In this document: positions 1 through 56,144 of the stretch, in pieces
Layout of the letters: each line of letters starts with the position of its first letter
Numbering within the stretch: position 1 is the stretch's first letter
Assembly: GCA_017434775.1 (NCBI GenBank)
Contig: JAFSGG010000066.1
Coordinates: 1 to 56,144 of the forward strand
Direction of reading: 5' to 3'
From: Clostridia bacterium
GTDB taxonomy: Bacteria > Bacillota > Clostridia > Christensenellales > Aristaeellaceae
DNA length: 56,144 nucleotides
Notes under the pieces: generated by a model
What the model saw: only the letters and a program-made list of their open reading frames with translations
What the model was told of the DNA's origin: nothing
Database searches by the model: none
Position numbers and translations under genes: made by a program

Positions 1-1409
1 CCAACGTGAAGGTCGTGGACGACCTGACCGGCGATGAATGGCTGATCGAAACCCTGAACGTGGGCGAAACCAAGGAATTCGAAGCCACCTACACCGTAAC
101 TTCCGACGACATCCTCAAGGGCGTTGTAGTGAACAGCGTGACGGGCAAGGGCGATCCGATCCCGGATCCCGATCCCGACAAGCCGCCGCACACCCCCGAA
201 GACGATGACGATGAAGACGATCCCACGGATCCCATCGACACGACCATGACGGTTGTGAAGATTTCCGATAAGCAGGGTCAGAAGGTTGCTTTGAACGAAA
301 CCATTCATTACACCATCACGGTTACCAACGAAGGTAACGTGCCGTTCACCAATGTGGAAGTGGTTGACGAACTGACCGGCGATAAGTGGCTGATCGAAAC
401 CCTGAATGTGGGTGAAACCAAGAACTTTACCGCCGAATATGTGGTCACCTCTGATGACATCCTGGCCGGCTATGTGCTCAACAGCGTCACGGCGAAGGGC
501 GATCCGATCCCGGATCCCGATCCTGACGTGCCGCCGCACACCCCCGAAGATGATGATGACGAAGAAGACGATCCGGAAGATGTGAATGCTACGCTGAACA
601 TCGAAAAGGTTGCCAACTTCCATGGCAAGGCCACCATTGATGAACTGATTGACTACCAGATCACGGTAACCAACGAAGGTAACGTTCCCATGTACAATGT
701 GGTGGTTGAAGACAAACTGGCTAAGCTCCATGAAGTGATTAAAGTGCTGAATGTGGGCGAAACCGTGAACTTCACCGCTTATGTACGTGTGACGGAAGAA
801 CATGTGGAAGCTGGGCATGTGATGAACGTGGCTACTGCCAAGGCTGACCCGATCATCGATCCCAACAATCCTGAAACACCCATCATCCCCGAAGACAAGG
901 ACGAAGAAGACGTACGGACTGAAAAGACCTGGTTCCGCGTGACTGTGCGCTACTGGTATGACGAGGTAGGCGGCAAAAAGGCTGCTCCCGAATTCAAGGC
1001 AGACTACTTCACCGGCGAATCCTACCACGTGACCAGCCCGAGAGTCTCCGGTTACACGCCTGATATCAGCGTTGTCAAGGGTGTGATGGACAAGGCGGAT
1101 GTGGTATACGACGTCATCTATACCGCAAACGAATACAAGCTGACGATTCATTACATCTATGAAAATGGCGAAACGGCAGCACCCGATTTCTCCGATGCTC
1201 TCAAGGCTGGCGAGAAGTACGAAGTAGAATCCCCCGTATTGGAAGGCTACCGGACCAAAGATAAGGTTGTGAAGGGTCAGATGCCTGCCTACGATGTGAC
1301 GGTGACCGTTATTTACAAGAAGAGCGGCAATTACATCATCATTGAAGATTATGATATGCCTCTGGGTCTTGGTAACGTGAACCTGAACGCCGGTGAATGC
1401 TTCGAATAA
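1..1409 (+). CDS. Repeat-containing surface protein, C-terminal part
   Basis: The 5' end lies outside the window; the reading frame is already open at base 3. The visible 468 residues hold about two and a half tandem units of roughly 116 residues, each a beta-rich DUF11-like adhesin domain (motifs such as ITVTNEGNVP and LNVGET) followed by a proline/aspartate linker. The linkers (DPIPDPDPD, then a run of D/E) occur near 150-230 and 500-575 and are almost identical in DNA. From about 900 two MucBP-like units follow (VRYWYDEVGGKKAAPEF and IHYIYENGETAAPDF). The protein ends in a short tail, EDYDMPLGLGNVNLNAGECF plus E, with no LPxTG motif, hydrophobic segment or basic tail. The family resemblance suggests an extracellular adhesin or stalk; how it is anchored is unknown. 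Confidence 0.8.
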   Translation, partial: NVKVVDDLTGDEWLIETLNVGETKEFEATYTVTSDDILKGVVVNSVTGKGDPIPDPDPDKPPHTPEDDDDEDDPTDPIDTTMTVVKISDKQGQKVALNETIHYTITVTNEGNVPFTNVEVVDELTGDKWLIETLNVGETKNFTAEYVVTSDDILAGYVLNSVTAKGDPIPDPDPDVPPHTPEDDDDEEDDPEDVNATLNIEKVANFHGKATIDELIDYQITVTNEGNVPMYNVVVEDKLAKLHEVIKVLNVGETVNFTAYVRVTEEHVEAGHVMNVATAKADPIIDPNNPETPIIPEDKDEEDVRTEKTWFRVTVRYWYDEVGGKKAAPEFKADYFTGESYHVTSPRVSGYTPDISVVKGVMDKADVVYDVIYTANEYKLTIHYIYENGETAAPDFSDALKAGEKYEVESPVLEGYRTKDKVVKGQMPAYDVTVTVIYKKSGNYIIIEDYDMPLGLGNVNLNAGECFE

Positions 1410-1447
1410 AACAAAAGATGGAATGTAACCGATCAAAAGGTTACGCC

Positions 1448-1477
1448 GCCCGGCATGTGTAACCGCACATGCCGGGC
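1448..1477 (+). terminator. Hairpin after surface-protein gene
   Basis: A perfect 12-bp stem (GCCCGGCATGTG at 1448-1459 with its complement at 1466-1477, 6-nt loop) lies 38 bases after the stop codon. There is no clean T-run behind it, so it may be a weak terminator or an mRNA 3'-end stabiliser. Confidence 0.5.
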
Positions 1478-1530
1478 ATTCCGGATTTTCGACCTCTGTC
1501 GGGCGTTTTGTCCGTTACGAAAGGATGATT

Positions 1531-3522
1531 ATGAAGATGAAAAAGTGGGTGGCGTTGCTTCTGGCCCTGCTGATGACCCTGTGTCAGGCAGCTGCCTTGG
1601 CAGAAAACCTGGAAACGGATGATTACAATCATCTGGTGGTGGGGAACACCACCGCATTCAACGGAAATTTTTCCACCAACATGTGGGGAAATAATACGGC
1701 GGACCTGGACGTGGAACATTTGCTGTTCGGTTACAATCTTGTGTTATGGGAACATGATCAAGGTTACTTTACGGTAGACCCCACGGTGGTTACCGGCATC
1801 CTGGTTTATGATGATGAACTGGGGAACCGTACGTATAGCCTGGTGTTGGCGGAAGATTTGTACTACACAGACGGAACGCAGATTACGGCCTGGGACTATG
1901 CTTTCACCGTGCTGCTTTCCGTGGCTGATGAAATCAAGGAAATTGGCGGCAATACGGATGCCTTCGGTTCCATCCTGGGTATGGACGCCTACAAAAATGG
2001 GGAAGTGGACGTATTGCCCGGCGTGCGCGTGACGGGAGATTTCATGATCTCTTTCACCATCGATGCTGCCAGCCGGCCTTTCTTCTATGAAATGGGTCTG
2101 CTGCGGTGCCTGCCGCTGCCCATCCATGTGATCGCTCCCGGATGCAGTGTGAAGGATGATGGTCAGGGTATCTATCTGGATAAGAGCGCCGGAACCTTTA
2201 CGGCAGATGCACTGAGCAAAACCATGCTGGACCCCGAAACGGGCTTTGTGTTCAATCCCAAGGTGACCAGCGGCCCCTATAAGCTGATTTCCTTTGACGG
2301 CAATACTGTGGAATTCGAAATCAACGAATACTACAAGGGCAACGCTTACGGCGTTGTGCCCACCATTCCTTACCTGACCTATACCACGGTTTCCAACGAA
2401 ACCATGATGGATCAGCTGGCGGATGGTGAAATAGACCTGATCAATAAAGTGGTCAATGCAGATAGCATCATGGCCGGTATTACACTGGTGGGTCAGGATC
2501 AGGCGCGGATGGCAAGCTATGCCCGTGTTGGCCTGAGCATGATGAGCTTTAACTGTGAAAAGGCTACTGTAAAGAATGTAGCTGTACGCCAGGCCATGGC
2601 TTATTGTCTGGATAAGGATGCGTTAGTCAGCAGTTATGTAGGCGATTTCGGCCTGCGTGTGGATGGCTATTACGGTATCGGCCAGTGGATGTATCAGGTG
2701 CTGACCGGCGCTATTGAACCGCCCATGGAAGAACCGGATGAAAACGCCACGGCAGCAGAAAAGAAAGCCTACGAAGAAAATCTGCTGGCCTGGGAAGAAA
2801 TCACCATGGAAAACATCCCGGTGTATAATCTGGATGTGGACCGGGCAAACCAGCTGCTGGATTACGACGGATGGACGCTGAACCGCGAAGGCACGACCTA
2901 CCGTGCCGGTGTGGATGACGTGCGCTGTGCCATGATCGATGGTGAACTGGTGGCTCTGGATCTGGTGATGATCTATCCCGAAGGCAACACCATTGCCCAG
3001 GCATTGGAAACGACCTTTGTGGCCAACCTGGGTCAGGCGGGGATCAAGCTGACGCTGGTGCCTGTTCCCATGGAAGAATTGCTGCGGCAGTATTACCGTT
3101 TTGACGAACGGGATTGCGATATGATTTACCTGGCCACCAATTTCAGCGAAGTGTTTGATCCTACGCTGACCTATGCGCCGGTGGATGGCATCAACAGCAA
3201 TTATTCCCATCTGGAAGACACCAAGCTTTACGAACTGGCGCTGGATATGGCCATGACCGAACCCGGCGACGTCCTGACCTACTGCCAGAAGTGGGTAGTG
3301 TTCCAGGAATACTGGGCACAGGTGCTGCCCGCCATTCCCGTGTATTCCAATGCTTACTTTGATTTCCATACGCCGCTGCTGCAGGAATACCACATCGATT
3401 CCACGGCCACTTGGGGGCAGGCGATTGTGGAAGCCTATCTGGGCGACCCTGCTATTGAGGATGAAGAAATCATCGATGGCGAAGAAGACTTTGAAGAAGG
3501 CGGCATTATCATTATCGATTAA
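1531..3522 (+). CDS. ABC transporter solute-binding protein, family 5 (peptide/nickel type)
   Basis: This is a 663-residue exported binding protein of the SBP_bac_5 (OppA/DppA/NikA) type, which captures a ligand, usually an oligopeptide, for an ABC importer. The start at 1531 gives a 5-base gap to AAAGGA; an ATG at 1525 overlaps that site. The N-terminus MKMKKWVALLLALLMTLC... is a Sec signal peptide with likely cleavage after AALA; the Cys is not in a good lipobox. Family hallmarks include LAEDLYYTDGTQITAWDYAF near residue 110 and ASYARVGLSMMSFNCEKATV near 330. The C-terminus is strongly acidic (IEDEEIIDGEEDFEEGG). No permease or ATPase genes are adjacent, so its transporter partner is elsewhere or this is an orphan receptor. 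Ligand unknown. Confidence 0.85.
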   Translation: MKMKKWVALLLALLMTLCQAAALAENLETDDYNHLVVGNTTAFNGNFSTNMWGNNTADLDVEHLLFGYNLVLWEHDQGYFTVDPTVVTGILVYDDELGNRTYSLVLAEDLYYTDGTQITAWDYAFTVLLSVADEIKEIGGNTDAFGSILGMDAYKNGEVDVLPGVRVTGDFMISFTIDAASRPFFYEMGLLRCLPLPIHVIAPGCSVKDDGQGIYLDKSAGTFTADALSKTMLDPETGFVFNPKVTSGPYKLISFDGNTVEFEINEYYKGNAYGVVPTIPYLTYTTVSNETMMDQLADGEIDLINKVVNADSIMAGITLVGQDQARMASYARVGLSMMSFNCEKATVKNVAVRQAMAYCLDKDALVSSYVGDFGLRVDGYYGIGQWMYQVLTGAIEPPMEEPDENATAAEKKAYEENLLAWEEITMENIPVYNLDVDRANQLLDYDGWTLNREGTTYRAGVDDVRCAMIDGELVALDLVMIYPEGNTIAQALETTFVANLGQAGIKLTLVPVPMEELLRQYYRFDERDCDMIYLATNFSEVFDPTLTYAPVDGINSNYSHLEDTKLYELALDMAMTEPGDVLTYCQKWVVFQEYWAQVLPAIPVYSNAYFDFHTPLLQEYHIDSTATWGQAIVEAYLGDPAIEDEEIIDGEEDFEEGGIIIID

Positions 3523-3561
3523 TGTGCCCGAAAGCTGCCGTATGGCAGTTGTATACAACAA

Positions 3562-3602
3562 AAAAGCCAAACTGCTTCATGCAGCTTGGCTTTTTGTTTT
3601 CT
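3562..3602 (+). terminator. Rho-independent terminator after solute-binding protein gene
   Basis: Stem AAGCCAA(A)CTGC with its complement GCAG(C)TTGGCTT around a TTCAT loop, followed by TTTTTGTTTT. The A-run on the 5' side means it could also serve the convergent minus-strand gene. Confidence 0.8.
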
Positions 3603-3639
3603 ATCAATCGTGAATGAAAAAATGGCAGGATGGGCGGGC

Positions 3640-4125
3640 TTATTTCAGGTTCTTTTCCATAGAGCCGATGGTAAAAGGGAATGCAGCGGATTTTTTCGTA
3701 CCCGTATGGAGAAAGCCCAGCGATTCATACCATTTTCGAAGGATTTTGTTTTCTTCAACAATCCCTATTTTCATTTTTTCGCAGCCCAATGTTCTGGCGA
3801 CGTCAAAGCAGTGGTGTATGAGCCGCTTGCCGATGCCTTTGTGCCGGCAGGAGGGCAGCACACAAAGGTTATTCAGCTCGCATTCCTTGTGTTCCAGCAC
3901 GAGCAGGGAGTAATATCCGATAATTTTTTCATCCTCACACCAGGCATACATGGGCCTGTGCTCGCCATACATATGCCATTTCAGCCGGTCTGCCGTTGTG
4001 GCAAAGGCGGTAAAGCGCGGCGCATTCTGCGGTGTAAAGCCCAGGGCATCCGCAACCGTGCCAAAGCTTTCTTGGATGACCTGAACGCATGCATCAATGT
4101 CCTTTTCGCGCACTTGCCGGATCAT
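3640..4125 (-). CDS. GNAT family N-acetyltransferase
   Basis: A 161-residue protein that fills one GNAT domain, the fold that transfers an acetyl group from acetyl-CoA to an amine. The acetyl-CoA-binding stretch is LCVLPSCRHKGIGKRLIHHCFDVA near residues 95-118 (R/Q-x-x-G-x-G/A form: RHKGIG), and the C-terminal N-x-x-x-x-x-Y-x-x-x-G-F motif (ENKILRKWYESLGF) is present near 130-145. A GAGG-type site precedes the ATG. It is transcribed alone, convergent with the upstream binding-protein gene and divergent from trpS. The substrate cannot be read from the sequence. Confidence 0.85.
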   Translation of the reverse strand: MIRQVREKDIDACVQVIQESFGTVADALGFTPQNAPRFTAFATTADRLKWHMYGEHRPMYAWCEDEKIIGYYSLLVLEHKECELNNLCVLPSCRHKGIGKRLIHHCFDVARTLGCEKMKIGIVEENKILRKWYESLGFLHTGTKKSAAFPFTIGSMEKNLK

Positions 4126-4354
4126 TTCCCAAACACCTCGCTTCTTTCAAGAATGGTATTATGCTATCACAGGCCTGGGAAATGCACAAGAGAAGATACA
4201 GCAAAAAAGCATAGGAGCAGACGAAAAGGAAAGAAAAGAAGATACACAAGCAGCCGGAGGGCAGCGGATGAGGAAGCGACCTGCGGAGTGCAAACAGCCG
4301 GGCGTAATAGCCGTTTTTTTCGTGTACGCCTGCCCATTTCGCTTTTTTCCATTC

Positions 4355-4383
4355 TTTACATCCGACGGGAAAAATGCTATAAT
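4355..4383 (+). promoter_or_regulatory. Sigma-A promoter of trpS
   Basis: TTTACA at 4355-4360, 17-bp spacer, TATAAT at 4378-4383; the trpS start codon is 34 bases downstream. The preceding spacer from 4126 is purine-rich and shows no other recognisable signal. Confidence 0.8.
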
Positions 4384-4417
4384 CTGAGGCAGAACAACAG
4401 AAGGGAATGAACCGACC

Positions 4418-5419
4418 ATGGAACAGAATGAAAAGCGGAAAGTCGTTTATTCGGGCATTCAGCCCTCCGGCAATATTACTCTGGGCAATTATATTGGCGC
4501 ACTGCGCAATTTTTCTTCCTTCCCGGATGCGGATTGCCTGTACTGTGTGGTGGATATGCACACCCTGACTGTGCGGCAGAACCCGGCGGATTTGCGCAAG
4601 CGTACGGCTTCTCTGGCTGCTTTGTACATTGCCTGCGGCCTGAATCCGGAAGAAAACATCATTTATTGCCAGAGCCATGTGCCTGCCCATGCGGAACTGG
4701 CCTGGATTCTGAATTGCTTTACTTACATGGGTGAACTGAACCGCATGACTCAGTTCAAGGATAAATCTGCCAAGCATGCGGATAACATCAACGCCGGCTT
4801 GTTTACCTACCCTGTGTTGATGGCCAGCGATATTCTTCTGTACCAGACCAATATTGTGCCCGTGGGTGTGGACCAGAAGCAGCATGTGGAAATCTGCCGG
4901 GATATCGCCCAGCGTTTCAACGGTATTTACGGCGATGTGTTTACCATTCCCGAACCCTATATCCGCAAGGCGTCCGCCAAGATCATGAGCCTGACGGAAC
5001 CCACCCGGAAGATGAGCAAATCCGATCCCGAAGACACCTTCATTGCCCTGCTGGATAAGCCGGAAGATATTCGCCGGAAGATCAAGCGTGCCGTGACGGA
5101 CAGCGACGGTGAAATCCGCTACGATCCGGAAAACAAGCCCGGCGTTTCCAACCTGCTCACCATTCTGGCAGCGCTCAAGGATCAGGCTCCCGAAGAAGCT
5201 GCCGCCGGCCTGCAGGGCCTGGGTTACGGTGCCCTGAAGGAAGCCGTGACGGATGCTGTGATCACGGAATTTGCGCCCATCCAGCAGCGTTACAATGAAA
5301 TTCTGGCCGATAAGGAAGGCCTCAATGCCGTGCTGCGCCAGAATGCGGAAAAGGCTGATTATCTGGCCCGTAAGACCCTGCGCAAGGTGTACAAGAAGGT
5401 TGGCCTGTACCAACTGTAA
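4418..5419 (+). CDS. trpS: Tryptophanyl-tRNA synthetase
   Basis: A class I aminoacyl-tRNA synthetase of 333 residues, the normal bacterial length, that charges tRNA-Trp with tryptophan using ATP. The N-terminus GIQPSGNITLGNYIGAL carries the class I HIGH-equivalent (here TLGN), and KMSKSDPEDTF near residue 200 is the KMSKS signature. TrpRS-specific segments are visible: DCLYCVVDMHTLTV, GVDQKQHVEICRDIA and the C-terminal VLRQNAEKADYLARKTLRKVY. The gene has its own promoter and an AGAAGGGA site about 11 bases before the ATG. No T-box-like leader is evident in the short 5' region. Confidence 0.97.
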   Translation: MEQNEKRKVVYSGIQPSGNITLGNYIGALRNFSSFPDADCLYCVVDMHTLTVRQNPADLRKRTASLAALYIACGLNPEENIIYCQSHVPAHAELAWILNCFTYMGELNRMTQFKDKSAKHADNINAGLFTYPVLMASDILLYQTNIVPVGVDQKQHVEICRDIAQRFNGIYGDVFTIPEPYIRKASAKIMSLTEPTRKMSKSDPEDTFIALLDKPEDIRRKIKRAVTDSDGEIRYDPENKPGVSNLLTILAALKDQAPEEAAAGLQGLGYGALKEAVTDAVITEFAPIQQRYNEILADKEGLNAVLRQNAEKADYLARKTLRKVYKKVGLYQL

Positions 5420-5452
5420 CCCCCGCTTCCAAACCGAAGGAGGGCAATAAAA

Positions 5453-6916
5453 ATGAAAATGATCTGGACGTGCGAAGGAAAGCCCAAGGCCGTTGTGCAG
5501 ATTCTGCATGGTATGGCAGAGCACATAGGTCGTTATGAACGCATGGCAAAAGCGCTGAATGAAAAAGGCTTTGTTGTGGTGGGCCGGGATCACCGGGGCC
5601 ATGGCAAGGATGCGGTCAGGCTTGGCTATTTTGCCGAAAAGGACGGCTGGCAGCGGATTTTACAGGACGCCCATGATCTGATGAACCAAACGAAAAAGGC
5701 GTATCCTCATACGCCTTATTTCTTATTGGGTCATAGCATGGGCAGTTTTCTGGCCAGGGAATTTGCCCTGAAATTTTCGGACGAACTGGATGGGCTGATT
5801 CTATCCGGCACGGGGTATTACCCCAAAGCCCTGACCGTGGCCGGGAAAACAGTAGCCAGCCTGGTGCGCAAAACAAAGCCCAGCAAGCTGGTGGATAAGA
5901 TGGCTTTCAGCGGAAACAACAAGCCCTTTGCACCGGCCCGGACGCCCTTTGATTGGCTGAGCCGGGATGAAAAAGAAGTGGATAAGTATGTGGCGGACCC
6001 CTTGTGCGGCTTCATGTTCACAGGGAAAGCCTATGCGGATTTCTTTGGCGGGCTTTGTGCCCTGACGGATGAGAAGCGCCTTGCCGGTATGAAGAAAGAT
6101 TTGCCGGTGTATTTTCTTTCCGGGGATCATGATCCCGTAGGCCAGATGGGCGAAGGGGTGAAAAAGGTGGCGGATGATTTCCGCAAGGCCGGCATGCAGG
6201 ATGTGACGGTGAAGCTGTACCCGGATGCCCGGCATGAACTTTTCAATGAAACGAACCGGGATGAAGTGGATGTGGATCTGGCAGCGTGGCTGGAAGCTGC
6301 TTTGGATAAGTCGTTTGGAAGCCGTGTGGTGAGCCGTGCCAAAGCTTTTGAACGTATTGCCTGGCAGGGCCGGGAAGAAAACCGTTTTCACGGCGAGGAT
6401 GAAATGGGTTTTCGTGTGGATACCCCGGATAAAGAATATACGCAGAGTGCCTATCCCTGCGCCTGGTGGCAGGTGGGCAAGGAAAATAGGGGCATGCCTT
6501 ACTGCTGGGGTGGCTGGAGCGATGAACAGCAGTTTCTGGACGGACTGGCAGAAGGAAAATACGCCGGCAACGTGCCGGATGAGAGGCCGAAGGTGATCAG
6601 CCGTGCCTGTGTGGGCATGGATTGCTCCGGTTTGGTCAGTGTATGCTGGCAGTTACCAAAGAAATTGTCCACCCGGGATCTGGCGGCCTTGTGCGATGAA
6701 ATTGTGTATGATGCTTTGCAGCCTGGCGATATTTTGCTGAAAGCCGGAAGCCATGTGATGTTTTATTCCGCCCAAACAGGGGAAGATACTTTTGAAGTGG
6801 TGGAAAGCACACGGTACACCGGCAAAGTGGTCTGCAGGGAACGCAGCGCATTTGCCCTCCGGGAAGATGGTTATTTGGCGTATCGCCTGAAGAAGGAAAA
6901 CAAAACTTTTGCATGA
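5453..6916 (+). CDS. Alpha/beta hydrolase fused to NlpC/P60-like domain
   Basis: One uninterrupted 487-residue frame with two enzymes. Residues 1-285 are a monoglyceride-lipase-like (S33) alpha/beta hydrolase: oxyanion segment ILHGMAEHIGRY (17-28), DHRGHG (46-51), nucleophile elbow GHSMG with Ser95, Asp227 in SGDHDPVG and His261 in DARHELF complete the triad. Residues 330-480 look like an NlpC/P60 cysteine peptidase or amidase: PYCWGG (349-354), catalytic Cys391 in GMDCSGLVS, QPGDILL (423-429) and His434 in AGSHVMFY. There is no signal peptide, which is odd for a wall-lytic NlpC/P60 domain, so it may act on an intracellular amide or ester. AAGGAGGG lies 8 bases before the ATG, 33 bases after trpS. 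It starts the tightly packed run through 11471. Confidence 0.85.
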   Translation: MKMIWTCEGKPKAVVQILHGMAEHIGRYERMAKALNEKGFVVVGRDHRGHGKDAVRLGYFAEKDGWQRILQDAHDLMNQTKKAYPHTPYFLLGHSMGSFLAREFALKFSDELDGLILSGTGYYPKALTVAGKTVASLVRKTKPSKLVDKMAFSGNNKPFAPARTPFDWLSRDEKEVDKYVADPLCGFMFTGKAYADFFGGLCALTDEKRLAGMKKDLPVYFLSGDHDPVGQMGEGVKKVADDFRKAGMQDVTVKLYPDARHELFNETNRDEVDVDLAAWLEAALDKSFGSRVVSRAKAFERIAWQGREENRFHGEDEMGFRVDTPDKEYTQSAYPCAWWQVGKENRGMPYCWGGWSDEQQFLDGLAEGKYAGNVPDERPKVISRACVGMDCSGLVSVCWQLPKKLSTRDLAALCDEIVYDALQPGDILLKAGSHVMFYSAQTGEDTFEVVESTRYTGKVVCRERSAFALREDGYLAYRLKKENKTFA

Positions 6917-6947
6917 CGGAACTTTTCGGTAAAGGAAGGTGCAGAAA

Positions 6948-7904
6948 ATGATGAAAACGTACCCCGGTGATATTACCATGGTGCATGGCATCAAAGTGGG
7001 CCATGCGGAAAGCCAGACAGCCCGCACCGGCGTGACGGTGGTTATGTGCCGGGATGAAGGGGCTATCGGCGGCGTATCCGTCCGCGGGGCGGCACCCGGC
7101 ACCCGGGAAACGGATTTGCTCAAGCCCGGCAATCTGGTGGAAAATGTGAATGCTGTGGTGCTTTCCGGCGGCAGCGCCTTTGGGCTGGATGCGGCCGGCG
7201 GCGTGATGCGCTATCTGGAAAGCGTGGGCATCGGCATGGATATGGGCGTGGCCCGCGTGCCCATTGTACCGGCGGCAGTGTTGTATGATCTGGGGGTTGG
7301 TGATCCCCATGTGCGGCCGGATGCTGCCATGGGCCGGGCGGCCTGCATGAATGCAGCCAAGGGCATGGCGCAGGGCCGGGTGGGTGCCGGCACCGGTGCT
7401 ACGGTGGGCAAACTGATTCCTTCTGCTCAGCCTCAGGACAGTGGTATCGGCTCCGCTTCCATCACCCTGCCCGAAGGTGTGACCATCGGCGCAGTGGTGG
7501 CTGTGAATGCCGTGGGTGATGTATACCACCCCGAAACCGGCAAGGTGATCGGCTGTGCCCATATGCCGGATGGTACCCCGGTACATGCGGAAGGGCTTTT
7601 GTATGGCCAGGCACCGGCGCCCCAGCAGATTCGCATTCCGGCGCCGGGAAGCAATACCACCATCGGTGTGGTGGCGGTGGACTGCAAACTGACCAAGGAA
7701 CAGGCCAATCGTCTGGCGGATGTGGCCCATGACGGCCTGGCCCGCACCATAAGGCCTGTGCACACCCAGATGGACGGGGATACCATGTTTGCCCTGGCCA
7801 CCGGCAAAACGGACAATCAGGTAAACTTTGTGAAGCTCTGCGCCGCAGCGGCGGAAGTAACAGCCCGGGCCATTGCCAACGCGCTGCTCTTTTCCCAGCT
7901 ATGA
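6948..7904 (+). CDS. P1 family (DmpA/NylC-like) self-cleaving peptidase
   Basis: A 318-residue N-terminal-nucleophile hydrolase of peptidase family P1 (DmpA/BapA/NylC relatives: D-aminopeptidases, beta-peptidases, 6-aminohexanoate oligomer hydrolases). Seen: KVGHAESQTARTGVTVV near residues 16-32, VLSGGSAFGLDAAGGV (71-86), GRVGAGTGATVGKL (143-156) and the likely autocleavage site Asn236-Thr237 in SNTTIGVVAVD, which would free Thr237 as nucleophile. The ATG at 6948 is preferred because an upstream GTG at 6939 overlaps the AAAGGAAGG site. The stop overlaps the acpS start by 4 bases (ATGA), so translation is probably coupled. Natural substrate unknown. Confidence 0.88.
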   Translation: MMKTYPGDITMVHGIKVGHAESQTARTGVTVVMCRDEGAIGGVSVRGAAPGTRETDLLKPGNLVENVNAVVLSGGSAFGLDAAGGVMRYLESVGIGMDMGVARVPIVPAAVLYDLGVGDPHVRPDAAMGRAACMNAAKGMAQGRVGAGTGATVGKLIPSAQPQDSGIGSASITLPEGVTIGAVVAVNAVGDVYHPETGKVIGCAHMPDGTPVHAEGLLYGQAPAPQQIRIPAPGSNTTIGVVAVDCKLTKEQANRLADVAHDGLARTIRPVHTQMDGDTMFALATGKTDNQVNFVKLCAAAAEVTARAIANALLFSQL

Positions 7905-8278
7905 TTGTGGGCGTGGGCATTGATGTGTGCGACATTGCACGCATGGAGGAATTGCTGAAAGACGGGCGTTTTCTGGCCCGTTTTTTCAGCATGGAAGAAC
8001 AGGAATACATTGAGAATAAGGGCAGGGGGACGGCACAGACCATGGCCGGCATTTTTGCGGCCAAGGAAGCGCTGGTGAAGGCGCTGGGCACCGGGTTCAC
8101 TGAAGGGCAGCTTTGTGATATTTGTGTGCTGCATGATAAAAACGGCGCACCCTATTATGACCTGCGGGGCGGCTATGCCCAGCATGCAGCCCAGCGGCAG
8201 ATCACCAATCTGCACCTGTCCATCTCCCACGACGGCGGCGTGGCGGCAGCCATTGCCATTGCCGAAAGGAATGTGTGA
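7901..8278 (+). CDS. acpS: Holo-[acyl-carrier-protein] synthase
   Basis: A 125-residue AcpS-type phosphopantetheinyl transferase that moves 4'-phosphopantetheine from CoA to a serine of apo-ACP and so activates fatty-acid synthesis. The magnesium-binding N-terminus IVGVGIDVCDIARM and the second signature GIFAAKEALVKALG near residue 50 are intact; length is normal. It overlaps the preceding P1 peptidase by 4 bases and sits directly before nnr; acpS next to nnr is a recurrent bacterial arrangement. Confidence 0.95.
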   Translation: MIVGVGIDVCDIARMEELLKDGRFLARFFSMEEQEYIENKGRGTAQTMAGIFAAKEALVKALGTGFTEGQLCDICVLHDKNGAPYYDLRGGYAQHAAQRQITNLHLSISHDGGVAAAIAIAERNV

Positions 8279-8280
8279 AC

Positions 8281-9846
8281 ATGCATTATGATGATTCGGA
8301 TATGGATGTTTATCAGGTGCTGACACCCCGGGATATGCGGGAAACGGAGCAGAAAGCTTTTGCCCTGGGGGTACCCAGCCTGCTTTTGATGGAGCATGCG
8401 GCCATGGCGGTGGTGGATGCCCTGGAAAAAGAACTGGGCGGCAGATGTAAGGGGAAAAAGGTATTGTTCCTGTGCGGCACCGGCAATAATGGCGGTGACG
8501 GCCTGGCGGCTGCCCGCCTTTTTGTGATGCGGGGCGGCAAGGCTGAAATCTGGCTGTCCGGAGCACCCAAAACGCCCGATGCCCAAATAAACCTGGCATG
8601 GTGCAGAGCACTGGATATTCCCATGCTGAACCTGCGGGAAATGCCGGTGGAGGAATGGCCGCTGAATGGCGAAGGCCCCCGGGAACATTTCGACGGGTAT
8701 GTGGATGCCTTGCTTGGCACCGGGATGAAAGGTGCACCAGACGAAGTAACCACCCGAATGATTCTGGTGCCCTGGCACGATTTCTCTTTTCCGCCGGTGA
8801 TCGCGGTGGATATCCCCAGCGGCCTGAACGGCCTGACCGGGGAAGTGTTTGGCGATTCCTATGTGCATGCCAATGTGACGGTCACCTTCCATGCGCCCAA
8901 GCCCGGCCTGTACTTGACGCAGGATCGGGAAGCGGTGGGCAAGATTATTGTAGCGGATATCGGCCTGTGGAGAATGGATCCCTGGCACAGCGATGCGCTT
9001 TTGTTGGAGGATGCGGAACTGCACTGCGAAGTGCTGACGGAAAAAGCATTGCGCTTATTGCCCAAGCGCGCTCTCAATGCCCACAAGGGGGATTGCGGCC
9101 GCATTTTGATTTATGCCGGCAGCATGGGTATGGCAGGAGCTGCGGCCATGTGTGCCAAAGCGGCCATTGCTGCAGGTGCCGGGCTCACCACCATTGCCTG
9201 TTCCCGGGAAATGATGCCCATTCTGCAAACGCTGGTGCCCAATGCCATGTGTGTGGATATGGAAAAAGCAGTTCGGGAAAAGCCGGCCTATGACGTGCTG
9301 GTGATGGGCTGCGGTTTGGGTCAGGGGGAGGAGGTGTGGCAGAATATCAAGGCACTGTATGACCCTGAAAAAATCACCGTCTGGGATGCGGATGCGCTGA
9401 ATTTGCTGGCGAAGGATCCTTTCGTTCTGGGGGAAAAGGCCGTGATCACGCCCCATATCGGGGAGGCGGCACGGCTGCTTGGGTGCACTGTTTCGGAGGT
9501 GCTTGCCGATAAACTGCTGGCGGCCCGAAAGCTGTGCGAAAAATTCGGCTGCACGGCGGTGCTCAAAAGTGACGTGACGGTGATTTGCCGCATGGAAGAC
9601 GGTAAGCCGGAATACATCTTTCATGCTGTTGGTAGTCCGGCCATGGCCAAGGGCGGCAGCGGCGATGTGCTGGCCGGGATGATGGGGGCATTGCTGCATC
9701 AAAAAACCCTTCCTTTACAAGCGGCAGGGCTTGCCTGCCTGTGGCACGGCATGGCCGGAAAAACCGGGGAAAAGAAATACGGCCTGCTGGAATTGACGGC
9801 AGAACAGCTGATCGATTGCCTTTATGAAGCGAGGAAAGACGTATGA
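8281..9846 (+). CDS. nnr: Bifunctional NAD(P)H-hydrate epimerase / ADP-dependent dehydratase
   Basis: A 521-residue metabolite-repair enzyme. The N-terminal YjeF_N domain (about 1-215) epimerises damaged NAD(P)HX and shows FLCGTGNNGGDGLAAARLF (63-81) and AVDIPSGLNG. The C-terminal ribokinase-like domain (about 235-515) dehydrates S-NAD(P)HX with ADP; it shows ILIYAGSMGMAGAAAMCAKA and the nucleotide-site motif AKGGSGDVLAGMMGALL near residue 455. Start at 8281 is chosen over a GTG at 8275 because GAAAGGA (8264-8270) then stands 10 bases away. It overlaps the next gene by 4 bases. Confidence 0.95.
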   Translation: MHYDDSDMDVYQVLTPRDMRETEQKAFALGVPSLLLMEHAAMAVVDALEKELGGRCKGKKVLFLCGTGNNGGDGLAAARLFVMRGGKAEIWLSGAPKTPDAQINLAWCRALDIPMLNLREMPVEEWPLNGEGPREHFDGYVDALLGTGMKGAPDEVTTRMILVPWHDFSFPPVIAVDIPSGLNGLTGEVFGDSYVHANVTVTFHAPKPGLYLTQDREAVGKIIVADIGLWRMDPWHSDALLLEDAELHCEVLTEKALRLLPKRALNAHKGDCGRILIYAGSMGMAGAAAMCAKAAIAAGAGLTTIACSREMMPILQTLVPNAMCVDMEKAVREKPAYDVLVMGCGLGQGEEVWQNIKALYDPEKITVWDADALNLLAKDPFVLGEKAVITPHIGEAARLLGCTVSEVLADKLLAARKLCEKFGCTAVLKSDVTVICRMEDGKPEYIFHAVGSPAMAKGGSGDVLAGMMGALLHQKTLPLQAAGLACLWHGMAGKTGEKKYGLLELTAEQLIDCLYEARKDV

Positions 9847-10274
9847 TTGAATATTTGCCCATTGAATCGGAACACATGCAAGGACTGGCGGAAGCCATGA
9901 TGGCGGCTTATGCTGAGGATCCCTGGAATGAAAACTGGAATCTGGAAAAAGCCCTGATCCGCATCCGGGCCATTTTATCCAATTACCGGTCTGCCGGTAT
10001 GGCAGCGGTGGAAGATGGAAAAGTGATCGGCGGCGTGCTGGGCTATGTGGACCCTTACGCAGAGGAAGATTTCTTTTTCGTATCGGAACTGTTTGTGAGG
10101 CCGGAAGAACAGAAAAAAGGCTATGGCAAGGGGTTGCTGCTGGCTTTGGAAAAAGAATTGCAGGATGCGGACATTCATGTGATGCAGCTGATTTCTATTG
10201 ATGATAATTTAGGCTTTTATCACGCTTCCGGTATGGGAAAAGACAGCGTGAACGTGATGTACAAACGCTTTTGA
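9843..10274 (+). CDS. GNAT family N-acetyltransferase
   Basis: A 143-residue single-domain acetyltransferase. The acetyl-CoA loop is LFVRPEEQKKGYGKGLLLALEKEL (Q-K-K-G-Y-G) near residues 80-103, and ISIDDNLGFYHASGM near 118-135 is the C-terminal GNAT motif. The ATG overlaps the nnr stop by 4 bases, so it is probably co-translated. The acceptor substrate is not evident. Confidence 0.85.
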   Translation: MIEYLPIESEHMQGLAEAMMAAYAEDPWNENWNLEKALIRIRAILSNYRSAGMAAVEDGKVIGGVLGYVDPYAEEDFFFVSELFVRPEEQKKGYGKGLLLALEKELQDADIHVMQLISIDDNLGFYHASGMGKDSVNVMYKRF

Positions 10275-10285
10275 GGGAAAAAACA

Positions 10286-10936
10286 ATGTTGGAAAAAATG
10301 AGTGACTTTTTTGAAAACCGGCTGGAAGGCTACGATGAGCACATGCGCACCAACGTGGATGATGAAGGTGAATTTTATGCTTTTACCGCTGCGCAGCTGC
10401 CCCAAATAGCCGGAGCGAAGATTCTGGATCTGGGTTGCGGCACCGGACTGGAATTGGAGGATTACTTTGCCCTGAATCCGGACGCCCAGGTGACCGGTAT
10501 TGATTTGTGCCGCCCCATGCTGGAGGCTCTGGCCGGGAAATTCCCGGACAAGGATTTGCGGCTGGTCTGCGCTTCTTACTTTGACGAGCCCATTGAAAAG
10601 GAGCATTATGACGCGGCGGTTTCCGTGGAATCGCTGCATCATTTTACGAAAGAACAGAAGATTCCCCTGTACAGAAAGCTTTGCGCAGGGCTGAAGGAAA
10701 AGGGGTATTTCATCCTGACGGATTATTTTGCCGATCATCAGGAACGGGAAGATTATTTCCAGCGGGAATTGATCCGGCTGAAAAAGGAACAGGGCATCAG
10801 CGATAATGATTTTTACCATTACGATACGCCGCTGACAGTGGCCAACGAAACAGATGCGCTTTTGCAGGCTGGCTTTGCTCAGGTGGAAGTAATGAATCAA
10901 TGGGAAAACACCTATACCCTGAAAGCCGTCAAATAA
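10286..10936 (+). CDS. Class I SAM-dependent methyltransferase
   Basis: A 216-residue Rossmann-fold methyltransferase. Motif I is ILDLGCGTGLELEDYF near residues 45-60, followed by the acidic loop VTGIDLCRPMLE near 72-83 and the post-II segment YDAAVSVESLHHFTKEQK (110-127). The ATG at 10286 is chosen because GAGGGA stands 7 bases before it; a TTG at 10271 would lack any site. Substrate class (small molecule, lipid or RNA) cannot be told from the sequence. It is the sixth gene in the run starting at 5453. Confidence 0.88.
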   Translation: MLEKMSDFFENRLEGYDEHMRTNVDDEGEFYAFTAAQLPQIAGAKILDLGCGTGLELEDYFALNPDAQVTGIDLCRPMLEALAGKFPDKDLRLVCASYFDEPIEKEHYDAAVSVESLHHFTKEQKIPLYRKLCAGLKEKGYFILTDYFADHQEREDYFQRELIRLKKEQGISDNDFYHYDTPLTVANETDALLQAGFAQVEVMNQWENTYTLKAVK

Positions 10937-10949
10937 GGGAGGGAATACC

Positions 10950-11471
10950 ATGAACGTGATGGAAACCATTTTGAAGCGCCGCAGCTACCGGGGGAAATAC
11001 CTGCCGGATGCTGTGCCCCGGGAACATCTGACCCGAATCATGGAAGCTGGTTGCGCCGCACCTTCCGGCTGCAATAAGCAGACCACATCCTTCCTGGCGG
11101 TGGATGACCCAGCTGTGCTTGAAAAACTGCATGCGGTCATCCAGCCGCCGGTGGCTGAAACCGCCCCGGCTATGATCTGCGTACTGACAAGGAAAATCAT
11201 CGCTTACCGCGACCGCACCTATTATGTGCAGGATTATGCGGCAGCTATCCAGAATATGCTGCTGGCCATTGTTTCCCTTGGCTATGAAAGCTGCTGGTAC
11301 GAAGGACACATCACCGATACCGACCGCATTGGCGACCGGATGGCGCGCATTTTGGGCGTTCCGGAAGAATATGAGCTGGTGTGCCTCCTGCCGGTGGGAA
11401 AGGCCGCAGAAGGGCTGAAAATGCCGAAAAAACAGCCTTTTGAGGAACGGTGCCACTATAATTCTTTCTGA
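10950..11471 (+). CDS. Nitroreductase family flavoprotein
   Basis: A 173-residue FMN-dependent oxidoreductase of the nitroreductase superfamily. The N-terminal IFMN-binding pattern ILKRRSYRGKY (7-17) and APSGCNKQTTSFLAV (about 36-50) are typical, as are the middle segment QDYAAAIQNMLLAIVSLGYESCWYEG and the C-terminal LLPVGKA. It likely reduces a quinone, flavin or nitro compound with NAD(P)H. An AAGGGAGGG site precedes the ATG. It ends the co-directional run, 17 bases before the next promoter. Confidence 0.88.
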   Translation: MNVMETILKRRSYRGKYLPDAVPREHLTRIMEAGCAAPSGCNKQTTSFLAVDDPAVLEKLHAVIQPPVAETAPAMICVLTRKIIAYRDRTYYVQDYAAAIQNMLLAIVSLGYESCWYEGHITDTDRIGDRMARILGVPEEYELVCLLPVGKAAEGLKMPKKQPFEERCHYNSF

Positions 11472-11488
11472 AATGGTAAAATTACCTG

Positions 11489-11517
11489 TTGACAAAGGGA
11501 AAAAATGGCGTTATAAT
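11489..11517 (+). promoter_or_regulatory. Consensus sigma-A promoter of the leader ORF / phosphorylase unit
   Basis: TTGACA at 11489-11494, exactly 17 bases, TATAAT at 11512-11517: a full match to the vegetative consensus at both hexamers. It drives the 32-codon ORF and, by read-through, the nucleoside phosphorylase operon. Confidence 0.9.
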
Positions 11518-11546
11518 CTCACAAAACACGGAAGGAGGGTATGGCA

Positions 11547-11645
11547 ATGCTGCGTTATTCTGCCAATGGTATGAATAATCATATGCCTGTACGCGTTCTG
11601 AATGAACGAAACCGGCTTGCATTGGCGTACCCGATGGGAGAATAA
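11547..11645 (+). CDS. 32-residue leader peptide or small protein
   Basis: A short ORF with a full expression kit: consensus promoter 30 bases upstream, GAAGGAGGG at 11531-11539 seven bases from the ATG at 11547 (a second ATG at 11541 is too close to it), and a terminator 26 bases after the stop. The peptide (MLRYSANGMNNHMPVRV... ending LALAYPMGE) is rich in Met, Asn and Arg, has no membrane segment and resembles nothing I recognise. Its 3' part contains GGCTTGCA (11614-11621), a copy of the terminator's right arm, so the ORF may act as an attenuation leader for the phosphorylase downstream. It could equally be an independent small protein. Confidence 0.65.
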   Translation: MLRYSANGMNNHMPVRVLNERNRLALAYPMGE

Positions 11646-11670
11646 TATTTCTCTTTCTATCAGTTTACAG

Positions 11671-11712
11671 CAGTGCAGGCCAAATGAATGGCTTGCACTG
11701 TTTTTATTTTTT
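11671..11712 (+). terminator. Intrinsic terminator / possible attenuator
   Basis: An 11-bp stem (CAGTGCAGGCC at 11671-11681, complement at 11690-11700, one G-U pair, 8-nt loop) followed by TTTTTATTTTTT. It lies between the leader ORF and the phosphorylase ribosome-binding site at 11714. The left arm TGCAGGCC can also pair with GGCTTGCA at 11614-11621 inside the leader ORF, which would prevent the terminator forming. Confidence 0.85.
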
Positions 11713-11728
11713 CAAAGGAGGGATATCC

Positions 11729-12496
11729 ATGATCTACACCCATCCATACCCCATCTGTGAGTTTGATACGGAACGAAAGGGCGTCATCTGCGCACAGGAT
11801 CTGTTTGAAAAAACGCTGCCTGAAAAATGTGTGCTCACTTTCTTTCGCAGGGAGCTCAATGCCTTTGTACAGGAAAACAACCTGATGCAGATTGGGGAAA
11901 TGCATTCGGAAATTGTGGATATTCCCATCTGGCTGTACGAAAAGGACGGCGAAAAGATTGCCATGACCATGCCTTTCCAATGCTCGGCCGGGGCTGTGAG
12001 CACGGTGGAGGAACTGTATGCCAGAGGATGTGAAAAATTCATCATCTGCGGCGGTGCGGGCAGTTTGATACAGGGGGCAAAGGTGGGGGAAATCATGCTG
12101 CCCACGGCGGCGGTGCGGGATGAAGGCGCGTCCTACCATTACCTGCCGCCCTCCCGGGAAGTGGAAGCCCCGGAAGAAACGCTGCAAAAGACGGCTCAGG
12201 CACTGCGGGAAAAGAATATTCCCTTCGTCTTTGGCAAAACCTGGACAACGGATGGTTTTTGCCGGGAAACGCCGGATATGATTGAAAGAAGAAGGGCGGA
12301 AGGATGCCGCATGGTGGAAATGGAAACGGCAGGATTTTACGCCGCAGCGAAATTTTACGGATTGGAATTAGCTCAGCTGCTCTATGCCGGGGATGATGTA
12401 AGCGGCGCCCAATGGGATAACCGCAGCTGGAACAGGCGGGAGGACATCCGCCGGAACCTGATTGACCTGTCTGTTGAACTGGTGAAGCAACTGTAA
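11729..12496 (+). CDS. Nucleoside phosphorylase (PNP/UDP family)
   Basis: A 255-residue member of the PNP_UDP_1 family, which splits a nucleoside with phosphate into base and ribose-1-phosphate. Seen: FIICGGAGSLIQGAKVGEIMLPTAAVRDEG near residues 107-136 (the phosphate/base-site glycine loop) and CRMVEMETAGFYAAAKFYGLELAQLLYAGD near 192-221 (ribose-binding Glu-Met-Glu). The closest match by eye is uridine-phosphorylase-like, but substrate is not certain. AAAGGAGGG lies 6 bases before the ATG at 11729. It begins an operon with 12510 and 13067. Confidence 0.88.
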   Translation: MIYTHPYPICEFDTERKGVICAQDLFEKTLPEKCVLTFFRRELNAFVQENNLMQIGEMHSEIVDIPIWLYEKDGEKIAMTMPFQCSAGAVSTVEELYARGCEKFIICGGAGSLIQGAKVGEIMLPTAAVRDEGASYHYLPPSREVEAPEETLQKTAQALREKNIPFVFGKTWTTDGFCRETPDMIERRRAEGCRMVEMETAGFYAAAKFYGLELAQLLYAGDDVSGAQWDNRSWNRREDIRRNLIDLSVELVKQL

Positions 12497-12509
12497 GGAG
12501 GAAAAATAT

Positions 12510-13070
12510 ATGAATCATCAGGGCACAAAAGTGATTGAAACCAAACGGCTGATTCTGCGGCCTTTCCGCATTTCGGATGCGCAGAAAATGTATGATAACT
12601 GGGCATCCGATCCGGAGGTGACCAAGTTTCTCACCTGGCCCACCCACGCCAGCGTGGAAGTGACGGGTCAGTTGCTGGCCTACTGGTGCAACCAGTACGA
12701 GAAGGAAGATTATTACCAGTGGGCCATTGCCCTGAAAGAGAATGATGAGCCCATCGGCAGCATGGCCATTGTGGACGGGGATTTCCGCATCGGCCGGGCA
12801 GAAATTGGCTATTGCATCAGTAGGGCTTGGTGGGGTAAGGGTATCACGGCAGAGGCCCTGCAGGCGGTGATCGATTATCTGTTCGGCGATGTGGGTATGA
12901 ACCGCATTGAGGCCCGGCATGATGTGAAGAATCCCAATTCCGGTAAAGTGATGCAAAAATGCGGCATGAAAATAGAGGGTATCTTCCCGGACTTTGGCTG
13001 CAATAACCAGGGCGTATGCGATATTGCCCAGTATGCCATTCTGAAAAAGGATTGGAGGCAGAAAACATGA
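12510..13070 (+). CDS. GNAT family N-acetyltransferase (RimJ/RimL type)
   Basis: A 186-residue acetyltransferase of the ribosomal-protein-alanine group: IETKRLILRPFRISDAQKMYDNWASDPEVTKFLTW at the N-terminus and IGYCISRAWWGKGITAEALQAVIDYLF plus RIEARHDVKNPNSGKVMQKCGM further on. It starts 13 bases after the phosphorylase with an AAGGAGG site and its stop overlaps the next start. Despite the RimJ/L resemblance, such Clostridial proteins often acetylate small molecules, so the substrate is open. Confidence 0.9.
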   Translation: MNHQGTKVIETKRLILRPFRISDAQKMYDNWASDPEVTKFLTWPTHASVEVTGQLLAYWCNQYEKEDYYQWAIALKENDEPIGSMAIVDGDFRIGRAEIGYCISRAWWGKGITAEALQAVIDYLFGDVGMNRIEARHDVKNPNSGKVMQKCGMKIEGIFPDFGCNNQGVCDIAQYAILKKDWRQKT

Positions 13071-14347
13071 ACAAGCCCATGGAGATTACCGGCGTGGAAA
13101 TCCGGACGGAGAGGCTGATCATCCGGCCTTTCCGGGAGAGCGATCTTGAGGATTTTTACGAATATGCCCGGGTGGACGGCGTTGGCCAGATGGCCGGATG
13201 GGCGCCTCATGAAAATATCGAAGTATCCCGGGAGATTCTGAACCACTTTATCGAAGGAAAAAAGACCTTTGCCCTGGAATTGGAGGGCAAAGTGATCGGC
13301 TCTCTGGGGGTGGAAAAATACAACGAATACTGGTTTCCTCAGCTTTCGCCTTATCAGGGCCGTGCTATCGGCTATGTGCTCAGCAAGGACTATTGGGGCC
13401 GGGGCCTGATGCCGGAGGCGGTGAAGGCCGTAAAGGAATGGCTGTTTGAAAATGAACAGCTGGATTTTGTCAATGTAGGGCATTTTGACTGGAACCGCCA
13501 GTCTGCCCGGGTGATTCAAAAGAGCGGTTTCCGTTACATGGGCACCATCCCATACGAAACCCATGTGGGCACGGTGGAAACGGATTATGAATACATTTGT
13601 TTCCATCCCAAGTACGAAAAGCCGCTGATTGAGCTGCCGAAGATGGGCATTCTGTGTGCTGCGGATGACGAAGCAGCGCCTTTCCTGAAACAAATGCAGA
13701 TCGAGAAAGAAACAAAGAAGGCCCGGACCACCTTCTGGCACGGCACGCTGGAAGGCGTTCAAACTGTGGTTTCCTGGTGTGGTGTATGCAAGGTAAACGC
13801 AGCCATTGCCACCCAGATTCTCATTGATACCTACGGCTGCACCCATGTGATCAACGCCGGTGCCTGCGGCGGTATGGTGAAAGAAGCCGGCATTCTGGAT
13901 ACCATCGTTTCGGAAAAAACGGCCCATCATGATGTGGCACCCGGCATCCTGACGGATTACCATCCCTTCATGGAAAGCATCTGGTTCCCGGCGGATGAAA
14001 AGCTGCTGGCGGCGGTTCAAGCAGCAGCGGAAAGCCTGCCGGAACATCCCGTGCACTTTGGCCGGACGGTCACCGGCGAAGCGTTTATCGACGATACCAA
14101 CCGCTCTTCCATCAAAGGCGAACTGGCGCCCCTGTCCGTGGATATGGAAACGGCGGCTGCAGCCCAGGTGTGCCATGCGTTCGGCATCCCGTTCCTTGGC
14201 ATCCGCACTGTCAGCGATAACCCGGAATGCAGCGGCAGCGAAGCTTATCATGCCAACTGCGATAAAGCCGGGGAAATTGCGGCGGAAGTGACCATCGAAA
14301 CCATTCGGGAATGGAAAAAGCAGCAGATGCCCAAACGAATGTCTTAA
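13067..14347 (+). CDS. Acetyltransferase fused to MTA/SAH nucleosidase-like domain
   Basis: A single 426-residue frame. Residues 8-175 are a RimJ/RimL-type GNAT domain (IRTERLIIRPFRESDLEDFYEYA; IGYVLSKDYWGRGLMPEAVKAV; WNRQSARVIQKSGF). Residues 190-420 are a PNP_UDP nucleosidase resembling MTA/SAH nucleosidase: MGILCAADDEAAPFL, VINAGACGGMVKEAGILDTIVSEKT, and SVDMETAAAAQVCHAFGIPFLGIRTVSDN, the last holding the ribose-binding Met-Glu and catalytic Asp. GGAGG stands 8 bases before the ATG, which overlaps the preceding stop. With a phosphorylase and another acetyltransferase in the same operon, a nucleoside-derived substrate for both domains is plausible but unproven. Confidence 0.85.
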   Translation: MNKPMEITGVEIRTERLIIRPFRESDLEDFYEYARVDGVGQMAGWAPHENIEVSREILNHFIEGKKTFALELEGKVIGSLGVEKYNEYWFPQLSPYQGRAIGYVLSKDYWGRGLMPEAVKAVKEWLFENEQLDFVNVGHFDWNRQSARVIQKSGFRYMGTIPYETHVGTVETDYEYICFHPKYEKPLIELPKMGILCAADDEAAPFLKQMQIEKETKKARTTFWHGTLEGVQTVVSWCGVCKVNAAIATQILIDTYGCTHVINAGACGGMVKEAGILDTIVSEKTAHHDVAPGILTDYHPFMESIWFPADEKLLAAVQAAAESLPEHPVHFGRTVTGEAFIDDTNRSSIKGELAPLSVDMETAAAAQVCHAFGIPFLGIRTVSDNPECSGSEAYHANCDKAGEIAAEVTIETIREWKKQQMPKRMS

Positions 14348-14377
14348 AATTCTGCATATTCTGTCCGGTTTCGTCCA

Positions 14378-14407
14378 TTGATTTGGAACGATGTGCCGTG
14401 GTATGAT
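14378..14407 (+). promoter_or_regulatory. Promoter of the DUF3237-esterase gene
   Basis: TTGATT at 14378-14383, 18-bp spacer, TATGAT at 14402-14407, 28 bases before the start codon; AAGGAG follows at 14419-14424. Confidence 0.7.
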
Positions 14408-14435
14408 GGAATCGTACCAAGGAGTGTGAAAAAAC

Positions 14436-15587
14436 ATGGAGATTTTACGGATACAGATTCAGCTGGGGGAAACCCTGGCCCTGGATAGTCCCACGGCCGG
14501 TGTACGGATGATTCCTTTTACCGGCTTTTGCGAAAGCACGATTTTCAAAGGAAACGTGCTGCCCGGCGGCATGGATACCCAGGTGTTTCCGTCCCCGGAC
14601 AGGGGGACCCTTTCTGCCCGGTACATGCTGGAGGGCGTGGATGAAACAGGGCAGAACTGCAAGCTGTTCATCGATAACAGCGCCGTAATGCAAGCGGGCC
14701 GGGAAACGGTGACTTTCCCACGCATCAAGACCGACAGTGAAGCCCTGCGCTGGCTGGAAACAGCGGACCTGCAGGGCCGCATTGAGGACAGGGAAATCGG
14801 GCTGGATATTGTCATTTCCACGGAGAATACCCCGGGCAGGCGGTTCATTGCCCTGCAGCGGGGCGGCATTACCCTGCGGGGATGCCTGGAAAAGATGAAG
14901 GAAGGCCCCTGTCCGCTGGTACTGATGCTTCATGGCTTTGGCGGTGATATGAGCCTGTATCCCTCCCTGTTCCAACACCTTTCCAACGAACTGACAGCCA
15001 GAGGCTATGCTACATTGCGTTTTGATTTCAACGGCCACGGCAAAAGCGACGGAGCTTTTCCTCAAATGACCGTTTGGAACGAAATGGAGGATGCCGCCCT
15101 GTTTCTGCAGTATGCCCGACAGCTGGATTTTGTGACGGATATTTATGTACTGGGGCATTCCCAAGGCGGTGTGGTGGCCGGGATGCTCAGCGGCCTGTAT
15201 CCGGACGTGGTGAAAAAGCTGGTGTTGCTGGCCCCGGCTGCATCCCTGAAAACCGATGCTCAGGAAGGTCATTGCATGGCAGCGCAGTATGATACCTTCC
15301 ATGTTCCCGAAACGGTGGACGTGGGTGGTAACCGATATGTAGGTAATCTGTATTTCCGTATGGCAAGAAACCTGCCCATTTACGAAACCACAGCCCAGTA
15401 TAAGGGGAAGGCTCTGGTGATCTTTGGCGAAAAGGACGAAGTGGTAAAGCTGGAAGCGGCGGAAAAATACATGGATGGGTTTAAAGAGGGCAAATTCCTC
15501 CTTTATCCCACACTGAACCATGGCCTTGGTGGCGAAGAACAGGAAGAAATGGCTCGGGAAGTGATTCAATTCCTCACGGAAGCATAA
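14436..15587 (+). CDS. DUF3237 domain fused to feruloyl/cinnamoyl-esterase-like hydrolase
   Basis: A 383-residue protein in two parts. Residues 1-130 match DUF3237 (GNVLPGGMDTQVFPSPDRGTLSARYMLEGVDETG), a small beta-barrel of unknown role. Residues 140-383 are an alpha/beta hydrolase close to the cinnamoyl esterases of gut and rumen bacteria: MLHGFGGDMS (164-173), FDFNGHGKSDG (196-206), nucleophile Ser242 in GHSQGGVVAGMLSGLYPD, Asp334 in FGEKDEVV and His362 in TLNHGLGG. No signal peptide, so it is intracellular. The esterase resemblance suggests release of hydroxycinnamates from imported plant oligosaccharides; the fused DUF3237 is unusual. It is a single-gene unit with promoter and terminator. 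Confidence 0.85.
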   Translation: MEILRIQIQLGETLALDSPTAGVRMIPFTGFCESTIFKGNVLPGGMDTQVFPSPDRGTLSARYMLEGVDETGQNCKLFIDNSAVMQAGRETVTFPRIKTDSEALRWLETADLQGRIEDREIGLDIVISTENTPGRRFIALQRGGITLRGCLEKMKEGPCPLVLMLHGFGGDMSLYPSLFQHLSNELTARGYATLRFDFNGHGKSDGAFPQMTVWNEMEDAALFLQYARQLDFVTDIYVLGHSQGGVVAGMLSGLYPDVVKKLVLLAPAASLKTDAQEGHCMAAQYDTFHVPETVDVGGNRYVGNLYFRMARNLPIYETTAQYKGKALVIFGEKDEVVKLEAAEKYMDGFKEGKFLLYPTLNHGLGGEEQEEMAREVIQFLTEA

Positions 15588-15593
15588 ATAAAC

Positions 15594-15633
15594 AGCCGCA
15601 GGCACGTGAATGTGCTTGCGGCTTTCGTTTTGT
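15594..15633 (+). terminator. Terminator between esterase and cca genes
   Basis: A 12-bp stem, AGCCGCAGGCAC (15594-15605) with its complement at 15612-15623 and a 6-nt loop, then TTTCGTTTTG. It closes the plus-strand gene and abuts the end of the convergent cca gene. Confidence 0.8.
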
Positions 15634-15636
15634 TCT

Positions 15637-16833
15637 TTATCGGATGATAGTTTGCGCTGTTTCCAGCAGGGTTTCTTTTTTATTTTCTGCTTTTCCGGAA
15701 GCTACCTGTTCCAGCAGATGATGCAGCATCTGTCCGATGGCGGGACCCCGAATGCCGATGGCGGCCAGATCGCTGCCGCTGACGGCCAGCCGGCTCAGGG
15801 TGTAGCAAGCGCCGCTGTCCATCAGCTGTTTCGCTTTCTTTTGCAGGTTCCCAGTGTCAAAGGATGTATTTTTTGCAGCAGCCAGGCTATCTTGCAATTG
15901 AATAAGCGGTAAGATGAGCGCATCACCCACCTGCATGAGGCGCAGCTGCATGTTTTCTTCCGTGAGCTTTAGGGCGTGATACTGCACCAGGGCGCACACG
16001 GTGTCCCGCAGCTGATTGGATACTTTTAGTTTCTGCATGATTTGCCGGGCATTTTCTTCCCCCAGGGGATGCAAAAGGGCGGCCCAGCGAAGAGGCAGTT
16101 CCTTGGGGGTGCGGGCCAGGGCGGAGAGGGAAACGGCCCAACGCTCCGTTCGCAGCGAAGGCAGCACGGTGAAGAGAACGTCTGCAAACTGTTCCAGAAT
16201 GGGCACAGCGCCATCTGCCAGCAAAAGGCCGTTCAGTTCCACGGCAATGCGCTCGGCACTGATATGATGGAGCAATTCTTTTTTATCAAAAATGGCAGAG
16301 GCGGTTCTTTTTTCAATGGCAAATTGCAGCCGGGCGGCAAAGCGCAGGGCCCGGAGGATGCGCAGGGCGTCTTCTTCAAAACGGGTGGCGGCGGGGCCTA
16401 CGCAGCGCAGGATTTTATTCTTGCAGTCCTCCTGGCCGGAAAATAGATCCACCAGCCCTTCATCGGGATGATAGGCCATGGCATTGATGGTGAAATCCCG
16501 GCGGGAAAGATCGTTTTCCAGCTTCCGGGTGAAGATGACTTCCTTGGGGTGGCGGTTATCCAGATATTCGCCGTCCAGCCGAAATGTGGTGATTTCCAAA
16601 GGGTATTCATCCATCAGCACGGTGAGGGTGCCGTGCTTTAATCCCGTTTCAATGGTGCGGAAAGCGGCGAACACTTTTTGCATTTCTGACGGGGTAGCCG
16701 AGGTGGTCAGATCATAATCGTGAGGAGGAATATGCATCACCGCATCCCGAACGCAACCGCCCACAAGATACGCTTCATAGCCGGATTGGTTCAAGAGGGA
16801 AATGGCCTGCATCACCGGCTCTGGGATCACCAT
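15637..16833 (-). CDS. cca: CCA tRNA nucleotidyltransferase
   Basis: A 398-residue class II nucleotidyltransferase that adds or repairs the 3' CCA end of tRNAs. The catalytic domain shows AYLVGGCVRDAVMHIPPHDYDLTTSATP near residues 21-48 (GG motif and Asp-x-Asp metal site), LKHGTLTVLMDEYPLEITTFR, and the nucleotide-selecting region LSRRDFTINAMAY and ATRFEEDALRILRALRFAARL. No HD phosphohydrolase motif is obvious in the C-terminal half. A poly(A) polymerase (PcnB) role is less likely in this group. GAAAGGAGG stands 7 bases before the ATG; the promoter is at 16863-16891. Confidence 0.94.
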   Translation of the reverse strand: MVIPEPVMQAISLLNQSGYEAYLVGGCVRDAVMHIPPHDYDLTTSATPSEMQKVFAAFRTIETGLKHGTLTVLMDEYPLEITTFRLDGEYLDNRHPKEVIFTRKLENDLSRRDFTINAMAYHPDEGLVDLFSGQEDCKNKILRCVGPAATRFEEDALRILRALRFAARLQFAIEKRTASAIFDKKELLHHISAERIAVELNGLLLADGAVPILEQFADVLFTVLPSLRTERWAVSLSALARTPKELPLRWAALLHPLGEENARQIMQKLKVSNQLRDTVCALVQYHALKLTEENMQLRLMQVGDALILPLIQLQDSLAAAKNTSFDTGNLQKKAKQLMDSGACYTLSRLAVSGSDLAAIGIRGPAIGQMLHHLLEQVASGKAENKKETLLETAQTIIR

Positions 16834-16862
16834 AAAGCATTCCTCCTTTCTTGTTTTTTTCC

Positions 16863-16891
16863 AGTTTACCGCCTTTTGTTTTCCTTGTCAA
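16863..16891 (-). promoter_or_regulatory. Promoter of cca
   Basis: Read on the minus strand: TTGACA (16891 to 16886), 17-bp spacer, TAAACT (16868 to 16863), 30 bases before the cca start. Its -35 box shares five base pairs with the -35 of the divergent promoter at 16885. Confidence 0.8.
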
Positions 16892-16913
16892 TCCCGGCAG
16901 AACGTGGTAAAAT
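16885..16913 (+). promoter_or_regulatory. Promoter of the cysteine-cluster gene
   Basis: TTGTCA at 16885-16890, 17-bp spacer, TAAAAT at 16908-16913, 34 bases before the ATG. It is back-to-back with the cca promoter and the two -35 boxes overlap. Confidence 0.75.
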
Positions 16914-16947
16914 AAAATGAATACATATAGAGAAATGAGGGAAGGCC

Positions 16948-17430
16948 ATGCAGCCTTTGGAGGCCGTGAAAAGAGCCCGGGAGATTTTGCAGGGGATCAC
17001 GCCCCTGAAGCGGGATTGCGGCCGCTATTGCGGTGCTGCCTGCTGCGAGGCGGATGAGGACGGCCAGGGCGGTATGCTGCTGTTTCCCGGGGAAGCGGAA
17101 ATGTATGCGGGGCTGCCGGAAGGGTTCCATTTGACCCCGGACGATGCCGTTTTCCCGGGGGCATGGCTTTTGCAATGCGAAGGATATTGCCCAAGGGATA
17201 TGCGCCCCTTATCCTGCATGCTGTTTCCGCTGCTGCCCACAAAGGAGGCGCCTGTGATGGATCGTCGGGGATGGGCGGTATGCCCCCTGATGCAAAGCGG
17301 CGTGGGGGGATTGCAGAAGGAATTTGCGGAAGCGGTGAAAGCTGCCGGGGATATCCTGTATGCCTGCCCGGAAACAGCTGCATTCCTGGATGCCATTCAT
17401 GCCTATAATAAAAGTTTACAATCATTTTGA
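16948..17430 (+). CDS. YkgJ-like cysteine-cluster protein
   Basis: A 160-residue protein with the spaced cysteines of the YkgJ/CxxCxxCC-type family, thought to bind zinc or an iron-sulfur centre: RDCGRYCGAACCE near residues 24-36, LQCEGYCPRDMRPLSCMLFPLLPT near 71-94, and WAVCPLM near 108-114. No enzymatic motif is visible and the function is unknown. The gene has its own promoter and runs 17 bases into the start of the DNA methyltransferase, with which it may be co-transcribed. Confidence 0.8.
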   Translation: MQPLEAVKRAREILQGITPLKRDCGRYCGAACCEADEDGQGGMLLFPGEAEMYAGLPEGFHLTPDDAVFPGAWLLQCEGYCPRDMRPLSCMLFPLLPTKEAPVMDRRGWAVCPLMQSGVGGLQKEFAEAVKAAGDILYACPETAAFLDAIHAYNKSLQSF

Positions 17431-17447
17431 GAAAGGATGAGCCTGCC

Positions 17448-18665
17448 ATGACCTGGGTGCAAGCGCCTTGTTTTACGGAAGTGCACGGAAACGGCCTGGA
17501 AGGAGCTGCGTTATTTGCCGATGCCCGGGGGGATTTTTCCGCCTGGAAGGGGCAGGTGCAGGTAGTGTATCTGGACCCGCCGTTTATGACCGGGGAAGAA
17601 TTTTCCCTGCGGATGCGCGTGGGCGAAAAGGGCTGGGAAACCGGCAAGGAAGCGCTGGTGCTGCCAGCCTATCAGGATAAGTTTTCCAGCAAGGCGGAAT
17701 ACCTGGCGCTGCTGCGTGCAGCGCTGGAAAATGCCAGGGAACTGCTGAACGAAACCGGCTCCCTCTTTCTGCACCTGGACAGCCGCATGAGCGCTCATGC
17801 CCGGATTTTGTGCGATGAAGTTTTCGGCGAAAGCAATTTTGTGAACGAGATTATCTGGGCCTATCAGTCCGGCGGGCGCAGCATGAAGCGGTTTTCCCGC
17901 AAGCACGACGTGATCCTGTTTTACCGCAAAAGCCGGAAACAGTTTTTTGACATCACCAAAGTGCCCCTGCCCCGGAGCGAAAACCGTTCCAACCATATGC
18001 GCCGCTGCGTGGACGAAAATGGGCGCACGTACCGCACCATTCAGTCCGGCGGCAAAACGTACACCTATTATGATGATGAACCGGTATATCCCGGGGATGT
18101 GTGGGCAGATGTGAGCCATCTGCAGCAGAAGGACCCCCAGCGCACCGGTTACGATACCCAGAAACCCCAGGCTCTTCTGAATCGGATCATCCTGTCTGCC
18201 TCCCGTCCGGGCGATCTGGTTTGTGATCTTTTCGGCGGCAGTGGTACTACGGCTGTGGCGGCGGCTCAAGCTGGCCGACGGTATCTGATTGCGGATATCA
18301 GCCCCCTTTCCCTGAGTGTGACCCGTAAACGCCTGTTGGAAACGGGCCTTACACTGCACATGCCCTGCGACGGCCGGGAGATCCATATGGAAGCGGAAAT
18401 GGTGCCCGGCATTGCCTATCATGACGTGCGGCTTACGGATTATCAGGGCAAGGATGAACAAGTGCAGGGGCTGGATAATGTGGATCAATGGAGCGTTGGC
18501 TTTATGGATAACGGTGTGTTCCATGCCCAGGCATCCGCTGCCCGGCGCAAGCATACCCCGGCCCTGCCGGATTATCTGCAGCTTCCCCAGCTGCGGGGAA
18601 CCCCGGCCATCCTGATTGTGGACGTATATGGCAACCGAACGGTGTGGATTTACAAGGAGGACTAA
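17448..18665 (+). CDS. Site-specific DNA methyltransferase (N6-adenine/N4-cytosine, beta class)
   Basis: A 405-residue amino-methyltransferase. The catalytic motif IV is VVYLDPPFMTGEEF with DPPF at residues 43-46, and the SAM-binding motif I is GDLVCDLFGGSGTTAVAAAQ with FGGSGTT at 262-268; motif IV before motif I defines the beta class. The intervening segment, including WAYQSGGRSMKRFSRKHDVILFY (138-160), is the likely target-recognition part. About 120 further residues follow motif I and are not recognised. No restriction endonuclease or specificity gene is adjacent, so this is an orphan methylase. Start at 17448 follows GAAAGGA by 10 bases. Target sequence unknown. Confidence 0.88.
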   Translation: MTWVQAPCFTEVHGNGLEGAALFADARGDFSAWKGQVQVVYLDPPFMTGEEFSLRMRVGEKGWETGKEALVLPAYQDKFSSKAEYLALLRAALENARELLNETGSLFLHLDSRMSAHARILCDEVFGESNFVNEIIWAYQSGGRSMKRFSRKHDVILFYRKSRKQFFDITKVPLPRSENRSNHMRRCVDENGRTYRTIQSGGKTYTYYDDEPVYPGDVWADVSHLQQKDPQRTGYDTQKPQALLNRIILSASRPGDLVCDLFGGSGTTAVAAAQAGRRYLIADISPLSLSVTRKRLLETGLTLHMPCDGREIHMEAEMVPGIAYHDVRLTDYQGKDEQVQGLDNVDQWSVGFMDNGVFHAQASAARRKHTPALPDYLQLPQLRGTPAILIVDVYGNRTVWIYKED

Positions 18666-18668
18666 CGG

Positions 18669-19454
18669 ATGAAAAATAAGAAAATGCGTTTTATCAGCTT
18701 GCTGGCTGTATTGGCAGTGATGGTGGCCGGTTGGCTGATCTTTGACCGCAGTGAAACCGTGCACGCGGATTCTGCCATCGTTGCCCAAAGCGATTTCAAG
18801 ACCCTGAAAGTGGGCATGGGCGGCCAGCAGGTGCGCCAGATGCAGACGGTGCTGAAGGATCTGGTCTTTTATAGCGGCGCAGTCAACGGCAATTTCAGCC
18901 GGGAATTTGAAACCGCCGTCAAGGATTTCCAGGCGGATTTCGGCATCGAGATTACCGGGCAGATTGATTATGAGCTTTATACCCTGTTGATTGAAGATTT
19001 TTCGGATTTTGCCACGGCAGAGCCGCCCAAAGCAACCAAAGCGCCGGCCCGGGCAACACAAACACCGCAAAAGGGAAGCAATGTGCCCCCGGCCACGGAA
19101 GATCCCTTTGCCGTGGAAGAAGATGAATGGTATACCGATAAGGACCATGTGGCGGCTTACCTGAAAAAGTACGGCAAGCTGCCGGGAAATTACATCACCA
19201 AGAACGATGCACGGAAACTGGGCTGGAACGGCAGCCGCAGCGGCCTGTGGGACGTGGCATACGGCATGAGCATCGGCGGCGACAAGTTCGGTAATTATGA
19301 AGAATTGCTGCCGGTGAAAAAAGGCCGCCAGTATTACGAATGCGATATTGATTTTGACGGCTGGGAAGCCAATGCCAAGCGCATTGTCTATTCCAATGAC
19401 GGCCTGATTTTCTACACCGAAGACCATTACGAAACCTTTGAGGAGATCAAATAA
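18669..19454 (+). CDS. Secreted peptidoglycan-binding barnase-type ribonuclease
   Basis: A 261-residue exported RNase. Residues 1-33 form a signal peptide or N-terminal anchor (MKNKKMRFISLLAVLAVMVAGW, then VHADS). Residues 42-110 are a PG_binding_1 fold (LKVGMGGQQVRQMQTVLKDL; FQADFGIEITGQ). A Pro/Thr/Ala linker (115-145) leads to a barnase domain (153-261) that keeps the catalytic set: Lys178 in NYITKNDARKLGW, Glu224 in YYECDIDFDG, Arg238 in AKRIVYSND, His253 in TEDHYETF. These equal barnase K27, E73, R87 and H102. AAGGAGGA precedes the ATG. The barstar gene follows at once. Likely role: wall-held RNA scavenging or toxicity to other cells. Confidence 0.92.
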   Translation: MKNKKMRFISLLAVLAVMVAGWLIFDRSETVHADSAIVAQSDFKTLKVGMGGQQVRQMQTVLKDLVFYSGAVNGNFSREFETAVKDFQADFGIEITGQIDYELYTLLIEDFSDFATAEPPKATKAPARATQTPQKGSNVPPATEDPFAVEEDEWYTDKDHVAAYLKKYGKLPGNYITKNDARKLGWNGSRSGLWDVAYGMSIGGDKFGNYEELLPVKKGRQYYECDIDFDGWEANAKRIVYSNDGLIFYTEDHYETFEEIK

Positions 19455-19455
19455 A

Positions 19456-19743
19456 ATGAAAAAAATCACGTTATCGGCGGCAGCATGGAAAACCCCGGCC
19501 GATGCCCATCAGGCGCTGAAGGATGCGCTGGGTTTTCCGGAATTTTACGGCAACAATCTGGACGCACTGCACGATTGTCTGACGGATTTGACGGACACCT
19601 GCGTCATTATTGAAGAATGTGCCAAGGCTGCAGAGCAGCTGGGAGAGAAGTGGAGCAAATTTCTGATGGTGTTTTTTGATGCCTGCAGCGAAAATCCCAC
19701 GCTGGATATTCAGTTGGTGCAGGGCAGCGGAGATTATGTATAA
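19456..19743 (+). CDS. Barstar family ribonuclease inhibitor
   Basis: A 95-residue cytoplasmic barstar that should block the barnase encoded one base upstream. The barnase-facing helix is FYGNNLDALHDCLTDL (residues 28-43); both acidic contacts corresponding to barstar Asp35 and Asp39 are present, while barstar Trp38 is His here. The start at 19456 is chosen because AGGAG of the preceding gene's end lies about 9 bases away and upstream residues are not barstar-like. Immediate linkage to the RNase gives the classic toxin/immunity arrangement. Confidence 0.93.
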   Translation: MKKITLSAAAWKTPADAHQALKDALGFPEFYGNNLDALHDCLTDLTDTCVIIEECAKAAEQLGEKWSKFLMVFFDACSENPTLDIQLVQGSGDYV

Positions 19744-19755
19744 AGGAAGATGCAC

Positions 19756-20709
19756 ATGAAATACCTGGATACATTGCTGGAAAAATATCAGGTGCGCAAA
19801 ACAAAAGCCCAGAAAACGGCCTTTCTTGACTGGGCTCAGGAAGAAATACGAAAAATGGGCTATGAACCCTATGTGGAAGAATACAAAGGGGATCTTTACA
19901 AATGCCGCAATCTGATCGTGGGGAATCCGGAAGAAGCGAAGGTCATCTATACCGCCCATTACGATACCCAGCCGGTGATGCCGTTCCCCAATATGGTGTT
20001 CCCCAAGAATTTTCTGGCCACCTTCGGCGCCCAGCTTCCTGTAATTCTGATCATGGTTTTGCTGTGCCGCGGGGTGGTGTGGCTGGCTGGTGTGATCGGC
20101 GGGGAAAATCCTTTCCTGTCCTTCATGCTGACGGAAGCAGGCCTTTTGGCTGTGGTTTTTGGCTTCCTTGCTTTGCTGTTTTACGGCCCGGCCAACAAGC
20201 ACACCGCCAATGACAACACGTCCGGCACGGCCTGCCTGATGGAAATGATGGCTGCGCTTTCGGAAGAAGAAAGAAAGCATGCTGCCTTTATCTTTTTCGA
20301 TCAGGAAGAAAAGGGAAAAGTGGGCAGCCAGATGTTTGCCAAAAAGTATCCGGAACTGCGGAAGAACGCTTATATTTTCAATCTGGACTGTATCGGCGAT
20401 GGGCAGCATATGCTGATTGTGGCCCCGAAAAAAACGCCGGATGAGGAACTGAAGGCATTGGAAGATGCCTTTGCAAGCCCGGAATCTTTTGTGACAGAAG
20501 CGATCACGGCCAAGCATGCCTCTTATAATTCCGATCAGCGGTCCTTCAAAAAAGGCTATGCCCTGGCAGCCATGCACCTGCATCCCACCTTCGGGCTGCA
20601 TTTAAAGCGCATCCATACGAAAAAGGATACCATCTGCGAAGAAGCCAATTTGCAGTATGCGATTGATGGATGCAGAAAATTATTGAAGCAAAAAGCGGAG
20701 GAAATGTAA
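19756..20709 (+). CDS. M28-type zinc peptidase with internal membrane segments
   Basis: A 317-residue protein with the aminopeptidase metal ligands of family M28: His68 in YTAHYDTQP, Asp153 in TANDNTSGTACLME, Glu184-Glu185 in FDQEEKGKVGS, Asp211 in FNLDCIGDG and a C-terminal His in LKRIHTKKDT. Two hydrophobic helices, about 93-115 and 123-143, are inserted between the first and second metal ligands, which would tie the enzyme to the membrane. The ATG at 19756 has AAGGAA 8 bases upstream; one at 19750 is too close. It may belong to the barnase/barstar unit (12-base gap), but a functional link is not shown. Confidence 0.85.
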   Translation: MKYLDTLLEKYQVRKTKAQKTAFLDWAQEEIRKMGYEPYVEEYKGDLYKCRNLIVGNPEEAKVIYTAHYDTQPVMPFPNMVFPKNFLATFGAQLPVILIMVLLCRGVVWLAGVIGGENPFLSFMLTEAGLLAVVFGFLALLFYGPANKHTANDNTSGTACLMEMMAALSEEERKHAAFIFFDQEEKGKVGSQMFAKKYPELRKNAYIFNLDCIGDGQHMLIVAPKKTPDEELKALEDAFASPESFVTEAITAKHASYNSDQRSFKKGYALAAMHLHPTFGLHLKRIHTKKDTICEEANLQYAIDGCRKLLKQKAEEM

Positions 20710-20710
20710 T

Positions 20711-21430
20711 ATGTCAAGACTTGGCGATCTGATTCGCCTGGAACGCACCCGGCAGGGCATGACCCATAAGCAGGTAGCCCGCAAGTGCGGCGTCAGCGAT
20801 AAATACCTGATGGAAGTGGAAGCGGGCACCCGCATCATTCAGGATGAACAGGCCCGGCGTATTCTGAAGGTCATGGGGCTCACCCAGCAGACGGAAGCGG
20901 ATTTTTCCCTGGATGATATTGCCGCCACGGTGGATCTGCAGTCTGCCGTGCCCCAGCTGACACGGGCGGTGGAGAAGAAGGAAAAGCAGCCCGTGGCGGA
21001 AGCCAAGGCGGATCCTGGCGTTTCCGGCTCCATCTGGCTGGATGCACTGGCCGGGGTGCTGAAGCATGTGCCCATTTACAATGCGGTGATGAAGGAAGTG
21101 GGCCATCGGCTGCTGCCCATTACCAACGGCAAAATTGAAGGGGCCAACCCGGACAAGGTGTTTTACTTCATGGCACCGGATAATGACCTGCGGGGCTTTC
21201 GGGTGCAGCGGGGGGATCTGGTGCTGGTGGTGCCGGCCCAGGCGGCAGTGGATGGCGCCATTATGCTTTTGCAAACGCCTCAGGGCCGTGTGCTGCGGAA
21301 GGTGAAGCGGGTGAATGATTATCAGGCCATGCTGCAGAAATACGACGATGGTTTTGAAAGCGAAATCAAAAATTATAACGAAATCATGTTTGTGGGCCGC
21401 TGTGTGCGCCTGGAAGCGGATTTGACGTAA
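20711..21430 (+). CDS. XRE-type regulator with degenerate S24-like domain
   Basis: A 239-residue regulator. Residues 3-58 are a Cro/CI helix-turn-helix (LGDLIRLERTRQGMTHKQVARKCGVSDKYLMEVEAG). A variable linker leads to a C-terminal part, about 145-235, that resembles the S24/LexA fold (GFRVQRGDLVLVVPAQAAVDGAIMLL; GRVLRKVKRV). Where S24 peptidases have the catalytic Ser of a GDSM motif, this has PDNDLRG, so self-cleavage is not expected, although a Lys in RKVKR remains. It follows the M28 gene by one base and ends at a strong terminator, so it may regulate the upstream unit. Ligand and operator unknown. Confidence 0.8.
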   Translation: MSRLGDLIRLERTRQGMTHKQVARKCGVSDKYLMEVEAGTRIIQDEQARRILKVMGLTQQTEADFSLDDIAATVDLQSAVPQLTRAVEKKEKQPVAEAKADPGVSGSIWLDALAGVLKHVPIYNAVMKEVGHRLLPITNGKIEGANPDKVFYFMAPDNDLRGFRVQRGDLVLVVPAQAAVDGAIMLLQTPQGRVLRKVKRVNDYQAMLQKYDDGFESEIKNYNEIMFVGRCVRLEADLT

Positions 21431-21437
21431 AAGAAAG

Positions 21438-21464
21438 CGCCTGTGTGTATCACAGGCGTTTTTT
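21438..21464 (+). terminator. Terminator after XRE gene
   Basis: Perfect 8-bp stem CGCCTGTG / CACAGGCG with a 5-nt loop followed by TTTTTT. Confidence 0.9.
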
Positions 21465-21538
21465 GCGCAATTCATGCAAAGCGGGAAAGAACATTCGGAT
21501 GTACAATGGGTATGCAGCTGCAAGGGAGGGAAGAATGG

Positions 21539-22513
21539 ATGAGCGAGATGTGCCGGGAGATGCAGACGGTGATTGACCTGATGGATGCATGCATCAGGCA
21601 GCATGCGGATGCGGATATGACACTGGAAAGCATTGCCAGGAAGATGGGGTATTCCGCTTTCTATTTCTCCCGCAAATTCCGGGAAATCACCGGCATGCAA
21701 TTTCGGGATTATCTGCGGTTTCGCAAGCTGGCCTTTGCCGTGCAGGAAGTACGGGATACGGAAAGAAAACTGCTGGACATTGCGCTGGATTATGGTTTTT
21801 CTTCCCACGGTGCTTTTACACGGGCGTTTAAGGAAGCCTATGGGGTAACGCCCAGTGCGTATCGCAAGCATCCTGTACCCCTGAAACTGCGTACCATTAT
21901 CAAACCCTTTGACTGTTATCTGATTGAAAGGAAAGGATTGTACATGACGAAGAACGCAAGAGAAGTGAAGATTTATTTTGTAACCCTGCCGGCCCATAAA
22001 TTTCTGCACATCCGCAATCTGGAAAGCATTGGTTATTTTGATTTCTGGGAAAAGCAGAGCCATATTCCCGGGCAGGACTGTGAAACCATCTGCGGCCTGC
22101 TGGACAGCATTCCAGACAAATTGGATGATATGGGTACCGGCGATCTTTCCAGCGGCAGCGGCCAATTGATGGCCTGGCAGAACGATCCGGCCGGTCGCAT
22201 CTGCAGCTGGGGAATTCCTCTGGCGGAATGCTACGGCGTGCGGCTGCCTGCGGATTATGAAGGCCCCGTTCCCCAGCAGATGCTGCTCACCGACGTGCCG
22301 GAAGGGGAATACATTGTGTTCGAGCACGGCCCCTTTGATTATGAAACGGAAAGCGCTGCGGTGGAAGCGAAAATCGAAATTGCTATGAAAGATTTTGATT
22401 ATGCGGCATCCGGCTATCAGCTGGATACAGCACCCGGCCGTTTCTTTTATTATTACCACAATCCTGCGCATGCATTTAAGTATATACGTCCTGTATGCAA
22501 AACGAAGGCGTAA
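21539..22513 (+). CDS. AraC family regulator with GyrI-like effector domain
   Basis: A 324-residue transcription factor. The N-terminal part (about 10-110) has the two AraC helix-turn-helix units: MTLESIARKMGYSAFYFSRKFREITG and LLDIALDYGFSSHGAFTRAFKEAYGVTPSAYRK. Residues 145-324 form a GyrI/AraC_E_bind-like small-molecule domain (VKIYFVTLPAHKFLHIRN; EYIVFEHGPFDYE). This HTH-first order is typical of MarA/Rob-like effector sensors. The ATG at 21539 has AAGGGAGGG 8 bases upstream; the frame extends further up but has no other site. No obvious target gene is adjacent on the same strand. Confidence 0.9.
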   Translation: MSEMCREMQTVIDLMDACIRQHADADMTLESIARKMGYSAFYFSRKFREITGMQFRDYLRFRKLAFAVQEVRDTERKLLDIALDYGFSSHGAFTRAFKEAYGVTPSAYRKHPVPLKLRTIIKPFDCYLIERKGLYMTKNAREVKIYFVTLPAHKFLHIRNLESIGYFDFWEKQSHIPGQDCETICGLLDSIPDKLDDMGTGDLSSGSGQLMAWQNDPAGRICSWGIPLAECYGVRLPADYEGPVPQQMLLTDVPEGEYIVFEHGPFDYETESAAVEAKIEIAMKDFDYAASGYQLDTAPGRFFYYYHNPAHAFKYIRPVCKTKA

Positions 22514-22557
22514 AAAAGGGCACGGGAGAGAATGCATTCTTTCCTGTGCCTTTTTGT
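22513..22557. terminator. Bidirectional terminator between AraC and kinase-like genes
   Basis: A long stem, GGGCACGGGAGAGAAT with complement ATTCTTTCCTGTGCC (a few G-U pairs), has AAAAAA on its left and TTTTT on its right, so it can stop transcription from both convergent genes. Confidence 0.8.
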
Positions 22558-22559
22558 AT

Positions 22560-23459
22560 TCAAAGAGCTGTTTGGTTTTTGATGGCGTATTTCCTGTACC
22601 AGATGGGGATTGTTGTATTCAGACAATCATACCAGTTCAGAATATCCTGCCCCTGCTTTTGCATAACGGCAATTTCCTCTTCGCCAAAGGGAATGGCCCA
22701 TGGCAGGGAACTGAGGGCGTTGCTGCTGATGTATAGGGCCAATAGTTCCCAGAATTCCCGAGGTACACTCCCGTTGAAATAGCCGTCCACCATACCGGCG
22801 GCGAAGGGCGGTGCTTTCTGGCCGCACCAGACGATGCGGTTGAATTCTTCCCAGGGATCGCCAAAATCGAAGCGGTTGAAATCGATGATCACAAGCTTAC
22901 CGTCCGCATCAATCATCATGTTACCGATGTGGAAATCCCCGTGCTGGAAGGTGAGGGGACGGTTTTTCAGAAGATGCCGGTGGCTGTTCAGGTAATCGAT
23001 GAAGGCCTGACCGCCTTCATATTGCAGCGGGCATTCCTGATACATGCGGATTTTTCGATCGATTTTTTGATTGAAGCGCATTTCCCATTCGGGCACCCAT
23101 TCGGGAGCGGGCAGGGAATGGATTTTGCGCAGGTATTGCCCGGCCTGGCAGCCGTAGTTATACTGTTCCTTTTCCGGAAGGGTGGGGATGATCTGCTCCG
23201 CATCCCGGCCGTCGATCCAGCTGTGGATGCAGTGCACTTCCGTTACCGTTTCTTCCAGATGTAGGGCACGGCACATGGGAATGCCAGTGAGTTCCACCTG
23301 CTGCATCCAGAAAAATTCTGCTTTCTTCTGCTCCAGCTGGCGGATGGGCGCAGTGCGCAAAAGATAGGTGTGGCCGTCGGATGCGGTGATGCAGTATTTC
23401 CGATCCCCGGACCAGCCTTTATCAATGGCTGTTTTGCGGATGATTTTAAAGGGCAGCAT
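22560..23459 (-). CDS. Aminoglycoside phosphotransferase-like (APH) kinase
   Basis: A 299-residue protein of the APH/choline kinase fold. The catalytic loop is LTFQHGDFHIGNMMID near residues 170-185 (H-G-D-x-x-x-x-N) and the metal motif IDFNRFDFGDPWEEFNRI follows near 193-210. The N-terminal lobe has LLRTAPIRQLEQKKAEFFWMQ. Members phosphorylate antibiotics or small metabolites; the sequence does not tell which, and most chromosomal homologues are not proven resistance genes. GGAGG precedes the ATG. It is the last gene of the minus-strand run from the ABC exporter (16-base gap). Confidence 0.85.
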   Translation of the reverse strand: MLPFKIIRKTAIDKGWSGDRKYCITASDGHTYLLRTAPIRQLEQKKAEFFWMQQVELTGIPMCRALHLEETVTEVHCIHSWIDGRDAEQIIPTLPEKEQYNYGCQAGQYLRKIHSLPAPEWVPEWEMRFNQKIDRKIRMYQECPLQYEGGQAFIDYLNSHRHLLKNRPLTFQHGDFHIGNMMIDADGKLVIIDFNRFDFGDPWEEFNRIVWCGQKAPPFAAGMVDGYFNGSVPREFWELLALYISSNALSSLPWAIPFGEEEIAVMQKQGQDILNWYDCLNTTIPIWYRKYAIKNQTAL

Positions 23460-23475
23460 AAGGCCTCCTGATTGT

Positions 23476-25248
23476 TTAGCGGTCGGTGGTGTACATGCTG
23501 TACATGTGGCTGTAAATGCCGCCCTTTGCCATCAGCTCCAGATGGGTGCCCGTTTCCTCCACGCCCTTTTCCGTCAGCACCCAGATTACATCCGCATTGC
23601 GGATGGTGGTGAGCCGGTGGGCAATGGTAAAGGTGGTGCGGCCCTTGGCCAGCTTTTCCAGAGATTGCTGCACCAGCAGTTCGCTTTCGTTATCCAAAGC
23701 GGAGGTGGCTTCGTCCAGAATGAGAATGGGCGGGTTTTTCAGGAACACCCGGGCGATGGACAGCCGCTGCTTCTGGCCGCCGGACAGCTTTACGCCCCGT
23801 TCGCCGATGTAGGTATCATAGCCGTCGGGCAGCTTTTCAATGAATTCATGAGCGCCGGCCTGCCGGGCGGCGGCGATAATTTCTTCTTCCGTGGCGCCGG
23901 GCTTGCCGTAGGCGATATTTTCCCGGACGGTGCCGGAGAAGAGATACACTTCCTGCTGCACTACGCCGATGGCGCCGCGCAGGGAGGGCAGTGTCACCTG
24001 CTTGATATCCTGGCCGTCGATGAGGATGCGGCCTTCCGTTACGTCATAAAACCGGGGGATCAGGTTGCACAGGGTGGTTTTGCCGCTGCCGGAGGGGCCC
24101 ACCACAGCCACGTTCTGGCCGGGCGTCACATGCATGTTCAAATTTTCCAGCACTTCGTGTTCCGTATTGTCGGAATAATGGAAGCCCACATGATCGAAGG
24201 TCACTTCGCCCTTTACTTCGCCCAGGTCTTTGGCACCGGGCAAATCGTGGATATCCACAGGGGCATCCATCACTTCGCAGAAACGTTCAATGCCCGTCAT
24301 ACCGTTCTGGAACTGTTCGGTGAATTCCACAATGCGGCGGATGGAGGTGAGCAGGGTGCTGATGTAGAGCAGATACGCCACATATTCCCCGACGTCAATA
24401 TCTCCGTTGGAAAGGAACAGGGCGCCCACCACTACCACCACAATGTACATCAGCCCGTCAAAGAACCGGGTGACGGTGTGGAAACCGCTCATGTAGCGGT
24501 AGCGCAGCTTTTTCAGCCGGAAAAATTCCTGATTGCCCTTGCCGAACTTTTTTTCTTCCATGGGTTCGTTGGCAAAGCTTTTTACTACCCGGATGCCCAG
24601 CAGACTGTCTTCCACCTGGGCGTTCACTTCGCCCAGCTGATGCCGGCTTTCCTTGAAAGCTTTGCGCATCCGTTTGGAATAATAGCTGGTGCCGATGAGC
24701 ATAAAGGGCAGCAGCACGAAAATCAGCAGGGTGAGCCACACATTGGTGGAACACAGGATGATGAAGGAAGCTGCGATTTTCACCACGGCGATCAGCACTT
24801 CTTCGGGGAAGTGATGGGAAAATTCCGTGATGTCGAACAGGTCGGACGTGATGCGGCTCATGATCTGGCCGATTTTGGTGTTGTTGTAATAGGAGAAGGA
24901 CAGCCGCTGCAGATGGGCGAACAGATCGGTGCGCATATCCGTTTCCAGCTTGGTGCCGGTCACATGGCCCCAATATTGCATGAAATAGTTGGCGGCGGTA
25001 TCGATCACGCGCAGCAGCAGATAGACGCCGCCCAGCATCAGCACCCACTGGGTGGTGATCTTGGTGTAGTCTTCCACGGCCTGATTGGTGATGAGCTTGA
25101 TGATCTGCGGGAAGATCACTTCGCATAACGTGGTGAGCAGGGCGCAGAGCAGGTCAAAAGCCATTTCTTTTTTATATTTGCTGTAATAGGGCAAAAAACG
25201 CCTGAACAGGACAGACGTTTTCATTTGGCGCTGTGTATTTTCGGACAC
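23476..25248 (-). CDS. ABC exporter, fused permease and ATPase
   Basis: A 590-residue half-transporter of the MsbA/BmrA type that would work as a dimer in the membrane. Residues 1-330 form the six-helix transmembrane domain; residues 345-585 are the ATPase with Walker A GPSGSGKTT, Q-loop VVQQEVYLFSGT, signature LSGGQKQRL, Walker B ILILDEATSALD and switch His in IAHRLTT. The start codon is GTG (25248), preceded by AAAGGAGAT; an in-frame ATG lies eight codons inside. Substrate (lipid, drug or peptide) is not predictable. Confidence 0.93.
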   Translation of the reverse strand: MSENTQRQMKTSVLFRRFLPYYSKYKKEMAFDLLCALLTTLCEVIFPQIIKLITNQAVEDYTKITTQWVLMLGGVYLLLRVIDTAANYFMQYWGHVTGTKLETDMRTDLFAHLQRLSFSYYNNTKIGQIMSRITSDLFDITEFSHHFPEEVLIAVVKIAASFIILCSTNVWLTLLIFVLLPFMLIGTSYYSKRMRKAFKESRHQLGEVNAQVEDSLLGIRVVKSFANEPMEEKKFGKGNQEFFRLKKLRYRYMSGFHTVTRFFDGLMYIVVVVVGALFLSNGDIDVGEYVAYLLYISTLLTSIRRIVEFTEQFQNGMTGIERFCEVMDAPVDIHDLPGAKDLGEVKGEVTFDHVGFHYSDNTEHEVLENLNMHVTPGQNVAVVGPSGSGKTTLCNLIPRFYDVTEGRILIDGQDIKQVTLPSLRGAIGVVQQEVYLFSGTVRENIAYGKPGATEEEIIAAARQAGAHEFIEKLPDGYDTYIGERGVKLSGGQKQRLSIARVFLKNPPILILDEATSALDNESELLVQQSLEKLAKGRTTFTIAHRLTTIRNADVIWVLTEKGVEETGTHLELMAKGGIYSHMYSMYTTDR

Positions 25249-25268
25249 GGCTGTATCTCCTTTGTTTA

Positions 25269-26324
25269 TCAGAGCCTGAGGGCAGGCTTGGCGTTGAGGG
25301 TGAGATCGGCGATCTGGCCTTTTTTCAGCCGGAAATAAGCGGCGGAGCCAATCATGGCGGCATTATCCCCGCAGAGGGAAAGCTTGGGCATATACAGGGG
25401 GATGCCCATCTTATCGCACCGGGCCTGCATTTCCCGGCGCAGCAGGCTGTTGGCGGAAACGCCGCCGGCCAGCACCATGCAGTTCAGTTTCAGATCCTTG
25501 GCAGCCTGCATGGCTTTATCGGCCAGCATATCCACCACGGCCTTGCGGAAGGAAGCGGCCAGGTCCGCATCGGAAAAATCGATATTTTTCTGGCGCATAT
25601 TGTGCACGGCGTTGATGAAGGCGGTTTTCAGGCCGGAGAAAGAATAATCGTATTTCCCTTCGGTGTGAGGACGGGGAAGTTTCAAGGCATTGGCATCGCC
25701 CGTTTCGGCCAGCTTATCCAGCAAGGGGCCGCCGGGATAGGGGATATTCAGCACCCGGGCAGCCTTGTCGAACGCTTCACCGGCGGCATCATCTTGGGTA
25801 CAGCCAATGATGCGGTACTGGCCGTAATCCTCCACCTGGAACAGATGACTGTGACCACCGCTGACCACAAGGCAGGCAAAGGGCGGCTGCAAAGCTTCGT
25901 GGGTGAGGAAATTGGCGCAGATGTGGCCTTCAATGTGGTTCACGGGAATCAGCGGCTTATGGGCGGCAAAGGCCAGCGCCTTGGCGCAGCTGACGCCAAT
26001 GAGCAAGGCACCCACCAGCCCGGGGCCATAGGTGCAGGCAATGGCATCCACATCGGCAAGCTGCATATCCGCCTGCTTCAGGGCTTCATCCACCATGCGA
26101 TTCACCTTTTCCACATGGGCGCGGCTGGCAATTTCCGGCACTACGCCGCCATAGAGGGCGTGCATATCAATCTGGGAATAAACCACGCTGGAAATGATCT
26201 TTCGGCCGTTTTCGATGATGGCGGCGGCGGTTTCATCGCAGCTGGTTTCAATAGCCAGAATGCGGATGTTTTCTTTTTTCTGCAGCGCTTCCAGCTGCTG
26301 TTTGCTTTCTTCCAGGTACGTCAT
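25269..26324 (-). CDS. tsaD: tRNA N6-adenosine threonylcarbamoyltransferase
   Basis: A 351-residue TsaD/Kae1/Gcp protein, catalytic subunit for t6A37 modification of ANN-reading tRNAs, which needs TsaB and TsaE (not in this window). Seen: ILAIETSCDETAAAII near residue 21, the metal ligands in VNHIEGHICANF, the nucleotide loop VVSGGHSHLF, and LAGGVSANSLLRREM plus SLCGDNAAMIG. The ATG at 26324 overlaps the upstream gene's stop by 4 bases; a longer frame upstream runs inside that gene and is not used. Confidence 0.96.
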   Translation of the reverse strand: MTYLEESKQQLEALQKKENIRILAIETSCDETAAAIIENGRKIISSVVYSQIDMHALYGGVVPEIASRAHVEKVNRMVDEALKQADMQLADVDAIACTYGPGLVGALLIGVSCAKALAFAAHKPLIPVNHIEGHICANFLTHEALQPPFACLVVSGGHSHLFQVEDYGQYRIIGCTQDDAAGEAFDKAARVLNIPYPGGPLLDKLAETGDANALKLPRPHTEGKYDYSFSGLKTAFINAVHNMRQKNIDFSDADLAASFRKAVVDMLADKAMQAAKDLKLNCMVLAGGVSANSLLRREMQARCDKMGIPLYMPKLSLCGDNAAMIGSAAYFRLKKGQIADLTLNAKPALRL

Positions 26325-27034
26325 TTTTCTTCTTTGGCACCTTTCATTTCTTTCCGGCCCACCTTCAGCCAGGAGATGATCAGACACAGCATAATGCCCA
26401 GAATGGGCAGCAGGGATTTAATCAGTTCGCCGCCGTACCACATGAAAAAGCTTTCCGGCATCAGGGCGATCATCAGGTCTTTCATTGGATCCATGAGCCA
26501 CAAATCATTGGTGAAGGAAACCAGATGGAACTGGAGGAACAGGCTTTCAAAATCCACAAAACCCCAGACGCAAATGCCGATAGCAAGGATCATCAGAATG
26601 CCGCTGGCCCAGGCAAAGCCCTGCCATACGGATTGCATGACGGTGTTTGGTTCCTTCTTTTTGCTCAGAAACCAGGCAATGCCGATACCGGCAATGGCGA
26701 CCAGGCCGCCTGCCCAGCGAATGATTTTCAAAACGCTCACAATGCCCTGAACATCTTTCAGGTGCAGCATTTCATTTTCCGAAAAGAGGGAAGTGCCGCT
26801 GCCGTCGGGATGGGGAATGGCGTCTTTTTGCCCATCCATATACAGCGCGATGCCCTGAGCCGCTTCGTCATAGTATTCGCCGGGGAAATTCAGGTGGGCG
26901 GTATTGCCATGGTTGATGAACCCCTGATACATGAGATTGGCGTTGGTAACGCAGCTGGCAGCGATGGAGCACATCAGCGCCACAAGGCCCAATAGACCCA
27001 GCAAAGTAAAGCCGATTTTTTTCAATGCTTTCAT
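26321..27034 (-). CDS. TIGR01906/DUF1461 family membrane protein
   Basis: A 237-residue protein with about four membrane helices: residues 7-30, 109-127, 140-160 and 210-225. It has the family pattern of a short extracellular loop after helix 1 and the segment FHLVSFTNDLWLMDPMKDLMIALMPESFFMWYG near 170-205. Function of the family is unknown. The ATG at 27034 has AAAGGA 5 bases upstream; a TTG at 27049 is less likely. It overlaps tsaD by 4 bases, so the pair should be co-translated. Confidence 0.8.
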   Translation of the reverse strand: MKALKKIGFTLLGLLGLVALMCSIAASCVTNANLMYQGFINHGNTAHLNFPGEYYDEAAQGIALYMDGQKDAIPHPDGSGTSLFSENEMLHLKDVQGIVSVLKIIRWAGGLVAIAGIGIAWFLSKKKEPNTVMQSVWQGFAWASGILMILAIGICVWGFVDFESLFLQFHLVSFTNDLWLMDPMKDLMIALMPESFFMWYGGELIKSLLPILGIMLCLIISWLKVGRKEMKGAKEEK

Positions 27035-27118
27035 AATTGTCCTTTGCAAACAGTGAAAAACTGTTTTTTACGATTTGCTTGATTCAGGAAAAAAGGTACA
27101 GGTCTTCTTGGGGAGGGC

Positions 27119-27163
27119 ACGGGAGGGGTGTTCTTTGAGCTTCAAAGAACATCCCTCCCGTAA
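27119..27163 (-). terminator. Long hairpin after prfB
   Basis: An extended stem (left arm GGGAGGGGTGTTCTTTGA, right arm TCAAAGAACATCCCTCCC, 3-nt loop) begins 13 bases after the prfB stop on the minus strand. It lacks a clear U-run. The hairpin after secA has the same design. Confidence 0.6.
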
Positions 27164-27176
27164 ATCATTCCTCATT

Positions 27177-28280
27177 TTATTGCATTTTCAGGTAAGCAGT
27201 GGTGAAGCCTTCGATGTTGCCGTTCATCACATCATCGATGTTGCCGGCTTCAAAACCGGTGCGGTGATCCTTCACCATGGTATAGGGCTGGAAAACATAG
27301 GAGCGAATCTGGCTGCCCCATTCGATCTTTTTCATTTCGCCCTTGATATCGGCCATTTCCTGTTCCCGTTCCCTCTCTTTCAGTTCCAGCAGCTTGGCTT
27401 TCAGCATTTTGATACAGGTGGCACGGTTCTGCACCTGGTCACGTTCCGTCTGGCAGGCCACCACGATGCCGGTGGGGAAGTGGGTCATGCGGACGGCGGA
27501 AGAGGTTTTGTTGACGTTCTGGCCGCCGGCGCCGGAGGAGTGGTAGGTATCCACCCGAACGTCTTTCATATCGATTTCGATATCGGTATCCATTTCTTCC
27601 AGCACGGGCGCCACGTCCAGAGAAGAGAAGGAAGTGTGGCGGCGGGCGTTGGCATCAAAGGGCGAAATGCGCACCAGACGGTGCACGCCCTTTTCGCTGC
27701 GGAGATAGCCGTAGGCGTGATCGCCGCTGACTTCGAAAGTAACGGATTTTACGCCGGCTTCGTCACCGTCCAGGAAATCCAGCACTTTTACGGCAAAGCC
27801 CATGCGTTCGCAATAGCGGGTGTACATGCGGTAGAGCATGCCGGTCCAGTCCTGGGCTTCGGTGCCGCCTGCACCGGCGTGGAGGGACAAGATGGCGTTA
27901 TGGTCGTCATATTTGCCCCGCATCATGGTTTCTACGGTGAGGGCTTCGGTGGCGGCTTCCAGCCTGTCAATTTCGGCGCCGGCTTCTGCGATCATGTCTT
28001 CATCGTTTTCTTCCTGAGCCAGCTCCATCATGGTTTCCACATCGTCACAGCCGGACAGCAGACTTTCATAATGCTTGATTTTGCTTTCCAGATTGGAAAT
28101 GCGGCGGTTCACATAGGTGGAGCGTTCCAGATTATCCCAAAAACCGTCGGCGTTCATTTCTTCCTTCAGTTCGGAAAGCTCCCGTTCCATATCATCAATA
28201 TGCAATCCGCCGCCCACTTCCTTCAGCTGATCCCTGAGGGCGGTGAGTTTCTGGGTATATTGTTCCAGTTCTACAATCAT
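27177..28280 (-). CDS. prfB: Peptide chain release factor 2
   Basis: A 367-residue RF2 that ends translation at UGA and UAA. The RF2-specific tripeptide is present in VRISPFDANARRHTSF, and the GGQ loop that triggers peptide release is HSSGAGGQNVNKTSS. GGAGG stands 7 bases before the ATG. The frame is open from the first codon: at the position where many bacteria carry an in-frame UGA and a programmed +1 frameshift (about codon 25), this gene reads GGGLHIDD with no stop, so the usual autoregulation is absent. It lies between secA and the TIGR01906-tsaD pair. Confidence 0.96.
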   Translation of the reverse strand: MIVELEQYTQKLTALRDQLKEVGGGLHIDDMERELSELKEEMNADGFWDNLERSTYVNRRISNLESKIKHYESLLSGCDDVETMMELAQEENDEDMIAEAGAEIDRLEAATEALTVETMMRGKYDDHNAILSLHAGAGGTEAQDWTGMLYRMYTRYCERMGFAVKVLDFLDGDEAGVKSVTFEVSGDHAYGYLRSEKGVHRLVRISPFDANARRHTSFSSLDVAPVLEEMDTDIEIDMKDVRVDTYHSSGAGGQNVNKTSSAVRMTHFPTGIVVACQTERDQVQNRATCIKMLKAKLLELKEREREQEMADIKGEMKKIEWGSQIRSYVFQPYTMVKDHRTGFEAGNIDDVMNGNIEGFTTAYLKMQ

Positions 28281-28387
28281 AAATTAGCCTCCGCTTCTTA
28301 TCGGTTGTTTTTGATGCTTTGTATTTTACTTCACGGGGAAATAGTAAGAAGTGACAGATTTCTCCATCCCGTATAACTTTTCGGGAG

Positions 28388-28433
28388 AGCGCGAGAGGGT
28401 GCTTTTGGTTGCAAAAGCATCCTCTCGCGAAAA
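28388..28433 (-). terminator. Long hairpin after secA
   Basis: Stem CGCGAGAGGGTGCTTTT with right arm AAAAGCATCCTCTCGCG, loop of a few bases, starting 8 bases after the secA stop on the minus strand. Same layout as the hairpin after prfB; no strong U-run. Confidence 0.6.
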
Positions 28434-28440
28434 TTGCCTC

Positions 28441-31158
<2,718 letters not shown>

Positions 31159-31229
31159 GTAAGAACTCCTTTGGCTTTTTCGCAGTATGATGCCAGGATG
31201 CACACAAAACGCACATCATACCATTTTTT

Positions 31230-31259
31230 ATTATAACACAAAAGGACCGGCTGCCGCAA
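31230..31259 (-). promoter_or_regulatory. Possible secA promoter
   Basis: On the minus strand: TTGCGG (31259 to 31254), 18-bp spacer, TATAAT (31235 to 31230), 71 bases before the secA ATG. The -10 is perfect, the -35 weak; a TATGAT slightly downstream is an alternative. Confidence 0.45.
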
Positions 31260-31313
31260 CAAAGAATCAGGGATTTTTGTGGCAATTTAATGGAAATCAT
31301 GCGGTTTTTGGTA

Positions 31314-31340
31314 TGAAAAAACCGCCCGGGAAACGGGCGG
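31314..31340 (-). terminator. Terminator after DUF1846 gene
   Basis: On the minus strand a 7-bp GC stem CCGCCCG / CGGGCGG with a TTTCC loop is followed by TTTTTT, 11 bases past the stop codon. Confidence 0.85.
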
Positions 31341-31351
31341 CAGATCTTGTG

Positions 31352-32833
31352 TTATTTATGATAGAGTTTATGGGTCTGGTGCCGGGCATCGCAGGTGAGG
31401 TTGACCTTGAGACGGCGGAAAATATTATCGTCCACCTGGGGCAGGATCACCGTGGAATGGGCTTCGCAGCCTTTGAGCAGGGGAAGCTGGGCCATGGCAT
31501 GGGCAGCGTCTTTATTGGTGGCGGCGCAGATGGACAGGGCCACCAGCACTTCATCGCTGTGGAGGCGGGGGTTGTGGTTGCCCAGATAATCGCACTTGAG
31601 GGACTGGATGGGCTCGATCACCGTGGGGGAAATGAGATGCGTGCTCTTTTCGATGCCGCCAAGGGCTTTCAGGGCATTGAGCAGCACGGCAGCGGATGGC
31701 CCCAGCAGATCGGAGGTTTTGCCGGTGATAATGCGGCCGTCCGGCAATTGAATGGCCAGAGCCGGTGCACCGGTTTCTTCTTCCCGTTTCCGGGCAGCGG
31801 CTACCACGGGCCTGTCTTCCGAGGAGATGCCCATCTGGTGCATCAGACGGTTCAGCCTGTCCACTTCCACCTGTGTGGTGTGGGCCAGTGCCAGGGAACA
31901 TCTGGCGGCGAAATAGCGGCGGATCACTTCCTGCTTAGAGGCGTCCCGGCAGGCTTCGTCATCCACAATGCAGTTGCCCACCATGTTCACGCCCATATCC
32001 GTGGGGGATTTATAGGGAGAAGAACCATAGATGTGTTCAAACACAGCACTGAGCACGGGGAAGATTTCCACGTCCCGGTTATAATTCACGGCGCTGATGC
32101 CGTAAGCATCCAGATGGTAGGGGTCGATCATGTTCACGTCGTCCAGATCGGCAGTGGCGGCTTCGTAAGCCATGTTGATGGGGTGCCGCAGGGGCAGATT
32201 CCAGATGGGGAAAGTTTCAAACTTGGCATAACCGGCCTGAATGCCCCGTTTGTGGTCCTGGAAGAGCTGGCTGAGGCATACAGCCATTTTGCCGCTGCCG
32301 GGGCCGGGAGCGGTGACCAGCACCAGAGGACGGCTGGTTTCCACATATTCATTCTGGCCAAACCCCTGATCACTGACAATATGTTTCACATCGTAGGGGT
32401 AGCCTTCGATGTTGAAATGGCGATAGACTTTTACGCCCAGATTTTCCAGCCGCTGTTTGAAATGAACGGCGGAGGGCTGATCACTCCAGCGGGTCATGAC
32501 CACGCTGCCCACATACAGCCCGATGCCCCGGAAGGCATCAATGAGGCGCAGCACTTCGGCATCGTAGGTGATGCCCAGATCGCCGCGGAGCTTGTTCTTT
32601 TCGATATCATCGGCGCTGATGGCAATGACAAGCTCTGCCTGATTGCGCAGGTTCAGCAGCATGGAAACTTTGCTGTCCGGGCGGAAGCCAGGCAGCACAC
32701 GGGAGGCGTGATTATCATCAAACAGCTTGCCGCCCAGTTCCAGATATAGCTTGCCGCCAAAGGCAGCAATCCTTTCCCGGATATGCTGGGACTGCATGGC
32801 GGTATATTTGTCATGATCAAAACCGATACGCAT
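31352..32833 (-). CDS. DUF1846 family protein
   Basis: A 493-residue member of DUF1846, a conserved family mostly in Firmicutes and of unknown biochemical role. The N-terminus MRIGFDHDKYTAMQSQHIRERI is characteristic, and VTAPGPGSGKMAVCLSQLFQDH near residue 170 has a P-loop-like GPGSGK that suggests nucleotide binding. The ATG at 32833 is chosen because GGAGG lies 8 bases upstream; the longer open frame reaches into the promoter region. It is transcribed alone from the promoter at 32870-32898 and ends at a terminator. Confidence 0.9.
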   Translation of the reverse strand: MRIGFDHDKYTAMQSQHIRERIAAFGGKLYLELGGKLFDDNHASRVLPGFRPDSKVSMLLNLRNQAELVIAISADDIEKNKLRGDLGITYDAEVLRLIDAFRGIGLYVGSVVMTRWSDQPSAVHFKQRLENLGVKVYRHFNIEGYPYDVKHIVSDQGFGQNEYVETSRPLVLVTAPGPGSGKMAVCLSQLFQDHKRGIQAGYAKFETFPIWNLPLRHPINMAYEAATADLDDVNMIDPYHLDAYGISAVNYNRDVEIFPVLSAVFEHIYGSSPYKSPTDMGVNMVGNCIVDDEACRDASKQEVIRRYFAARCSLALAHTTQVEVDRLNRLMHQMGISSEDRPVVAAARKREEETGAPALAIQLPDGRIITGKTSDLLGPSAAVLLNALKALGGIEKSTHLISPTVIEPIQSLKCDYLGNHNPRLHSDEVLVALSICAATNKDAAHAMAQLPLLKGCEAHSTVILPQVDDNIFRRLKVNLTCDARHQTHKLYHK

Positions 32834-32869
32834 ATTCAACGCCTCCGCACAAAAATCAAAAACAGGTTG

Positions 32870-32898
32870 ATTATACCATAGTTGACCCCGGGGAACAA
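32870..32898 (-). promoter_or_regulatory. Promoter of the DUF1846 gene
   Basis: Minus strand: TTGTTC (32898 to 32893), 17-bp spacer, TATAAT (32875 to 32870), 36 bases before the start codon. Confidence 0.65.
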
Positions 32899-32927
32899 GC
32901 CGTAAAACAGAAAAAATATTGTTCTTT

Positions 32928-32956
32928 TTGACATACATTCCCGGCTTTGGTATACT
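32928..32956 (+). promoter_or_regulatory. Promoter of the LOG-family gene
   Basis: TTGACA at 32928-32933, 17-bp spacer, TATACT at 32951-32956; start codon 24 bases downstream. Confidence 0.85.
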
Positions 32957-32979
32957 GAAGAAGAAAGAGGGTGAACCCT

Positions 32980-33522
32980 GTGAAGAAACAAACCATCGCG
33001 GTTTTTTGCGGCTCCCGGTGCGGAAAGGGAGAAGCGTATAGGATGCTGGCCCGGCAGGTGGGCGAAACGCTGGCGGCGGACGGCCGTACACTGGTTTTCG
33101 GCGGCTGTGATACGGGGCTGATGGGCGCTGTGTCCCGGGCTGTATATGAAAAGGGCGGCAAGGTCATTTCCGTCCGCATCAAGGGGCTGGAAGACGCCTA
33201 TGCACCGGAGATTATAGCGGAGGATGAACTGCTCCTGAATGTGCAGCAGCGCAAGCGCCGGCTTATTGAACGGGCAGATGCCTGCCTGGTGTTGCCCGGC
33301 GGCTTTGGCACACTGGATGAAATCGGTGATGTGCTGAGCATGACCCAGCTGGGGGATATAAAGCGGCCCATTGGCTTGATGAACGTTAACGGCTTTTTTG
33401 ACGGGCTTCTGCAGCTGGCGGATACCATGCTGCAGGAAGGGTTTATGGGGGAAAAAGACCGGGCACTGCTGATAGCAAGGGAGAATACGAACGATCTTCT
33501 GCTGGCGCTGGACGAAGTATAA
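32980..33522 (+). CDS. LOG family protein (nucleoside-monophosphate phosphoribohydrolase-like)
   Basis: A 180-residue Rossmann-fold protein of the TIGR00730/LOG family, whose members cleave AMP or cytokinin ribotides to base and ribose-5-phosphate. The diagnostic active-site motif PGGFGTLDE is near residues 106-114, and IAVFCGSRCGKGEAY and VFGGCDTGLMGAVSRAVYEKGG form the nucleotide site. The start is a GTG at 32980, with AAAGAGGG 8 bases upstream; a GTG at 32971 overlaps that site. Monocistronic with its own promoter. Confidence 0.88.
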   Translation: MKKQTIAVFCGSRCGKGEAYRMLARQVGETLAADGRTLVFGGCDTGLMGAVSRAVYEKGGKVISVRIKGLEDAYAPEIIAEDELLLNVQQRKRRLIERADACLVLPGGFGTLDEIGDVLSMTQLGDIKRPIGLMNVNGFFDGLLQLADTMLQEGFMGEKDRALLIARENTNDLLLALDEV

Positions 33523-33531
33523 GCCTGTGAA

Positions 33532-33560
33532 TTGACAATATTCTTCCGACACGGTATGAT
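33532..33560 (+). promoter_or_regulatory. Promoter of the sortase B gene
   Basis: TTGACA at 33532-33537, 17-bp spacer, TATGAT at 33555-33560, 28 bases before the ATG. Confidence 0.85.
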
Positions 33561-33587
33561 AAATACAGAAAACAGGCACGAAAAGAG

Positions 33588-34580
33588 ATGAGCACCATCA
33601 ACAGGCAGCAAGGAAAGCGCCGGGGCAGGAAAACCACTTTTCATTATGCCCCCAAGAAAAAAGAGAAGCAGAAAACCCTGCTTCTCTTTGGCGCGCTGGT
33701 TTGTCTGGCGATTGTGGCGCTGGGGCTGTATCATATCATCGGCTATGCCGGAGATCATGTGTCCCATCAGCAGAAAACGGATGAAATCCGGGATACTTAT
33801 TATACCGCCCGGCAGGAGGAAGAAGACGGGCAGCAGCCTGTTTCTGCCAAAGCGCCGGATGTGCTGCCGGAAAACACCCCTGTGCCTGAGCCGACCAACG
33901 CGCCGGTGCGCAGCGGTATGCTGCCTCTGGTGCATTTTCCGGGAAACTTCAAAGCGCAGGTGCGGGACAGTTTCCAGGTGCTGCGGCTGCGGTACAGCCC
34001 GGATATTATGGGCTGGCTGAAAATCGGTACCACGCTGGATGAACCGGTGGTGCAAAAGGACAATGCCTATTATCTGCGCCGGGACTACAAAGGGAACAGC
34101 AATATGAACGGTACCCTTTTTCTGGACGAAAGCACCAAATGGACCACCCGGCCCTATACCCTGATGATTTACGGGCACAACATGAAATCCGGTGCCATGT
34201 TTGGCCATCTCAAGAGCTACGAAAAGGCGGATTATTTTGGAAATCATGCCATCATTAGCTTTGATAATGCCTATGAAGACGGGCGGTATGTGGTGTTTGC
34301 CGTGGGCACATACAGCCTGCAAAACAGCAGTGATGCGTTCCTGAATCTGGGCGCTCTGGATTCCAGGGATATTGCCGGAAGGGACAGGGAAATCCGCCGG
34401 CTGCAGGAAGGGGCGCTGCTGCAAGCGGATGTGGATGTGCAGGCGGAGGATCAATTGCTGCTGCTGATCACCTGCGTGGATGATGACAATGAACGGCGCA
34501 TTCTGGCGGCGCGCCGGGTGCGGGATGACGAAACGGAACAGGAACTGATCCGTCAGGTGAGAGAGGGCTTTGCAAAGTAA
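33588..34580 (+). CDS. srtB: Class B sortase
   Basis: A 330-residue membrane transpeptidase that joins cell-wall-sorted proteins to peptidoglycan. Residues 1-30 are highly basic and cytosolic, 30-50 is the membrane helix, and 60-110 is a Pro-rich stalk. The catalytic domain has His197 in MIYGHNMKSGAMFG, Cys296 in LLITCVDD and the Arg of NERRILAARR, with the extra helix segment (about 245-280) usual for class B. No adjacent gene encodes a protein with an NPQTN/LPxTG-like signal, and the surface protein at the window start lacks one, so the substrate lies elsewhere. Confidence 0.92.
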   Translation: MSTINRQQGKRRGRKTTFHYAPKKKEKQKTLLLFGALVCLAIVALGLYHIIGYAGDHVSHQQKTDEIRDTYYTARQEEEDGQQPVSAKAPDVLPENTPVPEPTNAPVRSGMLPLVHFPGNFKAQVRDSFQVLRLRYSPDIMGWLKIGTTLDEPVVQKDNAYYLRRDYKGNSNMNGTLFLDESTKWTTRPYTLMIYGHNMKSGAMFGHLKSYEKADYFGNHAIISFDNAYEDGRYVVFAVGTYSLQNSSDAFLNLGALDSRDIAGRDREIRRLQEGALLQADVDVQAEDQLLLLITCVDDDNERRILAARRVRDDETEQELIRQVREGFAK

Positions 34581-34605
34581 AACGGTATCGGCCATGAAAC
34601 CGATA
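34581..34605 (+). repeat. Direct repeat, left copy
   Basis: A 25-base sequence beginning AACGGTATCGG and ending CCGATA, immediately after the srtB stop, repeated exactly at 34865-34889. Here the palindrome is imperfect beyond CCGATA (TCG instead of CCG). Confidence 0.85.
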
Positions 34606-34864
34606 TCGCAGTCTGTCAAAAAACTTGTTATGGGGATGTATGAAGGGGCCAAAGCCCCTTCATGTGTAATCCGCAGCAGGGGCTTTGCTCCTGCGAGGAG
34701 CGCCTATGGCGCTTCCTATATCAATTTACGTCCGTAAAAATAGGGTTTGCAGCTTCTATGAAGAGGCTGCAAACCCATTTTTACAGTAAATGTGATGTTT
34801 CGATTGATAAACAGCTTTTGCTGTTTGTCAATCGCTGGTTGTCAAAAATACCTTTTTGACAACC
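34606..34864. mobile_element. Hairpin-rich, MITE-like insertion
   Basis: A 259-base stretch without a credible gene, between two exact 25-base direct repeats. It is packed with inverted repeats: 34641-34662 (9-bp stem), 34676-34694, 34696-34717, 34743-34776 (11 bp or more, followed by ATTTTTA), 34801-34834 (15 bp, one G-U) and 34837-34864 (12 bp). Short inverted ends TGTCAAAAA (34614-34622) and TTTTTGACA (34853-34861) lie just inside the direct repeats. This fits a small non-autonomous element or a structured RNA. No transposase is present, and the direct repeats are long for a target-site duplication. Confidence 0.5.
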
Positions 34865-34898
34865 AACGGTATCGGCCATGAAACCGATACCGTTTTTG
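34865..34898 (+). terminator. Right direct repeat forming a terminator
   Basis: The second copy of the 25-base repeat (34865-34889) forms a perfect 11-bp stem AACGGTATCGG (34865-34875) / complement (34884-34894) followed by TTTTT. It points along the plus strand and was probably the original srtB terminator. Confidence 0.8.
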
Positions 34899-34900
34899 TT

Positions 34901-36328
34901 TTACAGATTATAATACTTGTCGAATTCGGCGGGATGGGGGATCTTGGCCATTTCGCTGCATTCAGCTCGCTTGGCCTTGATGAAGTTCTTCAGCAGCGCT
35001 TCGGGGAACACGCCGCCGGCGGTGAGGTAATCATGATCCTGTTCCAGGGCATCCAGGGCCTGATCCAGCGAGGTGGGCAGGTGATGGAGCTTGGCCTTTT
35101 CTTCATCGGAGAGGTGATACAGGTTCATATCATAGGGGCCCCAGCCGTTTTCGTGGGGATCGATCTGGTTCTTGATGCCGTCCAGGCCGGCCATCAGGAT
35201 GGCAGCGTAGCAGAAATAGGGATTGCAGGTGGCGTCGGGGTTGCGCAGTTCAAAACGGCGCTTGTCCGGCGTCTTGGCATAGGCCGGAATGCGGATCACG
35301 GCGCTGCGGTTGGAGGTGGCGTAGCCTACGGTGACGGGGGCTTCAAAGCCGGGCACCAGTCGCTTGAAGGAATTGGTGGAGGGGTTGGTGATGGCGCAAA
35401 GAGAAGCTATATGCTTCAGCAGGCCGCCCATGAACCAATGGGCTTCCTTGCTCAGCCGGGCATAATCATCATCGTTGCCGGCGAAAACGGGCTTGCCGTC
35501 TTTCTTCAAAAGCATATGCACGTGCATACCGTTGCCGGCTTCGCCGTAAACGGGTTTTGGCATGAAGGTGGCGGATTTGCCGTATTTCAGGGCGGTGTTG
35601 TGGATGATGTACTTGATCCACATGGTGGCATCGGCCATATGGCTCATTTTGCCCAGCTGGGGTTCAATTTCGAACTGGCCGGAAGCCGCCACTTCGGGAT
35701 GGTGGTAGTTGATTTCAATGCCGGCATCCTTCATGTGCAGGCACATTTCGCTGCGGCATTCGTAGGTGTCGTCAAAGGGCTTGGCGATGTGGTAATTCTT
35801 CTGCTTGGGAACCACCACGCCTCTTCCTTCCACGGCGCTGTTCCAGTAGGACTGCTTGGTGTCCAGGGAAACGCCGATGCTGTTGCCCTGCACTTCCCAG
35901 CCTACCTGATCAAACAGATAAAATTCAAATTCGGGCAGGATGTACATTTCGTCGGCAATGCCCAGATCCTTCATATACTGTTCGGCGGCCAGCACGATGT
36001 TCCGGGGGTACTGAGCCAGGGGGCGGTTTTCGGGGGTATCGATGATCATGGCGTTGCCGGTCATGGACAGGGTGGCAATCTGGCAGAAGGGATCGATTAC
36101 CGCAGTATCGGGATCGGGGATGAAGACCATATCGCTCTTTTCCACCACGGCATAGCCATAGTTGGAGGCATCAAAACCGATGCCGTTTTTCATGGTATCT
36201 TCGGAGAAGTTTTCGGCGGGGATGGTGACGTGGCGGTACTGGCCGTTGATGTCCACCATTTTGAAGTCCACCATTTTAATATCGTTTTCTTTGATCATGG
36301 AGAGGATATCCTGTACGGTTTTAGCCAT
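34901..36328 (-). CDS. glnA: Glutamine synthetase, type I
   Basis: A 475-residue GSI enzyme making glutamine from glutamate, ammonia and ATP. Visible: metal-site ILPEFEFYLFD near residue 130, NYHHPEVAASGQFEIEP near 205-221, GNGMHVHMLLKKDGKPVF near 265, the glutamate flap region ITNPSTNSFKRLVPGFEAPV and RNPDATCNPYFCYAAILMAGLDGI. Near residue 395 it has NLYHL where enteric GSI has the adenylylated Tyr of NLYDL; whether it is modified here is unknown. AAAGGAGG precedes the ATG; the promoter is at 36358-36386. It stands alone, with no glnR or glnB gene adjacent. Confidence 0.96.
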   Translation of the reverse strand: MAKTVQDILSMIKENDIKMVDFKMVDINGQYRHVTIPAENFSEDTMKNGIGFDASNYGYAVVEKSDMVFIPDPDTAVIDPFCQIATLSMTGNAMIIDTPENRPLAQYPRNIVLAAEQYMKDLGIADEMYILPEFEFYLFDQVGWEVQGNSIGVSLDTKQSYWNSAVEGRGVVVPKQKNYHIAKPFDDTYECRSEMCLHMKDAGIEINYHHPEVAASGQFEIEPQLGKMSHMADATMWIKYIIHNTALKYGKSATFMPKPVYGEAGNGMHVHMLLKKDGKPVFAGNDDDYARLSKEAHWFMGGLLKHIASLCAITNPSTNSFKRLVPGFEAPVTVGYATSNRSAVIRIPAYAKTPDKRRFELRNPDATCNPYFCYAAILMAGLDGIKNQIDPHENGWGPYDMNLYHLSDEEKAKLHHLPTSLDQALDALEQDHDYLTAGGVFPEALLKNFIKAKRAECSEMAKIPHPAEFDKYYNL

Positions 36329-36357
36329 GGTGCATGCCTCCTTTGATTATCTTTTAT

Positions 36358-36386
36358 AGCATACCAAATGATGGGATTGGTGTCAA
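36358..36386 (-). promoter_or_regulatory. Promoter of glnA
   Basis: Minus strand: TTGACA (36386 to 36381), 17-bp spacer, TATGCT (36363 to 36358), 29 bases before the ATG. The rest of the 311-base glnA-rplU spacer to 36480 is purine-rich with no other signal recognised. Confidence 0.85.
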
Positions 36387-36483
36387 TCGAGGAAGGGAAG
36401 GAGAAATACGGGAATCCTGTATTTTTCCTGCTTTCTTCGCGTGAAAAAAAGAAGAAAAAAGGGGGATTATTTTGGAAAAACGC

Positions 36484-36512
36484 TTGACAGCAAAAGGCTT
36501 TCGTGGTATTCT
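36484..36512 (+). promoter_or_regulatory. Promoter of the rplU-prp-rpmA operon
   Basis: TTGACA at 36484-36489, 17-bp spacer, TATTCT at 36507-36512; the transcript would start about 120 bases before rplU and include the leader. Confidence 0.85.
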
Positions 36513-36514
36513 TC

Positions 36515-36628
36515 TTTGGTAAGCCGCTCGGAAGGGGCTCCTAAACGCATGCCCATCGGGCATGGGCCCATGGCTGAAAAATGCCAACCATCCTTCCTTG
36601 GGATCTTCCGGCGAGTAAAAAATAGGAG
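36515..36628 (+). ncRNA. Ribosomal protein L21 leader RNA
   Basis: The untranslated leader of rplU contains TTGGTAAGCCGCTC followed by a strong hairpin CATGCCC-ATC-GGGCATG (about 36549-36565) and CATGGCTG, then an AGGAGG site. Placement and the CATG-rich hairpin resemble the Firmicute L21 leader, through which L21 represses its own operon. Assigned from memory of that motif; a covariance-model search would decide. Confidence 0.6.
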
Positions 36629-36639
36629 GTGCTGCCAAA

Positions 36640-36945
36640 ATGTATGCTATCATCGCTACCGGCGGCAAACAGTACCGGGTGTCTGAGGGTGACACCATCT
36701 ACATCGAAAAGCTTGACAACGAAGTGGGCGACATCGTATCCTTCCCCGTCATGATGCTTTCCGGCGAAACCATCGAAGTGGGCTCTCCCTACATCGAAGG
36801 CGCCACCGTGACCGGCAAGATCGTTCGCCATGGCAAGGGCGAAAAGATTATCGTCTTCAAGTACAAGAGCAAGAAGAACTATCGCCGCAAGGCTGGCCAT
36901 CGTCAGCCCTTCACCCAGGTGGAAATCACCGGCGTGAACGCCTGA
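36640..36945 (+). CDS. rplU: 50S ribosomal protein L21
   Basis: A 101-residue protein of the large subunit that contacts 23S r[28 protein letters not shown] at the start and [25 protein letters not shown] near the end are the family hallmarks. TAGGAGG stands about 9 bases before the ATG. It is followed after 2 bases by prp and then rpmA, the standard Firmicute order. Confidence 0.98.
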
Positions 36946-36947
36946 AG

Positions 36948-37259
36948 ATGATCCGCATCAGCATCACAAAAACGGCAGGGGAGATCACGTCTCTTGTTTG
37001 CCGGGGCCATGCGGGCTATGCCGAAGAGGGCCATGATATCGTTTGTGCAGCGGTATCGGTGCTGGCTTTCACCTGTGCCAATGCGCTGGAAAGCGTGGCA
37101 GGGGTTCAGGCAAAAGTGGAAGAAAAGGATGGGTTCCTGTCCATATTCCTTCCCGAAAATGCCGGGCATGATGCACAGACGGTAATGAACACCGTGCTCC
37201 AGGGCTTTCGTGATTTGTGCGATGCGTATCCTAAGTATCTTCAGCTCAAAGAAAACTGA
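36948..37259 (+). CDS. prp: Ribosomal-processing cysteine protease Prp
   Basis: A 103-residue protease that trims the N-terminal extension of L27. The catalytic pair is in CRGHAGYAEEGHDIVCAAVSVLAF: His of RGHAGY near residue 21 and Cys of DIVCAAVS near 33. Location between rplU and rpmA and the cleavable L27 leader encoded next support the call. Confidence 0.95.
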   Translation: MIRISITKTAGEITSLVCRGHAGYAEEGHDIVCAAVSVLAFTCANALESVAGVQAKVEEKDGFLSIFLPENAGHDAQTVMNTVLQGFRDLCDAYPKYLQLKEN

Positions 37260-37277
37260 TAATTGGAGGAAGCAACC

Positions 37278-37577
37278 ATGTTGAAGCTTAATCTGCAGCT
37301 TTTCGCCCATAAAAAAGGTATGGGCTCCACCCGTAACGGCCGCGACAGCGAAAGCAAGCGTCTTGGCCCGAAGCGTGCCGATGGTCAGTTCGTTCTGGCC
37401 GGCAATATCCTGGTCCGTCAGCGCGGCACCAAAGTGCATCCCGGCCTGAATGTGGGCATCGGCAAGGACGATACCCTGTTCGCCAAGGTGGACGGTATCA
37501 TGCGCTTCGAACGCAAGGGTAAGTTCGACAAGCAGGTGAGTGTGCATCCCGTTGTGACGGAAGCTGCCGCTCAGTAA
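37278..37577 (+). CDS. rpmA: 50S ribosomal protein L27 with Prp-cleavable leader
   Basis: A 99-residue precursor. The first ten residues [10 protein letters not shown] form the extension that Prp removes before [14 protein letters not shown], exposing the mature N-terminus that reaches the peptidyl-transferase centre. [40 protein letters not shown] is the conserved body. The ATG at 37278 has TTGGAGGA upstream; the frame's earlier codons belong to that ribosome-binding region. A terminator follows at 37594. Confidence 0.97.
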
Positions 37578-37593
37578 AAAGAACCGGTACACG

Positions 37594-37630
37594 AGGGGCT
37601 GTTTCGCAAAAACGAAGCAGCCCCTTTCTG
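37594..37630 (+). terminator. Terminator of the L21-L27 operon
   Basis: AGGGGCTGTTTCG and its near-complement CGAAGCAGCCCCT around a CAAAAA loop, followed by TTCTGTTTATTTT. Confidence 0.85.
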
Positions 37631-37654
37631 TTTATTTTGGAGGAGGCGATTTGT

Positions 37655-38689
37655 ATGCGTCTGGAAACGGAACGGCTGATCCTGCGGCCCTTTACCTGGG
37701 CGGATTATGACGTGGCTTATGCCATTGCCGCAGATCCGGATACCACCCGGTATCTGTACTGGTGGGGGAACCATGGCTCCACGCCGGATGGGGATGCAAA
37801 GCGCTTCCTGGAAAGGGTCACCGCAGGATGGGAAAAAAAGCCCGTGATGGCCCGGGAATTTGCCTTGGTTTTGAAGGAAACCGGCGAAGTCATCGGCGAC
37901 GGCAGCATTGAGGAACTGGGCGACGGTGCGGCGGAAATCGGCTGGATCTTGCTGCCTGAGTATCGCGGCAAAGGCTACGTGACAGAAATGGCACGGGAAC
38001 TGGTGCGCTTTGGTTTTGAAGAAAGAGGTGTGCAGAAAATAATTGCCACCTGCGATGCCCGGAACCAGAAAAGCCGGAATGTAATGGAGCGGTTGATGAT
38101 GCAGCCGGCAAGCATCAATTATGGCGTGCGCCCCATGAAGGATATTGACGGCGTGCCCGGGGATGAAATGATCTATGCCCTGACGAATGAGCAGTATGAT
38201 GGATGGCAGGATGCAGCGAAAATGGAAAAGCTGCCCTGTGAATTCAATGGCTTTATGGATTTACCGGATTTGACAGACGGCGAACTGCGGCTTATCTGCT
38301 TTCGGAAGGATCCGGCGGACCCGGTGAAAAGATGGGTGCCTGCCTATCATTTCTATATTACCAAAGGCAGCGAAAAAGTGGGGCGCATCAGCCTGCGGGT
38401 GGGTTATTGCCCCGGGCTGTATGTGGGCGGCAATATTGGTTACGGTGTGGATGAACAATACCGGGGCCGGGGCTATGCCGCACGTGCCTGCAAACTGCTT
38501 TTGCCTGTGCTGAAATATCACAAAATGCCGGTGGCGCTGATCACCAACGATATCAACAACACGGCTTCCCGCCGGGTGTGTGAGAAACTGGGGCTGCGCT
38601 TTGTTCGGCAGATGGATATACCCATGGAAAATGATATGTATAAAAACGGCACGCACCGGGCCAATATTTACGCCATGGAGGTCAAATAA
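37655..38689 (+). CDS. Tandem GNAT acetyltransferase
   Basis: A 344-residue protein with two acetyltransferase domains. Residues 1-165 are RimJ/RimL-like (LETERLILRPFTWADYDVAYAIAADPDTTRYLYWWG; IGWILLPEYRGKGYVTEMARELV; ARNQKSRNVMERLMM). Residues 190-344 form a second GNAT domain with YGVDEQYRGRGYAARACKLLLPVLK and ITNDINNTASRRVCEKLGLRF. Both acetyl-CoA loops look intact. GGAGGAGG stands 8 bases before the ATG at 37655. It shares one base (TAATG) with the Nudix gene that follows and starts a run through 40804. Confidence 0.88.
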   Translation: MRLETERLILRPFTWADYDVAYAIAADPDTTRYLYWWGNHGSTPDGDAKRFLERVTAGWEKKPVMAREFALVLKETGEVIGDGSIEELGDGAAEIGWILLPEYRGKGYVTEMARELVRFGFEERGVQKIIATCDARNQKSRNVMERLMMQPASINYGVRPMKDIDGVPGDEMIYALTNEQYDGWQDAAKMEKLPCEFNGFMDLPDLTDGELRLICFRKDPADPVKRWVPAYHFYITKGSEKVGRISLRVGYCPGLYVGGNIGYGVDEQYRGRGYAARACKLLLPVLKYHKMPVALITNDINNTASRRVCEKLGLRFVRQMDIPMENDMYKNGTHRANIYAMEVK

Positions 38690-39165
38690 TGGGTTACATA
38701 ATGGACTTGCGGCAGGTAGTGGGCCATCGGAAATTATTGATGCCCGGTGCCGGTGTGTTTCCCATCCGGGATGGCCGGGTGCTTCTGCAAAGGCGGAAGG
38801 ATAACGGCCTGTGGGCGGATCACGGCGGCGCGGTGGAACTGAGCGAAAAGGTGGAAGATGCCGCCCGGCGCGAAATGCTGGAGGAAACGGGATTGATAGC
38901 CGGTGAACTGGCGTTGCTTGGCATCTATTCCGGCCCGGAAATGGATCATGTGTACCCCAATGGGGATGAAGTTTCCATCATCGGTATTTTTTATACCTGC
39001 GAGGATTTTACCGGCACGGTAAAATTGCAGGCGGAAGAAGTGACGGAACTGCAATGGTTTCCCCTGGATGGGTTGCCTTCGGCGGAGGAGATTTCCCCTG
39101 TATCCCGGCAGCCGCTGTATGATGCGGCAAAGAAATACCTGAATTTACAGAAAAACGAGGGTTAA
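38689..39165 (+). CDS. Nudix hydrolase
   Basis: A 158-residue Nudix enzyme that hydrolyses a nucleoside diphosphate linked to another moiety. The box GAVELSEKVEDAARREMLEETGL matches Gx5Ex7REUxEExGU at every fixed position (about residues 45-67). The substrate is not evident. The start overlaps the previous stop by one base. Confidence 0.9.
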   Translation: MGYIMDLRQVVGHRKLLMPGAGVFPIRDGRVLLQRRKDNGLWADHGGAVELSEKVEDAARREMLEETGLIAGELALLGIYSGPEMDHVYPNGDEVSIIGIFYTCEDFTGTVKLQAEEVTELQWFPLDGLPSAEEISPVSRQPLYDAAKKYLNLQKNEG

Positions 39166-39169
39166 TCCT

Positions 39170-39850
39170 GTGATTGGTACGCTGGTAAATGTGGCGGCGG
39201 TGATTGTGGGCTCCTTGATCGGCCTGCTGCTGCGCAAAGGGTTTCCGGAAAAAATGAAAAGCACGGTGACGACCGGCATGGGGCTTTGCACCATGATCAT
39301 CGGTATTCAGAGTGCGTTTGAAACGAAAAATGTGCTGATCATGATTCTGTCGGTGGTGATCGGCAGCATCATTGGTGTGGCGCTGAAGATTGAATACAGG
39401 CTGGATAAACTGGGCCAGTCTTTGCAGAACCGCTTTTCCGGCAAGGATGACAGCGGCAATTTTGCCAAGGGCTTTGTGACAGCCACGCTGATTTACTGTG
39501 TAGGCGCCATGGCTATTATGGGTAGCATTGAATCGGGGCTGCGGAACGAGCACGGTACCCTCTTTGCCAAGTCCATCCTGGACGGAGTGCTCAGCATTTC
39601 TCTGGCCAGCACCATGGGCATTGGGGTTATGTTTTCGGCCATTCCGGTGTTCATTTATCAGGGCGGCATTGCCCTGCTGGCTCAGACGGTGGAGCCGCTG
39701 CTGACGGAAGCGGTGGTGGCAGAAATGAGTGCTGCCGGCGGTGTGCTGATCCTTGGCGTAGGTTTAAATTTGTTCCGGAAGGAGCATATTCCGGTAGGGG
39801 ATATGCTGCCGGCTATTTTCCTGCCGCTGATATTGACTTTGTTTATGTGA
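39170..39850 (+). CDS. DUF554 family membrane protein
   Basis: A 226-residue membrane protein with about six to seven helices, beginning MIGTLVNVAAVIVGSLIGLLLRKG and including CTMIIGIQSAFETKNVLIMILSVVIGSIIGVALKIE and FVTATLIYCVGAMAIMGSIESGL, patterns of DUF554. The family is annotated as possible transporters without experimental function known to me. Start codon GTG, 4 bases after the Nudix stop. Confidence 0.88.
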   Translation: MIGTLVNVAAVIVGSLIGLLLRKGFPEKMKSTVTTGMGLCTMIIGIQSAFETKNVLIMILSVVIGSIIGVALKIEYRLDKLGQSLQNRFSGKDDSGNFAKGFVTATLIYCVGAMAIMGSIESGLRNEHGTLFAKSILDGVLSISLASTMGIGVMFSAIPVFIYQGGIALLAQTVEPLLTEAVVAEMSAAGGVLILGVGLNLFRKEHIPVGDMLPAIFLPLILTLFM

Positions 39851-39851
39851 T

Positions 39852-40292
39852 ATGAAGATCATTATTGAAAAGAAAAAGAGAAAACTGGTCGTGATGGAGC
39901 AGGAACAAGTACTATTTTGCTGCTCGGTTGCGTTGGGCTTTGCGCCGGTGGGGAACAAGGAAAAAGAAGGGGACGGCAAAACCCCGGAAGGCCGTTATTT
40001 CGTCTGCCTGAAAAAGAGAGGCAAGTATGGCCCCAGCCTTGGCATCAGTTATCCTTCCGCTTCCGATGCCCTGCGTTTGGGTACGGATGAAAACTTGCTG
40101 CAATGCATCCGGGAAAAGGAAGCCCAGGGCGTACGTCCGCCCTGGGGAAGCTTTATGGGCGGCGAAATCTACATCCACGGCGGCGGTACGGAAACGGATT
40201 GGACGGCCGGGTGCATTGCCCTTGAAGATGCGGATGCGGAAACGCTGTATGCATTATGCGAAGAAGGAACCGAAGTGGTCATTTTGCCCTGA
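39852..40292 (+). CDS. L,D-transpeptidase (YkuD) domain protein
   Basis: A 146-residue YkuD domain. The active-site region is IYIHGGGTETDWTAGCIALEDADAE with His109 and nucleophile Cys121; TAGC replaces the more common SHGC. GNKEKEGDGKTPEGRYFVC near residues 34-52 is also typical. L,D-transpeptidases cross-link peptidoglycan outside the membrane, yet no signal peptide or helix is present, so either it is exported unconventionally or it has another role. It starts one base after the DUF554 gene. Confidence 0.88.
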   Translation: MKIIIEKKKRKLVVMEQEQVLFCCSVALGFAPVGNKEKEGDGKTPEGRYFVCLKKRGKYGPSLGISYPSASDALRLGTDENLLQCIREKEAQGVRPPWGSFMGGEIYIHGGGTETDWTAGCIALEDADAETLYALCEEGTEVVILP

Positions 40293-40303
40293 CGGAGGGA
40301 AAC

Positions 40304-40804
40304 ATGATGGAAATCTGGGATGCTTATTATGCGGATGGAACCAAGGCAGGAATTGATCTGGTACGCGGAAAGCCGTTGCCGGAAGGGCTATATCATCTGG
40401 TGAGCGAAGTGCTGGTGCGGCATGAGGAGGGGGATTACCTGTTGATGCAGCGTTCCTTTGACAAGCCCAATTACCCCGGTTTCTGGGAAGCCACAGCCGG
40501 CGGTTCTGCCCTGAAAGGGGAAGATGCCCTTTCCTGTGCCATCCGGGAAACAAGGGAAGAAACGGGCATTGCAAATGGAAAAATGGTGCCCATCGGCATC
40601 TATTCCTCCCACGATACCCATTACCATTCCTTCCTCTGCTTAACGGACGCTGCCAAGGATTCCGTCACCTGCCAGCAGGGAGAAACCATGGGTTACCGCT
40701 GGCTGACGGAAGCGGAATTCATGGCTTTTGTGCAATCCGACATGATCCCCATGCAGAAAAAGCGGCTGATGCCCTGGCTGGAAAAGATGGGGTATCTGAA
40801 GTGA
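40304..40804 (+). CDS. Nudix hydrolase (IPP-isomerase-like subgroup)
   Basis: A 166-residue Nudix protein. The box GSALKGEDALSCAIRETREETGI fits the consensus (REx2EExG near residues 84-98). The N-terminus MMEIWDAYYADGTKAGIDLVRGKPLPEGLYHLVSEVLV is typical of the YfcD/IDI-like subgroup. GGAGGG lies 5 or 8 bases before two adjacent ATGs (40304, 40307); the first is given. It ends the run begun at 37655. Confidence 0.88.
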   Translation: MMEIWDAYYADGTKAGIDLVRGKPLPEGLYHLVSEVLVRHEEGDYLLMQRSFDKPNYPGFWEATAGGSALKGEDALSCAIRETREETGIANGKMVPIGIYSSHDTHYHSFLCLTDAAKDSVTCQQGETMGYRWLTEAEFMAFVQSDMIPMQKKRLMPWLEKMGYLK

Positions 40805-41278
40805 AACTGGATTGAAGCCGAGCCGAAGCTGAAACGAAGCAGGGGGCTTCTCGCCCCCTGTACCCCCCGGCAGGGGGATTCCCCCTGCACCCACCCCTGC
40901 GACGAAGGAAAAGGGGGATTCGATCTGTTTTCCGCATGTTGCTTAGAGAATGAAAGAAAATAAGCCCACAGGCGCAATGAAAACAATGAAAAAACCGGAG
41001 GGAAAGCAAGCTTTCCCATCCGGTCTTTTTTCATGTTTTCCCCGGATGCACAGCATCCGGTTGGCGGCATTCTGCCGCCCCGCCGTGGGCGTGCACCGGT
41101 TGCACGGCGTACATGCAGCCTTCCTGTTGTCATTTTTTGCAGGAAGGTCTTGCGTGGTGCTTTGGTACACCGGAAGATTGTTTGTGTGAAACACATTGCA
41201 ATATCCGGTGCCGGGTGCAGGGACAATGTCCCTGCTGGGGGTGGAGGGGGCAAAGCCCCTCCAGGGTTCCCCGTTATA
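40805..41278. repeat. Hairpin-rich intergenic region
   Basis: 474 bases without a credible gene. Clear stems: 40840-40860 (CAGGGGGC), 40870-40888 (GCAGGGGG), 40994-41024 (terminator), 41042-41060 (CCGGATGC), 41063-41079 (GGCGGCA), 41090-41106 (CGTGCA), 41119-41147 (CCTTCCTG), 41217-41235 (GCAGGGAC) and 41243-41262 (GGAGGGG). The last two, read on the minus strand, have the GGAGGGGCTTTGCCCCTCC and GCAGGGACATTGTCCCTGC form of short palindromes that recur between genes in related Clostridia. Probably a cluster of repetitive palindromes plus one terminator. Confidence 0.7.
40994..41031 (+). terminator. Terminator in the hairpin-rich spacer
   Basis: ACCGGA-GGGAAAG and CTTTCCC-A-TCCGGT (one bulged A) around a CAAG loop, followed by CTTTTTTC. 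It is 190 bases after the Nudix stop and is the only stem here with a T-run. Confidence 0.75.
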
Positions 41279-42076
41279 TTACTTGATAAACTTCACGTAA
41301 AACAGCCGGGTTTCTGGCAGGAAGCCGCTGCTTTTGATGGTGGGGATGCTTTCCTTATTGCCATACCAGCAGCCGGCCACCGGGGTTTTGCCTTCGTCCA
41401 GCACGGTTTGGGCTAGATGGATCAGCAGGCTTCTGCCCACACCCTTCCGGCGGTGTGGAGGCAGGGTGAAATTGCCGATGTCCATGCGGCTTTCATCGCC
41501 CAGCACCGGGAAAATGGAACCGTAGCCCAATGTTTCGCCGTCCTTTTTCAGGGCGAAATAGCGGAAGGCAGGGTTATCAAAGCAGCCGTCCCATTGCTTG
41601 TCTGTCAGGCCGTTCATTTCCTCGTATTCTGAAGGCTGAACCGGTACCAGGCATTCCCGGCCAAATTCTGCCGGACGGGCAGGGGGACCATAGGTGAAGT
41701 TATAAGCCTGCATCACGAAGGCCGTTCCCAGCGCATGCATCTTTTCAAAGGCCAGTGCTACCAGAGGTGCGTCATTGGAGGCTACCAGGGCGGCCGTGAC
41801 GTTGAATTCTGTCACAATGCGGGAAAACAAATCCTGCGCACAGGCAGTATACGCTTTTTCCAGATAGAAGCCGGTGAGCATTTTGCCGCCGTCCCATCCA
41901 TCCGAAAGGGCAAAGAAACCGGAAGCATGGCCGTCTGTTTCCATTCGGTAGGGCGTGGCACCAAAGAGCAGATCGGCGTGGAAGCCGTCGGTTTTTCCTT
42001 GAAGCATATCCAGGTACGCTTTTTTCATATCCGTGATGGAGGCCCAGTTTGTTTCTGTAAATACCATAGGTTTCAT
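41279..42076 (-). CDS. GNAT family N-acetyltransferase
   Basis: A 265-residue protein. The C-terminal 100 residues are the recognisable GNAT part: IGNFTLPPHRRKGVGRSLLIHLAQTVLDEG (acetyl-CoA loop RRKGVG) and GNKESIPTIKSSGF. The N-terminal 150 residues, including FSRIVTEFNVTAALVASNDAPLVALAFEKM, may be a second, diverged GNAT half. AAAGGA lies about 12 bases before the ATG. It is isolated between two spacers; substrate unknown. Confidence 0.8.
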   Translation of the reverse strand: MKPMVFTETNWASITDMKKAYLDMLQGKTDGFHADLLFGATPYRMETDGHASGFFALSDGWDGGKMLTGFYLEKAYTACAQDLFSRIVTEFNVTAALVASNDAPLVALAFEKMHALGTAFVMQAYNFTYGPPARPAEFGRECLVPVQPSEYEEMNGLTDKQWDGCFDNPAFRYFALKKDGETLGYGSIFPVLGDESRMDIGNFTLPPHRRKGVGRSLLIHLAQTVLDEGKTPVAGCWYGNKESIPTIKSSGFLPETRLFYVKFIK

Positions 42077-42219
42077 GATTCAATCATCCTTTTCCGGCAG
42101 GGGAAATGATTGTTTATTCGGCGCTTTCCCGTGCCTGTATTGCGCCGCTTTTCTTCACGGCTGCAATCATTACAAGCCACCCCTTTCTTCTTTGGATTGG
42201 CGGTTATGCCGCATAAACA

Positions 42220-42249
42220 AAAGGCCGACGGAGAAAACCATCGGCCTTT
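42220..42249 (-). terminator. Terminator after CD1247-like gene
   Basis: On the minus strand, AAAGGCCGA and TCGGCCTTT form a 9-bp stem with a 12-nt loop, followed by TGTTTATG. It lies 12 bases after the stop codon. Confidence 0.75.
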
Positions 42250-42261
42250 GTTTGCTGAAAA

Positions 42262-42732
42262 TTATTCTTCGTCCGGCGTTTCGGGGAAGAGGGGGTTGTG
42301 GCAGCTGGGGCAGAGATAATCTTCATCGAAGTCGAAAGAATCCACTTCGAAGGTCATTTCTTCGCCGCAGTGGGGGCAGACGTATTCAACGATGCTGTCG
42401 TCTTCATCGTCGTCATCGTCTTCACAGCCGCAATGGCAGTGATGATGGCCGCATTCGCATTCTTCATCATCGTCATCGCCGCAGCAGCCGCAGCCGCATT
42501 CATCTTCTTCGCCGTAGATGAGGTCTTCCATATCGCTCAGGTCATGATCGATGGAATCCACGTATTCGTCCAGCTCGTCCAGGCTGTTTTGCATTTCGTC
42601 CATTTCGGCAGCCATATCGGACAAGAGTTCCAGCATCTTTTCGATGATTTTGCCTTCGTTGGTTTCGGTATCCAGCTTCATGCCTTCGGCCAGACCCTTG
42701 ATGTAAGACACGCGGTCAGAAAGAGTGCTCAT
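42262..42732 (-). CDS. CD1247 N-terminal-domain protein with Cys/His metal-binding tail
   Basis: A 156-residue protein. Residues 1-75 (DRVSYIKGLAEGMKL... LDELDEYVDSIDHDLSDMED) match the conserved CD1247-type helical domain of Clostridia, with coiled-coil character. Residues 76-112 are a striking run of Cys, His, Asp and Glu (CGCGCCGDDDDEECECGHHH), and 115-150 hold a two-CxxC zinc ribbon (VCPHCGEEM ... LCPSCHNPL). The tail suggests binding of zinc or another metal. Function of the family is unknown. It sits 34 bases downstream of efp and may be co-transcribed with it. Confidence 0.82.
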   Translation of the reverse strand: MSTLSDRVSYIKGLAEGMKLDTETNEGKIIEKMLELLSDMAAEMDEMQNSLDELDEYVDSIDHDLSDMEDLIYGEEDECGCGCCGDDDDEECECGHHHCHCGCEDDDDDEDDSIVEYVCPHCGEEMTFEVDSFDFDEDYLCPSCHNPLFPETPDEE

Positions 42733-42766
42733 GGAATAAAATCCTCCTTATTCCTTTGAGGGGAAA

Positions 42767-43324
42767 TTAAGCGCGGCTCAGGTATTCGCCGGTGCGGGTA
42801 TCGATCTTGATGACGTCGCCGATGTTGATGAACAGGGGCACCTGAATTTCGAAGCCGGTTTCGGTGGTGGCGGGCTTGAAGTTGTTGGTAGCGGTATCGC
42901 CCTTGAAGCCGGGTTCGGTGTGGGTGATTTCCAATTCAACAAAGTTGGGGGCTTCCACGGAGAAGGCCTGGCCCTTGAAGTAGCGGATGGTCACATTGGT
43001 GTTTTCCTTGACGAACTGGATGGCTTCTTCCACAGCATCCTTGCCCAGGGGCATCTGTTCGTAGGTTTCGGGATCCATGAAGTAGTACAGGTCGCCGTCA
43101 TTGTACAGGTACTGCATTTCCTTGGTTTCGATGATGGCGCGGGGCATTTTGTCGGTGGGGTTGAAGGTGCGTTCAACCACAGCGCCGGTCATGATGTTCT
43201 TGATCTTGGTACGCACAAAAGCGGCGCCCTTGCCGGGCTTAACGTGCTGGAAGTCAACGATGTTCCAAACGCCGCCTTCCCATTCGATGGTGATGCCTTT
43301 TCTGAAATCGCCAGCAGTGATCAT
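42767..43324 (-). CDS. efp: Elongation factor P
   Basis: A 185-residue three-domain EF-P that relieves ribosome stalling at proline runs. [40 protein letters not shown] gives the modifiable Lys32 at the tip of domain I (PGKGA). C-terminal [21 protein letters not shown] is canonical. The ATG at 43324 has GGAGG 8 bases upstream. It follows the frameshifted Xaa-Pro peptidase, a neighbour it commonly has in Firmicutes. Confidence 0.96.
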
Positions 43325-43376
43325 GTGAAATTCCTCCAATTTTTTATTGTGTTGTATATTTGCATAAGGGAGCCGA

Positions 43377-44445
43377 TCACAGGATCAGCAGCGCCTTTTG
43401 TGCATGAACCAGGGTGCGTACGCCGTCTTCGGTGATAACGCAGGTGTTTTCAATGCGTACACCGCCAAGGCCGGGCACATAAATGCCGGGCTCCACGGTG
43501 ATCACATGGCCCACTTCCAAAGGATCTTCGCAGAACTGGGAGAGGCGGGGATCTTCGTGGATATCAATGCCTACCGCATGGCCAAGGCCATGGCCGAAAC
43601 GGCCGTGATAACCGGCGGCATCGATGACGGCGTGGGCGTGATCGTCCACCGTTTTACAGCTGATGCCGGGGCGCAGCATCTTTTCGCATTCTTCCTGAGC
43701 CTTCAGCACGGTTTCGTAGATGATTCGCATTTCTTCCTTGGGCTGGCCCACGGAAACGGTGCGGGTCATATCCGCGCAGTAGCCGCGCTTTTTGGCGCCG
43801 AAGTCAAAGGTGATCATATCGCCCTGCTGAATTTCGCGGCTGCCAGGAATGGCATAGGGGCAGGGAGCCGTTTTCGCCGCTGGCCACGATGGTGCTGAAA
43901 GCCAGTCCATCCGCGCCCTTTTCCAGCAGCAGGTTATCCAGAATGATCTGCAGCTGCTTTTCGGTAATGCCGGGCTTGATGTGAGGCAGCAGCGCTTCAA
44001 ATGCCTGGCAGGAAATATTGCAGGCTTCTTCGATGGCGGCAATTTCCCCTTCGTCCTTGATGCGGCGCACCTGTTCGGGCACGTTGTTGATGGGGGAAAG
44101 GGTGATGCCGTTCAGCACTTCTTCCATCTTGCGGAAAGCGCGCACGTTGATTTCGTCGTCTTCAAAATAGGCGGCAGTGACGGCGTTCTCGTCGAATACT
44201 TTTTTGGCCAGCATGATGTGAGAAAGGCCTTTGCCTACCATCAGCACCTGGAAGCCGGGGGCCTGGTTTTCTGCCTGTTCGGTATAGCGGAAATCGGTAA
44301 TGATGGCTTTGAAGCCGTGGCCGAACACCAGAATGCCTTCGCCGGTGTAGCCGCTGAGGTAAAAGATGTTGGAGGGCTTGTGGATGATCACGCCTTCATG
44401 GGCGGCCACATTGGCCTTGGCCAATACCTTTTCAATTCTTGTCAT
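43377..44445 (-). pseudogene. Xaa-Pro peptidase (M24 family), frameshifted
   Basis: Two overlapping frames together make one M24B prolidase/aminopeptidase of about 355 residues. The first (from the ATG at 44445, GGAGG 8 bases upstream) has the N-terminal creatinase domain and runs to FSTIVASGENGSLP, then reads nonsense. The second resumes with AIPGSREIQQGDMITFDFGA and has every metal ligand: the two Asp of FDFGAKKRGYCADMTRT, His of GHGLGHAVGIDIHEDP, Glu of TVEPGIYV and Glu of RIENTCV. Removing the single A at 43856 (plus strand) restores one frame and yields the conserved LPHAIPG, so a one-base insertion is the simplest cause. It may be a recent mutation or an assembly error. Confidence 0.88.
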
Positions 44446-44566
44446 ATGTTTTTCCTCCATATAGGATGTATAGAACATACCACATTGTATTTTATCATAC
44501 CTGACGAAAATGCGCTACCCCTTGGGGCGGTTTTTTTTGAAAAAAAGCCGCAAAAATCCTGTTTTT

Positions 44567-44603
44567 TCAAAAAAAACCTGCTGCGCACCTGTCCGTGCAG
44601 CAG
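44567..44603 (-). terminator. Terminator after winged-helix gene
   Basis: On the minus strand, CTGCTGCAC and GTGCGCAGCAG (one bulge) form a stem followed by GTTTTTTTTG. A second A/T-rich inverted repeat lies just beyond. Confidence 0.8.
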
Positions 44604-44626
44604 CAGGAAAGAGAAAGGAAGGGGAA

Positions 44627-44944
44627 TCACACCGCATGGGCGCACAAACGATACCCCAGGCGGTATACGGTTTCAATGCAGGCAGAGCCCAGCTTTTTGC
44701 GCAGGCGCTGGATATGCACATCCACTGTCCGGGTTTCGCCGGGAGAGAGATATCCCCAGGCATCCCGTAAAAGTTCATGCCGGGAAACGGGCTTGTCCGC
44801 ATTGCCGGCCAGGCGCAAAAGCAGGGAGTATTCCTGATGGGTCAGTTCACAGGGATCGCCGTTTACAAACACTTTCTGTTCATCTTCATCAATGGCCAGG
44901 AGCATGAATTTTTTTGTTTTATTCAGGGTGTACAGATTGCTCAT
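44627..44944 (-). CDS. Stand-alone winged-helix (OmpR/PhoB-type) DNA-binding protein
   Basis: A 105-residue protein that is only the Trans_reg_C effector domain: LTHQEYSLLLRLAGNADKPVSRHELLRDAWGY followed by ETRTVDVHIQRLRKKLGSACIETVYRLGYRL. There is no receiver domain and no sensor kinase gene nearby, so it is not an ordinary response regulator. A GAGGTGAT site precedes the ATG, and it is monocistronic. A 7+7 inverted repeat TGTTACA-TG-TGTAACA lies upstream at 45027 and could be its operator. Confidence 0.85.
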   Translation of the reverse strand: MSNLYTLNKTKKFMLLAIDEDEQKVFVNGDPCELTHQEYSLLLRLAGNADKPVSRHELLRDAWGYLSPGETRTVDVHIQRLRKKLGSACIETVYRLGYRLCAHAV

Positions 44945-45026
44945 TGTTTATCACCTCGTATATATAGACGAACGAGGCATACAATTTGTTGCAAAGAAAA
45001 TAATATTTTTTTATTTTTGTAATATT

Positions 45027-45042
45027 TGTTACATGTGTAACA
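45027..45042. promoter_or_regulatory. Inverted repeat in divergent spacer
   Basis: TGTTACA-TG-TGTAACA, perfect 7-bp arms, 83 bases before the winged-helix start and 81 before the RsfA-like gene, in an AT-rich divergent spacer. Its position suggests an operator for one or both genes. Confidence 0.45.
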
Positions 45043-45122
45043 GGACGGCATAAAAAAACGGATGTATAGCGCTGTGACGGAAAGCGTATACTATGCCTGA
45101 AAATGAAGGGGAGGGAAGAAGG

Positions 45123-45818
45123 ATGACCGTGCATCTGGCAAAAAACGGCTGGAAGGCAGAAGAAACGGAGCTGCTGGCACAGGCTGCGCAAAAAGCGCAT
45201 GAACAGGGAACGTCCCTGCGCAGTGTGTTTGAAGATATCGGTATGCAGCTGGGCAGAAAACCCAACAGTGTAAGGAATTATTATTATATGAAGCTGCGGG
45301 AGAATGAAGATTTTTCCCTGCGAAGGGCAGCTCCCTTTGTGCTGTTTGAAGAGGGAGAAGTGGAAGCTTTGGTGCGGCAGGTGATTCTGGCCCAGAGCCG
45401 GGGGCAATCCGTGCGATCCTGTGTGCTGGCCCTGTCCGGCGGAGACAAGACGGCAATGCTCAGGTATCAGAACAAATACCGTTCCGTCTTGCGCAAACGG
45501 CCGGAGATGATCCGGCGCATCTGTGATGAACTGCAAGGGGAAGGCGTGCCATGCGTCAATCCTTTGCAGACAAGAGAGAGCAGCGTGCAGTCTGTTGTTT
45601 TTTATGATCCCCAAAGCCGGCAGGCACTGGACCGGCTGAAAGTGCAAACGGATCTGATGCAGATGCAATTGGAGGATCTGCAATCGGCTGCCCGGGCTAC
45701 GGTGCTGCTGTGCAAAGAATTCCTGGGCCTTTTGCCGGAAGAGAGGCAGGGAAACCTGAATGCTTTTTGCCATGCTCTCACCGGCCATGTGGCTGTGCTG
45801 GAAAACGCAGCGAACTGA
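45123..45818 (+). CDS. RsfA-like (Myb/SANT-type) putative transcription regulator
   Basis: A 231-residue protein. Residues 5-60 (NGWKAEETELLAQAAQKAHEQGTSLRSVFEDIGMQLGRKPNSVRNYYYMKLRE) read like the Myb-type DNA-binding domain of the RsfA family of sporulation-linked regulators. Residues about 170-210 (RQALDRLKVQTDLMQMQLEDLQSA) should form a coiled coil. The start at 45123 is preferred because AGGGGAGGGA stands 6-7 bases upstream; the ATG at 45093 has none. A sporulation role is inferred only from the resemblance, since no sporulation genes are adjacent. Confidence 0.65.
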   Translation: MTVHLAKNGWKAEETELLAQAAQKAHEQGTSLRSVFEDIGMQLGRKPNSVRNYYYMKLRENEDFSLRRAAPFVLFEEGEVEALVRQVILAQSRGQSVRSCVLALSGGDKTAMLRYQNKYRSVLRKRPEMIRRICDELQGEGVPCVNPLQTRESSVQSVVFYDPQSRQALDRLKVQTDLMQMQLEDLQSAARATVLLCKEFLGLLPEERQGNLNAFCHALTGHVAVLENAAN

Positions 45819-45826
45819 ATACAGCA

Positions 45827-45857
45827 AAAGCCGGGGATGAATTTCCCGGTTTTTTCT
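45827..45857 (+). terminator. Terminator after RsfA-like gene
   Basis: AAGCCGGGGA and its complement TTTCCCGGTT (G-U pairs) followed by TTTTTC. Confidence 0.75.
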
Positions 45858-45900
45858 AATGAAGTAATGGGAAGAAAGGGTTTTCATTCTTTTCGAAATA

Positions 45901-45929
45901 TTGACGCAAAACTGTTCTGATAGTATAAT
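45901..45929 (+). promoter_or_regulatory. Promoter of the cysteine-rich secreted protein gene
   Basis: TTGACG at 45901-45906, 17-bp spacer, TATAAT at 45924-45929; start codon 39 bases downstream. Confidence 0.85.
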
Positions 45930-45967
45930 GAATGCAAAAGATAATGAATATAGAAGGAGCAATTTCC

Positions 45968-48586
45968 ATGCGAAATAAACAAAGAATGTTCAATATTCTG
46001 GTGGGACTTTGTATGCTTTTAGTGATGGGTTCAGTTTCTGCGGAATGTGATCACATAATCGATTGGGAGTATTTTGAAACCTATGTGCCCAGCCAAGAGA
46101 ATCCCGCCATGCATGAATGCATCTATTACAGAGTAGATAAATGCAAAATTTGCCCTTATGTCCATGAACATGAACCGGACACTTATGAGGAGTACCATTA
46201 TTTTCTTGATGAAAATGGCGTTTGTTCCGAATGCCAATATCAGGCTGATCCTGCTTGTTCCCATGAAGAGATTGGATATGGAGGTGAAGGTTATTTTATT
46301 GAACCATCTGTAGCATTTACAACAACGCAGCACTATGAGATTAATTTATATGAGATATGCTGTTCAGATTGTGGAAAATTTCTGCGGGAGGAAGAAAATG
46401 GATATTGGGAAAAACACTATTTTGATCATAGGTACAACAATGGTTATTGTATTTGCGGTTGCCCCGATCCCGATATCCCATTGTTGCCACTTACTGTAAC
46501 ATGCCATACTCCTCAAAAAGAAGTAAATATTGGTGAATGGTTTGCTTATAGTTACCAAATAGAAGGTGGTTCGGGGCGCTTTGAAAAAGAGTGGTATGTC
46601 TATAGTGATACTGGTTTATCCGTGCGCAATGTATGGCCACTGAAGGCAGAGAAACCCGGAACTTGGATTGTCCGGTTGACTGTGAAAGATACTGTGACCG
46701 GTGAAATGATCACTGTGCAGTCGGATTCGATCGAGGTTTTGGCGGATTGTATGCATCAAAATATAAAGCCGAAAGATGTATTGACTATTGTAGATAGGGA
46801 AACACCGATTACTGAAACACAGCATTACGTTTTGCAAGAAACGCAATGGCATTGTACAGATTGTGGCGAATTTCTGGAAACGCGCAGCGAAGGACTTTGG
46901 GAAGAACATTGCTATGGTCAGGATGGTGCATGCATCTGCGGTTTAAGGTCATCTGAAATTCTGGATATCCATCTGTCTGTAACGGATAAGGAAGTATGCG
47001 TTGGTGAAACCTTTGGAGTTGAAGCGGTATATTCCGGTGGATCTGGGCAATATGCTCTGGATTGGATGGCTAAAAGCAGCATGGGGCATACTGCTTCCGG
47101 TTATCATAGTATAACGGCGCAAGAGCCGGACTTATGGTATTTTGAACTAACGCTGACGGATACTGTCACAGGTGAAACAGCGAAAGCCCAGTCGAATGTT
47201 ATTACGGTCAGTGATCATTTGTTTGTATGCTCCGAAAACGGTACGGATCGAGAAAATGGAGAAAAGAATAATGCATACTGTGTTAATTGCGGACTTGAAA
47301 TCATTCCTGCTACAGAGGAACCGGATACTTCTGAGATGAACCTTGATTCTGCCAAAGAACGATACAGCATTTATGTGGATGATCCGTATTTTTATCCTCA
47401 GCATGATATGATTATTTTGCGAGAAGGAACTGCTGTCCACTTAAAAGTGTATGATAATTTAACGGACCAGGTATTGCTGGTAGAACAAGTTGAGAATTTG
47501 GATTTTGAACAACTTGAGGAAACTTCCTTTGGAATCTTGACGGATAATCATGTCTTTCATGTTTTTGAGAAATATAATGGGCACTATAATATAGCACTTA
47601 CTTATGATGGGGTGGAAATTGATCGAATTAGGGTGCATTGCAGTTTCAGTGAGGACAATAAATCTACTGATCAGCTACGGTTTGATACAATGAAACTTTT
47701 TGATTGGAAAAAGAAAGGAATGAGGATATCAAACGATTTACAGATTTTTGACTTTACATCAGAGTATAAAAATGACTTACCTCAGACATATCCGAATGGA
47801 TATTACAAAGTATCTATGGAAATATTCAATATATCACCTGCGATTTATGGAGTTTTGGTATATGATGCGAATGATAATCTGATCAAGACATCCTATATCA
47901 ATTCATACTGGAGAGAGTTCTCTGTACCGGGTATGATAGAATATGTGTACTTTGGTTTTGTGGATTTTTGGGATTTCCGAGCAGGCAATACAGAATCCTA
48001 TGCCTGTAAATCGGTTATCAAATTGAATGTGCCTGCAGGGGGGTATATTCGATTTGCCGATCCAATGGCAACCGACGAACTGGCTACAGTGAACTATATT
48101 AATGGAGCAGTATCTTTTTTTTCGACAATGGATAGTATGGAAAGCTTGGTTGATGTTCTGGGAGTCAATGATAAAGCTGCTTTTCGTAAAGCACTGAAAG
48201 AATTGGATTGGGAGGATTTCCGGTCTTCTATTACAGCATTCTATCGACAATCTACGACGGAAGATATCAGAAAGGAGGCAATAAAAGCGGTAGTGAAAGG
48301 TGGTTGGGAAGCCGTTGTTTCAGATAAAGAATTAATGCGTGCAGTATCGTCAGCATTACAGAAAAACTTTATCAGTTTGGGTGTGAATGAATTGGTTGAT
48401 TATGGAATGTTGACATTTAATGTCGGTGTCTATTATTCATTGCACGGAACGGATGCGATTCTCCAAAGCATCGAGTTGATTGATTTATGGAACACTTTGG
48501 TCAAAGTGATAGGGGGGAGCGACTGGTTAAAATGGAGTTTGTCTTTTTCCCACACGCAAACTGAACAGAACAAAAGCCGAGGATGA
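45968..48586 (+). CDS. Large secreted cysteine-rich repeat protein of unknown function
   Basis: An 872-residue protein, not recognised as a whole. A signal peptide (MRNKQRMFNILVGLCMLLVM..., cleavage after SVSA near 25) begins it. Residues 27-97 contain paired cysteines like a zinc ribbon (CKIC, CSEC). Two tandem units follow, 97-258 and 261-415: each has a Cys-rich module (CCSDCGKFLREEENGYWEKH / HCTDCGEFLETRSEGLWEEH, then CICG) and an Ig/PKD-like module ending VTGEMITVQSDSIEV / VTGETAKAQSNVITV. A third CVNCG lies near 438-442. The remaining 430 residues resemble nothing known to me and have no membrane anchor. The gene is visibly AT-richer than its neighbours, with its own promoter and terminator, suggesting acquisition by transfer. 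Start has AAGGAGC upstream. Confidence 0.75.
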   Translation: MRNKQRMFNILVGLCMLLVMGSVSAECDHIIDWEYFETYVPSQENPAMHECIYYRVDKCKICPYVHEHEPDTYEEYHYFLDENGVCSECQYQADPACSHEEIGYGGEGYFIEPSVAFTTTQHYEINLYEICCSDCGKFLREEENGYWEKHYFDHRYNNGYCICGCPDPDIPLLPLTVTCHTPQKEVNIGEWFAYSYQIEGGSGRFEKEWYVYSDTGLSVRNVWPLKAEKPGTWIVRLTVKDTVTGEMITVQSDSIEVLADCMHQNIKPKDVLTIVDRETPITETQHYVLQETQWHCTDCGEFLETRSEGLWEEHCYGQDGACICGLRSSEILDIHLSVTDKEVCVGETFGVEAVYSGGSGQYALDWMAKSSMGHTASGYHSITAQEPDLWYFELTLTDTVTGETAKAQSNVITVSDHLFVCSENGTDRENGEKNNAYCVNCGLEIIPATEEPDTSEMNLDSAKERYSIYVDDPYFYPQHDMIILREGTAVHLKVYDNLTDQVLLVEQVENLDFEQLEETSFGILTDNHVFHVFEKYNGHYNIALTYDGVEIDRIRVHCSFSEDNKSTDQLRFDTMKLFDWKKKGMRISNDLQIFDFTSEYKNDLPQTYPNGYYKVSMEIFNISPAIYGVLVYDANDNLIKTSYINSYWREFSVPGMIEYVYFGFVDFWDFRAGNTESYACKSVIKLNVPAGGYIRFADPMATDELATVNYINGAVSFFSTMDSMESLVDVLGVNDKAAFRKALKELDWEDFRSSITAFYRQSTTEDIRKEAIKAVVKGGWEAVVSDKELMRAVSSALQKNFISLGVNELVDYGMLTFNVGVYYSLHGTDAILQSIELIDLWNTLVKVIGGSDWLKWSLSFSHTQTEQNKSRG

Positions 48587-48604
48587 TTCCTCGGCTTTTC
48601 TTGA
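48572..48604 (+). terminator. Terminator after cysteine-rich protein gene
   Basis: Perfect 12-bp stem AAAAGCCGAGGA / TCCTCGGCTTTT with a TGAT loop, followed by CTTGAGTTTG; the A and T ends make it usable from both sides. Confidence 0.88.
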
Positions 48605-48644
48605 GTTTGTTTGCAGTATGCGAAAGATAATTTTAGCGTATGGG

Positions 48645-49742
48645 TCAGACGTTAAAGCGGAAGAGGGTTACGTCGCCGTCCTGCATCACGTATTCCTTGC
48701 CTTCGGAGCGGATGAGGCCCTTTTCCCGGCAGGCGGCCATGCTGCCCATTTCCATCAGAGACGTGAAGGGGACGATTTCGGCCCGGATGAAGCCGCGTTC
48801 AAAATCGGTATGGATCTTACCGGCAGCCTGGGGGGCTTTATAGCCGTTGATGATGGTCCAGGCGCGGCATTCGTCTTCCCCGGCGGTGAGGAAGGAAATG
48901 AGGCCCAGCAGATGATAGCACTTGCGGATGAGCCGGTCCAGGCCGCTCTGGCCGATGCCCATTTCTTCCAGGAATTCAGCCTTTTCGTCCGGTTCCATCT
49001 GGGCAATTTCTTCTTCAATCTGGGCGGAGATTACCAGCACTTCGGCGGCTTCGTCGGCGGCGATGGCCTTGACCTTTTGCACCATTTCCAGTTCTTCTTC
49101 GCCTTCGCCCACGTCGTTTTCGGAAATGTTGGCGGCGTAGATGACGGGCTTGGTGGTGAGCAGGAACCAGCCCTTCACCGTTTCTTTTTCATCGTCGGTG
49201 AGGGGGCAGGTGCGGGCAGGCTTGCCCTGTTCCAGGTGGGTGAGCACCTTCTTGGCCAGGTCTGCTTCTTCACCGTATTTCTTATCGCCGGTTTTGATCA
49301 GTTTCCGAGCCTTTTCTTCCCGCTTGGCCACGGTTTCCATATCGGCGAAGATCAGTTCCAGATTGATGGTTTCGATATCCCGGGCAGGATCAATGCTACC
49401 ATCCACGTGGATGATGTTTTCATCTTCAAAGCAGCGCACCACATGCACGATGGCTTCGCATTCGCGGATGTGGGAGAGGAACTTGTTGCCCAGGCCTTCG
49501 CCTTTGCTGGCGCCCTTGACAAGGCCGGCAATATCCACAAATTCCACGGTGGCGGGGGTCACCTTTTTGGGATGATACATTTCGGCCAGCTTGGTGAGCC
49601 GGTCATCCGGTACGGCCACGATGCCTGCATTGGGTTCGATGGTGCAGAAAGGATAATTGGCGGCCTGTGCGCCGGCGCCGGTGATGGCATTAAAAAGGGT
49701 GCTCTTGCCCACGTTGGGCAGCCCTACGACACCTAATTTCAT
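48645..49742 (-). CDS. ychF: Redox-regulated ATPase/GTPase YchF
   Basis: A 365-residue Obg-family P-loop protein that binds ribosomes. G1 is VVGLPNVGKSTLFNAIT (5-21), G3 VDIAGLVKGASKGEGLGN near 70, and G4 is the YchF-specific ANISE (NxxE in place of NKxD), which shifts preference to ATP. The C-terminal TGS-like domain ends FTSLMEMGSMAACREKG ... VMQDGDVTLFRFNV. AAGGAG lies about 11 bases before the ATG; the promoter is at 49779-49807. Confidence 0.97.
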   Translation of the reverse strand: MKLGVVGLPNVGKSTLFNAITGAGAQAANYPFCTIEPNAGIVAVPDDRLTKLAEMYHPKKVTPATVEFVDIAGLVKGASKGEGLGNKFLSHIRECEAIVHVVRCFEDENIIHVDGSIDPARDIETINLELIFADMETVAKREEKARKLIKTGDKKYGEEADLAKKVLTHLEQGKPARTCPLTDDEKETVKGWFLLTTKPVIYAANISENDVGEGEEELEMVQKVKAIAADEAAEVLVISAQIEEEIAQMEPDEKAEFLEEMGIGQSGLDRLIRKCYHLLGLISFLTAGEDECRAWTIINGYKAPQAAGKIHTDFERGFIRAEIVPFTSLMEMGSMAACREKGLIRSEGKEYVMQDGDVTLFRFNV

Positions 49743-49778
49743 GTATATCGGGTCTCCTTCTTACAAAAGTACCACTAT

Positions 49779-49807
49779 ATTATACCGTATCCGCACCAGT
49801 TTTGCAA
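49779..49807 (-). promoter_or_regulatory. Promoter of ychF
   Basis: Minus strand: TTGCAA (49807 to 49802), 17-bp spacer, TATAAT (49784 to 49779), 36 bases before the ATG. Confidence 0.75.
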
Positions 49808-49832
49808 GAAGAGAAGGGCATAAGTGAAGCGT

Positions 49833-49866
49833 GAAAAAAGCAGCAAGGCATATGCTGCTTGCTGCT
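49833..49866 (-). terminator. Terminator after the membrane protein gene
   Basis: On the minus strand AGCAGCAAG and CTTGCTGCT form a 9-bp stem around a 10-nt loop, followed by TTTTTT. It lies 9 bases past the stop. Confidence 0.85.
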
Positions 49867-49875
49867 ATGTTGACT

Positions 49876-50649
49876 TTATTCTTCTCTTTTGAGCCGGGCT
49901 TTTGCTTCCTCGATGGTTTCTCCGTCTTTTTTCAGAAAAGTATCCACGAATTTGTCTTCGATCTTGGTGTAGCCGTTCACAACACCGGTTTCAATTTTTT
50001 TGTAGCCGTTGCTTACTGTTTCGGCAATCTTTTCGTTTGCCTGAATAAATTTGGATTTTGCCATGGTAATTCTTTTTCCTCCTATTAGGTTAAAGCCCAG
50101 AAACAGGGTGACAAGCCACACAGCTGTTCCGGTGAATATATTGAAAAATTGGATTTGGGAAGGGGCCATACCGGGAAAGGTGACCAGCATGGAGCGTTGC
50201 ATCGTATAAATGGACACGAGCGCATCGGCAAAAGCAATATTCCTCAAGGAGCGCATCAGGGGAAGGGCGTGTTTTTTTACCTTTGCCAATCCCCATATGG
50301 ATACGGTGATTTTTGTAAAAGCATAGACAGCAATGGTAATCATGATGATTTTATGAAATACCGTTCCACGGTCTTTGATGGCAGAGAGTGTATTGATCCC
50401 AGCAATGCAGACGGACAGAACAATCAGCAATATGCCGGTAGTCTTCGTAGCTGTCTGTTCTCTGGACGGCTCTTTTCGCAGGATATGCAACAGATAGTAG
50501 CGCGCCATGGAAAGCACGATATAGTATCCGCCGATGGCGATGAACCACCAGGAGTGGCTCAGGATACCGGTCGTGCAGCAAGCGATCGCGTAAACAATAT
50601 TGCTTGCCAGCCGGATGAGCGGGTTGCCCATTATTCTTGTAATTTTCAT
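49876..50649 (-). CDS. Membrane protein with amphipathic C-terminal domain
   Basis: A 257-residue protein. Residues 1-190 carry about five to six helices (for example IVYAIACCTTGILSHSWWFIAIGGYYIVL; TTGILLIVLSVCIAGINTL; TGTAVWLVTLFLGFNLIGG). Residues 197-257 (KSKFIQANEKIAETVSNGYKKIETG...GETIEEAKARLKREE) resemble a small stand-alone protein of about 60 residues that I recall in many Clostridia; here it is fused to a membrane part. Function unknown. Start ATG 50649 overlaps the previous stop (ATGA), so it is co-translated with the upstream gene, and both should be controlled by the TetR region at 51033. Confidence 0.75.
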   Translation of the reverse strand: MKITRIMGNPLIRLASNIVYAIACCTTGILSHSWWFIAIGGYYIVLSMARYYLLHILRKEPSREQTATKTTGILLIVLSVCIAGINTLSAIKDRGTVFHKIIMITIAVYAFTKITVSIWGLAKVKKHALPLMRSLRNIAFADALVSIYTMQRSMLVTFPGMAPSQIQFFNIFTGTAVWLVTLFLGFNLIGGKRITMAKSKFIQANEKIAETVSNGYKKIETGVVNGYTKIEDKFVDTFLKKDGETIEEAKARLKREE

Positions 50650-51014
50650 TTGATGCCCTTGACGATGGGAATCAGGAAAATGAGCATGACAATACCGATC
50701 AGCCCTACCAGGGTGCCCCAGATAATCTGATGCCACACCAGGCACATGCACATGCCGATGCCGAAAATAAGGGTGGCTAAAATGGCATAAAGAATACGCA
50801 GGGTGTTTTTGCCGTTCAGCCGGGGCAGGGGCTTCTTTTCCATCCGGCACCAGGTGATGAAGGTGACCAGGCCAAGCACCAGGCCAATGCAGCCAAAGAT
50901 GACGCCCTCCGTGAATGCGTTCCATTCCGGCAGAAGGGCCATGCACATACCCAGTGCAAACAGCACACCGCTGACAGTGCCCATTACCAGGGCTACGAAA
51001 TTGCTCTTTTTCAT
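50646..51014 (-). CDS. Small four-helix membrane protein
   Basis: A 122-residue protein of four hydrophobic helices: about 5-26 (FVALVMGTVSGVLFALGMCMAL), 33-52, 70-90 and 95-117. GGAG stands 8 bases before the ATG. It is divergent from the TetR gene and overlaps the next membrane protein by 4 bases. No family is recognised. The TetR-controlled two-gene layout hints at a role in transport or envelope defence, but no transporter motif is present. Confidence 0.75.
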   Translation of the reverse strand: MKKSNFVALVMGTVSGVLFALGMCMALLPEWNAFTEGVIFGCIGLVLGLVTFITWCRMEKKPLPRLNGKNTLRILYAILATLIFGIGMCMCLVWHQIIWGTLVGLIGIVMLIFLIPIVKGIK

Positions 51015-51032
51015 GTTTCTTTCTCCTTTCAT

Positions 51033-51051
51033 TAAAACAACAGTTGTTTTA
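51033..51051. promoter_or_regulatory. Operator 1 for TetR regulator
   Basis: A perfect 9-1-9 palindrome, TAAAACAAC-A-GTTGTTTTA, covering the -35 region of the tetR promoter. Confidence 0.75.
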
Positions 51052-51072
51052 TTAATGCAAACGTAGTATAAT
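51044..51072 (+). promoter_or_regulatory. Promoter of the tetR-type gene
   Basis: TTGTTT at 51044-51049 (inside operator 1), 17-bp spacer, TATAAT at 51067-51072. Its -10 overlaps that of the opposite promoter. Confidence 0.7.
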
Positions 51073-51093
51073 GTTTTTGATAAGCGAAAACAA
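51065..51093 (-). promoter_or_regulatory. Promoter of the two membrane-protein genes
   Basis: Minus strand: TTGTTT (51093 to 51088), 17-bp spacer, TATACT (51070 to 51065), overlapping the tetR -10 by four base pairs. The first membrane gene starts 51 bases downstream. Confidence 0.65.
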
Positions 51094-51100
51094 TCATCAA

Positions 51101-51118
51101 TTAAACAACAAGTGTTGG
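51101..51118. promoter_or_regulatory. Operator 2 (imperfect) for TetR regulator
   Basis: TTAAACAACA-AG-TGTTGG, sharing the AAACAAC half-site with operator 1 and centred about 67 bp from it, just upstream of the tetR start. Confidence 0.5.
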
Positions 51119-51135
51119 AATAATGGAGCAAAAGC

Positions 51136-51654
51136 ATGAATGTAAAGAATAACAGGCGTCGCCGGGAGTCTCAGGAGAAAATTGAGAAGGCATTTATTGA
51201 ATTGATTCAAACCCGCGAAATACAGGAAATAGCCGTGGCGGATATCATCCGGATGACCGGATTGAACCGCAGCACGTTTTATGCCAATTATCTGGATATT
51301 TATGACCTGGCGGATAAAATCAGGAAAAAGCTGGAGGAAGATTTTTCGTCCATGTTTACAGAAGCATCCGATGATAATGAGCAAAACGGGTCTTTGAAAA
51401 TGTTCCGGCATATTTATGAGAACCAGATATTCTACAAAACTTATTTTAAGCTGCAATATGATGAACGTCAGAAAATTTCAATCTACGACAGAAATGTGGC
51501 CATACGGGATGGTCTGGAAGAAAACATTGAATATCATATTGAATTTTTCCGTCATGGGTTGAATGCAATCATAAAAATGTGGCTGGCAGGCGGGTGCCGG
51601 GAAACACCGGAACAAATGGTAGATATCCTGAAGCGTGAATACCGCAGAGCATAA
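51136..51654 (+). CDS. TetR/AcrR family repressor
   Basis: A 172-residue regulator. Residues 10-58 form the TetR helix-turn-helix (SQEKIEKAFIELIQTREIQEIAVADIIRMTGLNRSTFYANYLDIYDLADKI); the rest is the alpha-helical ligand domain (FFRHGLNAIIKMWLAGGCRETPEQMVDIL, TetR_C-like). It is divergent from the two small membrane-protein genes, with two palindromic sites between, so it most likely represses both them and itself. Inducer unknown. Confidence 0.88.
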   Translation: MNVKNNRRRRESQEKIEKAFIELIQTREIQEIAVADIIRMTGLNRSTFYANYLDIYDLADKIRKKLEEDFSSMFTEASDDNEQNGSLKMFRHIYENQIFYKTYFKLQYDERQKISIYDRNVAIRDGLEENIEYHIEFFRHGLNAIIKMWLAGGCRETPEQMVDILKREYRRA

Positions 51655-51730
51655 AAATTTACATGAACGGAATCTGCATTTCTTGTGAAATATGGTATAA
51701 TGAGAAAAATGAAGAAAGAGGGTATGCAAT

Positions 51731-52459
51731 GTGGCACCGGAAGCGTATGAATTGCTGTCCATGCTGATGCGGTATGTGTTTATCGCATTGGGCGGGCTTA
51801 TTTTGCTGCGCGCCGGCCGTCAGATGCTGAAAGATGCCCGTGCTCAGAAAAAAGAATTGAAAAAACTGCCGGATGCCGGCCGTATTGGCGAGGTGGTGGA
51901 TCTGGAAACGGGCAAGCATTATCCTTTGCCCCGGGAAGGAATGATCGGCTCTTCCAAAACCTGCGATATACGCTTGCGGCGCCGGGGTGTGAAACGGCGG
52001 CATGTTTTGTTTGAATTTGCGGAAGGGAAAGGGGTGCGCATCAAGCCCTGTTTCGGCCGGAAAGTGTGGGTGGAAGGGGTGCCTATCAAAGCTACGGCTT
52101 ATGCCCTGCACGGTACCAAAGTGACCCTCAGCCACGCCAATATCCGTATTCGCCTGTTTGCCGGGCTGAATGTACCCCATCCGGCAGCCTTTGCGGCGCA
52201 GATGCCGGATGCCGCAGAAGAAATGCCCCGGGACGTATTCGAAATGCCCCGGCCTTTTGAACAGATGATGCTGCAGAGGGAAATGGATGGCCAGCCGCAG
52301 GATGAACAGCCCCAGGCTTTCATACCTCAGGAGGGTGCAGCCTGGCCCGGCTTTGATGCCCGGGGCATTCCGCTGTCTCAGGAGCTCACGGAGGAGAATG
52401 ATGAGGCCATGCCTTATTTTAGCCCGGTGCAGCGCAACAGAAGGAGCGACAGACGATGA
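51731..52459 (+). CDS. FHA-domain membrane protein
   Basis: A 242-residue protein with one N-terminal helix (YVFIALGGLILLRAG, about 14-28) and an FHA domain at about 60-150: REGMIGSSKTCDIRLRRRGVKRRHVLFEF has the G-S-x(2)-x-C-D-I and R-x-H phosphothreonine-contact residues. The tail is Pro/Glu-rich. FHA domains bind phosphothreonine left by Ser/Thr kinases. The start is GTG at 51731 behind AAAGAGGG; a TATAAT at 51696-51701 is a likely -10. The gene overlaps the FtsW/RodA gene by 4 bases, a cell-wall signalling layout like that of fha-rodA-pbpA clusters; the kinase is not in the window. Confidence 0.85.
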   Translation: MAPEAYELLSMLMRYVFIALGGLILLRAGRQMLKDARAQKKELKKLPDAGRIGEVVDLETGKHYPLPREGMIGSSKTCDIRLRRRGVKRRHVLFEFAEGKGVRIKPCFGRKVWVEGVPIKATAYALHGTKVTLSHANIRIRLFAGLNVPHPAAFAAQMPDAAEEMPRDVFEMPRPFEQMMLQREMDGQPQDEQPQAFIPQEGAAWPGFDARGIPLSQELTEENDEAMPYFSPVQRNRRSDRR

Positions 52460-53715
52460 GTAAAAAGAAAAAACGTCACCTGTCGCCCGGGCGTGCCTTG
52501 GTGGGTACGGTGATGCTGTTTTATTTCCTGGCATTTATGCTGCTGGGCTTGCAGAAAATGGAATGGCAGTGCTTTGTGCTGGCTGCCGTGGTGCCGGTGC
52601 TGATTCTTTTCGGATCGGTGGGCATTACCAAATTGTACCCGGCGGATACGCTGCTGCTTTCCCTGGTGAATTTTTTGTGCGCCCTGGGGGTATTGGTTTT
52701 GTATCGGCTGAAGCCGGAATACGGCATGAGCCAGGCCGTCAATTATGGGGTGGGTGTGGCCGCCATGATCGGCTGCACGCTGTTGATTCGCTATATGCCC
52801 CATTTCCGTTTGCTGAATATGCCCATGATGCTGGCAGGCCTTGCGCTGCTGGCAGCGCCTTTGGTCATGGGTGTGGAAAAGAATGATGCCAGAAGCTGGA
52901 TTGCCATCGGCGGTTTCAGTTTCCAGCCCAGTGAAGTGGTAAAAGTGCTGATGCTGATTTGCCTTTCTACCCTGCTGGCCCGGCGCAAGGTAATCCCTGC
53001 CATGGGGTTTGCTGCTGTTTGCGTACTGATATTGGCGGTGCAGAACGACTTTGGCACGGCCCTTGTATACTTTGGCACAGCCATGGTGCTGGGCTATGCA
53101 GCCACGGGCAGTTTGCTGCTGGTGGGGGCCGGTGTGGGCGGCGCTGCTGCGGCGGTATTGGCCGGCAGCCTGATCATGCCGGAGCGGTTCAGCCGAGCCA
53201 TGAGCCGGGTGGATGCATGGCTGGATCCCTGGGCGGATCCCCAGGGGAAGGGTTACCAGCTGATCCAGGGCCTGGTGGCCATGGTGAACGGCGGTCCCTT
53301 TGGCGTTGGGCTTGGCGTAGGCAATGGTACGGTGATACCCCAGCATCAGAACGATTCCATTTTTATGGTGATTGTCAATGAATTTGGCATGATTTTTGGC
53401 CTGATGATCCTGGCTGTTTATGTGCTGATCATTTTGCGCGGCATGATGATTGCCCGAAACAGCCGCACCCGTTTCCATGCGCTGCTGGCATCGGGCTGTG
53501 CCGCCATGCTGGCGGTGCAGACCTTCGTGATCATCGGCGGCAATATCAAGCTCATTCCCATGACCGGCTTGCCTTTGCCCTTCATCAGCCTTGGCGGTAC
53601 GGCCATGGTATCCTGTATGTGCATTATCGGCATTATGCAAGGGGTCTCCGCCCGGAATGCCGCCGATCTGCGGGAAGACAGGGAACTGGCACTGCAGGGA
53701 GGTGACGGGCTGTGA
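52456..53715 (+). CDS. FtsW/RodA/SpoVE family glycan polymerase
   Basis: A 419-residue SEDS protein with about ten helices that polymerises peptidoglycan glycan strands from lipid II together with a class B PBP. Family marks: NDARSWIAIGGFSFQPSEVVKVLMLICLSTLLARR near residues 137-175, VLILAVQNDFGTALVYFGTAMVLGY near 190-215 (conserved Asp), QGLVAMVNGGPFGVGLGVGNGTVIPQHQNDSIFMVIVNEFG near 273-313 and GLPLPFISLGGTAMVSCM near 370-390. Overlaps the FHA gene and the PBP gene by 4 bases each, so the three are co-translated. RodA-type function is suggested by the PbpA-like partner. Confidence 0.94.
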   Translation: MSKKKKRHLSPGRALVGTVMLFYFLAFMLLGLQKMEWQCFVLAAVVPVLILFGSVGITKLYPADTLLLSLVNFLCALGVLVLYRLKPEYGMSQAVNYGVGVAAMIGCTLLIRYMPHFRLLNMPMMLAGLALLAAPLVMGVEKNDARSWIAIGGFSFQPSEVVKVLMLICLSTLLARRKVIPAMGFAAVCVLILAVQNDFGTALVYFGTAMVLGYAATGSLLLVGAGVGGAAAAVLAGSLIMPERFSRAMSRVDAWLDPWADPQGKGYQLIQGLVAMVNGGPFGVGLGVGNGTVIPQHQNDSIFMVIVNEFGMIFGLMILAVYVLIILRGMMIARNSRTRFHALLASGCAAMLAVQTFVIIGGNIKLIPMTGLPLPFISLGGTAMVSCMCIIGIMQGVSARNAADLREDRELALQGGDGL

Positions 53716-55124
53716 AGCAATTGCGAAATAACCTGCGCCGTGTGGGCGTGTTCCTGTGCATTATGCTGGCCGTGCTGGCGGCATACGGGGCTTACAGCGT
53801 GATTGTGAACGGAAACCGGTGGTTTTCATCCGCTTCCAATACATTCATGAGCCGAAAGAAAAAGGAAGTGATCCCCGGCCAGATTCTGGACCGTAACGGG
53901 ATGGTGCTGGCATTCAATGATGCATCCCGGCCGGATCAGGACGGCATGCCCAAACGCGTCTATCACCCGAACCCTGCGGTGCGTATGGCCATGGTGCATG
54001 CAGTGGGGGATGATAAAAACCGGGTGGATAAAGGCGTGGAGAGCTTTATGACGGCTTCTCTTTATGGGTTTGATATGAGCATGGCGGAGCGGCTTTCCTG
54101 CTTTATGCAGGGGAAGAAACGGGTGGGTGACGACGTGCACCTGACACTGGATGCAGCCCTTTCCGCTTATGCCACATCCTTGTTCCCGGCGGATAAAAAA
54201 GGCGCTTTGGTGGTGATGAACTACAAAACCGGGGAAGTGCTGACGGAAATTTCCCTGCCGCAGTTTGATCCGGAGGGCTTTGCTTCGGAAACCGCTGCCC
54301 AGAATCGGGCGGTACGGGTGATGTATGCGCCCGGATCCACTTTCAAAATCATCACAACGGCATCTGCACTGGAGAATGATGAGGGTGTGGCAGAACGCGC
54401 CTATCAGTGCACCGGGGTTTTGCAGGTGGGCGACGGCACCCGGAATGTGACGGACGCCGGGAATGCGGTGCACGGGCAGCTGACCCTGCAGCGGGCATTT
54501 CAGGTGAGCTGTAACAATACCTTTGCCCGGGTGGCGCTGAACCTGGGCGATGAAAAACTGAAGAAAACAGCCGAAAGATTTGGCTTCAATGATAATTTCC
54601 TGTTCCGCACGCTGGTGGTGGAGAATTCTTCCTATCCGTCGGAAAACCGGACGGAAACGGAAATTGCCTGGACAGGCGTGGGGCAGAGCGAACTGTTGGT
54701 AACGCCCATGCATATGTGCCTGGTGGCATCTGCCGTGGCCAATGAAGGCGTGATGATGGAACCCTATGCCGTTGCCCGGACGGTGGCTCATAACGGGGAT
54801 ACCCGTTCCGTGACCCAGCCCCGGGTGTACCGCCGGGCCATGGAAACCGATACGGCGGCCCGGCTGAAAGAATACATGCGGCTGGTGGTTACCGGCGGCA
54901 CCGGCACGGCGGCGAATATTCCCGGCGTGCGTGTGTGTGGCAAAACGGGCTCTGCCCAGCTGGACACCCAGGAGAACACCAACGCCTGGTTTGTGGGGTT
55001 CATGGATGATCCGGCGCACCCTTATGCCATTGCCATTGTGGTGGAGGATGCGGGCGGCGGCGGCAGTGTGGCGGCACCCATCGCCCGGCAGGTGTTTGAG
55101 TGGATGCTGCAAAACGGCTATTGA
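53712..55124 (+). CDS. Class B penicillin-binding protein (PbpA-like transpeptidase)
   Basis: A 470-residue D,D-transpeptidase with one N-terminal helix (11-32). The transpeptidase motifs are Ser209-Thr-Phe-Lys212 (APGSTFKI), Ser266-Cys-Asn268 (VSCNNT) and Lys411-Thr-Gly413 (CGKTGSAQ), so the domain looks active. Length and lack of PASTA domains resemble PbpA of Actinobacteria and Clostridial relatives. The start is GTG at 53712 overlapping the SEDS stop (GTGA). It should form a polymerase/cross-linker pair with the SEDS protein. Confidence 0.94.
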   Translation: MKQLRNNLRRVGVFLCIMLAVLAAYGAYSVIVNGNRWFSSASNTFMSRKKKEVIPGQILDRNGMVLAFNDASRPDQDGMPKRVYHPNPAVRMAMVHAVGDDKNRVDKGVESFMTASLYGFDMSMAERLSCFMQGKKRVGDDVHLTLDAALSAYATSLFPADKKGALVVMNYKTGEVLTEISLPQFDPEGFASETAAQNRAVRVMYAPGSTFKIITTASALENDEGVAERAYQCTGVLQVGDGTRNVTDAGNAVHGQLTLQRAFQVSCNNTFARVALNLGDEKLKKTAERFGFNDNFLFRTLVVENSSYPSENRTETEIAWTGVGQSELLVTPMHMCLVASAVANEGVMMEPYAVARTVAHNGDTRSVTQPRVYRRAMETDTAARLKEYMRLVVTGGTGTAANIPGVRVCGKTGSAQLDTQENTNAWFVGFMDDPAHPYAIAIVVEDAGGGGSVAAPIARQVFEWMLQNGY

Positions 55125-55139
55125 TAAAGGAGAAAACGA

Positions 55140-55946
55140 ATGACAAAAAGCGCATGGTATGCTTTGCTGGATATGCCGGCAGACGTGACATGGAAGCTGG
55201 AAGCAATGGACGAAAACAATCCGTACAGGATGCCGGAGGATGTGAAAAAAGCCTATCTGTGCCGGGAAACAACGGAAGCAGCCTTTGAAACAATAAAAAA
55301 GGCCATCGGCGAAGATCCGGACGGCATGAAGCAATTATACGCCGTGATGGATGTGACCGGCGGTGCCTGGCAGCGTTATCAGGAAAAGGGGATCCCTTCT
55401 GAGATCTTTGCTGAAACCATGAAGCTTGTGCCCCGATTTCTGCGTTCTTTCCATGACAGAACCGGGGAGTGGAAATTTAATACCGGCTGGTGGTTCTGGC
55501 GGGAATTGGCGCTGCTGGAATTTCGGGCAGGTTGCCTGGAATACGAACTGGTGGCGGAAAAGGGCAGACGCTTTATTTCCCTGCACATTCCTTCCGATGC
55601 GGATCTGAGCGCGGAAGCGATTGATGCTTCCTTTGCAGCATTCAAAAGATTTCTGGCAGCCTTCTATCCCGAATGGCAGAACCTGCCCTGGGAGTGCGAC
55701 AGCTGGATGATGAGCCCGGCACTGGAGCATCTGCTGCCGGAAACATCGAAGATTTTGCAGTTCAACCGGCGGTTCCGGGTGCTGGAGGAAAATGCAGAAT
55801 CCCTTGGGGTGCTGAACTGGGTGTTTCCCGGCTACAGCGAGGTTTCGGCTGATTTGCCGGAAAAGACCTCTTTGCAGCAGAACATGAAAGCCTGGCTCAT
55901 GCAGGGCAATGCCGTGGCCTGGACGAGGGCTGTTTTGCGTAAATAA
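55140..55946 (+). CDS. Acyltransferase-like protein (NAT_N/GNAT_C type)
   Basis: A 268-residue protein resembling Clostridial proteins annotated as acyltransferase-domain or DUF5596: an N-terminal helical part (to about residue 115) and a GNAT-like C-terminal part with KFNTGWWFWRELALLEFRAGCLEYEL, ISLHIPSDADLSAEAIDASFAAFKRFL and ECDSWMMSPALEHLLPETSKILQFNRRF. The acyl donor and acceptor are unknown. GGAG precedes the ATG 15 bases after the PBP stop, so it probably belongs to the same transcript, but a wall role is only a guess from position. Confidence 0.7.
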   Translation: MTKSAWYALLDMPADVTWKLEAMDENNPYRMPEDVKKAYLCRETTEAAFETIKKAIGEDPDGMKQLYAVMDVTGGAWQRYQEKGIPSEIFAETMKLVPRFLRSFHDRTGEWKFNTGWWFWRELALLEFRAGCLEYELVAEKGRRFISLHIPSDADLSAEAIDASFAAFKRFLAAFYPEWQNLPWECDSWMMSPALEHLLPETSKILQFNRRFRVLEENAESLGVLNWVFPGYSEVSADLPEKTSLQQNMKAWLMQGNAVAWTRAVLRK

Positions 55947-55956
55947 GCGAATACAA

Positions 55957-55990
55957 AAAAAGATGCTGCGTGCATCTCTTTTTTACTATA
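55957..55990. terminator. Terminator between acyltransferase-like and last gene
   Basis: AAAAAAGATGC and GCATCTCTTTTTT (one bulge) around TGCGT; A and T runs on the two sides let it serve both convergent genes. Confidence 0.75.
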
Positions 55991-56009
55991 GAAAAACAAA
56001 GCGGGCGGG

Positions 56010-56144
56010 TTAAGCTTTGTATTTTTTGACACAGGCATTTACTTTTTCCACTGCCTCAAAGCCACTGGATTTGATGTTGCCAATGAAACCGTTGACTGCC
56101 ATTGTATATACTTCTTTAATATCGAAGTGCATTTCGTTTAGAAC
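56010..56144 (-). CDS. C-terminal end of an unidentified protein
   Basis: The last 44 codons of a minus-strand gene whose 5' end lies beyond the window; the readable end is VNGFIGNIKSSGFEAVEKV then NACVKKYKA. It is too short to assign to a family. The frame is open to the window edge and the stop lies 20 bases from the convergent terminator. Confidence 0.5.
   Translation of the reverse strand, partial: VLNEMHFDIKEVYTMAVNGFIGNIKSSGFEAVEKVNACVKKYKA

What the first reader, a model, noticed from the sequence alone, without database searches (positions are those of the whole stretch)
18669..19743. Wall-binding secreted barnase with adjacent barstar immunity gene
A signal peptide, a PG_binding_1 domain and a barnase domain with all four key residues (Lys178, Glu224, Arg238, His253) are fused, and a barstar gene starts one base after the stop. 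Known barnase is secreted free; attachment to peptidoglycan could make a surface-held RNase for nutrient recovery or contact killing of neighbours. Seen: domains and residues. Known: barnase/barstar chemistry. Inferred: wall tethering and antagonism.
Basis: partly seen in the sequence, partly recalled or inferred. Interest (0 to 1): 0.75.

Follow-up and report, generated by a model that had tools for sequence, protein, structure and literature searches.

The report
Wall-binding exported barnase with barstar inhibitor
A genus of gut Clostridia makes an exported RNA-cutting enzyme (barnase) carrying a domain that probably holds it in the cell wall, next to the gene for its inhibitor; it is a stable, inherited trait that looks more like surface digestion than like a weapon.

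Summary
ORF 18669-19454 (+) encodes a signal peptide, one PG_binding_1 domain, a linker and a barnase (PF00545); a barstar gene (PF01337) starts one base after its stop. Lys178, Glu224, Arg238 and His253 are present. The domain is still under purifying selection.

The fusion is genus-wide: 27 of 29 genus genomes. In 24 further genus loci read, a barstar is adjacent in 24 and the same DNA methyltransferase gene lies upstream in 23. Barnase is the most conserved part of the protein. That does not look like a polymorphic toxin.

Best explanation: an exported, wall-retained RNase for nucleic-acid scavenging, with barstar protecting the cytoplasm. Wall binding, activity and role are inferred. Contact killing is not supported. 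Barnase-barstar is well known; this is a new domain architecture of a known kind.

The parts
18669..19454 (+). PGB-barnase gene, 261 aa
   Evidence: AGGAGG 8 bases before the ATG, read
18669..18767 (+). signal peptide, residues 1-33 (hydrophobic core, then VHA|DS)
   Evidence: [AV]-x-[AG] before the PGB domain in 24 of 24 proteins; cleavage itself inferred
18822..18986 (+). PG_binding_1 domain, residues 52-106
   Evidence: pLDDT 93-97 in the blocks over residues 51-100
18987..19142 (+). low-conservation linker, residues 107-158
   Evidence: 41% mean identity; pLDDT < 50 at residues 117-142
19143..19451 (+). barnase domain, residues 159-261; K178, E224, R238, H253 kept, R59->Y210, R83->A234
19456..19743 (+). 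barstar gene, 95 aa, no signal peptide seen; D35 and D39 equivalents kept, W38->H, E76->D
   Evidence: GAGGAG in the end of the barnase gene, read
17427..18665 (+). N6_N4 DNA methyltransferase gene, found upstream in 23 of 24 other genus loci read
19750..20709 (+). M28-type peptidase gene, found downstream in 10 of 24 other genus loci read
20711..21430 (+). HTH/S24-like regulator gene, found downstream in 18 of 24 other genus loci read

Best explanation
The protein is exported by its signal peptide and probably cut by signal peptidase I just before the PGB domain. The single PG_binding_1 domain then keeps it in the cell wall, and the linker holds the barnase outwards, where it cuts extracellular RNA (food RNA, lysed neighbours, matrix) for nucleotide scavenging. 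Barstar, made in the cytoplasm from the next gene, neutralises any barnase that folds before export. Shown by sequence: domain order, gene pair, export signature, genus-wide conservation, purifying selection. Inferred: cleavage, wall binding, catalytic activity, barstar binding and the nutritional role. Replacement of Arg83 in the window's small clade suggests altered or lowered activity there.
For: Domains. Both domains in 24 of 24 aligned proteins. Fusion in 27 of 29 genus genomes. Export site in 24 of 24. Barstar within 500 bases of all 24 PGB-barnases, with D35 and D39 equivalents invariant in those 24. In the same genome PGB domains are attached to two L,D-transpeptidases, a VanY, a cell-wall hydrolase (Hydrolase_2) and a NAGPA protein, so the domain sits on wall proteins there. 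dN/dS 0.03-0.11 in the barnase domain of the window clade. Stable locus with one barnase and one barstar. Related barnases with lipobox-like N-termini and three GH10 xylanase-barnase fusions suggest that surface or digestive use is a recurrent theme.
Against: Wall binding by one PGB repeat is untested. Ala at the Arg83 position removes a residue described as vital for RNA binding and activity (PMC9321962, passage), so the window enzyme may be weak. No nucleotide-uptake gene was recognised among the immediate neighbours scanned. dS in the rate test is high and partly saturated. The lipobox count is a heuristic. In several relatives the stretch between hydrophobic core and cleavage-like site is long, so a membrane-anchored form is not excluded.
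Confidence: 0.6

Rival explanations
1. Wall-held antibacterial toxin: the barnase kills neighbouring cells on contact and barstar is immunity against siblings.
For: Toxin-then-immunity gene order; barnase with barstar immunity is a known polymorphic-toxin tip, and PGB1 domains are named as possible adhesion parts of toxins (PMC3482391, passages).
Against: No delivery or translocation domain found by Pfam; barnase is the most conserved part of the protein; one barnase and one barstar found in the genome; same locus in the genus loci read; no relative found in phages or viral contigs, and the 4 plasmid-collection records match the barnase part only.
Confidence: 0.12
2. Freely secreted RNase: the PGB domain is only a folding or processing part, removed or not wall-binding, and the enzyme acts in the medium like Bacillus barnase.
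For: Only one PGB repeat; a long low-conservation linker that proteases could cut; the genus member G030 has the same locus without a PGB domain.
Against: PGB domain kept in 27 of 29 genus genomes with dN/dS 0.11-0.21 in the window clade.
Confidence: 0.2
3. In the window's clade the barnase has become a weak or non-catalytic RNA-binding surface protein.
For: R83A in 4 of 139 distinct barnases, all in one clade; the window has also lost the Arg-Lys that its three relatives carry just before that position. His-less barnase domains exist in tandem proteins, so such domains are tolerated in this family.
Against: Glu73, His102, Lys27 and Arg87 equivalents kept; strong purifying selection; barstar kept, which would be needless for a dead enzyme (inference).
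Confidence: 0.08

Closest known systems
Barnase (Bacillus amyloliquefaciens) and binase
   Same: Ungapped alignment to barnase residues 8-109; Foldseek's best solved matches, target TM mostly 0.70-0.74, identity about 50%; Lys27, Glu73, Arg87, His102 kept; barstar gene adjacent.
   Different: Extra PG_binding_1 domain and linker; Arg59 is Tyr, Arg83 is Ala.
Barstar (PF01337)
   Same: Pfam match 2.3e-18; Asp35 and Asp39 equivalents kept.
   Different: Trp38 is His, Trp44 is Leu, Glu76 is Asp, which may go with Tyr in place of Arg59 on the enzyme (inference).
PG_binding_1 wall and spore proteins (SleB, CtpB; YkuD and VanY proteins of the same genome)
   Same: Same PGB module; the best solved PGB matches are spore cortex-lytic enzyme and CtpB; YkuD and VanY carriers.
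   Different: The attached catalytic domain is an RNase, not a wall hydrolase, transpeptidase or protease.
Tox-Barnase polymorphic toxins with Imm-Barstar (PMC3482391, passages seen)
   Same: Toxin-then-immunity gene order and the same two families.
   Different: No repeat, secretion-system or variable-tip architecture; the paper itself says that simple barnase-barstar pairs might be an incipient order without notable polymorphism.

Membership tests
Barnase / microbial RNase (PF00545) | Profile match over the cut-off | tested here: met
   63.7 bits against a cut-off of 24
Barnase / microbial RNase (PF00545) | Catalytic Glu73 and His102 | tested here: met
   E224, H253
Barnase / microbial RNase (PF00545) | Arg83 in the active site (a common feature, not a criterion of the Pfam family) | tested here: not met
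   Ala234; 135 of 139 distinct barnases have Arg
Barnase / microbial RNase (PF00545) | RNase activity | not testable with these tools
   needs purified protein
Barstar (PF01337) | Profile match; acidic helix residues Asp35 and Asp39 | tested here: met
Barstar (PF01337) | Binds and inhibits the cognate barnase | not testable with these tools
   no complex prediction or assay available
PG_binding_1 protein (PF01471) | Profile match over the cut-off | tested here: met
   48.8 bits against 23; 24 of 24 aligned proteins match at E <= 0.001
PG_binding_1 protein (PF01471) | Binds peptidoglycan | not testable with these tools
   inferred from the family and from other PGB proteins of the genome
Polymorphic toxin system | Conserved N-terminal part with a variable C-terminal toxin tip | tested here: not met
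   barnase 76.5% and PGB 62.5% mean identity; the same tip in 24 of 24
Polymorphic toxin system | Extra toxin or immunity cassettes | tested here: inconclusive
   one barnase, one barstar in the 77% complete genome; other toxin and immunity families not searched

The most novel reading that the evidence does not exclude
A genus-specific, wall-anchored surface RNase that arose by adding a PGB domain to an exported barnase, perhaps once. Within it, one small clade has replaced an otherwise near-invariant active-site arginine (and other interface residues have changed on both partners), giving a natural experiment on barnase catalysis and barstar recognition in a protein that works at the cell surface.
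Probability: 0.45. Interest if true: 0.45.

Novelty: new variant of a known kind. Interest (0 to 1): 0.35.

Why it matters
Barnase-barstar is a textbook protein pair, yet what secreted barnases do in nature is little known (my own knowledge). A genus-wide wall-targeted form, together with lipobox-like and xylanase-fused forms in other gut bacteria, points to RNA digestion at the cell surface and makes that testable. The natural Arg83 replacement and the Arg59-to-Tyr change, set against the matching barstar positions, offer evolved variants for one of the best-studied protein-protein interfaces.

Tried and rejected
Mobile or phage origin: no match in the phage collection; in viral contigs 2 stretches matched a pattern but none encoded a relative; 4 records in the plasmid collection match the barnase part only, three of them of 2.6-4.1 Mb and one of 0.6 Mb.

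Sporulation protein: the PGB domain resembles SleB (far below that model's cut-off) and Spo0A_C matches in 29 of 29 genus genomes, but I found nothing that links the barnase to spores; left open, not pursued.

Decayed gene: rejected for the barnase domain by dN/dS 0.03-0.11.

PGB-barnase fusions outside the genus: none among 115 distinct non-PGB barnases scanned with Pfam (19 families listed, no PG_binding family), nor in the order (396) and class (391) searches. Those two used E <= 1e-58, so a fusion with a divergent barnase would be missed; the family search lists only its best matches; the 115 are mostly top-scoring or hand-picked hits, not a random sample.

Single origin of the fusion: not proven. 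On the barnase-barstar tree the PGB label needs 2 changes, because the non-PGB L040 falls inside the PGB rows, on a weakly supported branch (77).

Promoter and terminator scan: numbers found are close to the shuffles (5 against 3.8; 9 against 6.4), so no weight is put on it.

Papers: searches listed no paper whose title or abstract start describes a PGB-barnase or xylanase-barnase fusion; I saw listings and abstract starts, and passages of PMC3482391, PMC8837141, PMC4207830 and PMC9321962. Searches were searches on Arg83. The library excludes most subscription journals.

Full report
Observation. The ORF 18669-19454 on the + strand gives 261 residues. Pfam finds PG_binding_1 at residues 52-106 (E 8e-13) and Ribonuclease at 160-260 (E 2.4e-17); the next gene, starting one base after the stop, is a barstar (E 2.3e-18). 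The barnase part aligns without gaps to residues 8-109 of B. amyloliquefaciens barnase, so residue numbers map directly: Lys27, Glu73, Arg87 and His102 are K178, E224, R238 and H253. Two more active-site or interface residues are changed: Arg59 is Tyr210 and Arg83 is Ala234.

Arg83. Among 139 distinct barnases collected from genus, family and public genomes (one domain counted per protein), 135 have Arg at this position. The 4 with Ala are the window's protein and L033, L034 and L035, which form one small clade. The three relatives have Arg-Lys just before the position; the window has Trp-Glu. PMC9321962 (passage) lists Lys27, Ser57, Arg59, Arg83 and Arg87 as vital for RNA binding and activity; PMC8837141 and PMC4207830 (passages) put Arg83 in the barstar interface, the latter in contact with Asp39. 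Tyr in place of Arg59 is ordinary: 24 of 24 PGB-barnases and 60 of 115 others have it. On the barstar side Asp35 and Asp39 are kept in 24 of 24 partners, Trp38 is His in 22 and Tyr in 2, and Glu76 is Asp in 22 and Leu in 2. The barnase domain of the four is under strong purifying selection (pairwise dN/dS 0.03-0.11, against 0.11-0.21 for the PGB part; dS partly saturated), so the gene does not look like a decaying one.

Distribution. PF00545 barnases are common in this family: 227 of 300 genomes. The fused form is not. Of the two genus exceptions, G030 has a barnase without PGB and in G256 no barnase was found. In the order (396 genomes) and class (391 genomes) only genus members matched full length, at a strict limit of 1e-58. 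In a tree of 121 barnase-barstar pairs the 24 PGB rows plus G030's (L015) and L040, a lipobox-like barnase of a Bacillota MAG, form one group (SH-aLRT 99); L040 falls inside the PGB rows on a weak branch (77), so the label needs 2 changes on that tree. One gain of the PGB domain is the simplest reading, not a proven one.

Locus. Of 24 other genus loci read (23 with the fusion, and G030), the same N6_N4 methyltransferase lies upstream in 23 (the other, L129, ends at a contig edge), a barstar is adjacent in 24, the HTH/S24-like gene is found in 18 and the M28 peptidase in 10. Gaps in the window are 3, 1 and 6 bases, so the genes are probably co-transcribed; the barstar start has a GAGGAG inside the end of the barnase gene (read). 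One barnase and one barstar were found in the genome (77% complete).

Export and wall. The N-terminus has a hydrophobic stretch in all 24 distinct PGB-barnases, and an [AV]-x-[AG] site, mostly before an acidic residue, precedes the PGB domain in 24 of 24, although these N-termini share only 35% mean identity. This points to signal-peptidase cleavage; in several relatives the spacer before the site is long, so a membrane-anchored form is not excluded. The own genome has 39 PG_binding_1 matches, the window's included. I found 14 further ORFs with a PGB hit in the stretches taken and ran Pfam on 13 of them: two carry an L,D-transpeptidase domain, one VanY, one a cell-wall hydrolase (Hydrolase_2) and one NAGPA; the other eight have only PGB-type or PGB-type and SH3 domains among the families listed, apart from two names below their own cut-offs. 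The module thus sits on wall proteins in this organism. AlphaFold2 (24 rows) gives the PGB part pLDDT 93-97 and the barnase part 64-86 by blocks of ten, except one block of 48 (residues 204-212 are below 50); pTM is 0.45. Foldseek's best solved matches are barnases (target TM about 0.7).

Interpretation. A wall-retained exported RNase with a cytoplasmic inhibitor fits best. A weapon fits less well: the supposed toxin tip is the most conserved part (76.5% against 62.5% for PGB), Pfam shows no delivery module, no second barstar was found, and the locus is stable. Zhang et al. 2012 (PMC3482391, passages; author name recalled) say that simple barnase-barstar pairs might be an incipient toxin-immunity order without notable polymorphism and mention PGB1 among domains that might help toxins adhere, so the parts and the idea of adhesion are known.

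Verdict. Observation confirmed, interpretation partly supported. New architecture of a known kind with one unusual active-site change; interest moderate.

Noticed in passing
L072:4780-6354, L081:4870-6417, L085:8-1264: Rumen Bacteroidales encode a GH10 xylanase fused to a C-terminal barnase, with a barstar next door. Of 18 genomes in that family, 3 match over xylanase and barnase (the other two at 82 and 87% identity to L072, one cut by a contig edge) and 3 over the xylanase part only, at E <= 1e-110.
   Followed up: partly
L016, L021, L024, L098, L137-L151 (tandem barnase proteins): In 19 of 19 proteins with two barnase domains (several fetched because of their long frames), one domain lacks the catalytic His102: the second in 13, the first in 6; in 4 of the 13 a His sits one residue later. 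This looks like a recurrent active-plus-inactive pairing; the role of the second kind of domain is unknown.
   Followed up: partly
115 non-PGB barnases collected from relatives: 57 of 115 have a lipobox-like N-terminus by a simple rule, which suggests that lipoprotein barnases may be common in gut Clostridia and relatives.
   Followed up: partly
18 loci, e.g. L004, L017, L018, L031: No barstar within 500 bases of the barnase in 18 of 139 distinct cases; some stretches are short or end at contig edges, so absence is not proven.
   Followed up: no
window 17427-18665: A DNA methyltransferase, with no restriction gene recognised among the neighbours scanned, is after barstar the most constant neighbour of the barnase in the genus loci read (69-88% identity).
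   Followed up: no
window 46001-48000: GC falls to 0.40, against 0.46-0.58 in the other 2-kb steps of the window; possibly acquired DNA.
   Followed up: no
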